64,000 bases of DNA from Aeromonas aquatica (GTDB lineage: Bacteria > Pseudomonadota > Gammaproteobacteria > Enterobacterales > Aeromonadaceae), in contig NZ_JRGL01000012.1 of assembly GCF_000764655.1 (NCBI RefSeq), forward strand, positions 62,001-126,000. Reading direction: 5' to 3'. Shown here one piece after another: positions 1 through 64,000 of this stretch. The notes under the pieces were generated by a model. It worked only from the letters and a program-made list of their open reading frames with translations. It had not been told where the DNA came from and searched no databases. The number at the start of each line of letters is the position of its first letter. Positions within the stretch are counted from its first letter, which is position 1. A program made the position numbers and the translations under genes.

Positions 1-624
1 CGTGAGGCGTACCACCGGACGGCGGTCGAGATCGTCGGCGGAAGCCTGACGCACCCGCACATGGCGCACCAGCGGCGCTTCGATCTGGATCTTGTCGTCC
101 ATCTCTTGATGGCTCAGGAAGAAGCGCACCCAGTTCTTGCCGTTGCGCTCGAAGATGGTGATCTCCTGGGCGCTGATGGAGGAGGTGGTGGCACCGGTAT
201 CGACCCGCGCCTGGAAGGCGTCGTTGGCGGCATCCACCCAGATCCACTCGGCTTCACCCACCAGCAGCTTGCCATCGACGGTGTGACCCTGGCTCGGGGC
301 CGCGCACTTCTCTGTCGGGATCACCATGGGCTTGGGTGGCTCGGGTGGCAGGGTAGACAGCTTGCTGTCGACTTTATTCACGGACTCTTTCATGTTGGTG
401 ACATCGGTGTTGAGCTGAACCAGCAGGTGCTGTTGCTGCACATACTGCTTCTGTTGCTGTTCCATGGATGTTTGCAGGCGTTGTTCGCTCAGGGCAATCT
501 CGTTGCGAATCTCGGCCAGCGTCAGGGTCGGAACCGGAGGCGCTTTCTCCATACTGACACACCCGCCGAGACTGAGCAGGGAGAGCAGGGTCATTCCTTT
601 TAATTTGCTTTTCATGTCATTCAT
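1..624 (-). CDS. RimK-associated-type zinc protease (COG4067), lipoprotein, 3' end outside window
   Basis: The first 208 codons are present; the frame is open to the window edge. The predicted start is the ATG at 624, preceded by an AGGAAG ribosome site about 9 bases upstream; a second in-frame ATG lies at 615. The N-terminus is hydrophobic and ends in a lipobox-like LSLGGC (Cys22), so a lipoprotein is likely. A Gln-rich stretch that could be coiled coil follows. Then comes a domain with the retropepsin-like DTGATTSSI motif, typical of the family annotated as ATP-dependent zinc protease (PF05618). The exact substrate is unknown. It lies just downstream of cmoB on the same strand with about 50 bases between, so it may be cotranscribed with cmoAB. 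Confidence 0.75.
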   Translation of the reverse strand, partial: MNDMKSKLKGMTLLSLLSLGGCVSMEKAPPVPTLTLAEIRNEIALSEQRLQTSMEQQQKQYVQQQHLLVQLNTDVTNMKESVNKVDSKLSTLPPEPPKPMVIPTEKCAAPSQGHTVDGKLLVGEAEWIWVDAANDAFQARVDTGATTSSISAQEITIFERNGKNWVRFFLSHQEMDDKIQIEAPLVRHVRVRQASADDLDRRPVVRLT

Positions 625-676
625 TTAACTGTGCTTCCTGGAATTGGGTCAGTGTAACTTCCGCAGGCGCCATCGG

Positions 677-1654
677 CTAGTCTTTGGCCTTCCTGGCGAT
701 CAGTACGGCACGTTTGGGTGCCGGATATCCTTCCACCGTGAGTGCCGGATCTGCGGGGTCCAGGTAGTCACTCAGGGACTCATTAATCATCCAGTCTGTA
801 CGACGCTGTTCGTCGGTACTGGTCATATTCTCATCCACTATGCGCACGTCCTTGAAGCCACAGCGCTCGACCCACAACTTGAGCGCCGCGCTGGAGGGAA
901 TGAACCAGACGTTGCGCATCTTGCCGTAACGGTCGGTGGGCACCAGCACCTCGTTCACGCCGCCGTCGACCACCAGGGTCTCCAGCACCAGCTCGCCATC
1001 GTCCTTGAGCTGGTTGCGCAGCTGCTCGATGTGCTCGATGGGGGACTTGCGGTGATAGAGCACCCCCATGGAGAAGACGGTGTCAAAGGCCCGCAGCTCG
1101 GGCAGCTCCTGAATGCCGAGCGGCAACAGGTGGGCGCGCTGATCGCCTCCGGCGAAATGACGGATGGCCTCGAACTGGCACAGGAACAATGGGCTGGGAT
1201 CGATGCCGACCGCGAGTTTGGCGCCGGCGCCAACCATGCGCCACAGGTGGTAGCCACTGCCACAGCCGACGTCCAGCACATAGCGCCCCGCGAGCGGGCT
1301 GATGTGGGGCAGTACCCGATCCCACTTCCAGTCGGAGCGCCACTCGGTGTCGATGTGGATGCCGTGGACGTGGAAGGGGCCCTTGCGCCAGGGCATGAAC
1401 TGGCGCAGCAGGCTCTCGGTCTTCTTGCGTTCCCCCTCACCGAGGCTGTCGGCACTGCCGATCTCGACCCGATCGACCAGCTCGACCTGGCCGGGGACAA
1501 TGCTCGGCAGCTTGTTGAGGGCACGGTTCCAGCGCGGCAGATCCCCGTGCAGGTTGTCATGTTGCCAGGCGTGCAGCTGGGCGGGCAGGGTGTGCAGCCA
1601 GTGGCTCAGCCGGTTCTTGGCGATCAGTTGGTAAAAATTGGCGAAGTCGATCAT
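677..1654 (-). CDS. cmoB: tRNA U34 carboxymethyltransferase CmoB
   Basis: The 325-residue product matches CmoB in length and sequence. CmoB transfers the carboxymethyl group of carboxy-SAM to 5-hydroxyuridine at the wobble position, giving cmo5U in tRNAs that read four-codon boxes. The Rossmann methyltransferase motif [11 protein letters not shown] is near residue 126, after the conserved N-terminal segment containing FMPWRKGPF. The start is the ATG at 1654, three bases after the cmoA stop, so the two genes are almost certainly one transcript and translationally coupled. This is the usual cmoA-cmoB pairing, and CmoA makes the CmoB cofactor. Confidence 0.96.
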
Positions 1655-1657
1655 GGC

Positions 1658-2781
<1,124 letters not shown>

Positions 2782-3630
2782 CTAAAAGTTCAGCAGGCCT
2801 TGGTGCGCGCGATCGTTTTCCCCCGGCCAGGGGGCCATTTGGTGGCCGAGCAGACGGCTCACCTGGCGGGCCAGTTCCGGTGCCTGCACGTTGTCGGCGC
2901 TATGAATGAAGAGGTAGAGATCCTTGCCCTCGGCCAGCCACTGTTGCCAGTGAGGCAGCCAAGGGGGAAGGAAGGGGTGATTGTCCTCGGGGTGTGGAAG
3001 CCCGATAAGGCGCACCACGGGGGCATTGGCTGTGGCGAGCAGGTGCACCGGCAGCCTGGGTTTCTTGCCCTGGGCGTCAATCATGGCGGCCGTGGTGGCC
3101 TGCACCGAGAACAGCGGCCGGCTGTCGAGCATGATGCGGTTGACACCCCGCTCCATCAGCAGCCGATTGAGGGCACGCTCCACCTCGCCCTTGGCGAAGA
3201 AATCGGGGTGACGCACCTCGAGGGCATAGGTGAACTCCCTGGGCAGGCGCTCGAAAAAGGCGGCAAGGCGCGGCAAGCCGGCGGGGCCGAAGCGGGCGGG
3301 CAACTGCAACTTGAGCAGCCCCAGCTTGTCGTGCAGCGGGCCGAGCAGGCGGATGAAGTTCGTCACCTGCTTGTCGGCACTCACCAGGTCGCTCTGGTGG
3401 CTGATGGTCTGCGGGAACTTGAAGCTGAAGCGAAAGTGGGCGGGCACCGCATCGGCCCAGCGCTGCACCGTTTCCGGGGTGGGGGAGGCGTAGAAGGTGG
3501 TATTGCCTTCCACCGTGTTGAACACCTCGGCATAGTGGGCGAGGTGGTCGGCGGGCTTGGCATTGACTCCCAACAGCTGACCGGGCCAGGCCGAATGTGA
3601 CCACTGCGGCAGACCCAAATAGAGGCTCAT
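2782..3630 (-). CDS. yecE: DUF72 protein YecE
   Basis: The 282-residue product matches the DUF72/YecE family, a TIM-barrel-like fold without an established biochemical role. Characteristic features are the N-terminal GLPQWSH segment, the YAEVFNTVEGNTTFYASP block near residue 35 and FRFSFKFPQTISH near residue 68. In E. coli, yecE also lies near aspS and cmoAB, so the neighbourhood is conserved. It is transcribed away from aspS, and the roughly 440 bases between them hold the aspS promoter and leader. Confidence 0.88.
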   Translation of the reverse strand: MSLYLGLPQWSHSAWPGQLLGVNAKPADHLAHYAEVFNTVEGNTTFYASPTPETVQRWADAVPAHFRFSFKFPQTISHQSDLVSADKQVTNFIRLLGPLHDKLGLLKLQLPARFGPAGLPRLAAFFERLPREFTYALEVRHPDFFAKGEVERALNRLLMERGVNRIMLDSRPLFSVQATTAAMIDAQGKKPRLPVHLLATANAPVVRLIGLPHPEDNHPFLPPWLPHWQQWLAEGKDLYLFIHSADNVQAPELARQVSRLLGHQMAPWPGENDRAHQGLLNF

Positions 3631-3718
3631 TACGGCTCCTGTCGGCGGATTTATCTTGTTTTGCTCTGCTTTTTGCGCCAGGACAAGAAAAAACAGGGCA
3701 AAGGAGGCTGCGGGCTAT

Positions 3719-3748
3719 TTTACCCAAATAGGGGTTTTCCTCTATAAT
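3719..3748 (+). promoter_or_regulatory. Predicted sigma-70 promoter of aspS
   Basis: A perfect TATAAT is at 3743-3748, with a TTTACC-like -35 at 3719-3724 (18-base spacer). Transcription would start near 3755, giving a leader of about 320 bases before the aspS ATG at 4073. Confidence 0.6.
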
Positions 3749-3754
3749 GCCAAC

Positions 3755-4072
3755 CCTTTTGTTTGCCAATTTGTTGTGCCTCATGGGGTCGTGCGCCTAT
3801 GGTGGCGACGATGGCGGCCATGAACTGGCTAAACAACGATGCTTGCCGATGTCCTCGCTCCGGCTCTTTGGCCCCTTACCGGTCACGCAGGGCGAGCCAA
3901 CATGGGTGGCAAATCGTGGCGGCAAGCCTCCGGCTCAGAGGAGCCAGAGGGTACGAGATTGATTTCAAACCGGGTAAGAAGCAGGATCTGGCCAGCTGTG
4001 AGACAGGCGGTGCTTGCCAGTCGTGCCCGGCGACCCAAAACCGTCTCTCTACCATTTCGAAGGAAGAAGTCC
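3755..4072 (+). promoter_or_regulatory. Long untranslated leader of aspS
   Basis: About 320 bases lie between the predicted transcription start and the aspS start codon. The segment is G+C rich with small hairpins, for example GGCTC-AGAG-GAGCC near 3932-3946. I see no terminator followed by a T-run and no T-box motif. The aspS frame is open upstream to 3839, but that part does not resemble AspRS, so it is treated as non-coding. Whether the leader regulates aspS cannot be told from sequence alone. Confidence 0.45.
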
Positions 4073-5851
<1,779 letters not shown>

Positions 5852-5921
5852 GAACATGCTTAAGACCGGGTCGCTGCGCGGCCCGTATCCCATTGATTTA
5901 AAATTATAACGGAGAGTTTTT

Positions 5922-6662
5922 ATGGCAGGTCACAGCAAATGGGCCAACATCAAACACCGCAAGGCGGCGCAAGACGCCAAGCGTGGCAAGATCTTCACCA
6001 AGTTGATCCGCGAGATCACCACCTCAGCCCGGATCGGTGACGCGGATCCGGCCAACAACCCGCGCCTGCGCGCGGCGGTGACCGCCGCCCTGACCAGCAA
6101 CATGACCCGCGAAACCATCAACCGCGCCATCCAGCGTGGCGCCGGTGGTGGCGATGGCGAGCAGCTCGAGACCATCGTCTATGAAGGCTATGGCCCGGCG
6201 GGCTCCGCCGTGATGGTGGAGTGCCTGACCGACAACCGTAACCGTACCGTGGCCGAAGTGCGTCATGCCTTCAGCAAGAGCGGCGGCAACCTGGGCACCG
6301 ACGGTTCCGTGGCCTACCTGTTCAGCAAGAAAGGGCTGCTGACCTTCGTCGGCGTGGATGAAGATGCGCTGATGGATGCGGCGCTGGAAGCCGGTGCCGA
6401 TGACGTGGTCACCGAAGAGGATGGCTCCATCGAGGTCTACACCACCCCGAACGATTTCGGTACCGTGCTGGACGCGCTGGAAGCCGCTGGCTTCAAGCCC
6501 GAGAACGCCGAAGTGACCATGATCCCGTCCACCGAAGCCGAGCTGGATGCAGAGACTGCCCCCAAGCTGATGCGTCTCATCGACATGCTCGAAGACCTGG
6601 ACGACGTGCAGGAGGTGTATCACAACGGCTCCATCTCCGACGAAGTTGCGGCAACGCTCTAA
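5922..6662 (+). CDS. yebC: YebC/PmpR family protein
   Basis: The 246-residue product starts with the family signature [18 protein letters not shown]. The family is known both as a DNA-binding transcriptional regulator group and, more recently, as factors that ease ribosome stalling at proline-rich stretches. I cannot say which role dominates here. The gene follows aspS, as in E. coli, with a GGAGAG ribosome site. Unlike the E. coli order, ruvC does not follow: a strong terminator closes the unit at 6723-6749. Confidence 0.93.
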
Positions 6663-6722
6663 GTCAGGAGCGCATGCAGGCGCGGATCCCTGTGATGCAC
6701 TGAGTCCGTAACACGAATGCAA

Positions 6723-6749
6723 ACGGCAGCCTTGGGCTGCCGTTTTTTT
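6723..6749 (+). terminator. Rho-independent terminator after yebC
   Basis: The stem ACGGCAGCC/GGCTGCCGT with a short loop is followed by seven T residues. Confidence 0.9.
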
Positions 6750-6810
6750 ATGTTTTATTTTTGTCTTGAAAGTGTCATTGGGATTCAATCTATTCCTTTT
6801 TTGGTCATCT

Positions 6811-6827
6811 CTTAATTCCCGCTTAAG
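6811..6827 (+). promoter_or_regulatory. PmrA box upstream of eptA
   Basis: The sequence CTTAAT-N5-CTTAAG matches the PmrA/BasR consensus of two YTTAAK half-sites spaced by five bases. Ten bases after it is a -10-like TATGCT (6838-6843), so the second half-site sits where a -35 would be, as in PmrA-activated promoters. eptA starts at 6972. Control by PmrAB is inferred from the motif. Confidence 0.75.
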
Positions 6828-6837
6828 TTTGCCTTCC

Positions 6838-6843
6838 TATGCT
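6838..6843 (+). promoter_or_regulatory. Predicted -10 element of eptA
   Basis: TATGCT lies 10 bases after the PmrA box. There is no good -35, which fits an activator-dependent promoter. The leader to the ATG at 6972 would be about 120 bases. Confidence 0.5.
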
Positions 6844-6971
6844 CACTCTGTATCCGGGCCGCTGTGCCCATCACCTTTCGTTTGCTCGGGATGAGAGACA
6901 GGTGACTGGGATGCCCAAAACTGAGCCCCCATGCAGGGCCTCAAGATCTACTGGCTTGTCGGAGTATTGTT

Positions 6972-8591
6972 ATGCGTCTCACTCTGGGAGTGATGAAGGT
7001 CAATCTGTTGCTGGTGCTGTTGTTTGCACTGGTCTTCAACTGGCCCATCTTCCTGCACTTTTACCGTATTCTCACGGCCCTTGAGCACGTCAAGGCGGGC
7101 TTTGCCCTCTCGATCCCCTTCGTGCTGATGGCGGCGCTCAATGCGGTCTTCCTGCCATTCACCTTCAAGTATCTGCTCAAGCCGTTCTTCATCCTCTTGA
7201 TCATGACCGGCTCCATCGCCAGCTACGCCATGCTGAAATACGGCATCATCTTCGACGTGGGTATGGTGCAGAACATCATCGAGACCAACAGCGGGGAGGC
7301 GACCTCCTACCTCAATGGCTCTGTCATGCTCTGGTTCCTGCTGACCGCGGTGCTGCCGGTGCTGTGCCTGTTGGCGATCAAGATTGAATACCCGAGTTCC
7401 TGGCTCAAGGGGCTTGGCCTGCGCCTCGGGGGCATCGCCCTCTCCTTGCTGTTCCTGGTGGGGGTCGCCGCTCTCTATTATCAGGATTACGCCTCGGTCG
7501 GTCGCAACAACCACAGCATCGTCAAAGAGATAGTGCCTGCCAACTATGTGCGCGGCGTCTATCGCTACGCCCGGGACATCGTCTTCGCGACGCCCATCCC
7601 TTACGAGCCGATCGGTACCGATGCCAAGGTGGTGAGCAAGAGCGACAAACCGACCCTGATGTTTCTGGTGGTCGGCGAGACGGCGCGCAGCAAGAACTAC
7701 TCTCTCAACGGCTACAAGAAAGAGACCAACGGCTTTACCAGCAAGGAGCAGGAGCTGGTCTCCTTCAAGGATGTGCGCTCCTGTGGCACCGCCACGGCGG
7801 TCTCGGTGCCCTGCATGTTCTCCAACCTGACTCGCCATGAATACGATGAGACCCTGGCCAAGTCACGGGACGGTCTGCTGGACGTGCTCCAGCACGCCGG
7901 TGTCTCCGTGCTGTGGAAGGAGAACGACGGCGGCTGCAAGGGGGTGTGCAACAACGTGCCCACCATCGAGGTCGAGCCCAAGCAGTTCCCTCAATATTGC
8001 GAGGGGGACTCCTGCTATGACGAGGTGCTGTTGCAGGGGCTGGATCAGCAAATTACCGACATGAAGAGCGGTAACAAGGTGGTGGCCTTCCACCTGATGG
8101 GCAGCCACGGTCCGACCTATTACCGCCGCTACCCGACAGAGGATCGCTTCTTTACCCCCGACTGCCCGCGCAGCGACATCGAGAACTGCAGCAACGAGGA
8201 GCTGGTCAACACCTATGACAACACTATCCGCTACACCGACAAGGTGCTGTCCCAGCTCATCGAGAAGCTCAAGACCCTGGAGAGCCAGTACAACGTGGGG
8301 CTGGTCTATCTGTCGGATCACGGCGAATCCTTAGGGGCCATGGGGCTCTATCTGCACGGCACCCCCTACAAGTTCGCGCCGGATGATCAGACCCGGGTGC
8401 CGTTGCTGACCTGGTTCTCCCCCCAGTTGCAAAGCGACCGTCAACTGAACCAGGATTGCCTGCGTCAGGAGGCGGGCAGCAAGCGCTTCTCTCACGACAA
8501 CCTGTTCCACTCCATGCTCGGCATCATGGATGTGCAGACCAAGGTGTACGACGGAGCGCTGGATATGTTCAAACCCTGCCGCGGGGGTTGA
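6972..8591 (+). CDS. eptA: Lipid A phosphoethanolamine transferase, EptA/MCR-3-like
   Basis: The 539-residue inner-membrane enzyme transfers phosphoethanolamine to lipid A, which lowers envelope negative charge and can reduce binding of cationic peptides such as polymyxins. Five N-terminal membrane segments (about residues 10-170) precede a periplasmic sulfatase-like domain. Expected catalytic features are present: Glu236 in VVGETAR, nucleophile Thr275 in CGTATAVSVPC, and DHGESLG plus HGTPY near the C-terminus. Blocks such as YYQDYASVGRNN, EIVPANYV and APDDQTRVP closely recall the MCR-3 group. No insertion sequence flanks it, so it appears to be a resident gene. The promoter has a PmrA box. 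The last 99 bases of the gene are repeated twice more downstream. Confidence 0.93.
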   Translation: MRLTLGVMKVNLLLVLLFALVFNWPIFLHFYRILTALEHVKAGFALSIPFVLMAALNAVFLPFTFKYLLKPFFILLIMTGSIASYAMLKYGIIFDVGMVQNIIETNSGEATSYLNGSVMLWFLLTAVLPVLCLLAIKIEYPSSWLKGLGLRLGGIALSLLFLVGVAALYYQDYASVGRNNHSIVKEIVPANYVRGVYRYARDIVFATPIPYEPIGTDAKVVSKSDKPTLMFLVVGETARSKNYSLNGYKKETNGFTSKEQELVSFKDVRSCGTATAVSVPCMFSNLTRHEYDETLAKSRDGLLDVLQHAGVSVLWKENDGGCKGVCNNVPTIEVEPKQFPQYCEGDSCYDEVLLQGLDQQITDMKSGNKVVAFHLMGSHGPTYYRRYPTEDRFFTPDCPRSDIENCSNEELVNTYDNTIRYTDKVLSQLIEKLKTLESQYNVGLVYLSDHGESLGAMGLYLHGTPYKFAPDDQTRVPLLTWFSPQLQSDRQLNQDCLRQEAGSKRFSHDNLFHSMLGIMDVQTKVYDGALDMFKPCRGG

Positions 8592-8827
8592 GTCTGAGCT
8601 GCCCCCACGACAACCTGTTCCACCCTGTGTCTGGGGATCATGGATGTGCAGACCAAGGTGTACGACGGAGCGCTGGATATGTTCAAACCCTGCCGCGGGG
8701 GTTGAGTCTGAGCTGCTCCCACGACAACCTGTTCCACCCTGTGTCTGGGGATCATGGATGTGCAGACCAAGGTGTACGACGGAGCGCTGGATATGTTCAA
8801 ACCCTGCCGCGGGGGTTGAGTCTGAGC
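8493..8827 (+). repeat. Three tandem copies of the eptA 3' end
   Basis: Copy 1 (8493-8605) is the true end of eptA with its stop codon. Copies 2 (8606-8719) and 3 (8720 to about 8827) repeat about 113-114 bases, including the stop and a few bases beyond. About 75 bases from the ATGGATGTG block to the stop are identical in all three. Copies 2 and 3 share a different, one-base-longer segment just after CAACCTGTTCCAC, so they would be out of frame relative to the parent gene. The eptA terminator follows the third copy. Confidence 0.95.
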
Positions 8828-8842
8828 GGGTATCCACAGATA

Positions 8843-8874
8843 AAAATGGCAGCCGATGGGCTGCCATTTTTATT
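8843..8874 (+). terminator. Rho-independent terminator after the eptA repeats
   Basis: The stem AAAATGGCAGCC/GGCTGCCATTTT with a GATG loop is followed by a T-rich tail. Confidence 0.85.
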
Positions 8875-9110
8875 GGAAGAAGGAAGCTGGGATTTTTCCG
8901 TCCTGATGACTCGCAAGCCTGATAAGTAGCAGTCGAACCGGGTTGATAAGCGTGCGGCCTTTGGGTCTATGGACCCGATAAGATACACGGCAACCAGGAG
9001 GCGGTGATTTTGTTGTCGGGAGACAAGAGGGGAGGGCGTTTGTTGGTACCTGATGAGATGATTTGACCATTAAATCAACATCTGAAAGACACTTCATGAT
9101 GTTAAACAGT

Positions 9111-9136
9111 AAAAAGACAGCCTAGGCTGCCTTTTT
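9111..9136. terminator. Bidirectional terminator, mainly for nagBAC
   Basis: AAAAAGACAGCC pairs with GGCTGCCTTTTT around a TA centre. T-runs on both strands would serve nagC on the minus strand and read-through from eptA on the plus strand. Confidence 0.7.
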
Positions 9137-9158
9137 CATTGGGTCGGAAAGGAGAAAA

Positions 9159-10373
9159 CTACTTCTGCTCCATGATGATCTGCAACAGATCCCCTTCCAG
9201 CAGGGAGCGCTTGACCAGGGCGAAGCCGCCGATGGTGGGCTGGTTCTGGAAGCGTGCCTTCACGATGGGCAGGCCACGGTGGAAGCTCGGCAGGGATTGA
9301 TGCTCGACGCAGCGACGGATGGCCGGGATCAGGATCTCTTCCGCGGCGGTGATTTCACCCGCGATCAGCACCTTCTGCGGGTTGAACAGGTTGACCGTGA
9401 TGGCGATGGCCCGGCCCAGATGTTCTCCCACGTTCTCGATCACGCTGCGAGCGAGTTCGTCTCCCGCCACGGCGGCCTTGCACACCTCCTGAATGGTGAT
9501 GTGCTTCTCCTGCAAGCTGCTCAGATGGCCACGGCTGATGAGCTCCTTGACCTTGTCGACAATGGCCTCGTTGGAGGCGATGGTCTCCAGGCAGCCGAAG
9601 TTGCCGCAGTGGCAGCGTTTGCCGAGCGGCTCGACCTGGATGTGGCCTATCTCGCCGACGTTGCGGTTCTGACCGAGGAACACCTTGCCCTTGGTGATGA
9701 TGCCGGAGCCGGTGCCCTGATGCACGCTCACCAGAATGGAGTCCATGCAGTCACGGGACTCGCCGAAGAAGTGTTCGGCCAGTGCCAGAGAGCGGGTGTC
9801 GTTGCCCACGTAGCAGGGCAGGTTGAAATGGTGCTCCAGCAGCTTGGCCAGGCCTAAGTTGCGGATCTGGTAGGTCGGGGTGTAGATGACCATGCCGGAT
9901 TCCGGATTGACCAGACCCGGCATGGTGAGCGCGACACTGATGAGGTTGCGGCTGCGCTCGCGATTGGCATCGATGAAGGCGCCAATTTCCCGCAGCAGCA
10001 TGTCGACCACGGGTTGCTGCTCGATCTCGGTCACCTCGGTGATGTGCTGATCGAGCTCCTTGCCGTCGAGATCATAGAGACTCAGCTGCAGGTAACCGCG
10101 GCCAAGCTTGGCAGAGACAAACTGAAAGCGATGCTTGATGGTGGTCAGGGAGATGGCGCGCCGCCCACCGGTCGAGGCCTGCGGCGAGGTCTCCCTGATC
10201 AGCCCATGCTCGATCAGTTGCCGGGTGATCTTGGTCACGCTGGCCGGGGCCAGCTGACTCAGTTCGGCAATCTTGACGCGAGAGATGGGCCCTTGCAGGT
10301 CAATGAGCCGATACACGACCGCACTGTTCACCTGCTTGATAAGATCTACGTTTGCTATTTGTCCGCCAGTCAT
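9159..10373 (-). CDS. nagC: N-acetylglucosamine repressor NagC (ROK family)
   Basis: The 404-residue transcription factor represses nag genes and is relieved by GlcNAc-6-phosphate. An N-terminal winged helix-turn-helix (SQLAPASVTKITRQLIEHGLI, about residues 39-59) is followed by a ROK sugar-kinase-like domain. The zinc motif is present: His244 and Cys254, Cys256 and Cys261 in CHCGNFGC. The start is the ATG at 10373 (MTGGQIANVDLIKQ), matching E. coli NagC; the frame continues upstream over the nagA end without similarity. The nagA stop is only four bases away, so nagB-nagA-nagC is one operon. Its operators are probably the two sites in the nagB-nagE region. Confidence 0.95.
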   Translation of the reverse strand: MTGGQIANVDLIKQVNSAVVYRLIDLQGPISRVKIAELSQLAPASVTKITRQLIEHGLIRETSPQASTGGRRAISLTTIKHRFQFVSAKLGRGYLQLSLYDLDGKELDQHITEVTEIEQQPVVDMLLREIGAFIDANRERSRNLISVALTMPGLVNPESGMVIYTPTYQIRNLGLAKLLEHHFNLPCYVGNDTRSLALAEHFFGESRDCMDSILVSVHQGTGSGIITKGKVFLGQNRNVGEIGHIQVEPLGKRCHCGNFGCLETIASNEAIVDKVKELISRGHLSSLQEKHITIQEVCKAAVAGDELARSVIENVGEHLGRAIAITVNLFNPQKVLIAGEITAAEEILIPAIRRCVEHQSLPSFHRGLPIVKARFQNQPTIGGFALVKRSLLEGDLLQIIMEQK

Positions 10374-10377
10374 AGTG

Positions 10378-11523
10378 TCACTGTTGTGTGTAGTGTCCGT
10401 TAACCACGGTCCCGCAGACCGTGAAGGCCTGATCAAAGACGGTGAGGTTGGCAATTTTTCCGACCTGGATACTACCGAGACGTGAGTCCCATCCAATGGC
10501 GCGAGCGGGGTAAAGGGTGGCCATTCTCAGTGCTTCATCGAGCGGTAATCCGACCTGTTTGACCAGATTCTCCACCCCTTCAATCATGGTGAGGGCGGAA
10601 CCGCCGAGTGTACCATTCTCATCGACGCACTGACCATCGCGGAAATAGACGGTTGCGCCACAAAAATCAAACTTCTCAAAGCCTTCCGGCGCTCCGGCCG
10701 CGGCGGTGGCATCAGTGACCAGCACCAGTCGCTCGCCAAGGATCTTGTGCGCCAGGCGGACGGTGGCCCAGTGCACGTGATGGCCATCGACGATGATGCC
10801 GGCATGGACATCCTTGCGATCATAGATGGCACCGACCACCCCGGGTTCGCGCCCGTTCAGGGTCGGCGTCATGGCATTGTAGAGGTGGGTGGCGAAGCGG
10901 ATGCCGTCATCAAACCCGGCCATGGCCTGCTCATAGCTGGCGGCGGTGTGACCGGCGGAGACCAGGATCCCCGCCTCGACCAGGCGATGGATGTGCTCCG
11001 GCTTGTTGCGCTCCGGTGCCAGGGTGATCTTGGCGATGGCATCGCTGTTGTCACAGAAGAAGTCGATCATCTCGTCGGCCGGCTGGCGGATCTGCGCGGC
11101 CGGGTGGATGCCCTTGCGCTTGAGGTTGGTATAAGGCCCTTCCAGATGGACACCGAGCACCTCGTTGGGGTGGGCGGCCATATGGTCGCGGGTGACCGCC
11201 ACCGCCTGCTTCATGTCCGCATCCGGACTGGTGATCAGGGTCGGCAGGAAGCTGGTGGTACCGGACTTCAGGTTGGCCGCCTGCATGATGGCCAGGGTCT
11301 CGGTGGTGATGTGACCATTGAACATGACGCCACCGCAGCCGTTGAGCTGGACGTCGATGAAGCCGGCGCTCAGGTTGGCGCCGTGCAGATCATGTCGTTC
11401 GACTCCGGCAGGCAGTTCGGCCTCGCGTACGATGGCGACAATGCTGTCGCCCTCGATCAGTACACCGTGGCCGGTCAGCACGCAGCTGCCGGTATAGATA
11501 GTGCAATTAGTCAGTGCGTACAT
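10378..11523 (-). CDS. nagA: N-acetylglucosamine-6-phosphate deacetylase
   Basis: The 381-residue cytoplasmic amidohydrolase (382 in E. coli) removes acetate from GlcNAc-6-P to give glucosamine-6-P for NagB. Family hallmarks are the substrate loop [11 protein letters not shown], the metal ligand Glu in LGVHLEGPY, His in SAGHTAA and HLYNAM, and the catalytic Asp in [10 protein letters not shown]. The start ATG at 11523 lies nine bases after the nagB stop. The product also makes the NagC inducer level depend on flux, since it consumes GlcNAc-6-P. Confidence 0.96.
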
Positions 11524-11532
11524 TGCGGCTCC

Positions 11533-12333
11533 TTACAGGTGCTTGATGTTGTCGGCTTCCAACTGCTGGAAGTAGCGCACCGTCTTGACCTTCAGCTCCA
11601 TGGTGGAGGGCTCGTCGCATACCATCATGCCCTTCGGATGCAGTTGCAGGGTGGAGATGGTCCACATGTGGTTGACGCAGCCTTCCACCGCGGCTTGCAG
11701 GGCCTGGGCCTTGGCGTGGCCGATGACCAGGATCAGGATCTCTTCTGCATCCATCAGGGTACCCACACCCACGGTCAGCGCCAGCTTGGGCACCTGCTCC
11801 ATGTCGCCGCCAAAGAAGCGGGAGTTGGCGATGCGGGTGTCCTCGGTCAGGGTCTTGACCCGGGTACGGGAGGAGAGGGAGGAGGCCGGTTCGTTGAACG
11901 CGATGTGACCGTCGTTGCCGACGCCGCCCATGAACAGATTGATCTTGCCGTAGGACTTGATCTTCTCCTCGTAGCGTTTGCACTCGGCCGCCAGATCCGG
12001 CGCGTTGCCGTTGAGAATGTTGATGTTCTCCGGGCGAATGTCCACGTGGTTGAAGAAGTTGTTGTACATGAAGCTGTGGTAGCTCTCCGGGTGCTCTTTG
12101 GGCAGGCCGACGTACTCGTCCATGTTGAAGCTGACCACGTGCTCGAAGCTCACCTCACCGGCCTTGTGAAGTTCGATCAGGCGCTTGTAGGTGTTGAGCG
12201 GAGTGCCGCCGGTGGGCAGACCCAGTACGAAGGGGCGATCGCTGGTCGGCTTGAACGCATTGATGCGGTCAACGATGTAACGGGCAGACCAGAGACCCAC
12301 CTGGCTGGCAGACTTCAACGGGATCAGGCGCAT
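11533..12333 (-). CDS. nagB: Glucosamine-6-phosphate deaminase
   Basis: The 266-residue enzyme converts glucosamine-6-P to fructose-6-P and ammonia, the last step of the pathway before glycolysis. The length equals that of the E. coli enzyme. Catalytic residues are conserved: Asp72 in FNMDEY, then [11 protein letters not shown] with Asp141, His143 and Glu148. The start ATG at 12333 has an AGAGG ribosome site about eight bases upstream. It is the first gene of nagBAC and is transcribed divergently from nagE. Confidence 0.97.
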
Positions 12334-12398
12334 TATGTATACCTCTGTACGGGTTGCGGCAGTCTATCGACGGCAAGAATATAAGATGGGGTTAAGTT

Positions 12399-12418
12399 GT
12401 TTTATAGCGTAAATAAAG
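12399..12418. promoter_or_regulatory. NagC-like operator at the nagB promoter
   Basis: TTTTATAGCGTAAATAAA is an imperfect palindrome resembling NagC sites (AT-rich arms around a CG centre). On the minus strand a -10-like TATATT lies near 12384-12389, so this site would cover the nagB -35 region. Confidence 0.6.
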
Positions 12419-12463
12419 ATTGCGAACTAAGCCACATCTATCCGTTACCTTTATCTCTGTTGA

Positions 12464-12477
12464 GTGATAATGATCAC
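12464..12477. promoter_or_regulatory. CRP-cAMP site between nagB and nagE
   Basis: GTGATAATGATCAC is a perfect GTGA-N6-TCAC palindrome, the core of the CRP consensus. It lies between the two NagC-like operators, the arrangement known from E. coli nagE-nagB. Confidence 0.7.
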
Positions 12478-12486
12478 GAAAGCTGG

Positions 12487-12512
12487 TTTATTAATTTGCG
12501 CAGCGAAATAAA
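12487..12512. promoter_or_regulatory. NagC-like operator at the nagE promoter
   Basis: The site has arms TTTATT and AATAAA around TTTGCGCAGCGAAA, close to the NagC consensus. Its centre is about 91 bases from that of the other operator, compatible with looping between two NagC dimers as described in E. coli. Confidence 0.7.
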
Positions 12513-12604
12513 ACCCATAGACTGCCAATCAAGCCTTGATGGCTTATGCGTCGAACGTGATAAGCACTTAATTTCTAGAAAAACATCAACTAAGGAGAGG
12601 AACC

Positions 12605-14059
12605 GTGAACATTCTCGGTTATTTGCAAAAGATCGGCCGTGCCCTGATGGTGCCGGTAGCGGTATTGCCTGCCGCAGCGATCCTGATGGGGATTGGTTAT
12701 TGGATTGACCCGAACGGTTGGGGCGGCGAGAGTGCGCTGGCAGCATTCCTGATCAAGGCGGGTGCCGCCATCATCGACAAGATGGCCATCTTGTTTGCTG
12801 TGGGCGTTGCCTATGGCATGTCCAAGGATAAAGACGGTTCTGCCGCGCTGGCCGGTCTGGTCGGCTATCTGGTGGTCACCACCCTGCTGAGCCCGGGCGC
12901 CGTGTCTCAGATCCAACAAATTCCGCTGGATCAAGTCCCTGCCGCCTTCGGTAAAATCGAGAACCAGTTTATCGGTATCCTGACCGGTGTCATCGCCGCC
13001 GAGCTGTATAACCGCTTCAGCGGTGTCGAACTGCACAAGGCGCTGGCCTTCTTCTCCGGCCGTCGTCTGGTGCCGATTGTGACCTCCGTTGTCATGATCG
13101 TGGTCTCCTTCATCCTGATGGCGGTCTGGCCGGTTATCTATGGTGGCCTGGTGAGCTTCGGCGAATCCATCGTCAGCATGGGCTCCACCGGTGCGGGCAT
13201 CTACGCCTTCTTCAACCGTCTGTTGATCCCGGTCGGTCTGCACCACGCCCTGAACTCCGTGTTCTGGTTTGACGTGGCGGGCATCAACGACATCCCGAAC
13301 TTCCTGGGCGGTCAAACCTCCATCGACGCGGGTAAAGCGGTTGTGGGTGTCACTGGTATGTACCAGGCTGGCTTCTTCCCCATCATGATGTTCGGTCTGC
13401 CGGGCGCAGCTTTGGCCATCTACCACACCGCCAAGAAAGAGCACAAAGAGAAAGTTGCATCCATCATGATCGCAGCCGCCTTTGCCGCCTTCTTCACCGG
13501 TGTGACCGAGCCGCTCGAGTTCTCCTTCATGTTCGTGGCGCCGGTGCTGTACGTCATCCACGCCCTGCTGACCGGTATCTCCGTGTTCATCGCCGCCAGC
13601 ATGCACTGGATCTCAGGCTTCGGCTTCAGTGCTGGCTTTGTCGACATGTTCATCCAATCGCGCAACCCGTTGGCGACTCATTGGTACATGCTGCTGGTAC
13701 AGGGCCTGGTGTTCTTCGGCCTCTACTACGCCATCTTCCGTACCGTCATCGTCAAGTTCAACCTGAAGACTCCGGGTCGTGAAGATGACGAAGCCGTGCC
13801 GGTACAGGCTCAGACCACCGACCGCACCGAGCTGGCTCGCCAGTATCTGGAAGTGCTGGGTGGTCAAGAGAACCTGGTCACCATCGATGCCTGCATCACC
13901 CGTCTGCGTCTGACCCTGAAAGATCGCAGCATCGTGGATGAGCGCAAGCTGAAAGCCCTGGGCGCGGCCGGTGTGGTCAAGCTCGGTGAGCAGAACCTGC
14001 AGGTGATTCTGGGCCCCTTGGCCGAAATCATCGCCGGTGAGATGAAATCCCTGCGTTAA
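12605..14059 (+). CDS. nagE: PTS N-acetylglucosamine transporter, IIC-IIB
   Basis: The 484-residue protein imports GlcNAc and phosphorylates it to GlcNAc-6-P. The membrane IIC domain fills residues 1 to about 375, and the IIB domain follows with the phospho-Cys at residue 430 (TIDACITRLRL). The start is a GTG at 12605 behind a strong AAGGAGAGG. E. coli NagE has about 648 residues with a C-terminal IIA domain, which is absent here. Phosphate must therefore come from a separate IIA-Glc-type protein not seen in this window. Expression is probably controlled by NagC and CRP through the divergent region. Confidence 0.94.
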   Translation: MNILGYLQKIGRALMVPVAVLPAAAILMGIGYWIDPNGWGGESALAAFLIKAGAAIIDKMAILFAVGVAYGMSKDKDGSAALAGLVGYLVVTTLLSPGAVSQIQQIPLDQVPAAFGKIENQFIGILTGVIAAELYNRFSGVELHKALAFFSGRRLVPIVTSVVMIVVSFILMAVWPVIYGGLVSFGESIVSMGSTGAGIYAFFNRLLIPVGLHHALNSVFWFDVAGINDIPNFLGGQTSIDAGKAVVGVTGMYQAGFFPIMMFGLPGAALAIYHTAKKEHKEKVASIMIAAAFAAFFTGVTEPLEFSFMFVAPVLYVIHALLTGISVFIAASMHWISGFGFSAGFVDMFIQSRNPLATHWYMLLVQGLVFFGLYYAIFRTVIVKFNLKTPGREDDEAVPVQAQTTDRTELARQYLEVLGGQENLVTIDACITRLRLTLKDRSIVDERKLKALGAAGVVKLGEQNLQVILGPLAEIIAGEMKSLR

Positions 14060-14107
14060 TCGAGCGCAAGCTCACCTCAAGTCTAAGTCCATTGTTGACA
14101 TAACTAA

Positions 14108-14127
14108 GGGCCCCGCTCAGGGGCCCC
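14108..14127 (+). terminator. G+C-rich hairpin between nagE and the chitobiase gene
   Basis: GGGCCCC-GCTCA-GGGGCCC forms a strong hairpin, but the following sequence is CATATA and an A-run, not T. It may stabilise the nagE mRNA end or act as a partial terminator. Confidence 0.45.
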
Positions 14128-14180
14128 ATATAAAAAAAGCCAAGAAAATCCAACCTTTACTTCAAATGAGAGCAGCAGTT

Positions 14181-16844
14181 ATGAACTTGAAACATTCTCT
14201 GTTAGCCATTGCCATGTCTACCGTTTGTGCCGCTCAGGTACAGGCAGCCGATGCCGCCAAGCAAGCCGTGGTCGATTCCCTCGCCAGCAACCTGGTCGTC
14301 AAGTATGAAGTGGTCACCAACGACGGTGCCAGTGCCGGTTTGGATTGTCAGGCACTGGGTTCCGAGTGGGCTAGCTGTGGCGTTGCCAAGCTGCACCTGA
14401 CCAACACCGGTGCGGACGTGACTTCCAAGGATTGGAACATCTACATCCACTCCATCCGCCGCATCCAGCGGGTGGACAACGACCAGTTCACCATCACCCA
14501 CCTGACCGGCGACCTCTATCGCATGACGCCGACCGACAAGTTCCAGGGCTTTGCCAAGGATGCCACGGTCGAAGTGCCGCTGGTGGTGGAGTATTGGGTG
14601 CTGTTTGAAAGCGACATCATGCCGAACTGGTACGTCGCCACCGAGGGCGCCGAGCCCAAGGTGATCGCCAGCATGACCAACATCGAAGATGCCACCAGCT
14701 ACGAGAAGCCGATGCCGGCCGACGGCTGGAAGCGCACCAAGGATGACAAGAACATCCTGATGAACAGCGAGACCCGTTTCGCTGCCAATCAGGCCAGCAC
14801 GCTGCTGCCGGCCAGCAAGATCGACGACCAGATCATGCCGACCCCGCTCAAGCAGGTGGTGAAGGCGGGTCCGCAGGTCGATCTCTCCAGCATCAAACTC
14901 AACGCGCTGGATCTGCCGACCGACCGTGCCGAAGCCATCAAGGCGTCACTGACCAAGCTGGGTGTTACCCTCTCCGACACCGGCTACCCAGTGACCATCA
15001 AGCTCGGCAGCAAGGTCAAGCAGGCCGAAGGCTATGACATGAACATCGGCTCGCAGGGCGCGCTGATCCAGGGCCACGACATCGACGGCGCCTTCTGGGG
15101 CGCGCAATCCCTGATCTCCCTGTTGGGGGTCAACGACAAGCTGGTCAGCCAGATGGCGGTCGAGGATGCTCCGCGCTTCGAATACCGTGGCATGCAGACC
15201 GACGTGGCCCGCCACTTCCGTGGCCCGGAAACCCTGCGCAAGCTGATCGACCAGATGTCGTCCAAGAAGCTCAACACTCTGCACCTGGGCCTGACCAACG
15301 ATGAAGGCTGGCGCATCGAGATCCCGGGCCTGCCGGAGCTGACCGAGGTCGGTGGCGAGCGTTGCCACGATCTGTCCGAAACCAAGTGCATCCTGCCGCA
15401 GCTGGGTTCAGGCCCGACTAGCGACAACATGGGCAGCGGTTTCTACACCAAGTCCGACTATATCGACCTGGTCCGTTACGCCAAGGCGCGCGGTGTGACC
15501 GTGATCCCCGAGGTCAACATGCCGGCGCATGCCCGTGCCGCCGTGGTCTCCATGGAGGCGCGTTACAAGCGGCTGATGGCCGAGGGTAAAGAGCAGGAGG
15601 CGAACCAGTACCGTCTGCTCGATCCGGCCGACACCTCCAACATCACCTCGGTCCAGTTCTACGACAAGATGTCCTTCATCAACCCTTGCCAGCCGGGCTC
15701 TTCCGCCTTCGTGGCCAAGGTCATGGATGAAGTCGGCGCCATGCACAAGGCAGCCGGCCAGCCGCTGACCGTCTGGCACTACGGTGGTGACGAAGCGAAG
15801 AACATCATGATCCGCGATGGTTACCAGGATCCGGCCGTCACCAAGAAAGCCGATCTGGTGGCCTGGAAGGGTAACACCGACTGGAGCAAGCAGGACAAGC
15901 CGTTCGGCAAGTCCCCGCTGTGCCAGAAGATGATCGACGAGGGCAAGATCAAGAGCGTAGACGAACTGATGGTCTACTACGCGAAGGAAGTTGCCAAGAT
16001 GGTCAAGGCGGATGGCTACTCCACCCTGATGGCGTGGGAAGATGGCCTGAAGTACGCCGACGGTGCCAAGGATTTCGCCACCGACAAGACCCAGGTCAAC
16101 TTCTGGGAAACCCTCTACTGGGGCGGCTTCAACAACGCGATGGCGTGGGCGCACAAGGGTTATGACGTGGTGCTGTCCAACCCGGATTACCTCTACCTGG
16201 ACTTCCCGAACGAGGTGCATCCGGCCGAGCGTGGCTACTACTGGGCGACTCGCTTCACCGACACCCGCAAGTTGTTCAACTTCGCCCCGGAAAACCTGCC
16301 GCAGAACGCCGAGACCTCGACCGATCGCGACGGCAATGCCTTCGTGGCCAAGGGTGACCAGGAGCCCGTCAAGTTCAAGGGCATGTCCGGTCAGCAGTGG
16401 GGTGAAACCGTGCGTACCGATGCCCAGTACGAGTACATGGTCTACCCGCGGATCTTCTCCGTGGCCGAGCGTGCCTGGCACAAGGGTGGCTTCGAGCTGG
16501 ATTATGTGAAGGGTCGTGAGTTCTCCGGCGAGACCAAGCATGTCAACAAGGCCACCTTGGACAAGGAGTGGAACCAGTTCGCCAACCTGCTGGGTCAGCG
16601 TGAGCTGGCGAAACTGGAAGCCTACGGCGTCGAGTACCGTCTCTCGGTACCGGGTGCCAAGGTCGTCAACGGCAAGCTGGAAGCGAACGTGGATCTGCCT
16701 GGTCTGCCCATCCAGTACAGCCTGGATGGCAAGAGCTGGAGCGCCTATGACGCCGCGGCCAAGCCGAGCGTGAACGGCAAGGTCTACCTGCGTACCACCA
16801 GCTTCGATGGCAAGCGCACCAGCCGCGTCACCGAACTGAACTGA
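14181..16844 (+). CDS. Periplasmic beta-N-acetylhexosaminidase (chitobiase, GH20)
   Basis: The 887-residue exported enzyme hydrolyses chitobiose and related chitooligosaccharides to GlcNAc. The signal peptide MNLKHSLLAIAMSTVCAAQVQA precedes the mature sequence beginning ADAAKQ. An N-terminal CHB/HEX carbohydrate-binding domain, a GH20b domain, the GH20 barrel and a small C-terminal Ig-like domain follow in order. The catalytic Asp537-Glu538 pair is in WHYGGDEAKN. Length and layout match Serratia and Vibrio chitobiases. I chose the ATG at 14181; an in-frame ATG at 14166 would add five residues. Its place directly behind nagE supplies GlcNAc to that transporter. Confidence 0.94.
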   Translation: MNLKHSLLAIAMSTVCAAQVQAADAAKQAVVDSLASNLVVKYEVVTNDGASAGLDCQALGSEWASCGVAKLHLTNTGADVTSKDWNIYIHSIRRIQRVDNDQFTITHLTGDLYRMTPTDKFQGFAKDATVEVPLVVEYWVLFESDIMPNWYVATEGAEPKVIASMTNIEDATSYEKPMPADGWKRTKDDKNILMNSETRFAANQASTLLPASKIDDQIMPTPLKQVVKAGPQVDLSSIKLNALDLPTDRAEAIKASLTKLGVTLSDTGYPVTIKLGSKVKQAEGYDMNIGSQGALIQGHDIDGAFWGAQSLISLLGVNDKLVSQMAVEDAPRFEYRGMQTDVARHFRGPETLRKLIDQMSSKKLNTLHLGLTNDEGWRIEIPGLPELTEVGGERCHDLSETKCILPQLGSGPTSDNMGSGFYTKSDYIDLVRYAKARGVTVIPEVNMPAHARAAVVSMEARYKRLMAEGKEQEANQYRLLDPADTSNITSVQFYDKMSFINPCQPGSSAFVAKVMDEVGAMHKAAGQPLTVWHYGGDEAKNIMIRDGYQDPAVTKKADLVAWKGNTDWSKQDKPFGKSPLCQKMIDEGKIKSVDELMVYYAKEVAKMVKADGYSTLMAWEDGLKYADGAKDFATDKTQVNFWETLYWGGFNNAMAWAHKGYDVVLSNPDYLYLDFPNEVHPAERGYYWATRFTDTRKLFNFAPENLPQNAETSTDRDGNAFVAKGDQEPVKFKGMSGQQWGETVRTDAQYEYMVYPRIFSVAERAWHKGGFELDYVKGREFSGETKHVNKATLDKEWNQFANLLGQRELAKLEAYGVEYRLSVPGAKVVNGKLEANVDLPGLPIQYSLDGKSWSAYDAAAKPSVNGKVYLRTTSFDGKRTSRVTELN

Positions 16845-16865
16845 TAGCTGTCAACCGCTAACACC

Positions 16866-16890
16866 AGGCGGGTCGCAAGACCCGCCTTTC
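16866..16890 (+). terminator. Terminator after the chitobiase gene
   Basis: AGGCGGGTC-GCAA-GACCCGCCT is followed by a short T/C tail. Confidence 0.7.
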
Positions 16891-16981
16891 CCAAGGCCGA
16901 TATGTCATCGGTTTTGGGAAAGGTTGACTGTGCGTGTGAGCCTTTGTTGTGTGTGTATTGTCTGTTTTTCATCACTTGTGA

Positions 16982-17006
16982 CCCCGCCTGGTGCGGGGCT
17001 TTTTTT
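16982..17006 (+). terminator. Second terminator, before the MobA-like gene end
   Basis: CCCCGCCTGGTGCGGGG is followed by CTTTTTTT. It points along the plus strand and would back up the terminator at 16866-16890. Confidence 0.75.
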
Positions 17007-17040
17007 GCCCGCGTTTTGCCGGCGTCGTCGTCGGGGTGGA

Positions 17041-17607
17041 TCAGAGAGGGTCTTCGGGTCGGTCGATATCCTGCACGCAGCCGGGATCATCCAGCGTCAG
17101 GCAGATCAGGCGGTCGGCGTGGCGATCGAGCACCGGCTTGGCGCCTTGTTCACCAGAGAGGCGGGCCAGCTCGGGCAGCAGGTCGGCGGGAAAGCTGACG
17201 GGATGCCCCTGCTGACCCTGGTAGAGGGGCCGCACCAGCGAGTGACCCTGCTGAGCAGCCTGCAAGGCCAGCAGGCTGGTGCGGGAGAGATGGGGCATAT
17301 CGGCCAGCGCCACCAGCAGACTCTGGATGGGCCAATCCTGGGCGAGCAGGGTGCGCACCCCGTGGGCCAGGCTGTCACCCATGCCGCCATCTGCCGGCAC
17401 CTGGGTGATCAGGGCTCCCGTCGGCGCCAGCAGCTGGCGTACCGCCTCGTCTCGCTGCCTGAGCACCACCAGCACGCGATCATGGTCGGGGAGCAGGGTG
17501 GCGAGGGTGCGCAGGATCAGGGGCGGGGAGCCTGCGAGGCGCTTGTCGCTGCCGTAGCGGCGGGAGAAGCCGGCGGCCAGCAGCAGGGCTATCCGCTCAG
17601 GCTGCAT
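17041..17607 (-). CDS. MobA-like nucleotidyltransferase (molybdenum cofactor maturation)
   Basis: The 188-residue product has the N-terminal nucleotide-binding motif LLLAAGFSRRYGSDK and a central LADMPHL, features of the MobA/MocA group. MocA-type enzymes attach CMP to molybdopterin for enzymes of the xanthine oxidase family. It is the last gene of an operon for such an enzyme and overlaps xdhC by 11 bases, which favours a MocA-like role over MobA. The choice between CTP and GTP is inferred only from context. Confidence 0.82.
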   Translation of the reverse strand: MQPERIALLLAAGFSRRYGSDKRLAGSPPLILRTLATLLPDHDRVLVVLRQRDEAVRQLLAPTGALITQVPADGGMGDSLAHGVRTLLAQDWPIQSLLVALADMPHLSRTSLLALQAAQQGHSLVRPLYQGQQGHPVSFPADLLPELARLSGEQGAKPVLDRHADRLICLTLDDPGCVQDIDRPEDPL

Positions 17608-18586
17608 CTGTGGCGTCTCGCAATCTGATGCCCTGGCGCGCGGCGATCACCTCGGCCAGCACGGCGATGGCGATCTCTATGGGGGTCTTGCTGCCGATGG
17701 GCAGCCCTATGGGGGCGTGGATCCGCGCAAGCTGGGTCTGACTCGCCTCGGCAATTCGCTGCAGCCGCTCCAGCCGACGGGCGCTGGTGCGCACCGAGCC
17801 CATGGCGCCCAGATAGAAGGCCTCTGATTCCAGTGCCGCCATCAAGCCGGCATCGTCGATCCTGGGATCGTGGGCCAGGGCGAGCACGGCGCTCCGGGCC
17901 GTGACATGACGCTCGATGAAACGCTCGGGGTCACACCACTCCACCGCTATGCCGCCCTGCTCAGGCCCCCAGTGCCAGTCGGGGCAATATGCCTCGCGGG
18001 TGTCGCACAGCAACACCTCGAAGCCAGCGGCCTGTCCCAGTCTGGCCACCTGCTCGCTCACCTGACTGATCCCCAGCAGCAGCAGGCGCCAGCGCTGGGC
18101 ATAGCTCAGCTGCACCCTGTCTGGATCTTCTTGCTCGCACTGGCCCTGCATCTCGTCGGCCAGATAGGAGCGTTTCCCCTGCTCGAGCAGCACCTCCCGC
18201 ACGAAGGGGAGGGCGCCTTGCAGCCTGCTCAGCCACTCGTTCAGATCTGCGACGGCCGCGTCCCCTTCGAGGTGCTCCACCAGCAGCCGGATGCGACCCC
18301 CACACGGCAGCTCGAATGCACTACCATCGGGGGCCAGGTGGGAGCCATAGTCCAGCAGGCTCTGGGGCGAGTCATGCTCCCCCCTGGCCAGCATGGCGAC
18401 GAAGGCATCCTCGATGCAACCGCCGGAGATGGAGCCGCTGCGGCGACTACCGTCGGTGGCGAACAGGGCCCCTTGCGGGCGGGGAGCCGAGCCGTAGGTC
18501 GCCACTATGCTGCACAGCCAGATAGATTTTCCTTGAGTGAGCCAGGCGAGGCTCTGACGCAGCACCTCCAGCTGACCGCTACTCAT
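17597..18586 (-). CDS. XdhC family molybdenum cofactor insertion factor
   Basis: The 329-residue product resembles XdhC/CoxI proteins, which bind sulfurated molybdenum cofactor and load it into xanthine-oxidase-family enzymes. Visible blocks are the N-terminal VATYGSAPRPQGA and SGSISGGCIED, a central Rossmann-like LLLLGISQVSEQVARL and the C-terminal IHAPIGLPIGSKTPIEIAIAVLAE. The start is the ATG at 18586, overlapping the cytochrome gene stop by eight bases. The frame extends 16 codons further upstream without similarity. The normally Gly-rich Rossmann GxGxxG is replaced by GISQVS here, a small oddity. Confidence 0.88.
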   Translation of the reverse strand: MSSGQLEVLRQSLAWLTQGKSIWLCSIVATYGSAPRPQGALFATDGSRRSGSISGGCIEDAFVAMLARGEHDSPQSLLDYGSHLAPDGSAFELPCGGRIRLLVEHLEGDAAVADLNEWLSRLQGALPFVREVLLEQGKRSYLADEMQGQCEQEDPDRVQLSYAQRWRLLLLGISQVSEQVARLGQAAGFEVLLCDTREAYCPDWHWGPEQGGIAVEWCDPERFIERHVTARSAVLALAHDPRIDDAGLMAALESEAFYLGAMGSVRTSARRLERLQRIAEASQTQLARIHAPIGLPIGSKTPIEIAIAVLAEVIAARQGIRLRDATDAA

Positions 18587-19796
18587 CGTGCGCCTCGACG
18601 ATCTCCTTCTTGAGCGCCTCGATGTCGCTTGCACTCAGGGTGGAGGGCTGATGGGCCCAGGTCTGGCGCAGGAAGTTGACCAGATCCGCCAGCTGCTGTT
18701 CGTTGAGCTCCTTGGCATAGCTTGGCATGGGGGCGAAGCGCTCGGTCTGGCTGTAGCTCTGGGCCGGGATCCCGCGCAGCAGCACCGCCAGGGTGTTGGT
18801 CGGGGTCGCCTGATCCAGGGTGGCGTTGGTGTACATGGATGGCGTCACGTTCGGCTTGCCCTGACCCTCCTGGCCGTGACAACCGGCGCAGTAGTCCCGG
18901 TAGAGCCCATAGCCGGGGTGCGCCCTATCCAGGGTGACTTGCTTGGGCTCCGGCACCGGCAGCGGGGTGTCGCTGTCGAGCAGGTAGCTGGTGGCGGCGT
19001 GCATGTCTTCGTCGGTCAGGTAGGCGAAGCTCTTCTCGACCACGGGATACATGCCGGCGAAGACGCCGCCCTTGACCGAGTAGCCCTTGCGCAGCAGCCG
19101 GGTCAGGGAGTCATGGGTCCAGCCCTGGCGCCTGAGCTCGGTGGCGGTGATCTCCGGGGCCATCACCCCCTCGATCATGGCCCCTTTCAGGTAGCTGGAG
19201 TCGTCCATCGCCATGAAGGTATCCCGCGGCGTGTGGCATTCGCCACAGTGCCCCAGCCCATCCACCAGGTAGCGGCCACGATTCCAGTTGCTGCTCTTGG
19301 CCGGATCGGTTTCGAAGGCGCTGTCCTCATGGGCCACCATGTTCCAGAACAGCAGGCCGGTGCGCACGTTGAAGGGGAAGCCGACCTCGTTGTCACGGTT
19401 AGGGGTGGCGGCCGGTTTGGTCTGCATGAAGTAGGCGTAGAGCGCCTTCATGTCCTCATCCGTGACCAGGTGGTAGGAGGTATAAGGCATGGCAGGATAG
19501 AGGCGGCCATTGGGGGCGCTGCCGTTGTGCATCACCTCATAAAAATCCTGATAGCTGTAGCTGCCTATCCCCTGGGCCTTGTCGGAGCTGATGTTGGTGG
19601 AGTAGATGACGCCGAAAGGCGTCTTGAACGCCAGTCCACCGGCATACTTCTGGCCCCCCTCGGCGGTGTGGCAGGCGGCGCAGTCGCCGACCTTGGACAG
19701 GTACTCTCCCTGTGCCACCTGCGGATCCTGGGCGTCTGCCGCAGACACCGTGCCTGCGCCGAGCAAGAGTGCGAATGCGAGTCTGGAGAGCATCAT
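18579..19796 (-). CDS. Tri-haem cytochrome c subunit of a molybdenum dehydrogenase
   Basis: The 405-residue exported cytochrome has three c-type haem sites: CAACH (Cys39-His43), CGECH near residue 190 and CAGCH near residue 325. An N-terminal signal peptide ends around Ala19-Ala22. Such three-haem subunits pass electrons from molybdenum or quinoprotein dehydrogenases to the respiratory chain. Its start overlaps the end of the 2Fe-2S gene by four bases and its stop overlaps xdhC, so it is part of one translationally coupled operon. Related subunits occur with aldehyde, isoquinoline and nicotinate dehydrogenases. The substrate cannot be read from this gene. Confidence 0.9.
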   Translation of the reverse strand: MMLSRLAFALLLGAGTVSAADAQDPQVAQGEYLSKVGDCAACHTAEGGQKYAGGLAFKTPFGVIYSTNISSDKAQGIGSYSYQDFYEVMHNGSAPNGRLYPAMPYTSYHLVTDEDMKALYAYFMQTKPAATPNRDNEVGFPFNVRTGLLFWNMVAHEDSAFETDPAKSSNWNRGRYLVDGLGHCGECHTPRDTFMAMDDSSYLKGAMIEGVMAPEITATELRRQGWTHDSLTRLLRKGYSVKGGVFAGMYPVVEKSFAYLTDEDMHAATSYLLDSDTPLPVPEPKQVTLDRAHPGYGLYRDYCAGCHGQEGQGKPNVTPSMYTNATLDQATPTNTLAVLLRGIPAQSYSQTERFAPMPSYAKELNEQQLADLVNFLRQTWAHQPSTLSASDIEALKKEIVEAHDE

Positions 19797-20323
19797 GTGC
19801 GTACTACCCCCTCCGAGATCAACATGGCCTTGACCCCCTCGTAGTACTTCTTGTAACCGGTGCAGCGGCAGACGTGATCTTTAAGCGCACCCTCTATGGT
19901 GGATTCGAGATCGGCCATGGCCACCGGCTGCTTGCGCAGCCGCTCCAGCAGCACTGTGGTCTCGTTGATAAAACCCGAGGTACACCAGCCGCACTGGAAG
20001 GAGAAGTGATCCAGGAAGGTCTTCTGCACCGGGCTCAGGGCGATGATCTTGCCCAGGTTGTTACGCTTGGCGTGGCCTTCCACCGTGCGTATGCGCTGGC
20101 CGTTGAAGCGGCCAACCCCGTTGACGCAGGTGCGCACGCTCTCGCTGCTGCCATCCGCCCCGTCGACGACTATGGTGCAGGCATGACAGACGCCGATGCC
20201 ACAGCCGAACTTGGTTCCGGTCAGGTTCACATACTCGTGCAGGAAGTCGATCATCATGGTGTTGTCATCCACTTCGATCGGGCCAATGAGACGGTCGTTG
20301 ATGGTCATGTTTACGGTGATCAT
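19793..20323 (-). CDS. 2Fe-2S subunit of a molybdenum hydroxylase
   Basis: The 176-residue product has the two-cluster layout of this family. A plant-ferredoxin-type cluster is formed by Cys41, Cys46, Cys49 and Cys66, and a second cluster by Cys111, Cys114, Cys152 and Cys154. It carries electrons from the molybdenum site to the cytochrome subunit. No signal peptide is visible; it probably crosses the membrane together with the Tat-dependent large subunit. The start ATG at 20323 overlaps the large subunit stop by four bases. Confidence 0.93.
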   Translation of the reverse strand: MITVNMTINDRLIGPIEVDDNTMMIDFLHEYVNLTGTKFGCGIGVCHACTIVVDGADGSSESVRTCVNGVGRFNGQRIRTVEGHAKRNNLGKIIALSPVQKTFLDHFSFQCGWCTSGFINETTVLLERLRKQPVAMADLESTIEGALKDHVCRCTGYKKYYEGVKAMLISEGVVRT

Positions 20324-23151
20324 TGGATGGCCTTCTGAATGTCGGTTGCAGTCACGGGAAGATGATAGAAGCGGGTGCCGGTCGCCTGATAGATGGCTTC
20401 TACCAGGGCGGCGACCACGGGGATCATCACCACTTCGCCTATGCCCTTGGTGGCATCGGTCGGTGAGAGGGGTTCCAGCAGGGTGTGGGTCAGGTTCCAG
20501 ACCGGCAGCTGGTGCGCCAAGGGGACCTGATAGCGGTTCAGGTTCCAGGTGCCGTTGCCCGGCCCTTCCTGGCCTGACGGCAGATATTCATACAGAGCAT
20601 GACCGACCCCCATGGCCAGGCCGCCCTGGATCTGGCCTTCCACCAGTTCGGGGACTATGACTCGACCGGCGTCAAGCCAGCTGTGGGCGGACAGTATGTG
20701 CACCTTGCCCGAGCCCTTCTCCAGCGCTATCTCGACCAAGGTGGCGCAGGGGGCGTAGTAGGTCACCATGGCGTTGTTCAGGTTGGTACTGGGGTAGTGA
20801 GCCTGGGTGCGGTCGAGCAGCTGGTAGCCGTTGGCATCGGCCTGTGCGCGCTGCGCGCTGCTGGCGCCGTCACCGTAGCGCAACGCCAGCGCATCTATGG
20901 GCAGGCGCTGGCTCTGACCCTCGATGGTGAAGTCGCACTCGGCCCAGGCCCAGCGGTTGAAGCTGTGCACCATGGCACCGGTGATGAGGCCGTTGGCGTG
21001 GGCATGGGCCGCCAGCAGAGAGAGCGGCAACGGTGGCATGCCACGGGTCGTCAACCCGGCGGGGGTCCAGCTCGCCTCGCTGGCGGGGCCCAGGTCCAGA
21101 CCCGCCTGACCGACGAAGAACTGCTTGCGCCAGATGGCGGTCGCCGCCGGCCAGAGCGTCTGCTCGAACAGGATGCGGGCCGCCGCCACAGTGGCGTGAC
21201 TCTGGAAGTAGGAGGAGATGGAGGCCGAGGAGGCCTGCGGAATGGCCAGAGTCCAGCGCGGGTTCTTCTGCATCTCGTCCTGGCGTTCCTGAGAGATGGT
21301 GTAGGGGTTATCGGTCTCGACCAGCTTGAAGCTCTCCCAGAGCGCGATTTCGGCGAGATCTATGGTGTCGGCCGGTTGGCCGAAGTAGCGACTGACGATC
21401 TCGGCCTGGGAGGTCTGGATCCCGGTGCCCATCTCCATGCCACTGATCTTGAGGAGGATCTCCCCCTTGCTTGTCAGCTCGACGCAGGCGGAGGGGGCCA
21501 CGGCGCCGGTGCCATAGTCCTTGGTGGTGATGCTGAAACCCGTGCCGTGCAGGCGGTCCGGATGCTGGGTCTCGTAAGCCTGCTTCCTGGCCTGGCGCTG
21601 GGCCCAGATCTCATGCTGCTCGGCCATCGCCAGGATCTCGGGGTAACGGTTGTTGCCCTCGGGAATGGCCCCCTGGGTATTGGGCTGGCCGGGCTTGATC
21701 AGGTTGCGGCGCCGCAGCGCCAGCGGATCCATCTTCAGCAGTGCGGCGGCCTCGTTGACCATCATCTCCATGGCCGCCATGGTTTGCAGGGATCCATACC
21801 CTCGCATGGAGCCGCAATCCGGGTTCTCGGAGGGCAGGGCGACCGCCGTGATGTCGTTCTTGGGCAGGTAGTAGACCCCCTGGATGGCGCTGGCCCCCAC
21901 GCTGGCCACCGAGCCGGTGAAGTTCAGGCGGCCGCCGCCGTCCACTGTCATGGCGCTGATCAGGGCGCGGAACTGGCCGCTCTGCTTGTCAATCACCAGC
22001 TTGTTGTGCATGTTGAACGGATGACGCTTGAGGCCACCCTGGAACTGTTCGAAGCGATCGTTGGCCAGACGCACCGGGCCCTCGCCATAAAGGGTCGCGA
22101 GCAGGCCATAGAAGGGGAATATGGTGTGATCCTTGGCCCCGAAGCCACCCCCGATGAAGGGGGAGTGCACCACCAGCTTGTCGACCTTGCCGGCCAGCGG
22201 CCCCTTGGCCAGCATCTCGGCGGCTTCGTAGTAGAAGTCGTGAGGGGACTGGGTGCTCACCACCAGGTGCATGGTGCGCGCCTTGGCGTCGAACCAGCCG
22301 TTGAAGTTTTCCGGCTCCATCATCATGGGCTCGATGAACTGGGTCTGGTAGCTGCGATCCAGCACCAGGGCGTCCTCGGCCTCCAGCTCCTTGTGCACCT
22401 GCTCGGCCTGATACATCCCCTGCTCACCGGCGTTGCCATCGGCTCTGGCCGTCGGCCATACCGGCTGGTGGCTGACGATGGCCGGGAAGAAGAGACCGTT
22501 CTTCAAGGTACTGTATTGATCCCCCATGCCGAGCTTGCCCTCGATCCGGATGATGCGCCAGCAGGCCCAGGGATCCCGGGTGGTGGCGACCAGGGGGGTC
22601 ACATCACCGTAGCGCACCACCTTGTTGTTGAACTGCAGGATCTGCTTGGCCCGGTTGAAGGTGGCGAAGTCCGGGAAGATCAGCATGGCGGCCGCATGAC
22701 CCAGATAGTCCGGGGTGGCCCCTTCGCTGACCATCATGTTGATGCCGTAGAAGGCGGGCAGCTCGACGCCGTCACGCACCAGATCGGCCGCCGTGATCAC
22801 CCGGCGGGGCTGGGCATTGGCGGGCAGCATGGAGAGATCCAGCCCCAGATAGACGCGATCCGCCTTGTCGAGCCGGATCAGCAGCGCATGTTGCTGCTGG
22901 GACGGCCAGCCAGCCAGATCCTGGGCGCGATAGTCCCGGCTGTAGATCTTCTGGCCGGTGACCTTGGCCAGGCCATCGCTGCGGAACTTGACCTTGCCCC
23001 CCTGCTTCCACTGGCCGAGCAAGGCGGGATCGAAGATCTCGTCTTCCATGCCGGACAGGGAGAGGTTGGCGAGGAGGGGGGCGCTGTAGACGGCGATGCC
23101 GGCGATGACGCACTGCTTGATGAAATCACGTCTTGATACGGAGTAGGACAT
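20320..23151 (-). CDS. Molybdopterin-binding large subunit, xanthine oxidase family (aldehyde/N-heterocycle dehydrogenase type)
   Basis: The 943-residue subunit has a Tat signal (SRRDFIKQ at residues 6-13), so the enzyme is periplasmic. Typical family blocks include FIGGGFGAKD, the GSMRGYGS loop and the C-terminal KGIGEVVMIP with the catalytic Glu at 906. Organisation with a small 2Fe-2S subunit and a tri-haem cytochrome resembles periplasmic isoquinoline 1-oxidoreductase and membrane aldehyde dehydrogenase complexes. The substrate is not determinable here. It is the first gene of a five-gene unit that also carries the maturation genes xdhC and mobA-like. Confidence 0.92.
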   Translation of the reverse strand: MSYSVSRRDFIKQCVIAGIAVYSAPLLANLSLSGMEDEIFDPALLGQWKQGGKVKFRSDGLAKVTGQKIYSRDYRAQDLAGWPSQQQHALLIRLDKADRVYLGLDLSMLPANAQPRRVITAADLVRDGVELPAFYGINMMVSEGATPDYLGHAAAMLIFPDFATFNRAKQILQFNNKVVRYGDVTPLVATTRDPWACWRIIRIEGKLGMGDQYSTLKNGLFFPAIVSHQPVWPTARADGNAGEQGMYQAEQVHKELEAEDALVLDRSYQTQFIEPMMMEPENFNGWFDAKARTMHLVVSTQSPHDFYYEAAEMLAKGPLAGKVDKLVVHSPFIGGGFGAKDHTIFPFYGLLATLYGEGPVRLANDRFEQFQGGLKRHPFNMHNKLVIDKQSGQFRALISAMTVDGGGRLNFTGSVASVGASAIQGVYYLPKNDITAVALPSENPDCGSMRGYGSLQTMAAMEMMVNEAAALLKMDPLALRRRNLIKPGQPNTQGAIPEGNNRYPEILAMAEQHEIWAQRQARKQAYETQHPDRLHGTGFSITTKDYGTGAVAPSACVELTSKGEILLKISGMEMGTGIQTSQAEIVSRYFGQPADTIDLAEIALWESFKLVETDNPYTISQERQDEMQKNPRWTLAIPQASSASISSYFQSHATVAAARILFEQTLWPAATAIWRKQFFVGQAGLDLGPASEASWTPAGLTTRGMPPLPLSLLAAHAHANGLITGAMVHSFNRWAWAECDFTIEGQSQRLPIDALALRYGDGASSAQRAQADANGYQLLDRTQAHYPSTNLNNAMVTYYAPCATLVEIALEKGSGKVHILSAHSWLDAGRVIVPELVEGQIQGGLAMGVGHALYEYLPSGQEGPGNGTWNLNRYQVPLAHQLPVWNLTHTLLEPLSPTDATKGIGEVVMIPVVAALVEAIYQATGTRFYHLPVTATDIQKAIQ

Positions 23152-23670
23152 GGCTCAGCTACCTGTGTGAGGATGAGGCGAGTGGCTCGGGGGAAAGGGA
23201 GGGGACAGGTGTTGTCGACCATCTTCCCTGATGTCGCAGCAAAAATGATAAATAGAATACTAAGGATTGAGGGGTTTGAAAAACATCTGTTACATCTTAT
23301 GTTGAGTTGATGCGATTTATCAGGGCAATAAGCTGAATTTCGTGGTGTTTTAGTTGTATTTTTGAGCTTTTGTATTGTAACTGTCGTGATAAAAGTATTT
23401 TGTGTGTACTCACAAGAGACTGTTTAATTCTAGACCTATATGAATTGATCTATTTCATGATTTACCCGGATGAGACTAAGCCGCGCGAGGTTTAGCGGAT
23501 CCACTAGGTGGGAAGCTTGTCGGCCCCAGCGCAAATGGGGCTTGGTGGCGCGGCCCACTTGCCGTGGCGGCAAATTCCTGTTGAGCCTCATGGATGAATA
23601 GTGGATCATTGACGGTTTCTAAGCGGGGGCGCGCGGTTGCCCCACGAGCTGAGACATTCGAGGTGAATTC
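23152..23670. other. Divergent intergenic region between the molybdenum operon and glnS
   Basis: This 519-base region has two parts. From 23230 to about 23470 it is AT-rich and probably carries both promoters, but I could not fix hexamers with confidence. From about 23475 to 23670 it is G+C rich and looks like a structured glnS leader, with GCCCC/GGGGC near 23523-23541 and TTGCCG/CGGCAA near 23560-23574. No gene is supported: the antisense frame running through it and into glnS is a shadow. Confidence 0.5.
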
Positions 23671-25332
23671 ATGACCGAGGCGAGCAGCCCAACCAACTTT
23701 ATCCGTCAGATCATCGATGAAGATCTGGCCAGCGGTAAGCACAAGAGCGTGCATACCCGTTTCCCACCCGAGCCGAACGGTTATCTGCATATCGGCCACG
23801 CCAAGTCCATCTGCCTGAACTTCGGCATCGCCCGCGACTATCAGGGCCAGTGCAACCTGCGCTTCGATGACACCAACCCGGCGAAGGAAGACATCGAGTT
23901 CGTGGAGTCCATCAAGCAGGACGTGCAGTGGCTCGGCTTCCAGTGGAGCGGCGAGATCTGCTACTCCTCCGACTATTTCGACAAGCTGCACGGCTACGCC
24001 ATCGAGCTCATCGAGAAGGGTCTTGCCTATGTGGACGAACTCTCCCCCGAGCAGATGCGCGAGTACCGTGGCACCCTGACCGAAGCCGGCAAGAACAGCC
24101 CGTTCCGCGATCGCAGCGTCGAAGAGAACCTGGCGTTGTTTGCCAAGATGAAGAACGGTGAGATGGCCGAGGGCAGCGCCTGCCTGCGCGCCAAGATCGA
24201 CATGGCTTCACCTTTCATGGTGATGCGTGATCCCGTCATCTATCGCATCAAGTTTGCCCACCATCACCAGACCGGTGACCAGTGGTGCATCTATCCGATG
24301 TACGACTTCACCCACTGCATCTCGGACGCCCTGGAGGGGATCACCCACTCCCTGTGCACCCTGGAGTTCCAGGATAACCGCCGGCTGTACGACTGGGTGC
24401 TGGACAACATCAGCATCGACTGCCACCCCCGTCAGTACGAGTTCTCCCGCCTGAACCTCGAATACACCGTCATGTCCAAGCGCAAGCTGAACCTGCTGGT
24501 GACCGAGGGGCACGTCAGCGGTTGGGACGATCCGCGCATGCTGACCGTCTCCGGTCTGCGCCGCCGTGGCTACACCCCGGCCTCCATCCGCGAGTTCTGC
24601 AAGCGCATCGGCGTGACCAAGCAGGACAACATCGTCGAGATGAGCATGCTGGAAGCCTGTATCCGCGACGATCTCAACGAGAACGCCCCCCGTGCCATGG
24701 CCGTGCTGCACCCGCTCAAGGTGGTCATCGAGAACCTGGCGGGCGACGAGGTGCTGACCGCTCCGGCGCACCCGAACAACGCCGAGATGGGCAGCCGCGA
24801 GCTGACTTTTAGCCGCGAGATCTTCATCGACGAGGCGGACTTCAAGGAAGAGGCGAACAAGCAGTTCAAGCGCCTGGTGCTGGGCAAGGAAGTGCGCCTG
24901 CGCAACTCCTATGTCATCAAGGCCGAGCGGGTCGAGAAGGATGCGGAAGGCAAGGTGACTTGCGTCTACTGCTCCTACGATCCCGAGACCCTGGGCAAGG
25001 ATCCGGCCGATGGCCGCAAGGTGAAGGGGGTGATCCACTGGGTCAGCGCCACTCACTCCCTGCCGGCCGAGATCCGTCTCTACGATCGTCTGTTCAAGAT
25101 GCCGAATCCCGCTGCCGAGGATGACTTCGAGGCGGCGCTCAACCCGGATTCGCTGGTGGTCATCGCCGGTGCCCGGGTCGAGGCCTCCCTCAAGGATGCC
25201 AAGCCGGAGTTTGCCTACCAGTTCGAGCGTGAAGGCTACTTCTGTGTCGACAACAAGCTCTCCAGCCCGGAGCACCTGGTGTTCAACCGCACCGTGGCCC
25301 TGCGCGACGTCTGGGGCAAGGCCGAAGGCTGA
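23671..25332 (+). CDS. glnS: Glutaminyl-tRNA synthetase
   Basis: The 553-residue class I synthetase charges tRNA-Gln directly. The ATP-binding HIGH motif is in [14 protein letters not shown] near residue 35-45, and the KMSKS-type loop appears as VMSKRKL near residue 270. The C-terminal anticodon-binding beta-barrels follow ([10 protein letters not shown] onwards). The start ATG at 23671 is preceded by GAGGTG. It is a single-gene unit with its own terminator. Confidence 0.97.
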
Positions 25333-25383
25333 TGCGAGAAGGGCAGGGGAGACCCTGCCCATCACCCGCCCCCTTGCGGACAC

Positions 25384-25411
25384 AAAAAAGCCAGCATCAT
25401 GCTGGCTTTTT
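25384..25411. terminator. Bidirectional terminator between glnS and fur
   Basis: AAAAAGCCAGCAT pairs with ATGCTGGCTTTTT, with T-runs on both strands serving both convergent genes. Confidence 0.9.
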
Positions 25412-25436
25412 CATTGCTGCTCGCGGGCCGACGGCG

Positions 25437-25862
25437 TTATTCGTGCTTGCAGTCGCCGTTCGCGCAGTGACCATAGAGATAGAGACTATGGTTGGTCAGG
25501 CGGATGTTGTGCACCTTGGCGATGTCGCGCTGACGCTGCTCGATCACCTCGTCGGAGAACTCGATCACCTTGCCACAATCGAGGCAGACCAGGTGGTCAT
25601 GATGCTCCTGGGTAGCCAGCTCGAACACCGACTTGCCGCCTTCGAAGTGGTGACGGGTGACGATACCTGCATCATCAAACTGGTTGAGAACGCGATAGAC
25701 GGTGGCGAGACCAATCTCCTCACCCTGATCGATCAGCCGTTTGTACAGATCTTCCGCACTGGTGTGCTGGCTGTCCGGCTGTTGCAGGATTTCCAGGATC
25801 TTGACGCGGGGCAAGGTGATCTTGAGTCCGGCCTTTTTTAATGCTTGATTGTGGTCTGCCAT
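25437..25862 (-). CDS. fur: Ferric uptake regulator Fur
   Basis: The 141-residue iron-responsive repressor has an N-terminal winged helix (residues 1 to about 80, ATVYRVLNQFDDAGIV) and a dimerisation and metal-binding domain with HHDHLVCLDCG. The C-terminal CANGDC gives the second Cys pair. It represses iron acquisition genes when loaded with Fe(II). The gene lies near fldA, as in E. coli, though here a thioesterase gene separates them. A weak Fur-like site overlaps its 5' flank. Confidence 0.97.
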   Translation of the reverse strand: MADHNQALKKAGLKITLPRVKILEILQQPDSQHTSAEDLYKRLIDQGEEIGLATVYRVLNQFDDAGIVTRHHFEGGKSVFELATQEHHDHLVCLDCGKVIEFSDEVIEQRQRDIAKVHNIRLTNHSLYLYGHCANGDCKHE

Positions 25863-25864
25863 AT

Positions 25865-25883
25865 TCTATTTATTCGCATTCTC
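25865..25883 (-). promoter_or_regulatory. Possible Fur box in front of fur
   Basis: Read on the minus strand, GAGAATGCGAATAAATAGA matches 12 of 19 positions of the classical Fur box by eye. It ends two bases before the fur start codon. Autoregulation is plausible, but the match is weak. Confidence 0.3.
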
Positions 25884-26044
25884 GAAGGTGTGGTTATTCT
25901 GATTGACTGCCAAGGGAATGGCAACCACGAACTCGTTTGGCCTGTCATTATAGGTCGTAGCCAGCTTAAAAATAAACCCAGCAATTCAAGGGCTTTAGCA
26001 TATAACCCGCGTCTGAAGATAAATATGGCGCGGCGTGGTTCGGC

Positions 26045-26072
26045 TTGCTCCCGCGGGGAATGTTGATACTAT
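26045..26072 (+). promoter_or_regulatory. Predicted promoter of the DUF4442 gene
   Basis: TTGCTC at 26045-26050 and TACTAT at 26067-26072 are separated by 16 bases. The coding start follows at 26106. Confidence 0.4.
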
Positions 26073-26105
26073 GTAATTTCTCTATTATCTGGTCGGATGA
26101 GATCC

Positions 26106-26579
26106 ATGGATTGGCTTTTTGGCAACGCAGCCTGGGTGCGCCACGCCCTCAACGCCTGGCCTCCCTTCTGGGGAGCGGGTATCAAGATCGAAACCCTGAG
26201 CGCCGATTTTCGCTTCTGCAGGGTCACCCTGAAATCCCGTTGGTGGAACAAGAATGCCAACCGGACCCAGTTTGGCGGCAGCATGTTCGCCATGACGGAT
26301 CCCATCTATCCGCTGATGCTGATGGGGCACTTCAAGAATCGGTATTACGTCTGGGACAAGGCGGGCAGCATCAACTACATCAAGCCGGGCAAGGGGGTGC
26401 TGGTGGCCGAGTTCAATCTGACCGACGCCAAGCTGGCGTCCATCGTCGCGGCAACCGAGGGGGGAGACAAGCACTTCCCCGAGTTTGAGGTGCAGGTGCA
26501 GGACAAGCGTGGTGAGCTGGTGGCCCAGGTCAGACGCACTCTCTATGTCAGGTCCAAGCCGGAGCACCGGGGCGGCTGA
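26106..26579 (+). CDS. DUF4442 hotdog-fold putative acyl-CoA thioesterase
   Basis: The product is about 157 residues and shows DUF4442/PaaI-like hotdog features, notably NRTQFGGSMFAMTDPIYPLML around residues 50-70 and a central KPGKGVLVAEF strand. The family is assumed to cleave acyl-CoA thioesters, but substrates are largely unknown. I place the start at the ATG at 26106, which has GGATGAG five bases upstream; an in-frame ATG at 26097 overlaps that ribosome site. It is convergent with fldA and shares a terminator with it. Confidence 0.75.
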   Translation: MDWLFGNAAWVRHALNAWPPFWGAGIKIETLSADFRFCRVTLKSRWWNKNANRTQFGGSMFAMTDPIYPLMLMGHFKNRYYVWDKAGSINYIKPGKGVLVAEFNLTDAKLASIVAATEGGDKHFPEFEVQVQDKRGELVAQVRRTLYVRSKPEHRGG

Positions 26580-26598
26580 CGACCCGCGCCGCAGAAAC

Positions 26599-26624
26599 AA
26601 CAAGGGCCCCGTTGGGGCCCTTGT
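26599..26624. terminator. Bidirectional terminator between the DUF4442 gene and fldA
   Basis: AACAAGGGCCCC pairs with GGGGCCCTTGTT, followed by TT on the plus strand and flanked by A residues for the reverse direction. Confidence 0.85.
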
Positions 26625-26640
26625 TTTGGGAGCAGGTGGC

Positions 26641-27165
26641 TTACGCCAGCTCGCCCAGGTTCAGCTCTTCGTGCAGCTGTTTGCACCAGCCCTTGACGCG
26701 CTCGGCGGTCAGCTCAGGCTGGCGATCCTCGTCGATGCCCAGACCGACGAAGTGCTTGTCATCGACCAGTGCCTTGGAGGCTTCGAATTCGTAGCCGGCG
26801 GTCGGCCAGTGGCCGACGATGATGGCGCCCTTGGCTTCGACGATGTCGCGCAGGGTCCCCATGGCATCGAGGAAGTACTCGGAATAGTCTTCCTGATCGC
26901 CGCAGCCGAAGATGGCGACCAGCTTGTTGGTGAAATCTATCTCTTCCAACTCGGGGAAGAAGTCATCCCAGTCAGCTTGAGACTCACCGTAGTACCAAGT
27001 CGGGATGCCAAACATCAGCAGATCGAAGTTGGCAATATCGGCCTTGCTGCTCTTGGCAATGTCATGGACTTCAATGAGTTGCTTGCCCAGTTCTTTCTGG
27101 ATCATCTTGGCGACAGCTTCGGTATTACCGGTATCGCTGCCGAAAAACAGACCTACACTAGCCAT
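26641..27165 (-). CDS. fldA: Flavodoxin FldA
   Basis: The 174-residue long-chain flavodoxin is an FMN electron carrier that replaces ferredoxin and feeds enzymes such as radical SAM proteins and IspG/IspH. The phosphate loop GSDTGNTEAVAK is at residues 9-20; the aromatic FMN-stacking positions lie in PTWYYGE near residue 56-62 and CGDQEDYSEYF near residue 87-97. It is the last gene of ybfF-DUF2788-ybfE-fldA, separated from ybfE by about 39 bases. Confidence 0.96.
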   Translation of the reverse strand: MASVGLFFGSDTGNTEAVAKMIQKELGKQLIEVHDIAKSSKADIANFDLLMFGIPTWYYGESQADWDDFFPELEEIDFTNKLVAIFGCGDQEDYSEYFLDAMGTLRDIVEAKGAIIVGHWPTAGYEFEASKALVDDKHFVGLGIDEDRQPELTAERVKGWCKQLHEELNLGELA

Positions 27166-27204
27166 AGTGTTTAGTTACCCGTATCTGGTGTTGATGCTTA
27201 ACGG

Positions 27205-27501
27205 TCAGATTGCGACGCCTGCTGCAAAAGCAGACTCAATCTGTTGCTTCAGGATAGATTGGATCAGCTCGGCTCGGCTGACGTTCTGTTGCAGCGCGAG
27301 TTGGTTCAGGCGCTCCAGCAACTCGGCCTCCACCTTCAACTCTACCCGTTTCAGGCCATTCTCCCGATCGCGCTTGAGCTGGTTGCGCTTGTTGATCTTG
27401 AGTTGGGTCTCACGGGGGAGTGGGTTGGTCTTTGGCCTGCCGGGGCGCTTCTCACTTGCGAACAGATCCAGTGTTGTTCGATCAGTTTGCTGTTTGGCCA
27501 T
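27205..27501 (-). CDS. ybfE: YbfE family DNA-binding-like protein
   Basis: The 98-residue product is basic and matches YbfE, called 'LexA-regulated' after its E. coli gene. The N-terminal half has an AT-hook-like RPGRPKTNPLP (about residues 19-29), and the C-terminal half (ELLERLNQLALQQNVSRAELIQSIL) resembles a ribbon-helix-helix fold. I see no CTGT-N8-ACAG LexA box directly upstream, so SOS control is not supported here. The conserved place between fldA and ybfF supports the call. Confidence 0.85.
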   Translation of the reverse strand: MAKQQTDRTTLDLFASEKRPGRPKTNPLPRETQLKINKRNQLKRDRENGLKRVELKVEAELLERLNQLALQQNVSRAELIQSILKQQIESAFAAGVAI

Positions 27502-27521
27502 ACATCACAGATGAAAATAAG

Positions 27522-27743
27522 TTAGCCGATCCCTGAGCCTTCCCAGCCCATTTCGATCAGCCCCTTGGCGACAAAACCCGCGCAACCCAGAAACAGAACC
27601 AGCCAGACGACGAGACGGCCGAAACGGGGCACGTTGCCGCGTTTGAGCACGTCATGAATGGCCAGACCAATCAGCAGGAAGATGGCCACGAAGAACAACT
27701 TCAGGCCCAGACTCTCGATTAGATCGATATGTTCACTCAGCAT
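27522..27743 (-). CDS. DUF2788 small membrane protein
   Basis: The 73-residue protein has two predicted membrane helices, about residues 13-31 and 43-63, separated by a short basic loop (KRGNVPRFGR). It matches the DUF2788 family, which has no known function. The gene lies 20 bases upstream of ybfE and 55 downstream of ybfF on the same strand, so it is probably part of that unit. Confidence 0.75.
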   Translation of the reverse strand: MLSEHIDLIESLGLKLFFVAIFLLIGLAIHDVLKRGNVPRFGRLVVWLVLFLGCAGFVAKGLIEMGWEGSGIG

Positions 27744-27798
27744 GGATTGCGCACACTCCTTATGACGGGCGCACTATATCACAAAGGATTTGAAACTG

Positions 27799-28608
27799 TT
27801 AACCGCCTGTCGACAGGAAATCCACAACCAGTTTATTGAATAAAAGCGGTTTCTCGGCGTGCAGCCAGTGACCGGTTCCGGCGATGACGCGGGCCTTGGC
27901 GGCCGGGAATTGTGCCATCACTGTGTCCGTGTATGCGGGCAACACATAGTCCGAATCCCCCCCCTTGATGAACAGGGTCGGTCCCTCGAAGCGCGTCTGG
28001 TTGTCGGGCCAGCCCATGATGTTGGCGTAGTTGTGTTCGAGCGCCGGCACATTGAAGCGCCAGCCCCAACCCGCTTCCCCCTTGGCGAAGGATTTGAGCA
28101 GGAACTGGCGTACCCCCGGGATCTCGATGTACTGGGCCAGCATGGCCTCGGCCTCGCTGCGACTCTGGGGCGGATTGGCCAGGGTGGCGTTGAGACCGGC
28201 GAACACATTCTTGTGGCGGGCGTGGGGGTAGGCGACCGGGGCTATGTCGGCCACCACCAGCTTGCTGACCCGCTCGGGAGCCTGCTTGGCCAGCTGCATG
28301 GCGACCTTGCCGCCCATGGAGTGGCCCACTATCGCCACCCGGTCCAGCGCCAGGTGATCCAGCAGGGCGATCACATCCGCCGCCTGCTGCGGGTAGCTCA
28401 TCTCGCCTGAGTGAAAGGAGGCACCATGGTTGCGCAGATCCAGGCTGATGACCCTGTATTGCTCACTGAGCGGACGGGCCAGCAGACCGAGGTTGTCCAG
28501 GCTGCCGAACAGACCGTGGATCAGCACGACGGCGGGACCCTGACCTTGCTGCTTGAAATTCAAATGGGGGTTGTGTTGCAAAATGACACCTTTATCGGTC
28601 GTTGGCAC
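27799..28608 (-). CDS. ybfF: Alpha/beta hydrolase YbfF
   Basis: The 269-residue esterase has the lipase-like nucleophile elbow GHSMGG (about residue 95), the oxyanion-hole segment LIHGLFGSLDNLG near residue 30 and a C-terminal catalytic His in GTGHWLHAEKP. E. coli YbfF hydrolyses acyl-CoA and p-nitrophenyl esters in vitro. The start is uncertain: GTG at 28608 gives an N-terminus about ten residues longer than E. coli YbfF. Divergent from seqA. Confidence 0.9.
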   Translation of the reverse strand: MPTTDKGVILQHNPHLNFKQQGQGPAVVLIHGLFGSLDNLGLLARPLSEQYRVISLDLRNHGASFHSGEMSYPQQAADVIALLDHLALDRVAIVGHSMGGKVAMQLAKQAPERVSKLVVADIAPVAYPHARHKNVFAGLNATLANPPQSRSEAEAMLAQYIEIPGVRQFLLKSFAKGEAGWGWRFNVPALEHNYANIMGWPDNQTRFEGPTLFIKGGDSDYVLPAYTDTVMAQFPAAKARVIAGTGHWLHAEKPLLFNKLVVDFLSTGG

Positions 28609-28672
28609 GCAGGCCTGATTTTTAATCTATTGAAAGAAAAGGATTTCATTCTTTTTGGGAGGTTTTTTCTGT

Positions 28673-28692
28673 GGTTTTTTTCCAAAAAAACC
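28673..28692. repeat. Perfect AT-rich palindrome between ybfF and seqA
   Basis: GGTTTTTTTCCAAAAAAACC is a perfect 20-base palindrome with nine-base arms around a CC/GG centre, situated between the two divergent genes. Role unknown. Confidence 0.6.
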
Positions 28693-28787
28693 GCCCGAGA
28701 TCCGCTATCAGTGCGGGGGATCACACACTTGGTCCCGCATTATGCCGTATTCTCGATGAGATTCATGCACATCTGCCAGCCGCTCCC

Positions 28788-28816
28788 TTGGGCTGCCGGG
28801 TTTGCCTATGTATAAT
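28788..28816 (+). promoter_or_regulatory. Predicted sigma-70 promoter of seqA
   Basis: TTGGGC at 28788-28793 and a perfect TATAAT at 28811-28816 are separated by 17 bases. The seqA start follows at 28854. Confidence 0.75.
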
Positions 28817-28853
28817 CGCCGCATCCGAACTTCGACGAGTCCAGCGCATCCCT

Positions 28854-29366
28854 ATGAAAACCATCGAGCTTGATGACGATCTCTACTTCTTTATCGCGAG
28901 CCAGACCCGGCACATCGGCGAGAGTGCCTCCGATATCCTGCGCCGCCTGCTGGAACAACCCGCCTCGGCGCGAGTGCCCGCCACCGTCGAACCGGCGGTG
29001 CAGGCCCAGCCAGTGGCCCCGGCCGATGCCATGGGACTGCAGGAGCTGCTCGACTCCGGCGCGCTGCAACAGGAAGAGAAGTCCATCAACCGCTTCATGC
29101 TGGTGCTGAGTACCCTCTATCGGGACAATCCGGAGAGCTTCACCCAGGCGACCGAGATCAAGGGGCGCAAGCGCGTCTATTTCTCCCAGGATCCCGAGGC
29201 GCTGCGGGCCAGTGGCAGCACCACCAAGCCCAAACAGGTGCCGGATACCCCGTTTTGGGTGATCACCAACACCAACACCAGCCGCAAGCAGAACATGGTG
29301 GCCCAATTGATGGCCAGCATGGGGTACAACGAGGATTTGACTGCGCGGGTGTGCGGCGCAGTTTAA
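28854..29366 (+). CDS. seqA: Replication negative regulator SeqA
   Basis: The 170-residue protein binds hemimethylated GATC sites, sequesters newly replicated oriC and helps organise the chromosome. The N-terminal oligomerisation domain ([18 protein letters not shown]) is followed by a Pro/Ala-rich linker (about residues 38-65) and the C-terminal DNA-binding domain with [24 protein letters not shown]. The start is the ATG at 28854, matching the family N-terminus. An upstream extension of the frame covers the promoter and is non-coding. pgm follows after about 50 bases, as in E. coli. Confidence 0.96.
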
Positions 29367-29418
29367 CGCATCACAGACTTAAGGCCTTGTCGGCAAGGCC
29401 TCGCTCAAGGAAAACGTC

Positions 29419-31068
29419 ATGGCACAGCATCCTCACGCCGGCAAGCCGGCTCGCCTCAGCGACTTGACCAACATCCCCCGTCTGGTCAGCGCCTACTACC
29501 TCAACAAGCCGGACATGAGCCGCCCCGAGCAGCGGGTGGCCTTTGGCACCTCCGGTCACAGGGGCAGCGCTCTGCACAACGCCTTCACCGAATCCCACAT
29601 CTTGGCGGTGACCCAGGCGCTGGTGGAGTATCGCCAGCAGGCCGGTATCCAGGGGCCGCTGTTTGTCGGCATGGATACCCACGCCCTGTCCGAATCCGCT
29701 TTTGCCAGCGCGGTGGAAGTGCTGGCGGCCAACGGCGTCGAGACCCGCATCCAGGCCGGCCTCGGCTTCACGCCGACCCCGGTCATCTCCCACGCCATTT
29801 TGCGCCACAACGCCAGCAAGCCGGCGGCCTTGGCGGACGGCGTGGTGATCACACCGTCCCACAACCCGCCGGAAGACGGTGGCTTCAAATACAATCCCCC
29901 CCACGGCGGCCCCGCCGAGGGTGAGATCACCAAGTGGGTGGAAGACCGCGCCAACGCTATCCTGGAGGCAAACCTCGCCGGGGTGAAACGAATGCCGTTC
30001 GCCGAGGCGCTGGCGAGTGAGTTCGTGGTCGAACACGACTACGTCACCCCCTATGTGGACGATCTGGAAAACGTGCTGGATCTGGACGCCATCAAGCGGG
30101 CCGGCATCAAGATCGGGGTGGATCCCCTGGGTGGCTCCGGCGTGGCCTATTGGGACGTGATCGCCAAGCGCTATGACCTCGACATCGAGGTGGTCAACTA
30201 CCGCGTCGACCCGACCTTCTCCTTCATGACCCTGGACAAGGACGGCAAGATCCGGATGGACTGTTCCAGCCCCTTCGCCATGGCCGGCCTCATCGCCCTG
30301 AAAGACAAGTTCGACATCGCGCTCGGCAACGATCCCGACTACGACCGTCACGGCATCGTCACCAAGGCGGGGTTGATGAACCCGAACCACTACCTGGCGG
30401 TGGCGATCCAGTACCTGTTCACCCACAGAACCGGTTGGCCCAAGACGGCCGCGGTCGGCAAGACGCTGGTCTCCTCCTCCATGATCGACCGGGTCGCAGG
30501 CGAGATTGGCCGCACCCTGAAAGAGGTGCCGGTCGGCTTCAAGTGGTTCGTGGACGGCCTCTACAGCGGCGAGTTCGGCTTCGGCGGTGAAGAGAGCGCC
30601 GGCGCCTCCTTCCTGCGCAAGGATGGCACCGTCTGGACCACCGACAAGGACGGCTTCATCCTGGCCCTGCTGGCCGCCGAAATCCTGGCCGTCACCGGCA
30701 AGGATCCCCAGGCGCACTACGACGCCCTGGAGGCCAAATTTGGCCGCTCCAGCTACCGCCGCATCGATGCCCCGGCCAACAGCGCGCAAAAAGCGGTGCT
30801 GTCCAAGCTGGACCCGGCACTGGTGGAGGCCTCTACCCTGGCCGGCGATCCCATCCTCGCCAAGCTGACCCGCGCGCCCGGCAACAACGCCGCCATCGGT
30901 GGCTTGAAGGTCGTGACCGAACACGGTTGGTTCGCGGCGCGCCCCTCCGGCACCGAGTCCATCTACAAGATCTACATGGAGAGCTTCAAGGGTGAGGCAC
31001 ACCTGGACTTGATCCAGCAGGAGGCCCAGCTGATCGTTTCCGCCGCCCTGGCCAAGGCCGGCGTCTGA
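29419..31068 (+). CDS. pgm: Phosphoglucomutase (alpha-D-glucose-specific)
   Basis: The 549-residue enzyme interconverts glucose-1-P and glucose-6-P, linking glycolysis with UDP-glucose and envelope polysaccharide synthesis. The active-site phosphoserine loop is TPSHNPP near residue 152-158; the metal loop is DPDYDRHG near residue 311; the sugar-binding loop is GGEESAG near residue 393; the phosphate-binding end is [12 protein letters not shown]. The ATG at 29419 has an AAGGA ribosome site. Probably cotranscribed with seqA, with a strong terminator behind it. Confidence 0.96.
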
Positions 31069-31092
31069 CGTTCTCTGCGGATCACCCCATGT

Positions 31093-31124
31093 AAAAGAGG
31101 AGCCCTGGTGGCTCCTCTTTTTTT
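31093..31124 (+). terminator. Terminator after pgm
   Basis: AAAAGAGGAGCC-CTGGT-GGCTCCTCTTTT is followed by further T residues. Confidence 0.9.
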
Positions 31125-31163
31125 ATGCATCCTGTTGGCTATTCAAGCCATTCGTCTCGCGGG

Positions 31164-32045
31164 TCAGTCATTGCCGGCCTTGCTGGTGCTCGCCTTGCGG
31201 ACTTGCCAGCGTTTGAAGAAGGGCCTCGCCGGCAGCTTCATCAGGAACAGGGAGAGCAGGATCACCCCGATGCCGAGCCACTGACGCCCGTCCAGAGTCT
31301 CGCCCACCATCAGCACCCCCAGCGACACCGCCACCATGGGATTGGTGAGGGCCAGCATGCCCATCACCTCGGGACCGTGGCGCTTGAGGCCCCACAGCCA
31401 GGCCCAGTAGGCCAGCGCCGTGTTGAGCAGGATCAGCCAGCCAAACGCGGGGGCACTCGCCAGACGGGGTGTCGGCATGGGGCCCGCCAGCCACCAGGCG
31501 ATCGGGATCAACATCAGGCCGCCGAGCAGCAGTTGCCAGGCGGTGAGGGCCAGCAGATCGCTCACCGGCCAGCGTTGCATCCAGCGGCTGGACTGGCCGA
31601 TGAGCAGGGTGGCGAGCAGGGCGCAGCCCACGCCGACGGGATCCAGATTGGCGGAGGGGTTGAGCAGCAGCAACACGCCCACGAGCCCCATCAGCCCCAG
31701 CAGCAGCCACTTCAGGCTCGGCCGTTTGCCATCCTGCAACCAGGCCAGCCCCATCAGGATCAGCGGCAGGGTCGCGCCCAGGGTACCCGCCACGGCCCCC
31801 GGCAGGCGGAAGGCCGCCACGAACAGCAGGGCGAAGAAGGCGGTGATGTTGCAAAACGCCAGCAGAAATTGCCTGCTCCAGGTCAGCGGTGGTCGGCTGG
31901 GGTGCAGCAACAGCAGCAGCATGCCGGCGGGCAGGGCTCGCCACACCGCCACCCAGTAGGGGGAGTAGTCGGTCAGATAGAGACTGACGAGGGCGTAGGT
32001 GCTCCCCCACAGCAGGGGCGCGAGCAGGGCGATCAGCAGCGGCAT
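31164..32045 (-). CDS. EamA/DMT family transporter
   Basis: The 293-residue membrane protein has about ten predicted helices in two EamA repeats, starting MPLLIALLAPLLWGSTYALVSLYL. The PxxWGxxF-type motif of the family appears as APLLWGSTY. Drug/metabolite transporters of this kind export small molecules; the substrate is unknown. I chose the ATG at 32045; an upstream ATG at 32084 would lie inside a palindromic operator. It is divergent from a MarR regulator with two matching operators between, so it is likely the regulated target. Confidence 0.88.
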   Translation of the reverse strand: MPLLIALLAPLLWGSTYALVSLYLTDYSPYWVAVWRALPAGMLLLLLHPSRPPLTWSRQFLLAFCNITAFFALLFVAAFRLPGAVAGTLGATLPLILMGLAWLQDGKRPSLKWLLLGLMGLVGVLLLLNPSANLDPVGVGCALLATLLIGQSSRWMQRWPVSDLLALTAWQLLLGGLMLIPIAWWLAGPMPTPRLASAPAFGWLILLNTALAYWAWLWGLKRHGPEVMGMLALTNPMVAVSLGVLMVGETLDGRQWLGIGVILLSLFLMKLPARPFFKRWQVRKASTSKAGND

Positions 32046-32062
32046 GGGTATCTCATGAAAAA

Positions 32063-32082
32063 GTATCTTTAAGTGAAGATAC
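32063..32082. promoter_or_regulatory. MarR-type operator 1
   Basis: GTATCTTTAAGTGAAGATAC is a perfect inverted repeat with seven-base arms (GTATCTT/AAGATAC) and a six-base centre. It lies 18 bases upstream of the chosen exporter start. Confidence 0.75.
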
Positions 32083-32110
32083 ATTAGCCGTCAGTTGGTT
32101 TATTATCAAG

Positions 32111-32128
32111 TATCTTTATAAAAAGATA
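32111..32128. promoter_or_regulatory. MarR-type operator 2
   Basis: TATCTTTATAAAAAGATA repeats the same half-site TATCTTT/AAAGATA, nine bases before the marR start codon. Centre-to-centre distance to operator 1 is 47 bases. Shared arms point to one regulator. Confidence 0.75.
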
Positions 32129-32136
32129 ATGGAGCC

Positions 32137-32622
32137 ATGATGGAGTCTGATCATGTAGACCTGCTGCTGGCGCAGTGGGCCCGGCAGCGGCCGGATCTCG
32201 ACTGCAGCCCCATGGGGGTACTGGGCCGGGTGGCGCGGATGGCGGCGATCGCCGGGCGTGAGGTGAGCGAGGAGCTCAAGGAGTGCGGCCTGCTGGGCTC
32301 CGACTTCGACATCCTGGCGACCTTAAGACGCGCCGGAGAACCCCTCACGCCGACCCAGCTCTACCAATCCGCCATGCTGACCTCGGGGGCCATGACGGCC
32401 AGGCTCGACAAGCTGGCCGAGCGGGGTCTCATTGAGCGCCAGGCGGCGCCGAGCGACAGGCGCAGCCTGCTGGTCTGTCTGACCGAGGCGGGTAGAGAGC
32501 TGATCGATCGGGCGGTGGAGCGGCACGTGGCGAACGAGCGCCGCTTGTTGGCCCCATTGACCCAGGTCGAGCAGGGGCAGCTTGCCGCTCTGCTCAAGCG
32601 CTGGCTATTGGAAAACGAATAA
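32137..32622 (+). CDS. MarR family transcriptional regulator
   Basis: The 161-residue winged-helix regulator has recognition helix sequence PTQLYQSAMLTSGAMTARLDKLAERGLI (about residues 72-99) and a wing with RQAAPSDRRSLLVCLTEAG, both typical of MarR. Divergent from an EamA exporter with two related palindromes in between, it is likely a ligand-relieved repressor of the exporter and itself. The ATG at 32137 has a GGAG ribosome site and a second in-frame ATG directly after it. The inducer is unknown. Confidence 0.9.
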   Translation: MMESDHVDLLLAQWARQRPDLDCSPMGVLGRVARMAAIAGREVSEELKECGLLGSDFDILATLRRAGEPLTPTQLYQSAMLTSGAMTARLDKLAERGLIERQAAPSDRRSLLVCLTEAGRELIDRAVERHVANERRLLAPLTQVEQGQLAALLKRWLLENE

Positions 32623-32651
32623 CAAAACGGGCCCATCAGGCCCGTTTTGTT
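32621..32651. terminator. Bidirectional terminator between marR and mltB
   Basis: AACAAAACGGGCC pairs perfectly with GGCCCGTTTTGTT around CATCA. It begins at the marR stop codon and also faces the mltB end. Confidence 0.9.
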
Positions 32652-32665
32652 AGCAAAATGCAGCA

Positions 32666-33757
32666 TTAATAACTGCCTTTGGCATCCCTGACCGCCAGAC
32701 CGAGTTGCCATACCGCCATGGCGTAGTGGGTACTGTGGTTGTAGCGGGTGATGGCGTAGAAGTTCGGCAGGCCGTACCAGTATTGGTAGCCGGTGCCCAC
32801 GTCCAGGCGCAGCAGGCTCGCCTGCTGGTGGTTGCCGAGGGAGCTGGTGGGCGCGAGGCCGGCCCCGCGCAGAGTGGCGACGGGGTAGCGGGTCTGGAAG
32901 CCGTGCTCATAGCCGGGCAGCTGGCCCTGACCGCGCACCGCCACCGGTTGTCCCTTCTCCCAGCCATGGGCCTTGAAGTAGTTGGCGACGCTGCCGATGG
33001 CATCCACCGGATCCCAGAGGTTGGTGTGACCGTTGCCATCGAAGTCCACCGCATAGCTCTGGAAGCTGGACGGCATGAACTGGCCGTAGCCCATGGCGCC
33101 GGCGTAGGAGCCCTGCGGCTCGGTGGGATCCATGCCCTCGTTCCGGGTCATCACCAGGAAGGCTTCCAATTCGCCGGTGAAGAAATCGGCCCGACGGGGA
33201 TAGTCGAAGGCCAGGGTGGCCAGCGCATCCAGGATGCGGGTCTTGCCCATTACCCGACCCCAGCGGGTCTCCACCCCTATGATGCCGACGATGATCTCCG
33301 GCGGCACCCCGTAGATCTGCTGCGCCCGGTTGAGCTCGCTCTCGTATTCACGCCAGAAGCTGACGCCATTCTGGACGTTGTCCGGGGTGATGAATTTGGC
33401 GCGATAGCGGTTCCAGGCGCCGGTCGGGCCGGTCGGCGGCGTGGTGGTGGGGGCCTGGGCGTCCATCAGCTTGATGATCCAGTCGTAGCGCTGGGCCTGC
33501 GCCAGCACCTGGTGCAGTTGCGCACTGTCGAAACCGTGCTTCTGCACCATGCGCTGCACGAATCTGTCCACGTTGGGGCGATTGGCGAAGTCGCCCTTGC
33601 TAACCCCTTGGCTATAAAGGGGTTTGCTCGGTGGTGTCTGGTTGATGAAGGCGCTCTTTGGCTGTGGCTTGACCACGGGCGTTGGGGCCGGTGTGCTGCT
33701 GCAGCCATAAAGCAGGGGGAAGGCGGATAGGGTGAGGACACAGACAAGGCGACGCAT
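32666..33757 (-). CDS. mltB: Membrane-bound lytic murein transglycosylase B
   Basis: The 363-residue lipoprotein cleaves peptidoglycan glycan strands with formation of 1,6-anhydro-MurNAc. The signal peptide MRRLVCVLTLSAFPLLYGC ends in a lipobox Cys19. The catalytic Glu is in IIGVETRWGR, followed by GAMGYGQFMPSSF and a DGNGHTNLWDPVDAIGSVANYF block, all typical of MltB. The start is the ATG at 33757; an upstream in-frame ATG at 33793 would bury the signal peptide. It stands alone between marR and ynjF. Confidence 0.93.
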   Translation of the reverse strand: MRRLVCVLTLSAFPLLYGCSSTPAPTPVVKPQPKSAFINQTPPSKPLYSQGVSKGDFANRPNVDRFVQRMVQKHGFDSAQLHQVLAQAQRYDWIIKLMDAQAPTTTPPTGPTGAWNRYRAKFITPDNVQNGVSFWREYESELNRAQQIYGVPPEIIVGIIGVETRWGRVMGKTRILDALATLAFDYPRRADFFTGELEAFLVMTRNEGMDPTEPQGSYAGAMGYGQFMPSSFQSYAVDFDGNGHTNLWDPVDAIGSVANYFKAHGWEKGQPVAVRGQGQLPGYEHGFQTRYPVATLRGAGLAPTSSLGNHQQASLLRLDVGTGYQYWYGLPNFYAITRYNHSTHYAMAVWQLGLAVRDAKGSY

Positions 33758-33890
33758 AAGGTTCTCGAAGGCCTGAATAAGGAGTGTCGTCATGGTAAGA
33801 CATTGGCATCCATGCGCAAGTGCTCAGTGCATGGCGGGGGGCCGCTATTCATCTTTTGATTGATTCGCCGCCAGCGCTTGGCGCCCTTCC

Positions 33891-34493
33891 TCAACGAAGG
33901 GTGTGATAGCCGCTCCAGAGCCGGGTCAGGGTGGTGATGCCGCAGAGCAGGGCGAAGCCGTAGGCCAGCAGCCCGAAGGCCCCGGGCCAGAGGCACATCA
34001 GCACGAACAGGGCGATGGTCTCGCTGCCCTCGGTCAGACCGCCGATATAGTAGAGAGACTTGTGGTGGTAGACGGGGTTCTCGATGCCGCGCTTGCCCGC
34101 CATGATGGCGAAGGCCAGGAAGCTCGAGCCCGTGCCCATGAAGGCAAACAGCAGGGTGGCGGCGGGCAGGGCGTTGGCCGGGGCACTCAGGGCGAAGCCC
34201 AGCACCACGGCGGCATAGAAGATGAAGTCGAGGGTGATGTCGAGGAAGCCGCCACAGTCGGTGATCCCGGTCTGCCGCGCCACGGCCCCATCCAGTCCGT
34301 CCAGCAGCCGGTTCAGCAGGATGGTGAGCAGGGCCCAGTCGTGCAGCCCCAGCGCCAGCAGCGGCAGCGCCAGCATGCCGATGGCAAAGCCGGTGAGGCT
34401 TATCTGGTTGGCGCTCATCCCGGCCCGGCACAGGGGGGCGGCCAGGGCGGCGAGGGGACGGCGGATCAGGGGAATGATATGGCGATCAAGCAA
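33891..34493 (-). CDS. ynjF: CDP-alcohol phosphatidyltransferase YnjF
   Basis: The 200-residue integral membrane enzyme has the family motif DGLDGAVARQTG followed by GGFLDITLD (D-G-x2-A-R-x8-G-x3-D-x3-D) and about six membrane segments. It should transfer a phosphatidyl or similar group from a CDP-alcohol to an unknown acceptor. I use the TTG at 34493: it gives LDRHIIPLIRRPL, which matches the E. coli YnjF start, and GAGGAAC lies upstream. It overlaps the ynjD stop by eight bases. The upstream ATG at 34541 lies within ynjD and is less likely. Confidence 0.87.
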   Translation of the reverse strand: MLDRHIIPLIRRPLAALAAPLCRAGMSANQISLTGFAIGMLALPLLALGLHDWALLTILLNRLLDGLDGAVARQTGITDCGGFLDITLDFIFYAAVVLGFALSAPANALPAATLLFAFMGTGSSFLAFAIMAGKRGIENPVYHHKSLYYIGGLTEGSETIALFVLMCLWPGAFGLLAYGFALLCGITTLTRLWSGYHTLR

Positions 34494-35142
34494 GGCTTTG
34501 TTCCTCGAAGGGCATGAGATTGAGGATGGCGCCCGGCGCATCGTCCTCGTCGTGGGTGACCAGGATGGCCGGTATGTTCAGGTTCTTGATCTGATCGAAC
34601 ACCAGGGCCCGGAATGCGGCCCGTAGCGGCTTGTCCAGCCGGGAGAAGGGCTCGTCCAGCAGCAGGGCTTGCGGCTCGGCCAGCAGGGCCCGCAGCAGGC
34701 TGACCCGCGCCTTCTGGCCGCCGGAGAGCCGGCCCGGCAGCTTGTCGGCCTGATCGGTCAACCCCACCTCCGCCAACGCGTCCAGTGCCCTTGTCCTCCT
34801 GGCTGCCTCTCCTCTGACGCTGGCCGGCATGCCAAAGATCAGGTTCTCGGCCACCGTCAGGTGGGCAAACAGCAAGTCTTCCTGGAACAACATGCCGATC
34901 CGCCGCCGCTGGGGGGGCAAGGGAGTGAGCAGTCGCTCGCCCAGCCAGAGGTCGCCCTCCAGCCGAAAGGGACCCCTGGGCGGCAGCACGCCCGCCAGCG
35001 CAGCCAGCAACGAGCTCTTGCCGCAGCCGCTTGGCCCCATCAGGGTCAGCACCTCGCCGGGGACCACCTCGAGCGCAGGCAGGATGAGCAGGGGTTTGCC
35101 TGCGAGGTGGAGAATAAGTGGGGTGCTGTGCAGCATGGTCAT
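34486..35142 (-). CDS. ynjD: ABC transporter ATP-binding protein YnjD
   Basis: The 218-residue ATPase has Walker A GPSGCGKSS (about residues 36-44), Q-loop LFQEDLLF, signature LSGGQKAR and Walker B ALLLDEPFSRLD. It should energise YnjC for uptake of the substrate bound by YnjB. It is four bases downstream of ynjC and overlaps ynjF, so it sits inside one operon. Order and length match E. coli ynjD. Confidence 0.92.
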   Translation of the reverse strand: MTMLHSTPLILHLAGKPLLILPALEVVPGEVLTLMGPSGCGKSSLLAALAGVLPPRGPFRLEGDLWLGERLLTPLPPQRRRIGMLFQEDLLFAHLTVAENLIFGMPASVRGEAARRTRALDALAEVGLTDQADKLPGRLSGGQKARVSLLRALLAEPQALLLDEPFSRLDKPLRAAFRALVFDQIKNLNIPAILVTHDEDDAPGAILNLMPFEEQSLA

Positions 35143-35146
35143 TGTC

Positions 35147-36808
35147 TCATCCTAATGAGCCGTGTTTCAGTGCTGGGTTGATGCGGGCCGGTAGCCAGAG
35201 TACCAGGGCGTAGACGCACAGCGGCAACAGCAGTTGTAGCAGGCCGTAGAGCCCCGCCAGCCGCCGGTTGAGGCCGCTGCCGATGGCTACCGCCTCCGTG
35301 GTGATGGTCACGACCCGGCCGGCGCCAAACAGCAGGGTCGGCAGATATTGGGCCAGACTCACGGCTGCGCCGACCCCGAAGGCGAACAGCAAGGGGCGCG
35401 CCAGCAAGGGGGCCTTCACCCGCCACCAGGCCCGCCAGGGGCTGGCCCCGAGCAGTTGCGCCGCCTGCACGATACGAGGGTCGAACTGGCGATAGGCGCC
35501 GTGCAGGCAGAGGTACACATAGGGCGCCACGAACAGCAGCTGGCTCCAGAGCACCCAGCCCCAGCCTATGCCGTCGACTCCGGCGCTGCCCAGCCAGTCG
35601 ATCTGGAGCCGCAACCCGAACAACAGGCTGGCCTGGGGCAACAGCAGCGGCAGGCAGACGAGCCAGAGCGGCCAGGGGCGTCGATCCCGTTGCGCTTCTA
35701 GGCAGAGCACCACCAGCAGCAGGGAGATGCCGGCACTCGCGATGGCGAGCCACAGACTCTGCCATAGCAGGGGACCCAGGCTCGGCAGCAGCACCAGCCA
35801 GTGGTGACCGCTCCACTGGCTCGGCAGCCCGTCAGGGAAGGGCCAGCGGCGGGTCAGGGACCAGAGCAGCAGCGCGGCCAGCACCAGCAGATTGATGGCG
35901 AGCAGCCCCAGGGCGCCGCCCCCGACCAGGCGCCTGGCCAGGCAAGCAGGGGCGGTGCGGCGGCCATCGAGCCAATGGTGCCGGCCAAGGCCAAGATGCC
36001 CCCACTCCAGCAGCCGCAAGCCGGCGAGCAGCAGCAGACCGCCGGCGAGCAGCAGCAGGGCGCCGCTGGCACTGGCCCCGCGCCACAGCAGATCGGCGTC
36101 CTGATACCAGAGCCAGAGCCGCACCGCCAGCGGGGCTGGCGCATCCGGTCCCAGCAACTGGGCGAGATCCACCACGGCGATGCCATAGGCCGCCACCGCA
36201 TAGAGCGGCAGGCGCAAGGCGGGCCAGAGGGCGGGCAGCAGCAGGCGCCACCAGATCTGGGGGAGACTGAAGCCCATGCTCACGCCTATCCACTGCTGGC
36301 GAGCCACCTTGGCCGGATCCAGGGCCGAGAGCGCCATCAGCAGCAGAAAGGGAGTCTCTTTGAGGATGAGCGCGACGATGAGGCCCAGACCGGCGGGGTC
36401 CTTGAGGGTCTGCCAGTCGGGCGGCATCTCAAAACCGGTGAGGGTGGGAGAGAGCAGCCGTAGCAGCCAGCCGGAGGGGGCGAGCAAAAAGGCAAAGCCG
36501 ATGGCAAAAGCCACGTGGGGCAGGGCTAGCAGCGGGGAGAGCAGGCGGCGCAGCATCCCCATCCAGCGACTTCCGTCGCCCTGGGCGAGCAGCAGGGCGG
36601 TAAAGAGCAAGGCCCCCAGGGTAGAGGCGCTCGCTATCCAGAGGCTCAGGCCCGCCGAATGCCAGAGCCCGGGCTGTGCCAGCAGCAGCCTGAGATTGCC
36701 CATGGCGGCGCCCTCGGCCAGCAGGAGCAGCAGGCCGACGGCGAGCGGCGCGGCCAGCAGCAGGCCGCACAGCCAGAGAAAGAGGAGGCGCCAGGCCCGG
36801 CTGCTCAT
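35147..36808 (-). CDS. ynjC: ABC transporter permease YnjC (two fused permease domains)
   Basis: The 553-residue protein has about twelve predicted membrane helices in two halves, each with an EAA-type loop (for instance ASPWRAWWRVKAPLLA in the second half). This fused layout is like ThiP and AfuB permeases. It matches E. coli YnjC in position and organisation. It starts three bases after the ynjB stop. The substrate has not been established for this family. Confidence 0.9.
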   Translation of the reverse strand: MSSRAWRLLFLWLCGLLLAAPLAVGLLLLLAEGAAMGNLRLLLAQPGLWHSAGLSLWIASASTLGALLFTALLLAQGDGSRWMGMLRRLLSPLLALPHVAFAIGFAFLLAPSGWLLRLLSPTLTGFEMPPDWQTLKDPAGLGLIVALILKETPFLLLMALSALDPAKVARQQWIGVSMGFSLPQIWWRLLLPALWPALRLPLYAVAAYGIAVVDLAQLLGPDAPAPLAVRLWLWYQDADLLWRGASASGALLLLAGGLLLLAGLRLLEWGHLGLGRHHWLDGRRTAPACLARRLVGGGALGLLAINLLVLAALLLWSLTRRWPFPDGLPSQWSGHHWLVLLPSLGPLLWQSLWLAIASAGISLLLVVLCLEAQRDRRPWPLWLVCLPLLLPQASLLFGLRLQIDWLGSAGVDGIGWGWVLWSQLLFVAPYVYLCLHGAYRQFDPRIVQAAQLLGASPWRAWWRVKAPLLARPLLFAFGVGAAVSLAQYLPTLLFGAGRVVTITTEAVAIGSGLNRRLAGLYGLLQLLLPLCVYALVLWLPARINPALKHGSLG

Positions 36809-36811
36809 GGA

Positions 36812-38026
36812 TCAGCGGCCGTAGCGCTCGGCCCAGGCCGCTTCCAGCCGCAGCTGCCAGCTGGGGTGGGGCTCAGGCTTAGCCTTGAAGCGCAGTGCCG
36901 GTGCCCCCGTGGTGGACATGGTCTTGACGCCGAGCCTGGCGGGATCCAGCACGCTGGGATCGCCCCAGAAGGCGGGGTCCGCCTTGCGGGCCTGAGCGTC
37001 CGGGCTCAGCAGGAAGTTGGCCACCACCTTGGCGCCGGCCCGGGCGCTGGCATTGAAGGGGATGGCGAGGAAGTGGCTGTTGGTCAGCGCCCCCTTTGCC
37101 ATGGCCACCGCCTTGACGGTGGGGGGCAGGGTGCCGTTTTGCACCGAGCTCTGGGCCTCCTGTGGGTTGAAGCTGATGGCCATGGCAAGCTCGCCGTCAT
37201 CGAGCAACTGCTTGGTCTCGGCGGCGCCGGTGGGGAACAGCTTGCCCTTGCGCCAGAGCGCGGGGTGAAGCGCATCGAGCCAGGCCCAGAGGGGCGCACT
37301 CAGGCGATCAAACTCGGCATCGGTCGCCTCCCGATAGAGCGGCGCGGGATCGGCGGTCAACTCCAGCAGGATCTGCTTGAGGAAGCTGGCGCCGTGAAAC
37401 TGGGGCGGCTTGGGGTAGGTGAAGCGGCCGGGGTGGGCCTTGGCCCAGGCGAGCAGTTCGGCCGCCGAGCTGGGTGCTGTGGTGACTTCCTCCGTGTTAA
37501 CCATCAGATTGAGCTGGCCTATGCCCCAGGGGGCTTCCAGTCCCTCGACCGGCACGGTGAAGTCCTCTGTCACCGGCAGGGCCTCGTCCACCAGCGCCAT
37601 GTTGGGCAGCTCGGCACTGAAGGGGGCGCCCAGCAGGTGCTGCTCCTTGAGCGCCTTGAAGTTCTTGCCGTTGACCCAGATCAGGTCGATGGGGCCGTCC
37701 TCCGTCTTGCCCGCCTGCTGGTTGGCCAGCAGCTGGCTGACGCTCTGGGCGATGTCATCCACCTTCACCTGCACCAGCTTGACCCCGTACTGCCGTTCGA
37801 TCTCTTGGCCGGCCCAGACCAGATAGGCGTTGATCTCCGGGCTGCCGCCCCAGGCGTTGAAGTAGACGGTCTGGCCGCGGGCCTCCTGAAGCGTCTGCTG
37901 CCAGCGCAACCCATCCACCGGTTGTTCGCTCGCCTGCAACGGGCTCGCCATCAGCAGGGGGAAGGCGGTGAGCAGCAGGGCCCGGCGCAAGGGGCGGAGC
38001 AAGGAGCTAAATCGGGTCTTGAACAT
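36812..38026 (-). CDS. ynjB: ABC transporter substrate-binding protein YnjB
   Basis: The 404-residue periplasmic protein has a signal peptide (RRALLLTAFPLLMASPLQASE, cleaved about residue 33) and the bilobal layout of extracellular binding proteins, with VYFNAWGGSPEINAYL near the mature N-terminus and APWGIGQLNLMVNTEEV near the hinge. It matches E. coli YnjB. The ligand is unknown; similarity to thiamine and iron binding proteins is only general. It follows the TVP38-flavoprotein gene by 22 bases. Confidence 0.9.
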   Translation of the reverse strand: MFKTRFSSLLRPLRRALLLTAFPLLMASPLQASEQPVDGLRWQQTLQEARGQTVYFNAWGGSPEINAYLVWAGQEIERQYGVKLVQVKVDDIAQSVSQLLANQQAGKTEDGPIDLIWVNGKNFKALKEQHLLGAPFSAELPNMALVDEALPVTEDFTVPVEGLEAPWGIGQLNLMVNTEEVTTAPSSAAELLAWAKAHPGRFTYPKPPQFHGASFLKQILLELTADPAPLYREATDAEFDRLSAPLWAWLDALHPALWRKGKLFPTGAAETKQLLDDGELAMAISFNPQEAQSSVQNGTLPPTVKAVAMAKGALTNSHFLAIPFNASARAGAKVVANFLLSPDAQARKADPAFWGDPSVLDPARLGVKTMSTTGAPALRFKAKPEPHPSWQLRLEAAWAERYGR

Positions 38027-38048
38027 AGGGTGACCTTCTGCAAAGGGA

Positions 38049-40202
38049 TCAGACGCCGCGGCGCCAAGCGTGATAACGGGCCAATAGCGGCAGCAGACGA
38101 ACGGGTTGATGGGCCTGCTGCCAACGTCCGGCCACCTGCTTGTTGGCCTCCATCAGGGTGGGATAGGCGTGCACTGTGGCGAGGATCTTGCGCAGCCCCA
38201 GCCCCTGGCCCATGGCGAGCACGAACTCGGCGAGCCGCTCACCGGCATGAGTGCCCACTATGGTGGCCCCCAGGATCTTGTCCTTGCCCGGCACCGTCAA
38301 CACCTCGACGAACCCCTGCCGCTCGCCATCCGTGATGGCGCGGTCGAGTTCGGCCAGTGGGAAGCGGGTTGCCTCGAAGGGGATACCCCGGGCGCGGGCC
38401 TCGCCCTGATTCAATCCCACTCGGGCGATCTCCGGGCTGGTGTAGGTGGCGGCCGGGATCACCCGATAGTCCACCCGAAAACGCTTGAAGGGGGCGAACA
38501 GGGCGTTGACCGCCGCGTACCAGGCCTGATGGGCGGCGACGTGGGTGAACTGGTAGGGACCGGCCAGGTCCCCCACCGCCAGGATGCTGGGGTAGTTGGT
38601 GGCGAGGAAAGCATCCACCCGCACCGTGCCTCCGGGGTTAAGGGTGACCCCCAGCTCCTCCAGCCCGAAGCCGTGCACGTTGGCGACCCGGCCAAGGGCC
38701 AGCAGCAGCTGGTCTCCCTCCAGGGTCATGCGCTCCGTGCCTCTGCTCAGGTGCAGGCGGATCTCGCCGGGGTTCCTGCGCTCGACTCGCTCTACCCGCC
38801 AGCCGGTGAGCACCCGCACCCCGTCTTCCTCCATCTGCGCCTGCAGCAGCGCGGCGACCTCGGGCTCCTCCCTCGGCAACAGCTGCTCGGCCAGCTCCAC
38901 CAGGCTGACCGGGATGCCGAGCAGGGCCAGGCTCTGGGCCAGCTCGCAGCCCATGGGGCCGCCGCCGAGCACCAGCAGGTGGCGCGGTGGCTCGCGCAAC
39001 TGCCAGAGGCTGTCCGAGGTGAGGTAGGGCACCTCGCCCAGACCCGGCAGATCCGGCACCCTCGGCCTGGCGCCGGTGGCGATGACGATGTGGCGGCCGG
39101 ACAGTCGCCGACCGTTGATCTCGACCTCCCAGGGGGAAACCAGACGCGCGGCTCCCTGGATGCACTCCACCCCCAGCCCCTGATAGCGCTCGACCGAATC
39201 GTGGGGCTCGACGGTTTTGATTACCTCGGCGATGCGCGTCATCACGGCGGCAAAATCGGCTTTGGATTGGCTGGGCGTGAAGCCCAGCTCGGCGGCGCGG
39301 CGCTGATCGGAGGCGAAGCGGGCGGCGCGGATCAGCGCCTTGGAGGGAACGCAGCCGGTATGCAGGCAATCCCCCCCCATTTTGTGCTGCTCGATCAGGG
39401 CTACCCTGGCCTTGACAGCGGCGGCTATGTAGCTGGTGACCAGCCCGCCGGCGCCGGCGCCTATCACCAGCAGGTTGTAGTCGAAGCGCCGGGGTTTCTG
39501 ATAGGGGGCGTGCAGGCGGCGCAGGGCGAGCCTGCGTTGCAGCAGGCTCACCAGGCTCTTCATCAATAAAGGCATCAGCCCGAGCAGGGTCAGCGCCGCC
39601 ACCAGGCCGGGGGAGAGGATGTTGCCCGTGCTGGTGAGGGTGGCGAGCTCGCTGCCCGCCAGCACATAGACGAAGGTACCCGGCAGCATGCCGAGCTGGC
39701 TGACCCAGTAGTAGGTGCTGACTCTGATGGGGGTGAGCCCCATCAGCAGGTTGATCAGAAAGAAGGGGAAGAGGGGGATGAGGCGCAGGCTCAGCAGGTA
39801 GAAGGCGCCATCCTTCGCCATGCCGGCCTCAAAGGTGGCCAGCTTGTCCCCAAAGCGGCGGCTCACCCAGTCGCGCAGCAGGAAGCGGGCGCTGAGAAAG
39901 GCCAGGGTGGCCCCAAGCGAGCTGGCAAAGGAGACCAGCAAGAGCCCCCAACCGACGCCGAACAGGGCGCTGCCCCCCAGGGTCAGCAGGCTGGCACCGG
40001 GCAGGGAGAGGGCGGTGCTGAGCACGTAGACGAGCACGAACAACAGGGCAGCCAGGGTGAAGTGCGCCTGTACCCAGACGGAGAGCTGCGCCTGGCGTGC
40101 TTGCAGCTCGGCGAGGCTCAGGTAGCGGCCGAGATCGAGGGCGAAGAAGGCGCCGATGAGGCACCCCATGCTCAGGAGCAGCAGCAGGCGGGTGCGCGTC
40201 AT
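38049..40202 (-). CDS. Fusion of TVP38/TMEM64 (DedA-like) membrane domain with mercuric-reductase-like flavoprotein
   Basis: The 717-residue protein has two parts. Residues 1 to about 225 form a TVP38/DedA-like membrane domain with the re-entrant-loop motif LSLPGASLLTLGGSALFG. Residues 240-717 form a class I pyridine nucleotide-disulfide oxidoreductase: FAD site GAGAGG at 248-253, redox Cys279 and Cys284 in GGDCLHTGCVPSK, an NAD(P)H motif LGGGPMGCELA, and C-terminal HAYPTLMEANK. No heavy-metal N-terminal domain or C-terminal vicinal Cys pair of true MerA is present, so mercury reduction is unlikely. The start overlaps the ynjA stop by one base. In E. coli the equivalent region has ydjX and ydjZ as separate TVP38 proteins. 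Confidence 0.9.
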   Translation of the reverse strand: MTRTRLLLLLSMGCLIGAFFALDLGRYLSLAELQARQAQLSVWVQAHFTLAALLFVLVYVLSTALSLPGASLLTLGGSALFGVGWGLLLVSFASSLGATLAFLSARFLLRDWVSRRFGDKLATFEAGMAKDGAFYLLSLRLIPLFPFFLINLLMGLTPIRVSTYYWVSQLGMLPGTFVYVLAGSELATLTSTGNILSPGLVAALTLLGLMPLLMKSLVSLLQRRLALRRLHAPYQKPRRFDYNLLVIGAGAGGLVTSYIAAAVKARVALIEQHKMGGDCLHTGCVPSKALIRAARFASDQRRAAELGFTPSQSKADFAAVMTRIAEVIKTVEPHDSVERYQGLGVECIQGAARLVSPWEVEINGRRLSGRHIVIATGARPRVPDLPGLGEVPYLTSDSLWQLREPPRHLLVLGGGPMGCELAQSLALLGIPVSLVELAEQLLPREEPEVAALLQAQMEEDGVRVLTGWRVERVERRNPGEIRLHLSRGTERMTLEGDQLLLALGRVANVHGFGLEELGVTLNPGGTVRVDAFLATNYPSILAVGDLAGPYQFTHVAAHQAWYAAVNALFAPFKRFRVDYRVIPAATYTSPEIARVGLNQGEARARGIPFEATRFPLAELDRAITDGERQGFVEVLTVPGKDKILGATIVGTHAGERLAEFVLAMGQGLGLRKILATVHAYPTLMEANKQVAGRWQQAHQPVRLLPLLARYHAWRRGV

Positions 40203-40795
40203 CAGGGCGCCTTGTCTTGTTTGTGATCGTCGGCCGATGAGGGGCGCACCGGCTGCACCGGCAGCTGGCAGAAGCCCTGGGGCGCGATGTCGAGGGCGGC
40301 ATTGAACTTGGCGGACATGTTCTGGAAGGCGATGAGGCCGGTCAGCTCCACCAGGGCATCGTCGTCAAACCAGGGCTTGAGGCGCTTGGCCTGCTCGTCG
40401 CTCACCCCCTCCAGCCCGGTCATCGCCTCTGTGTAGTCGAGCACGGCCCGCTCCCGCGCATCGAACAGGGGGCTGTCACGCCACTGGGCCAGGGCCTCCA
40501 CCTTGGCACTGGAGCCGGCCCGCTTGATCAGCGTCATGGCGTTGATGTCGACGCAGAAGCGGCACCAGTTGAGCTGGGAGACCCGCACCGTCACCAGGGA
40601 GCGCAGCACGGGGTCGATGGGGGAGCGGCTGCGGTTGATCACCCCGTACAGGGTGGCCACGGCGGCAAACAGCCGTGGGGAGCGGCCCCAGCATTTGCCC
40701 GGGATCAGCACCTGGCCGTAGTTGCGTTGCTGCAGCCAGAAGAAGGGGCGGATAAACCAGGCATATTCCCGATCGGGCTTGACCTCGACGCGCAT
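40202..40795 (-). CDS. ynjA: AhpD-like carboxymuconolactone decarboxylase family protein YnjA
   Basis: The 197-residue product resembles E. coli YnjA throughout, including NYGQVLIPGKCWGRSP near the start, RSPIDPVLRSLVTVR, WCRFCVDINAM, QWRDSPLF and QNMSAKFNAALDI. The CxxC (WCRFC) suggests thiol redox or peroxidase activity as in AhpD, but this is inference. It lies directly upstream of the TVP38-flavoprotein gene with a one-base overlap, which couples their expression. Confidence 0.88.
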   Translation of the reverse strand: MRVEVKPDREYAWFIRPFFWLQQRNYGQVLIPGKCWGRSPRLFAAVATLYGVINRSRSPIDPVLRSLVTVRVSQLNWCRFCVDINAMTLIKRAGSSAKVEALAQWRDSPLFDARERAVLDYTEAMTGLEGVSDEQAKRLKPWFDDDALVELTGLIAFQNMSAKFNAALDIAPQGFCQLPVQPVRPSSADDHKQDKAP

Positions 40796-40806
40796 TGATT
40801 ACCTTC

Positions 40807-41517
40807 TTATTGCTTCAAATTGGGTTTGTAGGCCTGACCGAGCCGCTCGTTGAGGCGGGTCAAAAAGTCCTGGATCCGCGCCCGGTTGGCGCCCAGATCG
40901 CTGCGCCCCTGGCGGGAGGCGGAGCGCATGTCGACCCGGGTTTCTTTCGGCCCCTGGAAGACCCGCAGCGCCACATCGTCCTGGAAGCCGAACCAGCCCG
41001 AGGTCACCACGGCATCGAGGCCGTCCGGGCTGGGCTCTACCTGCCAGCCCAGCTCGCTCATCAGCTCGCTCGCCTCGGTGACGACCTCGATGGGGGGGGC
41101 TCTGGTATAGAGAGGACCGGGGTTGCCGGCAAATGCTTGCAGGGGGGCGGCATTGATGGGGAGATCTTGCGCCGTTCTCAGCCGCTCGGCCCACTGGAGG
41201 CGGGGCGGGTGGTAGGGATCCGTGCTGACGTCGTTGGTGAGCGGGGCGCGCAGCGCCTGCACCACAAACAGCAGGGGCAGCAGCAGCGGGACGACACCCC
41301 ACAGATGGCCCCACAACTGGCTCCACTGGTTGTCCGCCCGGCGTGGTACCCCGTATCGGCGCCAGAGCAGGTGCAGCAAGAGTCCGAGGCTGATCAGGGC
41401 GCTGGCGAGGCAGAGGCTGAAGCCGACCCACCAGGGCCAGAGGTGGACGCGGCTGCCGAGGGCGCCAATGAGGGGCAGCAACCAGGCCAGCAGGGGCCAC
41501 CACAAATAACTGGGCAT
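40807..41517 (-). CDS. DUF1499 membrane protein
   Basis: The 236-residue product has three predicted membrane helices in its first 110 residues and a soluble DUF1499 domain afterwards, with the family block MRSASRQGRSDLGANRARI near residue 205. Function unknown. The start is probably the ATG at 41517; an upstream TTG at 41547 with a weak GGG site is an alternative. It is the first gene of the ynj-type operon, 11 bases from ynjA. Confidence 0.8.
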   Translation of the reverse strand: MPSYLWWPLLAWLLPLIGALGSRVHLWPWWVGFSLCLASALISLGLLLHLLWRRYGVPRRADNQWSQLWGHLWGVVPLLLPLLFVVQALRAPLTNDVSTDPYHPPRLQWAERLRTAQDLPINAAPLQAFAGNPGPLYTRAPPIEVVTEASELMSELGWQVEPSPDGLDAVVTSGWFGFQDDVALRVFQGPKETRVDMRSASRQGRSDLGANRARIQDFLTRLNERLGQAYKPNLKQ

Positions 41518-41695
41518 AGGAGGGATCCACGGGTGATGATGGAGCAATACCCAGAAGGATAAACTTAATTAACTGATAACGTTAGTAAATTTATCTCGCC
41601 ACTGTCATTTCCCCCGGCGGAGCGGGCGTTCGCTGCCGGCATCCTCGCCCTATTAGGGGGTGAGCGGGCTGGGCGCTCTCGCGGTGCCCCGGGGC

Positions 41696-41974
41696 TCAGT
41701 TGCGGTACAGCACCTTGATGAGGTGGAAGCCGAACTTGGTGCGAATTGGACCCAGCACTGTCAGGAGCTCCCCCTTGAACACCGCATCGTCAAATGCCTT
41801 GACCATGTCACCCTTGGAGAACTCCCCCAGATCGCCGCTGCGCTTGGCGGAGGCACAGGTGGAGAAACGCTTGGCCATCTGGCCAAAATCGGCGCCCTTG
41901 GCGAGCTTTTCCTTGATCTCGAGACACTGTTTCTCGGTCTTGACCAGGATGTGTTGGGCACAGGCTTTTTTCAT
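41696..41974 (-). CDS. ppiC: Peptidyl-prolyl cis-trans isomerase, parvulin type
   Basis: The 92-residue single-domain parvulin (E. coli PpiC has 93) speeds prolyl isomerisation. Family features are the N-terminal AQHILVKTE, GADFGQMAKRFSTCASAKRSGDLGEF and the C-terminal GPIRTKFGFHLIKV. It is cytoplasmic, with no signal peptide. The start is the ATG at 41974 with a GGAG site; an upstream extension of the frame is not family-like. Confidence 0.93.
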   Translation of the reverse strand: MKKACAQHILVKTEKQCLEIKEKLAKGADFGQMAKRFSTCASAKRSGDLGEFSKGDMVKAFDDAVFKGELLTVLGPIRTKFGFHLIKVLYRN

Positions 41975-42033
41975 GTGGGCGCTCCATGAGTGGATGGTGG
42001 GCGGATGACAAACGGGGCGCAAGATTACCCGAA

Positions 42034-42408
42034 TTAGCTCCGTGCGTCAGCCGCCAGACGCGCCTTGGGGCGAGCCTGCCACAGGATCTCCAGCCCGAGC
42101 AGCCCATACAGGCTCCAGATGGCCAGCGGATTGAGCCATTGGCCGCCCAGTTGCAGGGTGAGCAGGGCGCCACCGGCCAGCAGCAAGGTGATGCCGGGCA
42201 GGCGCCAGTGCGCCGGCAGCGGCGCCAGCATGGCCAGCCCCAGCAACAGGGCGAGACCGAAGGGCAGGTTGAGGGCGGTGAAGGCCAGGGCCTGTTGGCC
42301 ATTCATGCCGGTCAGCAGGGCCAGCAGGGCACTGCAACAGGCCAGGAAGGTGATGAACTCGAGCCGGTCGGCGATGTAGTCAGCCATCTGTTCGCTACGT
42401 AAGGGCAT
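42034..42408 (-). CDS. Uncharacterised four-helix membrane protein
   Basis: The 124-residue product has about four hydrophobic segments (residues 15-37, 40-62, 70-88 and 93-110) and a basic C-terminus. I do not recognise the family. The start is the ATG at 42408 behind AGGAGAC, a strong ribosome site that supports a real gene. It lies 59 bases upstream of ppiC on the same strand and may be cotranscribed. Confidence 0.65.
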   Translation of the reverse strand: MPLRSEQMADYIADRLEFITFLACCSALLALLTGMNGQQALAFTALNLPFGLALLLGLAMLAPLPAHWRLPGITLLLAGGALLTLQLGGQWLNPLAIWSLYGLLGLEILWQARPKARLAADARS

Positions 42409-42999
42409 GGGATGTCTCCTGCGATTGATGTCATCAGTGTGGAGCAGGCGGGTGCCCAGTGGCAGCGGGATAAATCGATTGGATTGAACGAAGCTTTCAT
42501 CTCACCCATTCAACTTATTGATTTAAATTTATTTTCCTGTTGAATAGCGAGAAGGGTGTGCCCTGATGACAGGGGCGGATGTCAAGCCATGCCGCGGCAG
42601 CCCGGTCCGCCATCGCCGGTTTTCCGACAGGGTTTGTCGCGTGACGCCGGTGGTGAAATACGCAGGGGATGCCGCCTGTGGGAAGGTGGCCGAGTGCCGG
42701 TGGCGGTTTTTTTTTGTACCGCACTGCCGAGAGAGTGTTCGCTTTCACCCTCCCGGGATGGGATTTTCCCTGTCTGGTCGCTATGTTACGGACGGGGTGG
42801 TGCCAGAATAGGGGAGGGCCGCGTGGGGGATCCCACTGCGGCTGCCGCGCCGATTATGCTAGGATGCACGGCGCTTGCAACCGAGTGAGCCTCATTATCA
42901 TTCTAAATATTACAGATTTTTAATCATGTTATGCGGGGAAAATTACGTTTGACAGGATGCTATCCTATCCAACCGGCGGACAACCGATCGCTCTGGTAC
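42409..42999. other. Intergenic region upstream of tamA
   Basis: This 591-base region has no convincing gene. Notable items are an AT-rich segment with ATTCAAC/GTTGAAT inverted repeats (about 42508-42547), a nine-T run at 42707-42715 after a G+C-rich stretch that could be a terminator, and a TATGCT -10-like hexamer near 42855 that might serve tamA. A short TamA-frame extension from 42931 to 43000 lacks a good ribosome site and is treated as leader. Confidence 0.45.
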
Positions 43000-44724
43000 A
43001 TGCTTCGCCGTGGGCTGGCTCCGTGGGGGCTCGCCCTCTGCCTGTTGCTGCTGGTGACGCCGGCCATGGCGGCCAAGCTGACCTATCAGATCAAGGGGGT
43101 CAAAGGAGAGCAGAAGGATAACGTCGAAGCCTACCTCAATGCCCTGCCCGTCTATCAGGAGCGCCAGTATCGCACCGCCCGCGCCAAGATCACCGAGAGC
43201 GTGCAGCAAGCCCTGCAGGTCTACGGCTACTACCAGCCCAAGATCACCCTGAGCCGCGACAAGAAGGCCCCCGCCAAGGTGGTGGTCGCCATAGAGAGGG
43301 GCAAGCCCGTGCTCATCTCGCGCCTCGACATCCTGCTGGAAGGGGATGCGGGCAGTGACGAGGTCTACAGCGAGCTGCTGGACAAGCTGCCCCTCAAGGA
43401 GGGGGATCCCCTCAACCATGGCAAGTACGAATCCATCAAGGCGGATCTCGGCAGCCTGGGGCTGGCTCGCGGCTACTTTGACGCCAAGATCAGCAAGAGC
43501 CAGGTCAAGGTCTTCCCGGAGCAGGGCAAGGCCGAGATCTTCATCCTGTTCCGCTCAGGCCCCCGCTATCACTTCGGCGAGATCCACTACGATGCGACGC
43601 CGGAGGCGCTGCGCCTCATCCGGCCGCTGATCAACATCAAGAGCGGCGATCCCTATCTGGCGATCCGCCTCGCCGAGATGTCGCAGGATGTCTCCTCCAC
43701 CAAGCTGTTCAAGCAGGTGGACATCAAGCCCATGATAAGCCAGGCCGAGGGCAACCGGGTGCCGGTGCAGGTGACGCTCGCCAATCGGGTCGATCACGAG
43801 ATCGAGACCGGTATCGGCTATGCCACCGACGTCGGACCGCGCTTGAGCGCCACCTGGGAGAAGCCCTGGGTCAACCGCTACGGGCACAGCCTCTCCAGTA
43901 CCGCCAAGATCTCGGCCCCGGAGGCGGAGCTCAGCTTCGATTACCAGATCCCGGTGGGCAACCCGCTGCGGGACTATTACTCCCTGCAGGCGGGTTACCA
44001 GTACACCGACAACAACGATACCCGCTCCGATCTGGCCACCTTCGGCGTGCACCGCTGGACGCGGCGGCCGGAGAGCTGGGACAGAGACGTCTTCATCCGG
44101 TTGGAGAACGAGCGCTACGTGCAGGGTAACGACGAGGGGAACAGCCTGCTGCTGATCCCGGGTGTCTCCTGGTCGAGGCTGCGGGTGCGTGGCGGTCTGG
44201 TGCCGGATTGGGGGGATCGCCAACAACTGACGATGGAGTTTTCCAGTCCCTACTGGGGCTCTGACATCAACTTCATGCGGGTGTGGGGGCGCAGCAAGTG
44301 GCTGCGGACCCTGGGGGAGGATCACCGCTTCCTGATGCGAGTCGAGCAGGGGGCCATCATCGGCGACGAGTTCTCCCTGGTGCCCCCTTCCCTGCGTTTC
44401 TTCACCGGTGGCGATCAGACCATCCGTGGCTACGGCTATGAGACCGTCTCCCCGAAGGGGGACGATGGCAAGCTCACCGGCGGCCGTTACACCAGCGTGG
44501 GCAGCCTGGAGTACAACTACCGCTTCAGCGAGAAGTGGCTTGGCGCTTTGTTCGTGGATGGCGGTACCGCCACCAACGATTACACCGAGGCCTGGAAGAT
44601 AGGCACCGGGGTCGGGGTGCGCTGGGTGACCCCCATCGGCCAGGTCAGGCTGGATCTGGCGGTGGGGATCTCCGAGGAAGACAAGCCGCTGCGGCTGCAC
44701 TTCGCGCTGGGGCCTGAACTATGA
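43000..44724 (+). CDS. tamA: Translocation and assembly module outer-membrane protein TamA
   Basis: The 574-residue Omp85 family protein (577 in E. coli) works with TamB in delivering proteins and lipids to the outer membrane. A signal peptide (MLRRGLAPWGLALCLLLLVTPAMA) precedes three POTRA domains (about residues 25-260), then the 16-stranded barrel with the family loop RFFTGGDQTIRGYGYE (the Omp85 RGY motif) and C-terminal HFALGPEL. I placed the start at the ATG at 43000 because it begins the signal peptide; the frame opens earlier, at 42931. tamB follows after an unusual 186-base gap containing duplicated sequence. Confidence 0.94.
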   Translation: MLRRGLAPWGLALCLLLLVTPAMAAKLTYQIKGVKGEQKDNVEAYLNALPVYQERQYRTARAKITESVQQALQVYGYYQPKITLSRDKKAPAKVVVAIERGKPVLISRLDILLEGDAGSDEVYSELLDKLPLKEGDPLNHGKYESIKADLGSLGLARGYFDAKISKSQVKVFPEQGKAEIFILFRSGPRYHFGEIHYDATPEALRLIRPLINIKSGDPYLAIRLAEMSQDVSSTKLFKQVDIKPMISQAEGNRVPVQVTLANRVDHEIETGIGYATDVGPRLSATWEKPWVNRYGHSLSSTAKISAPEAELSFDYQIPVGNPLRDYYSLQAGYQYTDNNDTRSDLATFGVHRWTRRPESWDRDVFIRLENERYVQGNDEGNSLLLIPGVSWSRLRVRGGLVPDWGDRQQLTMEFSSPYWGSDINFMRVWGRSKWLRTLGEDHRFLMRVEQGAIIGDEFSLVPPSLRFFTGGDQTIRGYGYETVSPKGDDGKLTGGRYTSVGSLEYNYRFSEKWLGALFVDGGTATNDYTEAWKIGTGVGVRWVTPIGQVRLDLAVGISEEDKPLRLHFALGPEL

Positions 44725-44940
44725 GGCAGCTAAATACGCTATTTATTAAAAACTCAGTGATATCCTGCGCTGAAAATATCGCTACTTTCAATTCAATTAT
44801 GCTGGTTCGGCCGCTGCGGCTGCATTTCTCGCTGGGGTCTGCATCGTGATCTGGATAAAACGTATTTTCTTGTGGCCGACGAGTTTCTCCTCTTCGCAGG
44901 GGGTGGCACCGTGATCTGGATAAAACGCATCTTCCTGTGG
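44685..44940 (+). repeat. Duplicated tamA-end/tamB-start junction
   Basis: The tamA 3' end (from about 44685) recurs in slightly altered form at about 44809-44840. The tamB 5' end (from 44911) recurs at 44846-44875. In the extra copy the tamA-like end runs into TCGTGA, so its stop overlaps the GTG of the tamB-like start, presumably the ancestral arrangement. The tamB-like remnant encodes MIWIKRIFLW and then drifts to a stop after 22 codons. About 85 AT-rich bases separate the true tamA stop from the extra copy. Confidence 0.85.
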
Positions 44941-47900
44941 TTGATGGGCCTCATCTTCCTGCTGCTCATCGGCGTCAGCCTGCTGGGCTTCACCCATCCG
45001 GGCAACCAGTGGCTATGGCAACAGGCCAAGTCGGCGCTGCCGTCTCTCAAGGGAGAGCTGGTGGCCGGCCAGCTCGGCTACGGCTGGACTCTGAAAGGAC
45101 TCGGCTGGCAAGATGCGTTGGTGGATGTCACCATCGAGCACGCCGTGCTGGACTGGGATCTCGGCAAGTTGCTGCAGGGCAAGATCTGGATCAAGTCGCT
45201 GGAGGTGACCCATCCCGTGGCCCGGGCGGCCAAGTCCGAACCGGCGGCCGAAGAGCCGACGGCGCCCTTCGTCTGGCGGCCACTGCCGCTGCGTATCCAG
45301 ATCGACAGCCTCAAGGTGACGGACCTGGATCTCGCCGTGCCGGGGGTGGCGCTGACTCTCAAGTCTCTCGACATAGGAGCGACCCTGGATCGCAAGGGGC
45401 TGATCGTGCGGGGGCCCGCGCTCGATGGGCTCAACATCGTACTGGCGGATGCCCCCGAGGAGCCTGCCGACAACAAAAAGTCCGCCGACAAGGCGAAGAC
45501 GCCCGCCAAGGCGGCGCAGAACAAGGCGGCCACTGACAAACAGGACAAGCAGGGTCAGGATGTCTCCCTGGCGGCGGCCAAGCCGCCCGAGGGGAGCAAG
45601 GCTGACAAGAGCAGCAAGAGCAAGGCCGCAAGCAAGCCCGCGCCCATAGCGCTGCCCGCCATCCGCCTGCCATTCCCCATCCAGCTGGAAGGCCTGAGCA
45701 TCACCAGGCTGCGCTACCAGCAGGGGGAGCTTATCGAGGGGCTCGACCAGTTGCTGCTCAGCGCCACGGCCAAGGAGGAGCGCATCGAGGTTCGCGAGCT
45801 CTCTTTGCGTCACGACATGGCCGATCTGGCCCTGAGTGGTCATGTTCGTCTGGTGGAGGATTATCCCCTTTCCCTGACCCTGGACGCCAAGGCCCGCAAG
45901 GGGCTCAAGCCGTGGGAGCTCGATACCGAGCAGGCGAAACTGACCCTGGATGGCTCGGTCGGCAAGCTGGCGCTGGCGCTGCAGGCCAAGGGGCCTGTGG
46001 CGGCCAATCTCAAGGGCACCCTGGGGGCGCTGGATCCTGACTTGCCGTTCGAGCTGGCGCTGGACTGGAAGCACCTCGGCTGGCCGCTGCACAAGCCCGT
46101 AAAAGAGGAGCCCAGCTATCAGCTGGACAAGGGCAGCCTGAATGCCAAGGGCAAGCTCTCCGGCTACCAGTTTGCCTTGAACACCGGCGGCAAGGGCACG
46201 GACGTGCCCCCCTTCAAGCTGGCCCTGTCCGGCAAGGGGGACCTGACCCAGCTCGGCCGCATCGAGCTGCTGCTCAACGCCCTGACCGGGGAGCTCAAAC
46301 TCGATGGCAAGCTGGCTTGGAGCAAGGGTGTCAAGTGGCAGGGCACCACCGAATTCAAGGAGATCAACCCGGCCGAGCTGGTGCCCGAGATCAAGGGCAA
46401 GCTGGCGGGCAAGATAGTCAGCCGCTTCGAGATGACCGAGGCGGGCCACTGGCAGCTGGCCCTGCCCGAGCTCAAGGTCGAGGGCAAGTTGAACCAGTAT
46501 CCGTTGGCCCTCAAGGGGGAGCTCAGCGGCAACGACAAGATGGAGTGGACCATCCCGGCGCTGGCGCTGCAAAGCGGCCCCAACCAGCTGCAGGCCAAAG
46601 GCGCCCTCACGGCGCAAGCCTGGAAGCTGGATGCGGATATCGACGCCCCCACCCTCGGTGGCATCTATCCCGGCCTCAAGGGGGACGTCAAGGGACAGGT
46701 GCGACTCACTGGCAGCCAGAAGGCGCCGAGAGTGAACGCCGATCTGGTGTCCGGCCGCCTCTCCTATGCGGGAACAGTGCTAAAAGGGATCGCCATCAAG
46801 GGCAATGCCCTGGTGGGGGACAAACCCGCCGGTGAGCTGGCGCTGACGGTGGCGAACCTGGTGCAGGGGACGACGGCCCTCTCCCAGCTCGCCCTGAACC
46901 TCAGCGGCGATCTCAATCGCCATGATCTGACCCTGACCATGAAAGGGGAGCCGGTGGCCGCGGACTTGAGTCTGAATGGCGGCCTGCGCGGTGACCACTG
47001 GCGCGGTACCCTCTCGACCCTGAAGATGAAGACGCCCCTCAAGCGCTGGGAGCTGATGGCGCCCTGGGCGCTGGATCTGGCGCTGTCCAAACAGCAGCTG
47101 ACCATGGGGGATCTCTGCCTGGGATCCCAGAAGGCCAGTCTCTGCGTCAAGGGCAGCCAGATCTCCGCGGCCCAGGGCAGCCTGGAGTTTGCCCTCAATG
47201 CCCTCGATCTCAAGCGACTGCGCCCCTGGCTGCCGGACAACTTCCGCTGGCAAGCTGTGCTGTCGGCCGATGGCCGTGCCAGCTGGCGCGGCTCCCAACC
47301 GACCCTGCACGCCACAGTGCGTACCACGGCCGGTACCTTCATCGCCGACGAGCTCAAGACCGAGTACCAGCGGCTTGAACTCGGCGTCGATTTCGAACGC
47401 CAGCAGGCCGCCATCCGGCTCGACTTTGCCTCCAAGCAGATCGGCAACATCGACACCGCTCTGCTGATCAAAGAGCCCGCCGGGCGGGGCCAGCTGTCGG
47501 GTCAGCTCAAGTTTGACCAGCTCAAGCTCGCCACCTTCGCGCCGCTCATCCCCGAGGTGCGCTCCTTGCAGGGCTTCATCTCGGCGGATGCCCGCTTCGA
47601 TGGCACCCTGAAAGCGCCCCTGCTGTATGGGGAGCTCGACCTGAAAGATGGCGAGGTGCAGACCCACTCCGACATGGTGACCCTCTCCAAGCTGGTGACC
47701 CGCCTCAAGATCCAGGGCAACAGAGCCGAACTCGATGGCACCATGATGGTGGGCAAGGGACCGCTCGCGCTGGGGGGCTGGCTGAGCTGGGCCCAGCAGC
47801 CCGTCACCGGCAGCCTCACCATCAAGGGCAAGGATCTGGAGGCGCAGTACCCGGGCATGGGCCGAGTACGGGTGACCCCGGACATCGCCATTTCGCTCGG

Positions 47901-48753
47901 GGAGGAGACCCGGGTCAGCGGTCAGGTGGACATTCCCTGGTCGCGGATCCTGGTCAAGAGCCTGCCAGAGAGCGCGGTGGCCGTCTCCGATGACGTGACC
48001 GTGATCTACGATGATCTGCCGCCGGTACCCAAAGCGGCACCGCTACCGATGGAGATCAAGCTCGCCATCCGGCTTGGCGACGATGTCCGGCTGGAGGCCA
48101 TGGGGCTCAAGACCAAGATGACCGGGGCGCTCAACATTCGCCAGGATCCCTCCAAACCGCTGTCGGGCAACGGTCAGCTGGAGCTGAAAGATGGGCGTTT
48201 CAAGGCCTATGGTCAGAACCTCATCATCAAGGAAGGCCGCATCCTGTTCTCCGGCCCCATCGATCAGCCCTATCTCAATATCGAGGCGAACCGGGATCCC
48301 GATACCATAGAGGACAATGTCACCGTCGGGGTACGGGTGACGGGACCGGCGGCCAAGCCGAAGATCACCGTCTACTCCGAGCCGCAGATGGCGCAGTCCG
48401 AGCAGCTCTCCTACCTGCTGCGCGGCAAGGGGTTGCAGACCAGCGGTGAGGATGGCGGCTTCAACGGCCTGCTGGTGGCCGGCGCCGTCAGTCAGGCCAA
48501 CGGGGTGGTCTCCAGCATAGGGGAGTCCCTCGGCATGAGCGATGTGGCTCTGGATACCGCCGGCAGCGGTGACGACACTCAGGTGACCCTGTCGGCCTAT
48601 CTGCTGCCCGGCCTGCAGTTCCAGTACGGGGTCGGGGTGTTCAGCCCCATCGCCGAGTTCAAGCTGCGCTACGAGGTGCTGCCAAGGCTCTATCTGCAGG
48701 CGGTGAGCGGGGTAGCCCAGGCGGTGGATATCTTCTACCGCTTCACCCTGTGA
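44911..48753 (+). CDS. tamB: Translocation and assembly module inner-membrane protein TamB
   Basis: The 1280-residue AsmA-like protein has a single N-terminal membrane anchor (IKRIFLWLMGLIFLLLIGVSLLG), a very long beta-rich periplasmic body and the C-terminal DUF490/TamB domain (about the last 350 residues, GRILFSGPIDQPYLNIEANRDPDTIEDN onwards). It bridges the periplasm and partners TamA. The start is the GTG at 44911 with GGGGGTG ahead; a GTG at 44872 is in frame but lies in the duplicated remnant. A Lys/Ala-rich low-complexity insert is visible at about residues 190-255. Confidence 0.93.
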   Translation: MIWIKRIFLWLMGLIFLLLIGVSLLGFTHPGNQWLWQQAKSALPSLKGELVAGQLGYGWTLKGLGWQDALVDVTIEHAVLDWDLGKLLQGKIWIKSLEVTHPVARAAKSEPAAEEPTAPFVWRPLPLRIQIDSLKVTDLDLAVPGVALTLKSLDIGATLDRKGLIVRGPALDGLNIVLADAPEEPADNKKSADKAKTPAKAAQNKAATDKQDKQGQDVSLAAAKPPEGSKADKSSKSKAASKPAPIALPAIRLPFPIQLEGLSITRLRYQQGELIEGLDQLLLSATAKEERIEVRELSLRHDMADLALSGHVRLVEDYPLSLTLDAKARKGLKPWELDTEQAKLTLDGSVGKLALALQAKGPVAANLKGTLGALDPDLPFELALDWKHLGWPLHKPVKEEPSYQLDKGSLNAKGKLSGYQFALNTGGKGTDVPPFKLALSGKGDLTQLGRIELLLNALTGELKLDGKLAWSKGVKWQGTTEFKEINPAELVPEIKGKLAGKIVSRFEMTEAGHWQLALPELKVEGKLNQYPLALKGELSGNDKMEWTIPALALQSGPNQLQAKGALTAQAWKLDADIDAPTLGGIYPGLKGDVKGQVRLTGSQKAPRVNADLVSGRLSYAGTVLKGIAIKGNALVGDKPAGELALTVANLVQGTTALSQLALNLSGDLNRHDLTLTMKGEPVAADLSLNGGLRGDHWRGTLSTLKMKTPLKRWELMAPWALDLALSKQQLTMGDLCLGSQKASLCVKGSQISAAQGSLEFALNALDLKRLRPWLPDNFRWQAVLSADGRASWRGSQPTLHATVRTTAGTFIADELKTEYQRLELGVDFERQQAAIRLDFASKQIGNIDTALLIKEPAGRGQLSGQLKFDQLKLATFAPLIPEVRSLQGFISADARFDGTLKAPLLYGELDLKDGEVQTHSDMVTLSKLVTRLKIQGNRAELDGTMMVGKGPLALGGWLSWAQQPVTGSLTIKGKDLEAQYPGMGRVRVTPDIAISLGEETRVSGQVDIPWSRILVKSLPESAVAVSDDVTVIYDDLPPVPKAAPLPMEIKLAIRLGDDVRLEAMGLKTKMTGALNIRQDPSKPLSGNGQLELKDGRFKAYGQNLIIKEGRILFSGPIDQPYLNIEANRDPDTIEDNVTVGVRVTGPAAKPKITVYSEPQMAQSEQLSYLLRGKGLQTSGEDGGFNGLLVAGAVSQANGVVSSIGESLGMSDVALDTAGSGDDTQVTLSAYLLPGLQFQYGVGVFSPIAEFKLRYEVLPRLYLQAVSGVAQAVDIFYRFTL

Positions 48754-48771
48754 GGAGAAAGGAGTGTGACG

Positions 48772-48793
48772 ACGGGAGGCCTTGGCCTCCCGT
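48772..48793 (+). terminator. Terminator after tamB
   Basis: ACGGGAGGCC/GGCCTCCCGT with a small TT-centred loop is followed by TTGC. Confidence 0.75.
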
Positions 48794-48836
48794 TTGCTAT
48801 TGGCGACGGGTGGCCGGGAGTGAATACGCCGGGGCT

Positions 48837-48866
48837 AAAAAGCGAAAACCCGGCGCTGGGCCGGGT
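48837..48866 (-). terminator. Terminator of the tRNA-Tyr unit
   Basis: On the minus strand ACCCGGC/GCCGGGT forms a hairpin followed by a T-rich tail (TTTCGCTTTTT), just beyond the second tRNA. Confidence 0.8.
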
Positions 48867-48877
48867 TGTCTGAAGAA

Positions 48878-48962
48878 TGGTGGAGGGAGAAGGATTCGAA
48901 CCTTCGAAGGCAGAGCCGTCAGATTTACAGTCTGATCCCTTTGGCCGCTCGGGAACCCCTCC
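48878..48962 (-). tRNA. tRNA-Tyr (anticodon GTA)
   Basis: This 85-base gene has a CCA end encoded at 48878-48880, GTA anticodon at 48926-48928 (reverse strand), long variable arm as expected for type II bacterial tRNA-Tyr, and TTCGAATCC T-loop. It is the distal of two nearly identical copies separated by 46 bases and transcribed together. Confidence 0.96.
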
Positions 48963-49008
48963 ACGGGGTATTTCTCTTTCGATGTGGTACTGCTTTTTTG
49001 CACTTGAA

Positions 49009-49093
49009 TGGTGGAGGGAGAAGGATTCGAACCTTCGAAGGCAGAGCCGTCAGATTTACAGTCTGATCCCTTTGGCCGCTCGGGAACCCCTCC
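49009..49093 (-). tRNA. tRNA-Tyr (anticodon GTA), first copy
   Basis: This 85-base gene carries the GTA anticodon at 49057-49059 and an encoded CCA at 49009-49011. It is the promoter-proximal copy. Its sequence appears identical to the second copy in the mature region. Confidence 0.96.
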
Positions 49094-49107
49094 TCGAGTG
49101 CGAGCGC

Positions 49108-49135
49108 ATACTAACAGATCTGTCGCGCTTGTGAA
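49108..49135 (-). promoter_or_regulatory. Promoter of the tRNA-Tyr pair
   Basis: Read on the minus strand, TTCACA and TAGTAT are separated by 16 bases. The segment after the -10 is G+C rich (GCGCTCGC), typical of stringently controlled stable RNA promoters. The mature tRNA begins about eight bases after the predicted start. Confidence 0.65.
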
Positions 49136-49217
49136 CCCCTTGGCTTTATTTTTAATGCTCAAAGGATCGGGTTGACGGCCGATAAGCAATGAAACCCCCA
49201 TTTCCAAGATTTATCTC

Positions 49218-49742
49218 ATGCTGCCCAGCGCGATTCGTGATCGACTGCTCGTTGATGAAGCCCAGTTGGGCCAGCGCCTCAACCAGGATCTCCGGCAAGG
49301 GGACAGGGCCGACTTCCGGCTGCACCTCGCCCTGCTGAGCGGGGCCGTCGAAGATCAGCCCTGGTTTGGGGCCACACCGGCGGCGCAGCCGCAAGAGCAG
49401 GAATGGCGCAGCCATTTCGGTCTGCCGCCCAAGGCGGCCTTGCAAGGGACTGTGGCGGAGCCCGATGCCAGCGAGCTCAACGAGCGTCTGCAACAGGGGG
49501 GGAACATGGTGGATGTGCGGCTCTGGCTGGCGCTGCGCTCGCCCCCGCTGGTGAGCAAGGCGCCGGCCCTGGATCCCGCCATCTACGACAACCTCTCGGC
49601 GTTGGGACGTGAGCGCTGGCAGGAGAGACAAGCTGCCCGGTCTCTGGCTTCCTACCCTGGAGGGGAGGTGCCCATGCTGATGCTGCCGCTGCTGGAGGAG
49701 TTGAAACTAGGAGTAGATGCCCGCTTGCGCTGGCTGAGTTGA
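49218..49742 (+). CDS. Uncharacterised protein, possibly of the VC2046/SO_2500 family
   Basis: The 174-residue soluble product has no signal peptide or obvious catalytic motif. It is rich in Leu, Gln and Pro, with a helical appearance and a C-terminal LLEELKLGVDARLRWLS. I recall similar short gammaproteobacterial proteins named after VC2046, but cannot confirm this by eye. Start ATG at 49218. A strong terminator follows at 49763-49788. Confidence 0.55.
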   Translation: MLPSAIRDRLLVDEAQLGQRLNQDLRQGDRADFRLHLALLSGAVEDQPWFGATPAAQPQEQEWRSHFGLPPKAALQGTVAEPDASELNERLQQGGNMVDVRLWLALRSPPLVSKAPALDPAIYDNLSALGRERWQERQAARSLASYPGGEVPMLMLPLLEELKLGVDARLRWLS

Positions 49743-49762
49743 GGAGCTGAGTGGCAGTATGC

Positions 49763-49788
49763 AAAAAGGCGGGATGACCCGCCTTTTT
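49763..49788. terminator. Bidirectional terminator facing raiA
   Basis: AAAAAGGCGGG-ATGA-CCCGCCTTTTT serves both the upstream plus-strand gene and raiA. Confidence 0.9.
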
Positions 49789-49815
49789 GCTCAATGGATG
49801 AGATGACTGCCCGGA

Positions 49816-50160
49816 TCAGGCGTCGGCTTCGTCAGGCTCCGTCTGGGGAATGTCCTTGCCTGCGGCGGTTGCGCGGCGAGCAAGGGGTTTCTCGGTGTGG
49901 CGATTGAGCTGGCGTTCCAGCTTCTGGCCCAGATCCGTGATGGCGGCGTACAGATCCTCGTGCTCTGCCTGTGCAAACAGCTTGCCGTTGGGGATGCCGG
50001 CGGTGGCCTCGACGATATAGGTCAAACGCTCCTTGGAGATGATCACATGGGGTGTGATAAGAGGCACTTGAAGACGCTCGAGCTTTTCAAAACGGGATTC
50101 GATGCGCTCGCGAATGGCTGGGGTGATGTCGATGATTTTGCTGGTGATTTCGATTTTCAT
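49816..50160 (-). CDS. raiA: Ribosome-associated inhibitor RaiA (HPF/YfiA family)
   Basis: The 114-residue protein binds the 30S subunit in the mRNA/tRNA channel, stabilising idle 70S ribosomes in stationary phase or stress. It resembles E. coli RaiA, with MKIEITSKIIDITPAIRERIESRFEKLE at the N-terminus and KLERQLNRHTEKPLARRA further on. It keeps an acidic C-terminal tail (DIPQTEPDEADA), which distinguishes RaiA from short HPF. A CRP site sits at the expected distance upstream. Confidence 0.93.
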   Translation of the reverse strand: MKIEITSKIIDITPAIRERIESRFEKLERLQVPLITPHVIISKERLTYIVEATAGIPNGKLFAQAEHEDLYAAITDLGQKLERQLNRHTEKPLARRATAAGKDIPQTEPDEADA

Positions 50161-50201
50161 ATTGGCCCCCTTTGGGTCGTCTTGCTTGTGTCTTCACCTC
50201 C

Positions 50202-50207
50202 AGATTA
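50202..50207 (-). promoter_or_regulatory. Predicted -10 of raiA
   Basis: On the minus strand TAATCT lies at the right place for transcription starting near 50195, about 35 bases upstream of the ATG. Confidence 0.5.
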
Positions 50208-50227
50208 CCCATGTCGCCAGATTGAAA

Positions 50228-50243
50228 TGTGATCTGCGTCACA
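50228..50243. promoter_or_regulatory. CRP-cAMP site upstream of raiA
   Basis: TGTGATCTGCGTCACA matches TGTGA-N6-TCACA perfectly. Its centre is about 41 bases upstream of the predicted raiA start of transcription, the position used by class II CRP activation. Confidence 0.8.
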
Positions 50244-50337
50244 AAATAAGGCCTTGGTTATCTAGCGATTTATAAATTGTGAGCTTTTCCCGTTTCATGC
50301 CAAAAACCGCTTGAGCTCCACGAAACGGGCAGGCAGT

Positions 50338-50556
50338 ATGAAGAAACTAGGCTCGTCTCTGTCCCCTCTTGGCAGCGCCTTGTGTCGACCTGATGTCTGG
50401 TTTTTGCCGCTTAGTTTCGTATTTTCTCTGTCTATCCTCGTCACCGCATCGCAGATTGATTGCCATGCGCGAATGGCGGTATGCGTAGAAGCGGATATTC
50501 CTCCCCCTCAAGCGAGCGTGGTGGATAACGTGGTTGCTGTAGTGTTGGAGTCGTAA
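50338..50556 (+). CDS. Possible small membrane ORF preceding the GGDEF/EAL gene
   Basis: A 72-codon frame starts at ATG 50338 and ends at TAA 50554-50556, directly followed by the ATG of the next gene (TAAATG). It would encode one membrane helix (WFLPLSFVFSLSILVTA). A GGCAGG precedes the start. I do not recognise it, and it may only be leader sequence. The tight junction with the next gene is the main reason to list it. Confidence 0.3.
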   Translation: MKKLGSSLSPLGSALCRPDVWFLPLSFVFSLSILVTASQIDCHARMAVCVEADIPPPQASVVDNVVAVVLES

Positions 50557-53064
50557 ATGAAGCAACAAGCCACCCAGATGATGTGGTTTTATGATCGGCA
50601 GCATGCGCAATGGAGCCTGTCTGATCATGTCTCTTGCCAGCCCTGGCAGGGGGAGGGGGCTCATCCCTGGGCCGGGCAGCTGGCGCAAGAGGATGAATCC
50701 GGTTTCGCCGATTTTCTCACCAGACTCTATCACTCGCGTCAACCTGGCCAGTTTATCGGCCACCTCTGCGATGAGAACGGCGCCGTGCACCACGTGCTCT
50801 GGAGCGGTCAGTATGTGCCAGCCCAGCAGGTGTGCTGTGGTTGGCTGGCACCGCTGGACGGGGTTCAGGGCGCCGAACTGCCGGACGGCCTGGTGCAACC
50901 CTCCCATCAGTTGCAAGATCCCCTGCTGACCCAGCTGGCCCAGGCCCTTTCCGCCAAGACCGGCCTCGATTTTTGCAATACCCTGGTCAACGAGCTCGCC
51001 CATATTCTGGGGGCCAATGCGGTCTGGCTGACGGAGCGCGTTGGCCGCGATCGACTCAGGGTGCTGGCGGGCCACGGGATCGACCTCAAAGAATATGCCC
51101 TCGCCGACATGCCCTGTCAGCGGCTCTACCGGCAAGATGCCGTCGCCGTGACCCCCATCAGCGAGCCCCTGACCGGCTGCACCGGCCTGCCACCGGGTCA
51201 GCACTATTACGCTCAGCCCCTGCTCGATCGCAGGGGGCAGGTCCTGGGCCATCTGGCGTTGCTGTTCCCGAGTCAGACCCAGACCGCGAACCTGGGCTCC
51301 GTGCTGACCATCTTCTCGGTGCGCATGGTGGCCGAGCTGGAACGTCTGCAAAGCGATGCGCAGTTGCGCCTGTCGGCGGTGGCGTTCGAAACTCATGAAG
51401 GGATCATCATCACGGATCCCGACTTCAAGATCCTGCGCGTCAACAACGCCTTCGGCCAGATCACCGGTTTTGACAACCAGGGCGTGATAGGCCGCTACCT
51501 TGGCAATGACCTCTGGTCCGGGCTGGGTGGGCTTGGCTATGAATTCAATGGCCTGGATCGCTGGCAGGGGGAAACCCAGCGGCTGCACGCCGACGGTCAT
51601 GGCTATCCTCAGTGGGAAATCGTCACGCCGGTGCAGGATGACAAGGGGGGCATCAGTCACTACGTCATCTTCTTTGAAGACATTTCGGAGCGCAAGGCGG
51701 CGGAGCGCCGCATCCAGGATCTCGCCTATTACGATGAGCTGACCGGCTTGCCCAATCGCCGCCAGCTGCACGAGACCCTGGCCCAGGCGTTCATGGAGGC
51801 GAGCCGCGAGCACCTGATCGGTGCCCTGCTGTTTATCGATCTCGATCATTTCAAGACCATCAACGACTCCCTCGGCCACGCTACCGGCGACTGGCTGCTC
51901 AAAGAGGTGGCCAGCCGCCTCAAGCGATTGGTGCGGCAAGGGGATTGTCTGGCGCGGCTCGGCGGCGACGAGTTTGTGTTGCTGCTGCCCTCCCTCTCCA
52001 TCAGCCCTCCCCAGGCTGAGATGCAGGCCGACCTCATCGCCGAGCGGCTCATCGGCGAGATTGCCGCGCCCTACAGCCATGGCGGCCAGGTGTTGCACAT
52101 CGGCGCCAGCGTCGGCATCACCCTGTTTCCCGGGCGGGAGCAGGAGGCGGGGGACCTGCTCAAGCAGGCGGACACCGCCATGTATCAGGCGAAGTCGGCG
52201 GGCCGCAAGACCCGGCGCTTCTTCGATGCCTCCATGCAGTTGCAGGCCGATCGCCGTCTGCTCATCCACAACGAGCTGCGCAGCGCCCTCAACAACCAGG
52301 AGCTGACGCTCCACTATCAGCCCCAGCACATGGTGGAAGGGGGGGACATCATAGGGGTGGAGGCGCTGATCCGCTGGCAACCTCCTGGCCGCGCGCTGGT
52401 CTCCCCCGCCGAGTTCATTCCCATCGCCGAGGAGACGGATCTCATCGTCGACATCGGCAACTGGGTGCTGCACGAGGCGTGTGCCCAATATGTCTCCTGG
52501 GAGGAGAACGGGATCCACGTGCCCCAGCTGTCGGTCAATGTCAGTGCCAAGCAGTTCCATGCCCATGACTTCGTCGACTGCATTCACGACGTGCTGGCCG
52601 CCACCGGCATGGATCCCGCCTGCCTGAACCTGGAGATCACCGAGTCCGTGGTGCTCGGCCATGCGGAGGACACCATCAGCAAGATGGCCGAGCTCAAGAC
52701 CCTTGGCATCAGCTTTGCCATCGACGACTTCGGCGCCGGTTACTCCTCCCTGAGCTACCTCAAGCGACTGCCGGCGGACGAGCTCAAGATAGATCGCTCC
52801 TTCATTCAGGACATCCCCAAGGATGGCGACAACATGGCCATCGTCGAGGCGGTGATCGCCATGGCCCGTCATATGGGCTTCAACGTGACGGCCGAGGGGG
52901 TCGAGTCGCGCCAGCAGCTGGAGTTCCTGCAGGCACAGGGTTGTCATTTCTTCCAGGGGTATCTCGCCTCCAAGCCGCTGCCAGTGCCCTATCTGGAGCG
53001 CTATATCAGCCGGCTGACGCGCCACGAGCGCAGCCCCCAGACCGATAAAAATAGTGTGGCGTAG
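50557..53064 (+). CDS. GAF-PAS-GGDEF-EAL cyclic di-GMP signalling protein
   Basis: The 835-residue cytoplasmic protein has a GAF-like domain (about 125-265), a PAS domain (about 270-395), GGDEF (about 395-565) and EAL (about 575-825). The cyclase motif GGDEF is intact at 469-473 with the inhibitory RxxD site RQGD at 460-463. The EAL signature is intact (EAL at 602-604), with the LNLEITESV and DDFGAGYSSL blocks also present. It could both make and break c-di-GMP; which activity wins cannot be told. No membrane segment is visible. The ribosome site TTGGAG precedes ATG 50557. Confidence 0.92.
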   Translation: MKQQATQMMWFYDRQHAQWSLSDHVSCQPWQGEGAHPWAGQLAQEDESGFADFLTRLYHSRQPGQFIGHLCDENGAVHHVLWSGQYVPAQQVCCGWLAPLDGVQGAELPDGLVQPSHQLQDPLLTQLAQALSAKTGLDFCNTLVNELAHILGANAVWLTERVGRDRLRVLAGHGIDLKEYALADMPCQRLYRQDAVAVTPISEPLTGCTGLPPGQHYYAQPLLDRRGQVLGHLALLFPSQTQTANLGSVLTIFSVRMVAELERLQSDAQLRLSAVAFETHEGIIITDPDFKILRVNNAFGQITGFDNQGVIGRYLGNDLWSGLGGLGYEFNGLDRWQGETQRLHADGHGYPQWEIVTPVQDDKGGISHYVIFFEDISERKAAERRIQDLAYYDELTGLPNRRQLHETLAQAFMEASREHLIGALLFIDLDHFKTINDSLGHATGDWLLKEVASRLKRLVRQGDCLARLGGDEFVLLLPSLSISPPQAEMQADLIAERLIGEIAAPYSHGGQVLHIGASVGITLFPGREQEAGDLLKQADTAMYQAKSAGRKTRRFFDASMQLQADRRLLIHNELRSALNNQELTLHYQPQHMVEGGDIIGVEALIRWQPPGRALVSPAEFIPIAEETDLIVDIGNWVLHEACAQYVSWEENGIHVPQLSVNVSAKQFHAHDFVDCIHDVLAATGMDPACLNLEITESVVLGHAEDTISKMAELKTLGISFAIDDFGAGYSSLSYLKRLPADELKIDRSFIQDIPKDGDNMAIVEAVIAMARHMGFNVTAEGVESRQQLEFLQAQGCHFFQGYLASKPLPVPYLERYISRLTRHERSPQTDKNSVA

Positions 53065-53099
53065 CCCCCATCTTTAACGGGTAGAATGAAAGGCATGTC

Positions 53100-53121
53100 A
53101 CCACCGCCAACGGGCGGTGGT
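53100..53121 (+). other. Hairpin in the slt leader
   Basis: CCACCGCC-AAC-GGGCGGTGG forms a stable hairpin between the GGDEF/EAL gene and slt. No T-run follows, so it is not a clear terminator. Confidence 0.5.
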
Positions 53122-53148
53122 TGTGCCTCTCAAGGGAGAACGCTATTC

Positions 53149-55065
53149 GTGAAAGCCGTCTGGGGAATCATCTTATCGGCGCTGTGTGTGCCTGGGCTTC
53201 TGCCGCAAGCCTCTGCTCAAACCATGGAGCAATCCCTCTATCGTCAGGCCTATGATGCGGTGCGGGCGGACGATCAGGCCCGTTTCCAGCAAATCCGTGC
53301 CCGCTTGACCCATTATCCGCTGCTGCCCTATCTGGATTACTACCAGCTGGCCTTCCGGCCGGGGGCGGCCGATTACGACGACGTGACCCGTTTCATCCGC
53401 CAGCACGGGGACACGCCCCAGTCCAACCGGTTGGAGCGCAGCTACCTCACCTACCTGGCCCAGAGCCAGCAGTGGTCCCAGTTCCTGCGCTTCTATCCGG
53501 CCAAGCCGAGCTCCACCGACTTGCTGTGCATGCACTATCAGGCGCGTTACTACACCGGACAGAAGACACAGGCGCTCAATGAAGCAGACAAGCTCTGGCT
53601 GAGCGGGCAATCCAGGCCCGATGCCTGCGATCCCCTGTTCCAGCTCTGGCAGCAGGCCGGCCTGCGCACCCAGGAGAAAATCTGGCAGCGAATGAAGCTG
53701 GCGTTCGAGGCGCAAAACCCCGATCTCATTCGCCACCTCGGCGCCCAGCTGAGTGGCAACCTGAAGCCCTACGGGGATCAGATGATCGCTTTGTTTGATC
53801 AACCCGCCAGGGCGATGAACCCGGCCAACTTCACGGCGGCGCCCCAGTCCAGACATCTGCTCGCCCTGGGGCTGGCCCGCTACGCCAATCAGGAGCCCGA
53901 GGCCGTGTTGCGCCAGCTGGGGGAGATGAAGCGTCGTTTCGGTCTGAACCAGACCGAGGTGGCGGCCGTGGAGCGCGCCGCCGCGCGCCGTCTGCTGCTG
54001 GACAGATCCCCCGCCCAGCGTGGCTGGCTGGATGGGACCCTGGCGCGCAGCAAGGATGGCGAGTTGCTGGAGCTAAGAGCGCGGCTCGCCATCTGGGAAG
54101 AGGATTGGCGAGGGCTCGAAGGCTGGGTCAAGAAGATGCCCATGGCGCTGCAGAAGGAGGATCGCTGGCGTTACTGGCTGGCTCGCTCCCTCGAGGTGAA
54201 GGGGCAGCAGAAGGCGGCGCGGGATCTCTATCTCGAGACCGCCAACCTGCGCGGTTTCTACGGCTTCATGGCGGCCCAGCGCACCGGTGTGCCCTATCGC
54301 ATCAAGAACCAGAGCTCGGCGCACAAGGTGCCGGACTGGCGCACGGCGAGCAGCCGCTGGCCCTTCCTGCTGCGGGTGCGCGAGTTGCTGGACATGAACG
54401 AGATCACGGCGGCACGCTCTGAGTGGATCCATAACATGGATCGCAACCCGGTGGCCCAGCGCCTCGAGTTTGGTCACATCGCCCTCAATCAGGGCTGGCA
54501 TGAGCTGGCGATCCTCTCCAGCATCCGGGCCGAGGCCTGGGACGCGCTCGACTTGCGCTTCCCCTTGCCGCTCAAGCGCACCTTCTCCCAGATGGCGCAG
54601 GAGCGCACCATGAACACCAGCCTGCTCTACGCCATTTCCCGCCAGGAGAGCGCCCTCTATCCGCTGGCGCAGTCGCCGGTCGGGGCACGTGGCCTGATGC
54701 AACTGATGCCGGCGACTGCCAAGGAGACGGCCGCCAAGCTGGGTGTACCCTATCGCAACGAGCAGCAGCTGTTCGATCCGGCCATGAACATCCGGCTCGG
54801 CAGCGCCTACCTCAAGCGCTTGCTGGATGTGTATGACGGCAACCGGATCCTGGCGGCGGCGGCCTATAACGCTGGGCCCGGCCGGGTCAAACGCTGGCGC
54901 GATCAGAGCGAGAACAAGCCGATGGACGTCTGGGTGGAGAGCATTCCCTATCGGGAGACGCGCAACTACGTCCAGAACGTGCTCTCCTTCGATCTCATCT
55001 ATCAGCACAAGCTGCAGCAACCCCTGCGTTTCATGTCGGAACGCGAGCTCAATCACGCCTATTGA
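53149..55065 (+). CDS. slt: Soluble lytic murein transglycosylase
   Basis: The 638-residue periplasmic exo-transglycosylase matches Slt70. A signal peptide (KAVWGIILSALCVPGLLPQASAQ) is followed by a long alpha-helical doughnut domain and a C-terminal lysozyme-like domain, with catalytic Glu in SRQESALYPLAQSPVGARGLMQLMPATA and AAYNAGPGRVKRW near the end. The start is GTG 53149, preceded by AAGGGAG; an upstream ATG at 53086 would place 21 unrelated residues before the signal peptide. E. coli has trpR after slt; here a GalR-like regulator follows. Confidence 0.93.
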   Translation: MKAVWGIILSALCVPGLLPQASAQTMEQSLYRQAYDAVRADDQARFQQIRARLTHYPLLPYLDYYQLAFRPGAADYDDVTRFIRQHGDTPQSNRLERSYLTYLAQSQQWSQFLRFYPAKPSSTDLLCMHYQARYYTGQKTQALNEADKLWLSGQSRPDACDPLFQLWQQAGLRTQEKIWQRMKLAFEAQNPDLIRHLGAQLSGNLKPYGDQMIALFDQPARAMNPANFTAAPQSRHLLALGLARYANQEPEAVLRQLGEMKRRFGLNQTEVAAVERAAARRLLLDRSPAQRGWLDGTLARSKDGELLELRARLAIWEEDWRGLEGWVKKMPMALQKEDRWRYWLARSLEVKGQQKAARDLYLETANLRGFYGFMAAQRTGVPYRIKNQSSAHKVPDWRTASSRWPFLLRVRELLDMNEITAARSEWIHNMDRNPVAQRLEFGHIALNQGWHELAILSSIRAEAWDALDLRFPLPLKRTFSQMAQERTMNTSLLYAISRQESALYPLAQSPVGARGLMQLMPATAKETAAKLGVPYRNEQQLFDPAMNIRLGSAYLKRLLDVYDGNRILAAAAYNAGPGRVKRWRDQSENKPMDVWVESIPYRETRNYVQNVLSFDLIYQHKLQQPLRFMSERELNHAY

Positions 55066-55069
55066 GAAG

Positions 55070-55106
55070 GGGAGGCAGTCGCCGCGGCGGTTGCCTCCCA
55101 TTCTTG
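55070..55106 (+). terminator. Probable terminator after slt
   Basis: GGGAGGCA and TGCCTCCC form a stem around a G+C-rich loop, followed by ATTCTTG. The T tail is weak. Confidence 0.5.
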
Positions 55107-55148
55107 CCTCAAAATGGTTATCATCCCTTAAGCTTTGTTACAAAAGGA

Positions 55149-55191
55149 AACCTGCCAGGTGATCGGGCACCGCATCTTGGGCTGGCAGGTT
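55149..55191. repeat. Ten-base inverted repeat upstream of the GalR-like gene
   Basis: AACCTGCCAG at 55149-55158 is repeated in inverse at 55182-55191 with a 23-base loop. It lies just upstream of a -10-like TACAAT (55195-55200), so it may be an operator or a leader hairpin. Confidence 0.5.
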
Positions 55192-55244
55192 CGATACAAT
55201 AGCCCGATCAACACAGACAGGTTTCCCCAACAAAGGAATTGAGA

Positions 55245-56243
55245 GTGGCAACGATCAAAGATGTGTCTCAGCTGGCGAATGTGTCCATTTCGACGGTGTC
55301 GCGAGTCATCAACAACACGGCGCAGGTCGCCCCCGAGAAGCGCGAGGCTGTTCTCGCGGCCATGAAAGAGCTGAGTTTCCGTCCCAACAGCTTTGCCCAG
55401 GCCCTGGTGAGCAAACGTTCCAACTGCATCGGCGTACTGGTAGGGGATCTCTGCGGTGGCCCCTTCTTCGCCCAGATGATGCGCGGCATCGAGAGCATGG
55501 TCGACAAGGCGAACAAGTTCACCATAGTGGTGTCCGGCAACCACGATGCGACCCGTGAGCGGCACGCCATTCAGGCGCTGTTGCAGCGCCAGTGTGACGC
55601 CCTGATCCTGCACAGCAAGGCGCTGCCGGATGCCGAGCTGATCGAGCTGGCGACGGGCTCCACTCCCATCGTCTTCATCAACCGCCAGGTGCCGGGTTGC
55701 GAGGATCGCTGCGTCTGGCTGGACAACCAGGCGGGCATCACCACCGCCTGTCAGCACTTGCTGGATGCGGGGCATCGCAAGATTGCCTTCGTCACCTCGG
55801 ATGACGAGGCGTTCGTCGATGGTCAACAGCGGATGGCGGGCTACAGGGTTGCCCTGCAGCGAGCCGGCATCGAGCTGGATCAGTCCCTGATCGGTCGCGC
55901 CTATGCCGATGAGAAAGGTGGCTATGTGGCCATGAGTGAATTGCTGGAGCGCGGTGTTGAGTTCAGCGCCGTGCTGGGCTTCAACGATGCCATGGTGGCG
56001 GGGGCCATCTCCTGTCTGCTGGAGCGCGGCTACAAGATCCCCCAGCAGGTGTCGGTGGTCGGCTTCGATGACATTCCCTACGCCCGCTACATCTACCCCA
56101 AGCTCACCACCGTGCGCTACCCCATCGAAGAGATGGGCGAGCGGGCCGCTGAACTGGCCTTGCGGCTGCTGGATCACAAGCCGGTCGACGGCCTGGCACT
56201 CAAGTTCGAGGCAGAACTGGTGCCCCGCGAATCCGTCGCCTGA
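55245..56243 (+). CDS. LacI/GalR family transcriptional regulator
   Basis: The 332-residue regulator has an N-terminal helix-turn-helix (MATIKDVSQLANVSISTVSRVIN) and a periplasmic-binding-protein-like ligand domain. It is clearly closest in pattern to GalR/GalS, for example VGFDDIPYARYIYPKLTTVRYPIEEMG near residue 270. The start is the GTG at 55245, preceded by AAGGAA. The inducer is unknown, and no sugar catabolic genes lie next to it. A perfect GalR-type palindrome lies 44 bases behind the gene. Confidence 0.88.
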   Translation: MATIKDVSQLANVSISTVSRVINNTAQVAPEKREAVLAAMKELSFRPNSFAQALVSKRSNCIGVLVGDLCGGPFFAQMMRGIESMVDKANKFTIVVSGNHDATRERHAIQALLQRQCDALILHSKALPDAELIELATGSTPIVFINRQVPGCEDRCVWLDNQAGITTACQHLLDAGHRKIAFVTSDDEAFVDGQQRMAGYRVALQRAGIELDQSLIGRAYADEKGGYVAMSELLERGVEFSAVLGFNDAMVAGAISCLLERGYKIPQQVSVVGFDDIPYARYIYPKLTTVRYPIEEMGERAAELALRLLDHKPVDGLALKFEAELVPRESVA

Positions 56244-56251
56244 ACAAGAAA

Positions 56252-56273
56252 TTGGCCCTGAACGGGCCAATTT
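56252..56273 (+). terminator. Terminator after the GalR-like gene
   Basis: TTGGCCC-TGAAC-GGGCCAA is followed by TTTATT. Confidence 0.75.
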
Positions 56274-56286
56274 ATTCGTAAAACAT

Positions 56287-56300
56287 TGAAAGCGCTTTCA
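56287..56300. promoter_or_regulatory. LacI/GalR-type operator
   Basis: TGAAAGCGCTTTCA is a perfect 14-base palindrome with the central CG typical of LacI-family operators. It lies between the GalR-like gene and a candidate RNA. Which regulator binds it is not known; the adjacent one is the first candidate. Confidence 0.65.
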
Positions 56301-56361
56301 GAAATCCTTTTCAACTGTGATCCGCTTCAAAGCTTTTTGACCGCGCTGCCACTAGGATAGG

Positions 56362-56473
56362 CCCACGAATTAGGAGCGTGCGCTCCCGATTTTCCCGCTG
56401 TGGGAGGTAACTGGTTAATCCAGCTATTTCCTTCGTTACTTTCGACGGTCATCATGGATGGCCGTTTTTTTTT
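56362..56473 (+). ncRNA. Candidate small RNA or leader with strong terminator
   Basis: A -10-like TAGGAT at 56353-56358 precedes a segment with CCCAC (56362-56366) able to pair with GTGGG (56400-56404) around an inner GGAGCG/CGCTCC hairpin, then CTGG/CCAG near 56411-56423, then the hairpin at 56445-56465 followed by nine T residues. This could be a free-standing small RNA of about 110 bases or an attenuator for the next gene, whose ATG is at 56489. I do not recognise it as a known RNA family. Confidence 0.45.
56445..56473 (+). terminator. Rho-independent terminator before the YeeZ-like gene
   Basis: ACGGTCATC-ATG-GATGGCCGT (one G-T pair) is followed by nine T residues. Confidence 0.88.
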
Positions 56474-56488
56474 GCCAGGATTTTACCG

Positions 56489-57301
56489 ATGACAGTCGAG
56501 AGTGAGTATCAGACGGGAATAGTGGGGGCTGGCTGGCTGGGATTGCCGCTGGCGAAGGCGCTGCAGGTGCAGGGTCAATCGGTCGCGGTGACGGTCAGCT
56601 CGAGCGAGAAGGCCGCGCGCCTGGTGGCCGAAGGGATGCCGGCCTGGCCGCTGCAACTGTCGGCCCAGCTGGACGCCTTGCCGTTTCACTGCCGCGAGCT
56701 GGTTGTCTGCGTGCCGCCGAGCAAGACGGAAGATTACCCGGCCGCGGTGGCGCGCCTGTGCCAGCTGGCCAGGACGGCGGGCACGCAGCGGGTGCTGTTC
56801 ATCAGTGCCACCTCGGTGTGGGCACCGGGGCAGGGGGAGGACGAAGCCCCTCAACCTGCTCATGCTCGCGGGATGCGAATGCTGGCCGCCGAGCAGGGGG
56901 TGCTGGGCGCAGGTTTTGAGTGCGCCATGGTGCTGCGTCCCGCCGGTCTCTATGGCCCGGATCGCCATCCCGGCCGTTTCCTCGCGGGCAAGACGCTGGC
57001 GGGGGGCGCTCAAGCGGTGAACCTGGTGCACCTGGACGACGTGGTGGCCGCCTGTCTGCTGATGCTGGCACAAGGGCAGGATGGGGACGCCTATAACCTG
57101 AGTGCCCCTGTGCACCCCAGGCGCGAGCAGCTCTATCCGTTTGCCTCGCGCCTGCTCGGGTTGGCGCCGCCGATCTTCACCGAGCCGAGCGGCGACTTTG
57201 CCCCCATCGAGGGGCAACGCATCTGCCAGCGGCTCGGCTTCGTCTACCGCTGGCCGGATCCGGCCCACTGGTTTGCCGAACAGGCAGCACAATCAGATTG
57301 A
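56489..57301 (+). CDS. YeeZ-like NAD(P)-dependent epimerase/reductase family protein
   Basis: The 270-residue product has an N-terminal dinucleotide-binding motif GIVGAGWLGLPLA (about residues 10-22) and an extended-SDR body, including ISATSVWAP and LRPAGLYGPDRHP. The classical YxxxK is not obvious, as in YeeZ. Substrate unknown. The start ATG at 56489 lies 16 bases behind a terminator, with AGGA as ribosome site, so upstream attenuation is possible. Confidence 0.75.
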   Translation: MTVESEYQTGIVGAGWLGLPLAKALQVQGQSVAVTVSSSEKAARLVAEGMPAWPLQLSAQLDALPFHCRELVVCVPPSKTEDYPAAVARLCQLARTAGTQRVLFISATSVWAPGQGEDEAPQPAHARGMRMLAAEQGVLGAGFECAMVLRPAGLYGPDRHPGRFLAGKTLAGGAQAVNLVHLDDVVAACLLMLAQGQDGDAYNLSAPVHPRREQLYPFASRLLGLAPPIFTEPSGDFAPIEGQRICQRLGFVYRWPDPAHWFAEQAAQSD

Positions 57302-57507
57302 AAAAAGATGGGGCTCAATATTATCTGCTGCACTCCATCCAAGAGCTTGGCGGGTAATTGCGATTTGCCAAGGTCGGGATCGCCCCCTATCATGCCGCCA
57401 CCCATATCCTGAGTACGGTCATGCGGCGCTCTATACCCGGCCTGCCTCGATGGGACGCCGGGTTCTCGCCGTCATACCGCCATTCATACCAGTCATAGAG
57501 AGTCGTA

Positions 57508-57906
57508 ATGATGGTCGATACCAAGCGTCACCCCGATGGGGAACTGCTGCTGAGAACCCTGGCAATGCCAGCCGATACCAACCCCAATGGTGATATCTTC
57601 GGGGGCTGGATCATGTCCCAGATGGATATAGGTGGGGGCATCATGGCCAAGGAGCTGGCAAAGGGGCGCATCTGTACCGTGTCGGTCGAAGGCATGACCT
57701 TTCACAGTCCGGTCAAGGTGGGGGATGTGGTGTGCTGCTATGGCCGCTGTCTGAAGGTGGGGCGCAGCTCCATGCGCCTCAAGCTGGAGGTCTGGGTCAA
57801 GCCGGTGCTGCGGGAGAATGAAGCCCAGCGCTACTGCGTGACCGAGGGGGTATTCACTTACGTCGCCATCGACGATCAGGGTAAATCCCGCCCCGTCCCG
57901 GTCTGA
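57508..57906 (+). CDS. yciA: Acyl-CoA thioesterase YciA
   Basis: The 132-residue hotdog-fold thioesterase hydrolyses a broad range of acyl-CoAs. Family features include GELLLRTLAMPADTNPNGDIFGGWIMSQMDIGGG near the N-terminus (catalytic Asp in NGDIFGGW) and GMTFHSPVKVGDVVCCY. Two consecutive ATGs occur at 57508 and 57511. The 206 bases upstream hold no gene I can support. Confidence 0.93.
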   Translation: MMVDTKRHPDGELLLRTLAMPADTNPNGDIFGGWIMSQMDIGGGIMAKELAKGRICTVSVEGMTFHSPVKVGDVVCCYGRCLKVGRSSMRLKLEVWVKPVLRENEAQRYCVTEGVFTYVAIDDQGKSRPVPV

Positions 57907-57912
57907 TCCTGC

Positions 57913-58137
57913 TCAGATAATCCGGGCGCTGATGATGGATATTTCCTGCTCAAGCCCGGTTTTTTGCCGTATCATGCGCTCCAGCATCTCTTCCGAGCCA
58001 ACGCAGTGCTGGGCGTCAAACAGGCAGAGATCGCACTGGGGATCCCGCCTGATCTGGTAAACGGTGGAGAGCTCCACTTGATGACAAGTTCCTTGTTGAT
58101 CATAAAATGTCACGCGGTACTGGTGCTGTCTCGCCAT
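57913..58137 (-). CDS. Small uncharacterised protein
   Basis: The product would be about 74 residues from the ATG at 58137, which has GAGGGAT upstream. It contains four Cys residues (CHQVEL, CDLCLF and HCVGS) and a basic, beta-like N-terminal half. I do not recognise it. It is convergent with yciA and divergent from yafD. In-frame upstream starts at 58152 (ATG) and 58203 (GTG) are possible. Confidence 0.5.
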   Translation of the reverse strand: MARQHQYRVTFYDQQGTCHQVELSTVYQIRRDPQCDLCLFDAQHCVGSEEMLERMIRQKTGLEQEISIISARII

Positions 58138-58248
58138 TGCGGGATCCCTCATGGATGAGTCGGGCCGGACACGAATAATGAGACTAGTCGGCGACCATGA
58201 CACTTGTGTTGGTCATGGCCGATTGCAGAGGCAGGTGATTGTTAGCCA

Positions 58249-59094
58249 ATGAAAAATAGTTATCGGATTCTGGGGACTTCCCTGCTGACGCTGGGACTGG
58301 TCGGTTGTTTCGAGGTGCCTGATCAGGATCATCTGGTCACGGCGGCGGGCATAGTGCCCGGCGTCAACTGCCAGCAACCGCCGCTGGTGGCGCTGGCGTC
58401 CACCGCCTTGCCCCGCGAGTTCGGCATCACCGTCTGGAATCTCTACAAGGGTCAGCGCAAGAACTGGCGCGAAGGGCTGGACGAGTACGCCAAGTCCAAG
58501 GATCTGGTGTTGCTGCAGGAGTCGGTCACCCGGCCCGAGATGCTGGACTGGCTCAAGACCGGTGACTTCCAGTGGCAGCAGTTGCAAGCCTTTACCCAGG
58601 GGGGTGTCTCCTTCGGTGTCATGACGGTGGCCAAGACGCCACAGGCCTTCGTCTGCGGCGTGCGCTCCCCCGAGCCACTGCTGCGTATTCCCAAGTCCGG
58701 CTTGGTGAGCCTGTACCCCTTGCAGGGCGATCCTGACGGTGTGCTGGTGGTGAACCTGCATGCGGTCAATTTCGAGTTGGGCATGGCGACCTTCCGCGAG
58801 CAGATCAACGATCTGACCGCACTGATCCATCGTCATCAGGGCCCGGTCATTCTGGCGGGGGATTTCAACACCTGGAGCGACAAGCGGGAATTCTGGTTGA
58901 ACAAGCTGGTGGGGGAGCTCGGCCTGCAGGAAGCCATCCCGGTGCCGGATCTGCGCCGTACCGCCTTTGGCCGCCCGCTGGATCACCTCTACTACCGCAA
59001 CCTGGATCTGGTGGAAGTGAGTTCGCCTGCCACCGATGCCTCGGATCACAACCCCATCATGGCGCGCTTCGCGGCTCAGGCCATCACGCCCTGA
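58249..59094 (+). CDS. yafD: Endonuclease/exonuclease/phosphatase family protein YafD, lipoprotein-like
   Basis: The 281-residue product has the EEP fold signatures VWNLYKGQ, LLQESVT, VVNLHAVNF, AGDFNTWS and SDHNPI, and closely recalls E. coli YafD, which is also next to the mltD-gloB region. Unlike the E. coli sequence as I remember it, it begins with a short signal peptide ending in LVGC (Cys20), so it may be a lipoprotein acting outside the cytoplasm. The substrate is unknown. It shares a terminator with mltD. Confidence 0.85.
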   Translation: MKNSYRILGTSLLTLGLVGCFEVPDQDHLVTAAGIVPGVNCQQPPLVALASTALPREFGITVWNLYKGQRKNWREGLDEYAKSKDLVLLQESVTRPEMLDWLKTGDFQWQQLQAFTQGGVSFGVMTVAKTPQAFVCGVRSPEPLLRIPKSGLVSLYPLQGDPDGVLVVNLHAVNFELGMATFREQINDLTALIHRHQGPVILAGDFNTWSDKREFWLNKLVGELGLQEAIPVPDLRRTAFGRPLDHLYYRNLDLVEVSSPATDASDHNPIMARFAAQAITP

Positions 59095-59112
59095 TCGGGC
59101 CGGATGGCAGAC

Positions 59113-59147
59113 AAAAAAATACCCCGCACCAGGCGGGGTATTTTTTT
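59113..59147. terminator. Bidirectional terminator between yafD and mltD
   Basis: AAAAAAATACCCCGC-ACCA-GGCGGGGTATTTTTTT is nearly perfect and T-flanked on both strands. Confidence 0.92.
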
Positions 59148-59162
59148 ATCGGGTCTCAGCCA

Positions 59163-60704
59163 TCAGCTGTTGTTTTTCACGAACAGGGTCAGTTCCTGAC
59201 CCGGCTTGAGGTTGTCACGCTTGCCGAGCTGATTCCAGCGCATCACGTCGTTGACGGCGACCTGGAAGCGGGCGGCGATGGAGGAGAGGGAGTCTCCGCG
59301 ACGGACCTGATAGACCATGGACTTGTTGCTGCCCTTGCCCTGCTTGGGCCAGACCACCAGTTTCATGCCCGGCTTCAGGGCCGACTTGGCATTCAATCCG
59401 TTCCACTTGGCCAGATCGGTGTGTGCCACACCGTGCGCCTGGCTGATGCTCCACAGGTTGTCACCGGAGCGCACCTGGTAGCTCACCTTGTTGCCACTGC
59501 GGCTGGCCAGCTGCTGCGGCTTGCTCTGGGCGACCTGGCTCGACGTGCCGCCGTTGGGGATCACCAGGCTCTGGCCACGGCGCAGGTTGGTGCCACGCAG
59601 GTTGTTGGCGAGCTTGAGCTGCTGCACGCTCACCCCGTGGTTCTGGGCGATGCGGGAGAGGGTATCGCCGCTGGTGACCTGATAGGAGCGCACGCCACGG
59701 GTGCGTTCACGCTTGGGCAGGTCGGCCAGCGCCAGCTCCAGGGTGTCGGCATATTCGACAGGCACCAGCAGGTTGTAAGGCCCCTGCGGCGACGTCGTGC
59801 CACGCTTGAGCGCGGGATTGAGTGCCTTGAGCTGGGAGGCTGACACCCCCGCCAACTGGGCGGCCACGTTCAGATCGATCTGACCACCGGTGTTGATGGT
59901 CCGCAGCTGCGGCTTGTTGGCCAGCACAGGCAGGGGGACATTGTACTTGTCCGCGTTGCGGATCATGTCCGCCATGGCCAGGATCTTGGGCACATACATC
60001 CGGGTCTCGCGGGGCAAGTCCAGGGACCAGTAGTCGGTCGGTCGACCGGCCTTCTGGTTGCGGATGATGGCGTTGCGCACCCGGCCTTCACCGGCGTTGT
60101 AGGCGGCCAGCGTCTGCAACCAGTCACCGTCGAAGAAGCGGTTCAAGTATTCCAGATAATCCAGCGCCGCATTGGTGGACGCAATCACATCGCGACGGCC
60201 GTCATACCAGTTGTCGTGGCGCAGGCCGAAGTTTCTGCCGGTGGCAGGCACAAATTGCCAAAGACCGACCGCATTGCTGCGGGAGCGGGCATTGGGATCG
60301 AAGGTGCTCTCGATCATGGGGATGGTAATAAGCTCCATTGGCAGCTCACGCCGTTCGATTTCCTCTACCATCAGATACAGGTAGGGCTCAGCCCGGCTGG
60401 CAATGGTCGCCATATGCTTATCATTACGCAGTAACCAATCACGCTGTTGGCGGACCCGGGCATTATCATGCGAGTCCAGCTGCATATCATCGCTGATACG
60501 CACCCACAGGTTATCGGTGTCATCCATCTCTTCTAACTGCTCGTCGCCGAACAGCATTCTGGAAGAGTGTTTCTTGTACGTTTTCTTGCTGACTTGGGGG
60601 GATTTGATCGGCTCGATTGCCGTTACCGCCCGGTCATCCTGATGGCTCAGGTTTTGACAGCCGCTGAGAAACAGCGCTGCCAATAAGGCCGTTCGTAGCT
60701 TCAT
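59163..60704 (-). CDS. mltD: Membrane-bound lytic murein transglycosylase D
   Basis: The 513-residue lipoprotein has a signal peptide with lipobox ALFLSGC (Cys16), a transglycosylase domain (catalytic Glu in PMIESTFDPNARSRSNAVGLWQFVPATG near residue 125-150) and three C-terminal LysM peptidoglycan-binding repeats (beginning YQVTSGDTL, YQVRSGDNL and YQVRRGDSL). E. coli MltD has two LysM repeats as I recall, so a third would be an addition. It has its own strong promoter upstream. Confidence 0.94.
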   Translation of the reverse strand: MKLRTALLAALFLSGCQNLSHQDDRAVTAIEPIKSPQVSKKTYKKHSSRMLFGDEQLEEMDDTDNLWVRISDDMQLDSHDNARVRQQRDWLLRNDKHMATIASRAEPYLYLMVEEIERRELPMELITIPMIESTFDPNARSRSNAVGLWQFVPATGRNFGLRHDNWYDGRRDVIASTNAALDYLEYLNRFFDGDWLQTLAAYNAGEGRVRNAIIRNQKAGRPTDYWSLDLPRETRMYVPKILAMADMIRNADKYNVPLPVLANKPQLRTINTGGQIDLNVAAQLAGVSASQLKALNPALKRGTTSPQGPYNLLVPVEYADTLELALADLPKRERTRGVRSYQVTSGDTLSRIAQNHGVSVQQLKLANNLRGTNLRRGQSLVIPNGGTSSQVAQSKPQQLASRSGNKVSYQVRSGDNLWSISQAHGVAHTDLAKWNGLNAKSALKPGMKLVVWPKQGKGSNKSMVYQVRRGDSLSSIAARFQVAVNDVMRWNQLGKRDNLKPGQELTLFVKNNS

Positions 60705-60737
60705 CTCGCTCAGGTCATCTATTGAAAAACAGCTCGC

Positions 60738-60766
60738 ATCATAAGGGGCAATGGCCCCCTGATCAA
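60738..60766 (-). promoter_or_regulatory. Predicted sigma-70 promoter of mltD
   Basis: On the minus strand TTGATC and TATGAT are separated by 17 bases. The spacer contains a small inverted repeat (GGGGGCC/GCCCC). Confidence 0.7.
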
Positions 60767-60773
60767 GGTTTGT

Positions 60774-61538
60774 TCAAAAAACGTCCTTCCAGCCCCGCAG
60801 CACGGCGAAGGTATCCTCTGGATTTTCCAAGCATTTAAGGGCGTATTTCTCAGCAGAAAATCTCACGGAATCCTGCTCGCAGCGTATGAAAACGTTGAAA
60901 TGCCGTTCATCCCCCAGCCGAGAAGGGAGGCTCGGCAGACCCTGTTGGCGCAACTTGCTGATCACCCCGATCCGCTGCTGGATCGCCAGGTTGTCGGGTT
61001 CGACCGCGTGGGCGAAACGCAGGTTGGAGAGGGTGTACTCATGAGCACAATAGAGGAGGGTGTCATCGGGCAGGGCCGCGAGCCGTTGCAGTGAATCGTG
61101 CATCTGGGCCGGGGTGCCTTCGAACAGACGGCCGCAGCCGGCGGAGAAGAGGGTATCGCCGCAAAACAGCATACCCTGACCGTGGTAGGCGATGTGACCC
61201 AGGGTGTGGCCGGGCACATGGATGACGTCCAGGCTCAGGCCATGCCAGTTGATCTGATCGCCATCTTCCAGCCACTGGCCGTGATGGTCCGGCATGGGAT
61301 CCAGTTTCGGGCCATAGAGGCGGGCATGGGGGAAGTGGTGAAGCAGCTCGAGCACGCCGCCCACATGATCGCGATGGTGGTGGGTCAACAAGATGGCGTC
61401 GAGCTCTAGCCCCAGGGCCTCGAGCCGTTCCAGCACGGGCGCCGCCTCGCCCGGATCGACAACCAGGCAGTGATTCTCGTGTCGGATCAACCAGATGTAA
61501 TTGTCACTGAAGGCTGGAACTGTGATGACGGTATACAT
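60774..61538 (-). CDS. gloB: Hydroxyacylglutathione hydrolase (glyoxalase II)
   Basis: The 254-residue metallo-beta-lactamase-fold enzyme hydrolyses S-lactoylglutathione to lactate and glutathione, the second step of methylglyoxal detoxification. The metal motif is THHHRDHVGG near residue 52-61, with further ligands in VPGHTLGH and FCGDTLFS. Start ATG at 61538 (MYTVITVPAFSDNYIWLI). Divergent from yafS, as in E. coli. Confidence 0.96.
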   Translation of the reverse strand: MYTVITVPAFSDNYIWLIRHENHCLVVDPGEAAPVLERLEALGLELDAILLTHHHRDHVGGVLELLHHFPHARLYGPKLDPMPDHHGQWLEDGDQINWHGLSLDVIHVPGHTLGHIAYHGQGMLFCGDTLFSAGCGRLFEGTPAQMHDSLQRLAALPDDTLLYCAHEYTLSNLRFAHAVEPDNLAIQQRIGVISKLRQQGLPSLPSRLGDERHFNVFIRCEQDSVRFSAEKYALKCLENPEDTFAVLRGWKDVF

Positions 61539-61589
61539 GAGTCGGTTTCTCTTTGTGTTCTCTTTATGGGAGGGATCTTATATAACAGA

Positions 61590-62342
61590 ATGGCGTTTGA
61601 ACCCCGGATTGGTCCCATTATGCAGCTGGCACGTACCGAACAACAGATCGAGATCCCGACCAGCTGGTCAGCGCTGCCCATGGGGGATTGGGTGGCGGCC
61701 GAAATCCAGGAACGGCTCGATAACTGGTGCCCGCACCTGTTTGGTTATCATCTGCTGAAAATTGGCGCCCTGAGTGCCGAGCTCTCCTGCGGGAACTCCT
61801 CCATCCGTCATCAGATTGGCATTGCCCCCGACGGCAGACCGCTGGATATCAAGGGCGATCCCCTGGCCTTGCCAGTACGATCCGGCAGCGTGGATGCCTG
61901 TCTGCTCGCCCATTGCCTCGATTTTTCACCGGATCCCCATCAGGTGCTGCGCGAGGCTGAGCGGGTGTTGACCGAGGATGGCTGGCTCATCGTCAGCGGC
62001 TATAACCCCGCCAGTCTGGTGGGGCTTGGCCATTACCTGCCGATGATGCGCCAGCGTCTGCCCTGGTCGGCGCGCATGTTCACCCCGCTGCGGGTGACCG
62101 ACTGGCTGCAGTTGCTGGGGTGCGAGGTGATGTTTGACGAGCGCTTCGGCTTCTCTTTTATGGGCAAGCAGAGCCGGATCGGCTGGTGGCGAGAGAGTCT
62201 TGGGCAGGACTATTGCCGGCCCCTGGCCTCGGTCTATGTAATAGCCGCCCGCAAGCGGCGCTTTCCCATCACGCCGGTGCGCCGTCGCTGGCGTCTGCCC
62301 GAGTCGATAGCGGCGCCGGGCATGGCGCGTCAGGGCTGGTAG
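61590..62342 (+). CDS. yafS: YafS-like SAM-dependent methyltransferase
   Basis: The product is about 250 residues from ATG 61590; an in-frame ATG at 61620 is a close alternative. The methyltransferase core is visible as LALPVRSGSVDACLLAHCLDFSPDPHQVLREAERVLTEDGWLIVSGYNP near residues 90-140; the first SAM loop is degenerate. The place between gloB and rnhA supports the YafS call. The substrate is not known. Confidence 0.82.
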   Translation: MAFEPRIGPIMQLARTEQQIEIPTSWSALPMGDWVAAEIQERLDNWCPHLFGYHLLKIGALSAELSCGNSSIRHQIGIAPDGRPLDIKGDPLALPVRSGSVDACLLAHCLDFSPDPHQVLREAERVLTEDGWLIVSGYNPASLVGLGHYLPMMRQRLPWSARMFTPLRVTDWLQLLGCEVMFDERFGFSFMGKQSRIGWWRESLGQDYCRPLASVYVIAARKRRFPITPVRRRWRLPESIAAPGMARQGW

Positions 62343-62373
62343 CAGGCGTTAATAGCCGGGCGGCACCAGAGCC

Positions 62374-62838
62374 TCAGGGTTGATAGCCCGTGTCTTCGGC
62401 GAGTTGTTTGCCGCTGGCGGCATCGCGTGCCAGTACATCGCAGCGTTCGTTCTCCGGGTGGCCAGAGTGCCCCTTGACCCAGAGCCACTCTATCTGATGG
62501 CGGCTCGCCTCCGCATCCAGTGCCTGCCAGAGATCCACGTTCTTGACCGGTTGGCGGTTTGACGTCATCCAGCCTTTCTTCTTCCAGCCGATGATCCACT
62601 GGGTGATCCCCTGGCGCACATACTGGCTGTCGGTGGTGAGGCGAACCAGGCAGGGCTCGTTCAGGGTACGCAGTCCCATGATGGCGGCCATCAGCTCCAT
62701 CCGGTTGTTGGTGGTCAGCCGATAGCCTCCCGCCAATTCCTTGCGATGTTTGCCATAGACCATGACGGCGCCATAGCCACCGGGGCCCGGATTGCCGAGA
62801 CAGGAACCATCCGTATATAAATCAATCTGTTTTTGCAT
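62374..62838 (-). CDS. rnhA: Ribonuclease HI
   Basis: The 154-residue enzyme removes RNA from RNA-DNA hybrids. Catalytic Asp10 ([11 protein letters not shown]), Glu48 (RMELMA) and Asp70 (TTDSQYV) are in place, followed by the basic protrusion IIGWKKKGW and the C-terminal [12 protein letters not shown]. Divergent from dnaQ, with only 53 bases between start codons, as in E. coli. Confidence 0.96.
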
Positions 62839-62891
62839 GGTGCTTGAGGGTAAACTAGCGAGTAAAACCGAAGTTTGACATAGATTGGATC

Positions 62892-63626
62892 ATGAACACA
62901 CCCCAACTGAATCGCCAGATCATTCTGGATACTGAAACCACAGGTATGAACACGGCAGGCGGTCCCGTCTACCTCGGGCACCGCATCATCGAGATCGGCT
63001 GTGTGGAGGTGATCAACCGCAAACTGACCGGCAACCATTTCCATGTCTATATCAAGCCGGATCGACTGGTGGACCCCGAGGCCATCGCGGTGCACGGTAT
63101 CACCGATGCCTTCCTGGTCGACAAGCCCGCCTTTAGCCAGATAGCGGACGACTTCATCGAGTTCATCCGCGGCGCCGAGCTCATCGCCCACAACGCGCCC
63201 TTCGACGTGGGCTTCATGGACTACGAGTTCAGCAAGCTTGGCCTGAGCTTCAAGACGGCGGATATCTGCGGCATCACCGATACCCTGGCGATGGCGCGGG
63301 ATCTCTTCCCCGGCAAGCGTAACAACCTGGACGTGCTCTGCGATCGCTACGGCATCGACAACTCTCACCGCACCCTGCATGGGGCCTTGCTCGATGCGGA
63401 GATCCTGGCCGACGTCTATCTGCTGATGACGGGTGGCCAGACCAAGCTTAATCTGGCCAGCGAGAGCAGTGAAAACGACAGCAACCAGGACACCGGGATC
63501 CGCCGGCTGGAGAGCAACCGCCCGCCGCTCAAGGTGATCCGAGCCAGTGACGAGGTGGTGGCGACTCACGAGGGACGGCTCGATCTGGTGCAGAAGAAGG
63601 GAGGCGCCTGCCTGTGGCGGCAATGA
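62892..63626 (+). CDS. dnaQ: DNA polymerase III epsilon subunit (proofreading exonuclease)
   Basis: The 244-residue 3'-5' exonuclease corrects replication errors and joins the polymerase core. The DEDDh motifs are present: ILDTETTG (Asp13, Glu15), AHNAPFDVGFM and the HRTLHGALLDAEILADVY block. The flexible linker and C-terminal alpha-binding tail follow (TKLNLASES onwards). Its stop overlaps the next gene's ATG (ATGA), so the two may be coupled. Confidence 0.96.
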   Translation: MNTPQLNRQIILDTETTGMNTAGGPVYLGHRIIEIGCVEVINRKLTGNHFHVYIKPDRLVDPEAIAVHGITDAFLVDKPAFSQIADDFIEFIRGAELIAHNAPFDVGFMDYEFSKLGLSFKTADICGITDTLAMARDLFPGKRNNLDVLCDRYGIDNSHRTLHGALLDAEILADVYLLMTGGQTKLNLASESSENDSNQDTGIRRLESNRPPLKVIRASDEVVATHEGRLDLVQKKGGACLWRQ

Positions 63627-64000
63627 GCCCATTTTGGGGCGGGTTGCTGCTGGCCTCGCTGTCGCTCCCGATGGCGACTATGGCCAACGAGGTGTTTGCC
63701 CCCTCCGACATTCCGCTGCTCGACAACCGCTTTCGCATCGATTACGGGGTGAAGGAGATCACCTTCATCATCAAACGCAAGCCGGGTACCCCCTCGGTGA
63801 TCCTGGTGCAACCCGATGGCAGCAAGCTCTATGTGGGCAAGGTCACGCCACCGGACGTAGGCTGGCTGGCGCAGCAGGATCAGGATCTCATTACTGTCCG
63901 CAATCCCATGGCGGGCCCCTGGCAAGCCATTGGCGGGGTCGACCCCGATAACCGGGTGCGGCTGCTGTCTGACATCCGGCTCGAGAGCGAGCCGCTGCCG
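63623..64000 (+). CDS. Exported protein of the TIGR03503 type, 3' end outside window
   Basis: The first 126 codons are present. A signal peptide (WGGLLLASLSLPMATMANE) is followed by LLDNRFRIDYGVKEITFIIKRKPGTPSVILVQPDGSKLYV and PMAGPWQAIGGVDPDNRVRL, which recall the uncharacterised TIGR03503 family of vibrios and shewanellas. The start ATG overlaps the dnaQ stop. Function unknown. Confidence 0.65.
   Translation, partial: MSPFWGGLLLASLSLPMATMANEVFAPSDIPLLDNRFRIDYGVKEITFIIKRKPGTPSVILVQPDGSKLYVGKVTPPDVGWLAQQDQDLITVRNPMAGPWQAIGGVDPDNRVRLLSDIRLESEPLP

Follow-up and report, generated by a model that had tools for sequence, protein, structure and literature searches.

Why would a gene be followed by further copies of its own 3′ end, each with a stop codon? 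The question is raised by the window, a 64,000-nucleotide stretch of the Aeromonas aquatica genome (contig NZ_JRGL01000012.1), in which a phosphoethanolamine–lipid A transferase gene (eptA) leads into a three-copy array (Table 1). We refer to such downstream copies as tails, and asked whether they are peculiar to this locus, how they arise, and whether they do anything.

The three-copy array behind eptA

The original prediction held that the 3′ end of eptA is present three times in tandem, each time with its stop; the array has exactly this form, with copy starts spaced by 113 and 114 nt. About 75 identical bases had been claimed; the three copies share an uninterrupted stretch of at most 77 identical nt, running from ATCATGG to TTGAGTCTGAGC and containing the stop. 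The two extra copies were also correctly said to share a variant block: they read CCTGTGTCTGGGG where the gene end reads TCCATGCTCGGC, and because this block is one base longer than the gene's, both copies are frameshifted. Tandem Repeats Finder (TRF) returns 8493-8827 with a period of 114, 2.9 copies, and a score of 621, the highest of the five arrays in the window. The gene-end/tail pair scores 96 against a threshold of 28 (permuted gene-end/downstream pairs of the same genome, 0 of 478). The spacers after copies 1 and 2 are one base apart and the flank after copy 3 is unlike both, as expected after unequal exchange between a gene and its tail.

Table 1. Features of the eptA locus and the dnaB-derived element discussed in the text
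Feature	Position	Strand	Evidence
yebC, upstream neighbor of eptA; without a tail in the window genome (score 11)	5922..6662	+	
Phosphoethanolamine–lipid A transferase gene (eptA/mcr-3/mcr-7-like), 539 aa	6972..8591	+	ORF; NCBIfam NF028537, 619.6 bits (cut-off 500)
Copy 1: last 99 nt of eptA including the stop, plus 14-nt spacer 8592-8605	8493..8605	+	
Copy 2: first tail, 114 nt, own stop, spacer 8706-8719	8606..8719	+	
Variant block of copy 2, CCTGTGTCTGGGG, +1 nt relative to gene 8511-8522; same in copy 3 at 8738-8750	8624..8636	+	
Copy 3: second tail; first 107 nt identical to copy 2	8720..8827	+	
Perfect 15-bp inverted repeat, A- and T-runs within the stem	8840..8873	.	Inverted-repeat search
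nagC, convergent downstream neighbor of eptA	9159..10496	-	NCBIfam NF047937, 667.9 bits (cut-off 650)
dnaB-tail core	L048:2413-2583 and orthologous gaps in L126-L155		

The encoded protein meets the cut-off of the general phosphoethanolamine–lipid A transferase model and falls below the curated cut-offs for the MCR-3-related (824.9 of 1075) and MCR-7 (898.2 of 1250) families. The array also creates ORFs of 102-178 aa in alternative frames. The inverted repeat beyond it is a probable bidirectional terminator of eptA and nagC; a scan of 8400-9200 for promoter and consensus terminator patterns scored nothing, this repeat included. Downstream of eptA in several species (L015, L020, L023, L030), a palindrome-like element, CGTCCGATTACGCC...GGCTAATCGAACCTACG, lies ahead of the terminator. 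Rfam, run on five sources including the window, gave tRNAs alone at gathering scores; a near-identical tRNA gene pair lies at 48881-48962 and 49012-49093 of the window, ∼50 nt apart, and a different contig of this genome has three such copies (L049:5050-5371). Elsewhere in the window, the end of a gene stopping at 44724 (44685-44744) is repeated 125 nt downstream, at 44810-44867, with 77% identity, below the census score.

eptA tails across Aeromonas

The eptA orthologue was compared in 30 Aeromonas genomes, a full tail being a downstream copy that scores at least 44 (next best, 22). Nine genomes carry one or two such tails (the window genome G000, and G011, G012, G014, G020, G022, G023, G026, and G028) and 21 have none, and copy number is variable within Aeromonas caviae; a copy number fixed in all relatives, which the original prediction had named as counting against it, is thus not what was found. 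Within A. caviae the comparison is of two genomes: strain KAM479, a circular record, has the eptA gene end and two tails (score 90), and CECT 838 (G006) keeps only a short relic (score 18). In the nine genomes, the copies start at nearly the same codon of the gene. The window genome is a draft of 171 contigs, which leaves room for misassembly; diverged orthologous tails nevertheless occur in independent assemblies, including the single-contig genomes G014 and G023 and the circular KAM479 record, so that an assembly artefact is unlikely in the extreme. A search of a plasmid collection matched 14 records, one of them across most of the query; this is NZ_AP026896.1 (L035, L370-L372), a circular A. 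caviae record of 4.94 Mb filed as a plasmid, which has eptA and the dnaB-tail core described below and looks like a chromosome.

The two parts of the eptA tails have different relationships. When the 3′ 67 nt of each tail were compared with all 30 eptA gene ends, the genome's own gene was the best match in seven of nine (not in G022 or G026). For the 5′ block, tails of other species score above every one of the 30 gene ends in eight of nine, clearly in six and narrowly in G014 (22 versus 19) and G011 (17 versus 16). In the exception, G000, the block scores 15 against other tails and 20 against gene ends; it has therefore drifted or is of another source. A block resembling GTTGCCCCGCACC, with three extra nucleotides that are missing from the gene, is present in seven of the nine tails (all except G000 and G011). 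The block had been suspected of deriving from another eptA/mcr-3 gene, which these affinities with other tails do not bear out. As a candidate source, the eptA paralogue of G000 (82% identical) was rejected: it has neither a tail (score 12) nor the block. An old duplication whose 3′ part has been rewritten repeatedly from the resident gene would explain most of the eptA patterns. Nothing at eptA suggests a function for the tail, which is patchy and mostly tracks its gene.

A genus-wide class of gene tails

For a census, genes were called with a pooled codon model, and the 3′-terminal 130 nt of every gene, extended by 5 nt, was compared with the 350 nt that follow, at a score of at least 28; genes shorter than 240 nt, or lying less than 450 nt from the end of a stretch, were excluded. 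Tails were found at 30 of 1232 genes in an Aeromonas sample that is partly non-random (the G000 contigs were picked as carriers of eptA or its paralogue, and six of the G023 stretches lie beside eptA) and at 4 of 833 control genes (Fisher p 3e-4). At a score of at least 35 the counts are 27 of 1232 and 0 of 833 (Fisher p 1e-6), and removal of two eptA genes and one yebC gene leaves 27 of 1229 and 24 of 1229 at the two scores. The controls comprise five genomes of the order (0/264), eighteen of the class (4/265), and 21 eptA-homologue loci of other genera (0/304), the last not independent because five are Buttiauxella; three of the four control hits are one locus (L309), and all four score 28-33. 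Permuted gene-end/downstream pairs gave 0 in every census set, and annotated coding sequences of Escherichia coli K-12 gave 0 of 122. An earlier count had found 16/579 in Aeromonas versus 0/228, and eptA-region loci gave 13/479, all at yebC or eptA, versus 0/281.

The excess in Aeromonas is real in this sample and very uneven between species: at a score of at least 28, G000 has 12/246, G023 4/167, G009 5/159, G014 1/139, G015 1/69, G035 0/54, G036 2/94, and twenty other Aeromonas genomes together 5/304. A. caviae KAM479, a later addition outside the census sums, had tails at 0 of 110 genes in 150 kb. With the codon-model caller, gene starts compared with the sequence upstream gave 7/1232 matches in Aeromonas and 5/833 in controls, so that 3′ matches outnumber 5′ matches in Aeromonas by 30 to 7. 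With a crude longest-ORF caller, some of whose calls are on the wrong strand (e.g., L094), there was little 3′ preference: 22/1146 versus 4/875 for 3′ ends and 18/1146 versus 4/875 for 5′ ends (Aeromonas versus controls). Tails are a genus-wide class, found at ∼2% of sampled Aeromonas genes (about one in forty), and the observation made at one locus thereby widens to a feature of the genus; within a literature search that did not extend to supplements or subscription journals, no title or abstract described them.

Tails recur at orthologous loci of several unrelated genes: at yebC in 8 of 33 Aeromonas genomes, at alr (alanine racemase) in 6 of 30, at a threonine/leucine-exporter-like gene in 9 of 30, at an RluA-family gene in 3 of 29 (29 of 30 loci used), and in 5 of 21 at a gene that we take to be DsbA-like (no NCBIfam hit). 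A heme ABC transporter ATPase gene has its end in three copies, and a seven-copy array at L040:14560-15300 alternates two spacers. Clean tandem duplications are present at L047:15143-16558, where a terminator-like hairpin is repeated as well, and at L055, with a 33-nt unit. Tandem copies of a gene's 5′ end, including the start codon region, at L040:6618-6862 are the rarer mirror case. Summed over 30 tails, codon positions 1/2/3 account for 87/63/175 differences from the gene, and successive thirds for 135/104/86. The stop is kept in all 24 of the 30 tails whose alignment reaches its position; of the six aligned short of it, two have no stop. In four tails the differences are almost purely synonymous (L338, 15:1; L094, 13:2; alr, 11:2; L293, 5:0), a pattern not expected if a new duplicate merely decays, and one that calls for a recombination step. 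Copies within a genome are more alike than orthologues between species for the eptA 3′ part (7/9), clearly so for none of the six alr tails, and for just three of the nine exporter tails.

Unlike the eptA tail, a tail of dnaB does point to function. A 33-nt core from the last codons of dnaB lies 72-85 nt before the alr start in 30 of 30 Aeromonas genomes, with a single variable site (A/C). Its mean pairwise difference is 0.016, compared with 0.094 for the homologous stretch of dnaB and 0.292 for fourfold sites; conservation of the core exceeds that of the gene end from which it was copied, which implies function there. It differs from the dnaB gene at one site in every genome, which makes it improbable that ongoing conversion from dnaB maintains its constancy; the most economical reading is purifying selection. 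The dnaB tail is probably a conserved control element by now, and from its position we would guess that the core regulates alr.

Other signs of function are mixed. Among G000, G011, and G017 the exporter tail has 1-5 differences in 106 positions, versus 14-27 of 80-84 fourfold sites; between G022 and G023 it is not slow (7/105 versus 4/89). A hairpin with a CACAA loop is present in the yebC tails (L053, L057, L060, L061, L063, L079, L082, L085), and its stem differs from species to species. In all 12 species folded, which were picked for a visible hairpin, the tail hairpin is more stable than its counterpart in the gene, although the stretch searched was longer for the tail (70 versus 57 nt); its covariation over six rows is not above shuffles (107/500). 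Folded eptA, alr, and exporter tails have no hairpin in common, and the hairpin, confined to yebC, was rejected as a general account.

Coding potential was also considered. In some species the DsbA-like tails (L338:6457-6620, L349, L352, L357, L359) contain an in-frame start codon and a ribosome-site-like stretch, with GGAGG ahead of the start in G004 and G036, and such a tail could encode a separate C-terminal fragment of ∼50 aa. Three more tails (L341 and two in L344) open with ATGA, in which stop and start overlap, and with a stretch resembling a ribosome site. As a general account of tails the mini-gene was rejected because a start of this kind is missing from most of the 30 sampled tails.

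Origin of the tails and likeness to known systems

We consider it probable that the class as a whole arises by tandem duplication across the stop, persists because copy 1 stays intact, and is later remodeled by unequal exchange with the parent gene. At birth, slippage or unequal exchange would duplicate a segment that starts within the gene and ends beyond its stop. The duplicate would be tolerated because copy 1 leaves the protein intact: translation would end at the first stop, and the remainder would become 3′ UTR. Crossover within the long identical 3′ part, a step that the comparison between genomes supports, would then give gene, tail block joined to the gene's 3′ part, and tail; after a later contraction, the remaining tail would be old at its 5′ edge and renewed in its 3′ part. 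By appearance, the two matching tails in the window may represent the expanded stage. Gene end and tail can also stem from different species, as the comparison supports, and the foreign best matches described below, together with the near-synonymous differences, indicate that between-species recombination uncoupled some tails from their genes. Most tails would decay or vanish, and a few may be co-opted, as the dnaB core is predicted to have been, perhaps for alr expression. Several observations stand against this account: in G022 and G026 the best match of the eptA tail is not the resident gene, and the G000 block is not nearest to other tails; species are uneven, four control hits reach at least 28, and the crude caller's 3′ preference is weak; four tails are near-synonymous, and two of the six short-aligned tails lack a stop. 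Of the origins put forward in the original prediction, slippage is supported in part, insofar as the form of the array fits tandem duplication followed by unequal exchange; the proposed recombination target is likewise partly supported, by exchange within species (the 3′ part of the eptA tail, 7/9) and between species (alr and the DsbA-like gene).

A rival origin is import from a relative. Incoming DNA would join by homology on its left and illegitimately inside the resident 3′ end on its right, so that the old 3′ end remains as the tail; such homology-facilitated illegitimate recombination would leave a new gene end and donor spacer before the resident 3′ end. The DsbA-like gene of G023 has this appearance, since its tail and flank agree with the end of the G022 gene at 98/118 (78 for its own gene), whereas the end and spacer of the gene itself look like those of other species. 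For the alr tail of G000, too, gene ends of other species are nearer (55/82) than its own gene (37), and several tail spacers do not recur past the last copy. The clean tandem duplications at L047 and L055 speak against import, and in most species the 3′ part of the eptA tail matches its own gene, unlike the expected pairing of a donor end with a resident tail. Where the same junction is found in several species, ordinary homologous transfer of an existing tail is enough. We regard import scars as an unlikely origin of the class.

It is less probable still that tails in general are selected 3′ UTR elements whose RNA or DNA acts in mRNA stability, termination, or regulation of the next gene. 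The constancy of the dnaB core in all 30 genomes, the slow exporter tail of three genomes, and the yebC hairpin favor such a role; the absence of eptA tails from 21 of 30 genomes, the exporter tail of G022 and G023, and the preselected species, unequal folding windows, and unremarkable covariation behind the yebC result weigh against it. Integrative elements that target gene 3′ ends restore the gene end, including the stop. The copies do hold the stop and restore the gene end, in line with the original proposal of a scar of repeated integration (att-site duplication). Successive copies are separated by 14-nt spacers alone, with no intervening element, and many unrelated genes with unrelated sequences carry tails; integration is accordingly very improbable. 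More speculatively, and with considerable doubt, a process particular to Aeromonas might copy gene 3′ ends with their stops into 3′ UTRs, creating a reservoir for swapping C-termini and gene ends between species and a source of regulatory elements such as the dnaB tail before alr.

Tails shared by many species, one of them frozen in all examined genomes, would form a natural series at base resolution for following the birth of a duplication, unequal exchange, between-species recombination, and co-option. In practice, tails can mislead short-read assembly, primers for the 3′ ends of eptA/mcr-like genes, and annotation.

Several known systems invite comparison. REP-type elements are hairpins in 3′ UTRs, and the yebC tails similarly place a hairpin between stop and terminator; tails, however, are made from the host gene's own sequence, and folded tails of other genes share no hairpins. 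Diversity-generating retroelements work with template/variable repeat pairs, and the eptA locus resembles them in its ∼110-nt repeat pair at a gene 3′ end, but the block differences are mostly at non-adenine bases and include an insertion. Microdiversity, in the form of variable segments in E. coli and other species, is both intragenic and intergenic and has partly been put down to illegitimate recombination (PMC2884548). The likeness lies in short between-strain variation close to genes, possibly formed by homology-assisted illegitimate recombination; tandem copies of gene 3′ ends are not what the relevant part of that work describes (PMC2884548). The eptA array consists of contiguous direct copies of resident sequence, the mark of tandem duplication. 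Tandem duplication with concerted evolution by unequal exchange is well known, and the tails resemble it in their head-to-tail copies, homogenized center, drifting edge, and variable copy number; they differ from it in that the unit is a gene 3′ end with its stop, recurring on many genes and in excess in one genus.
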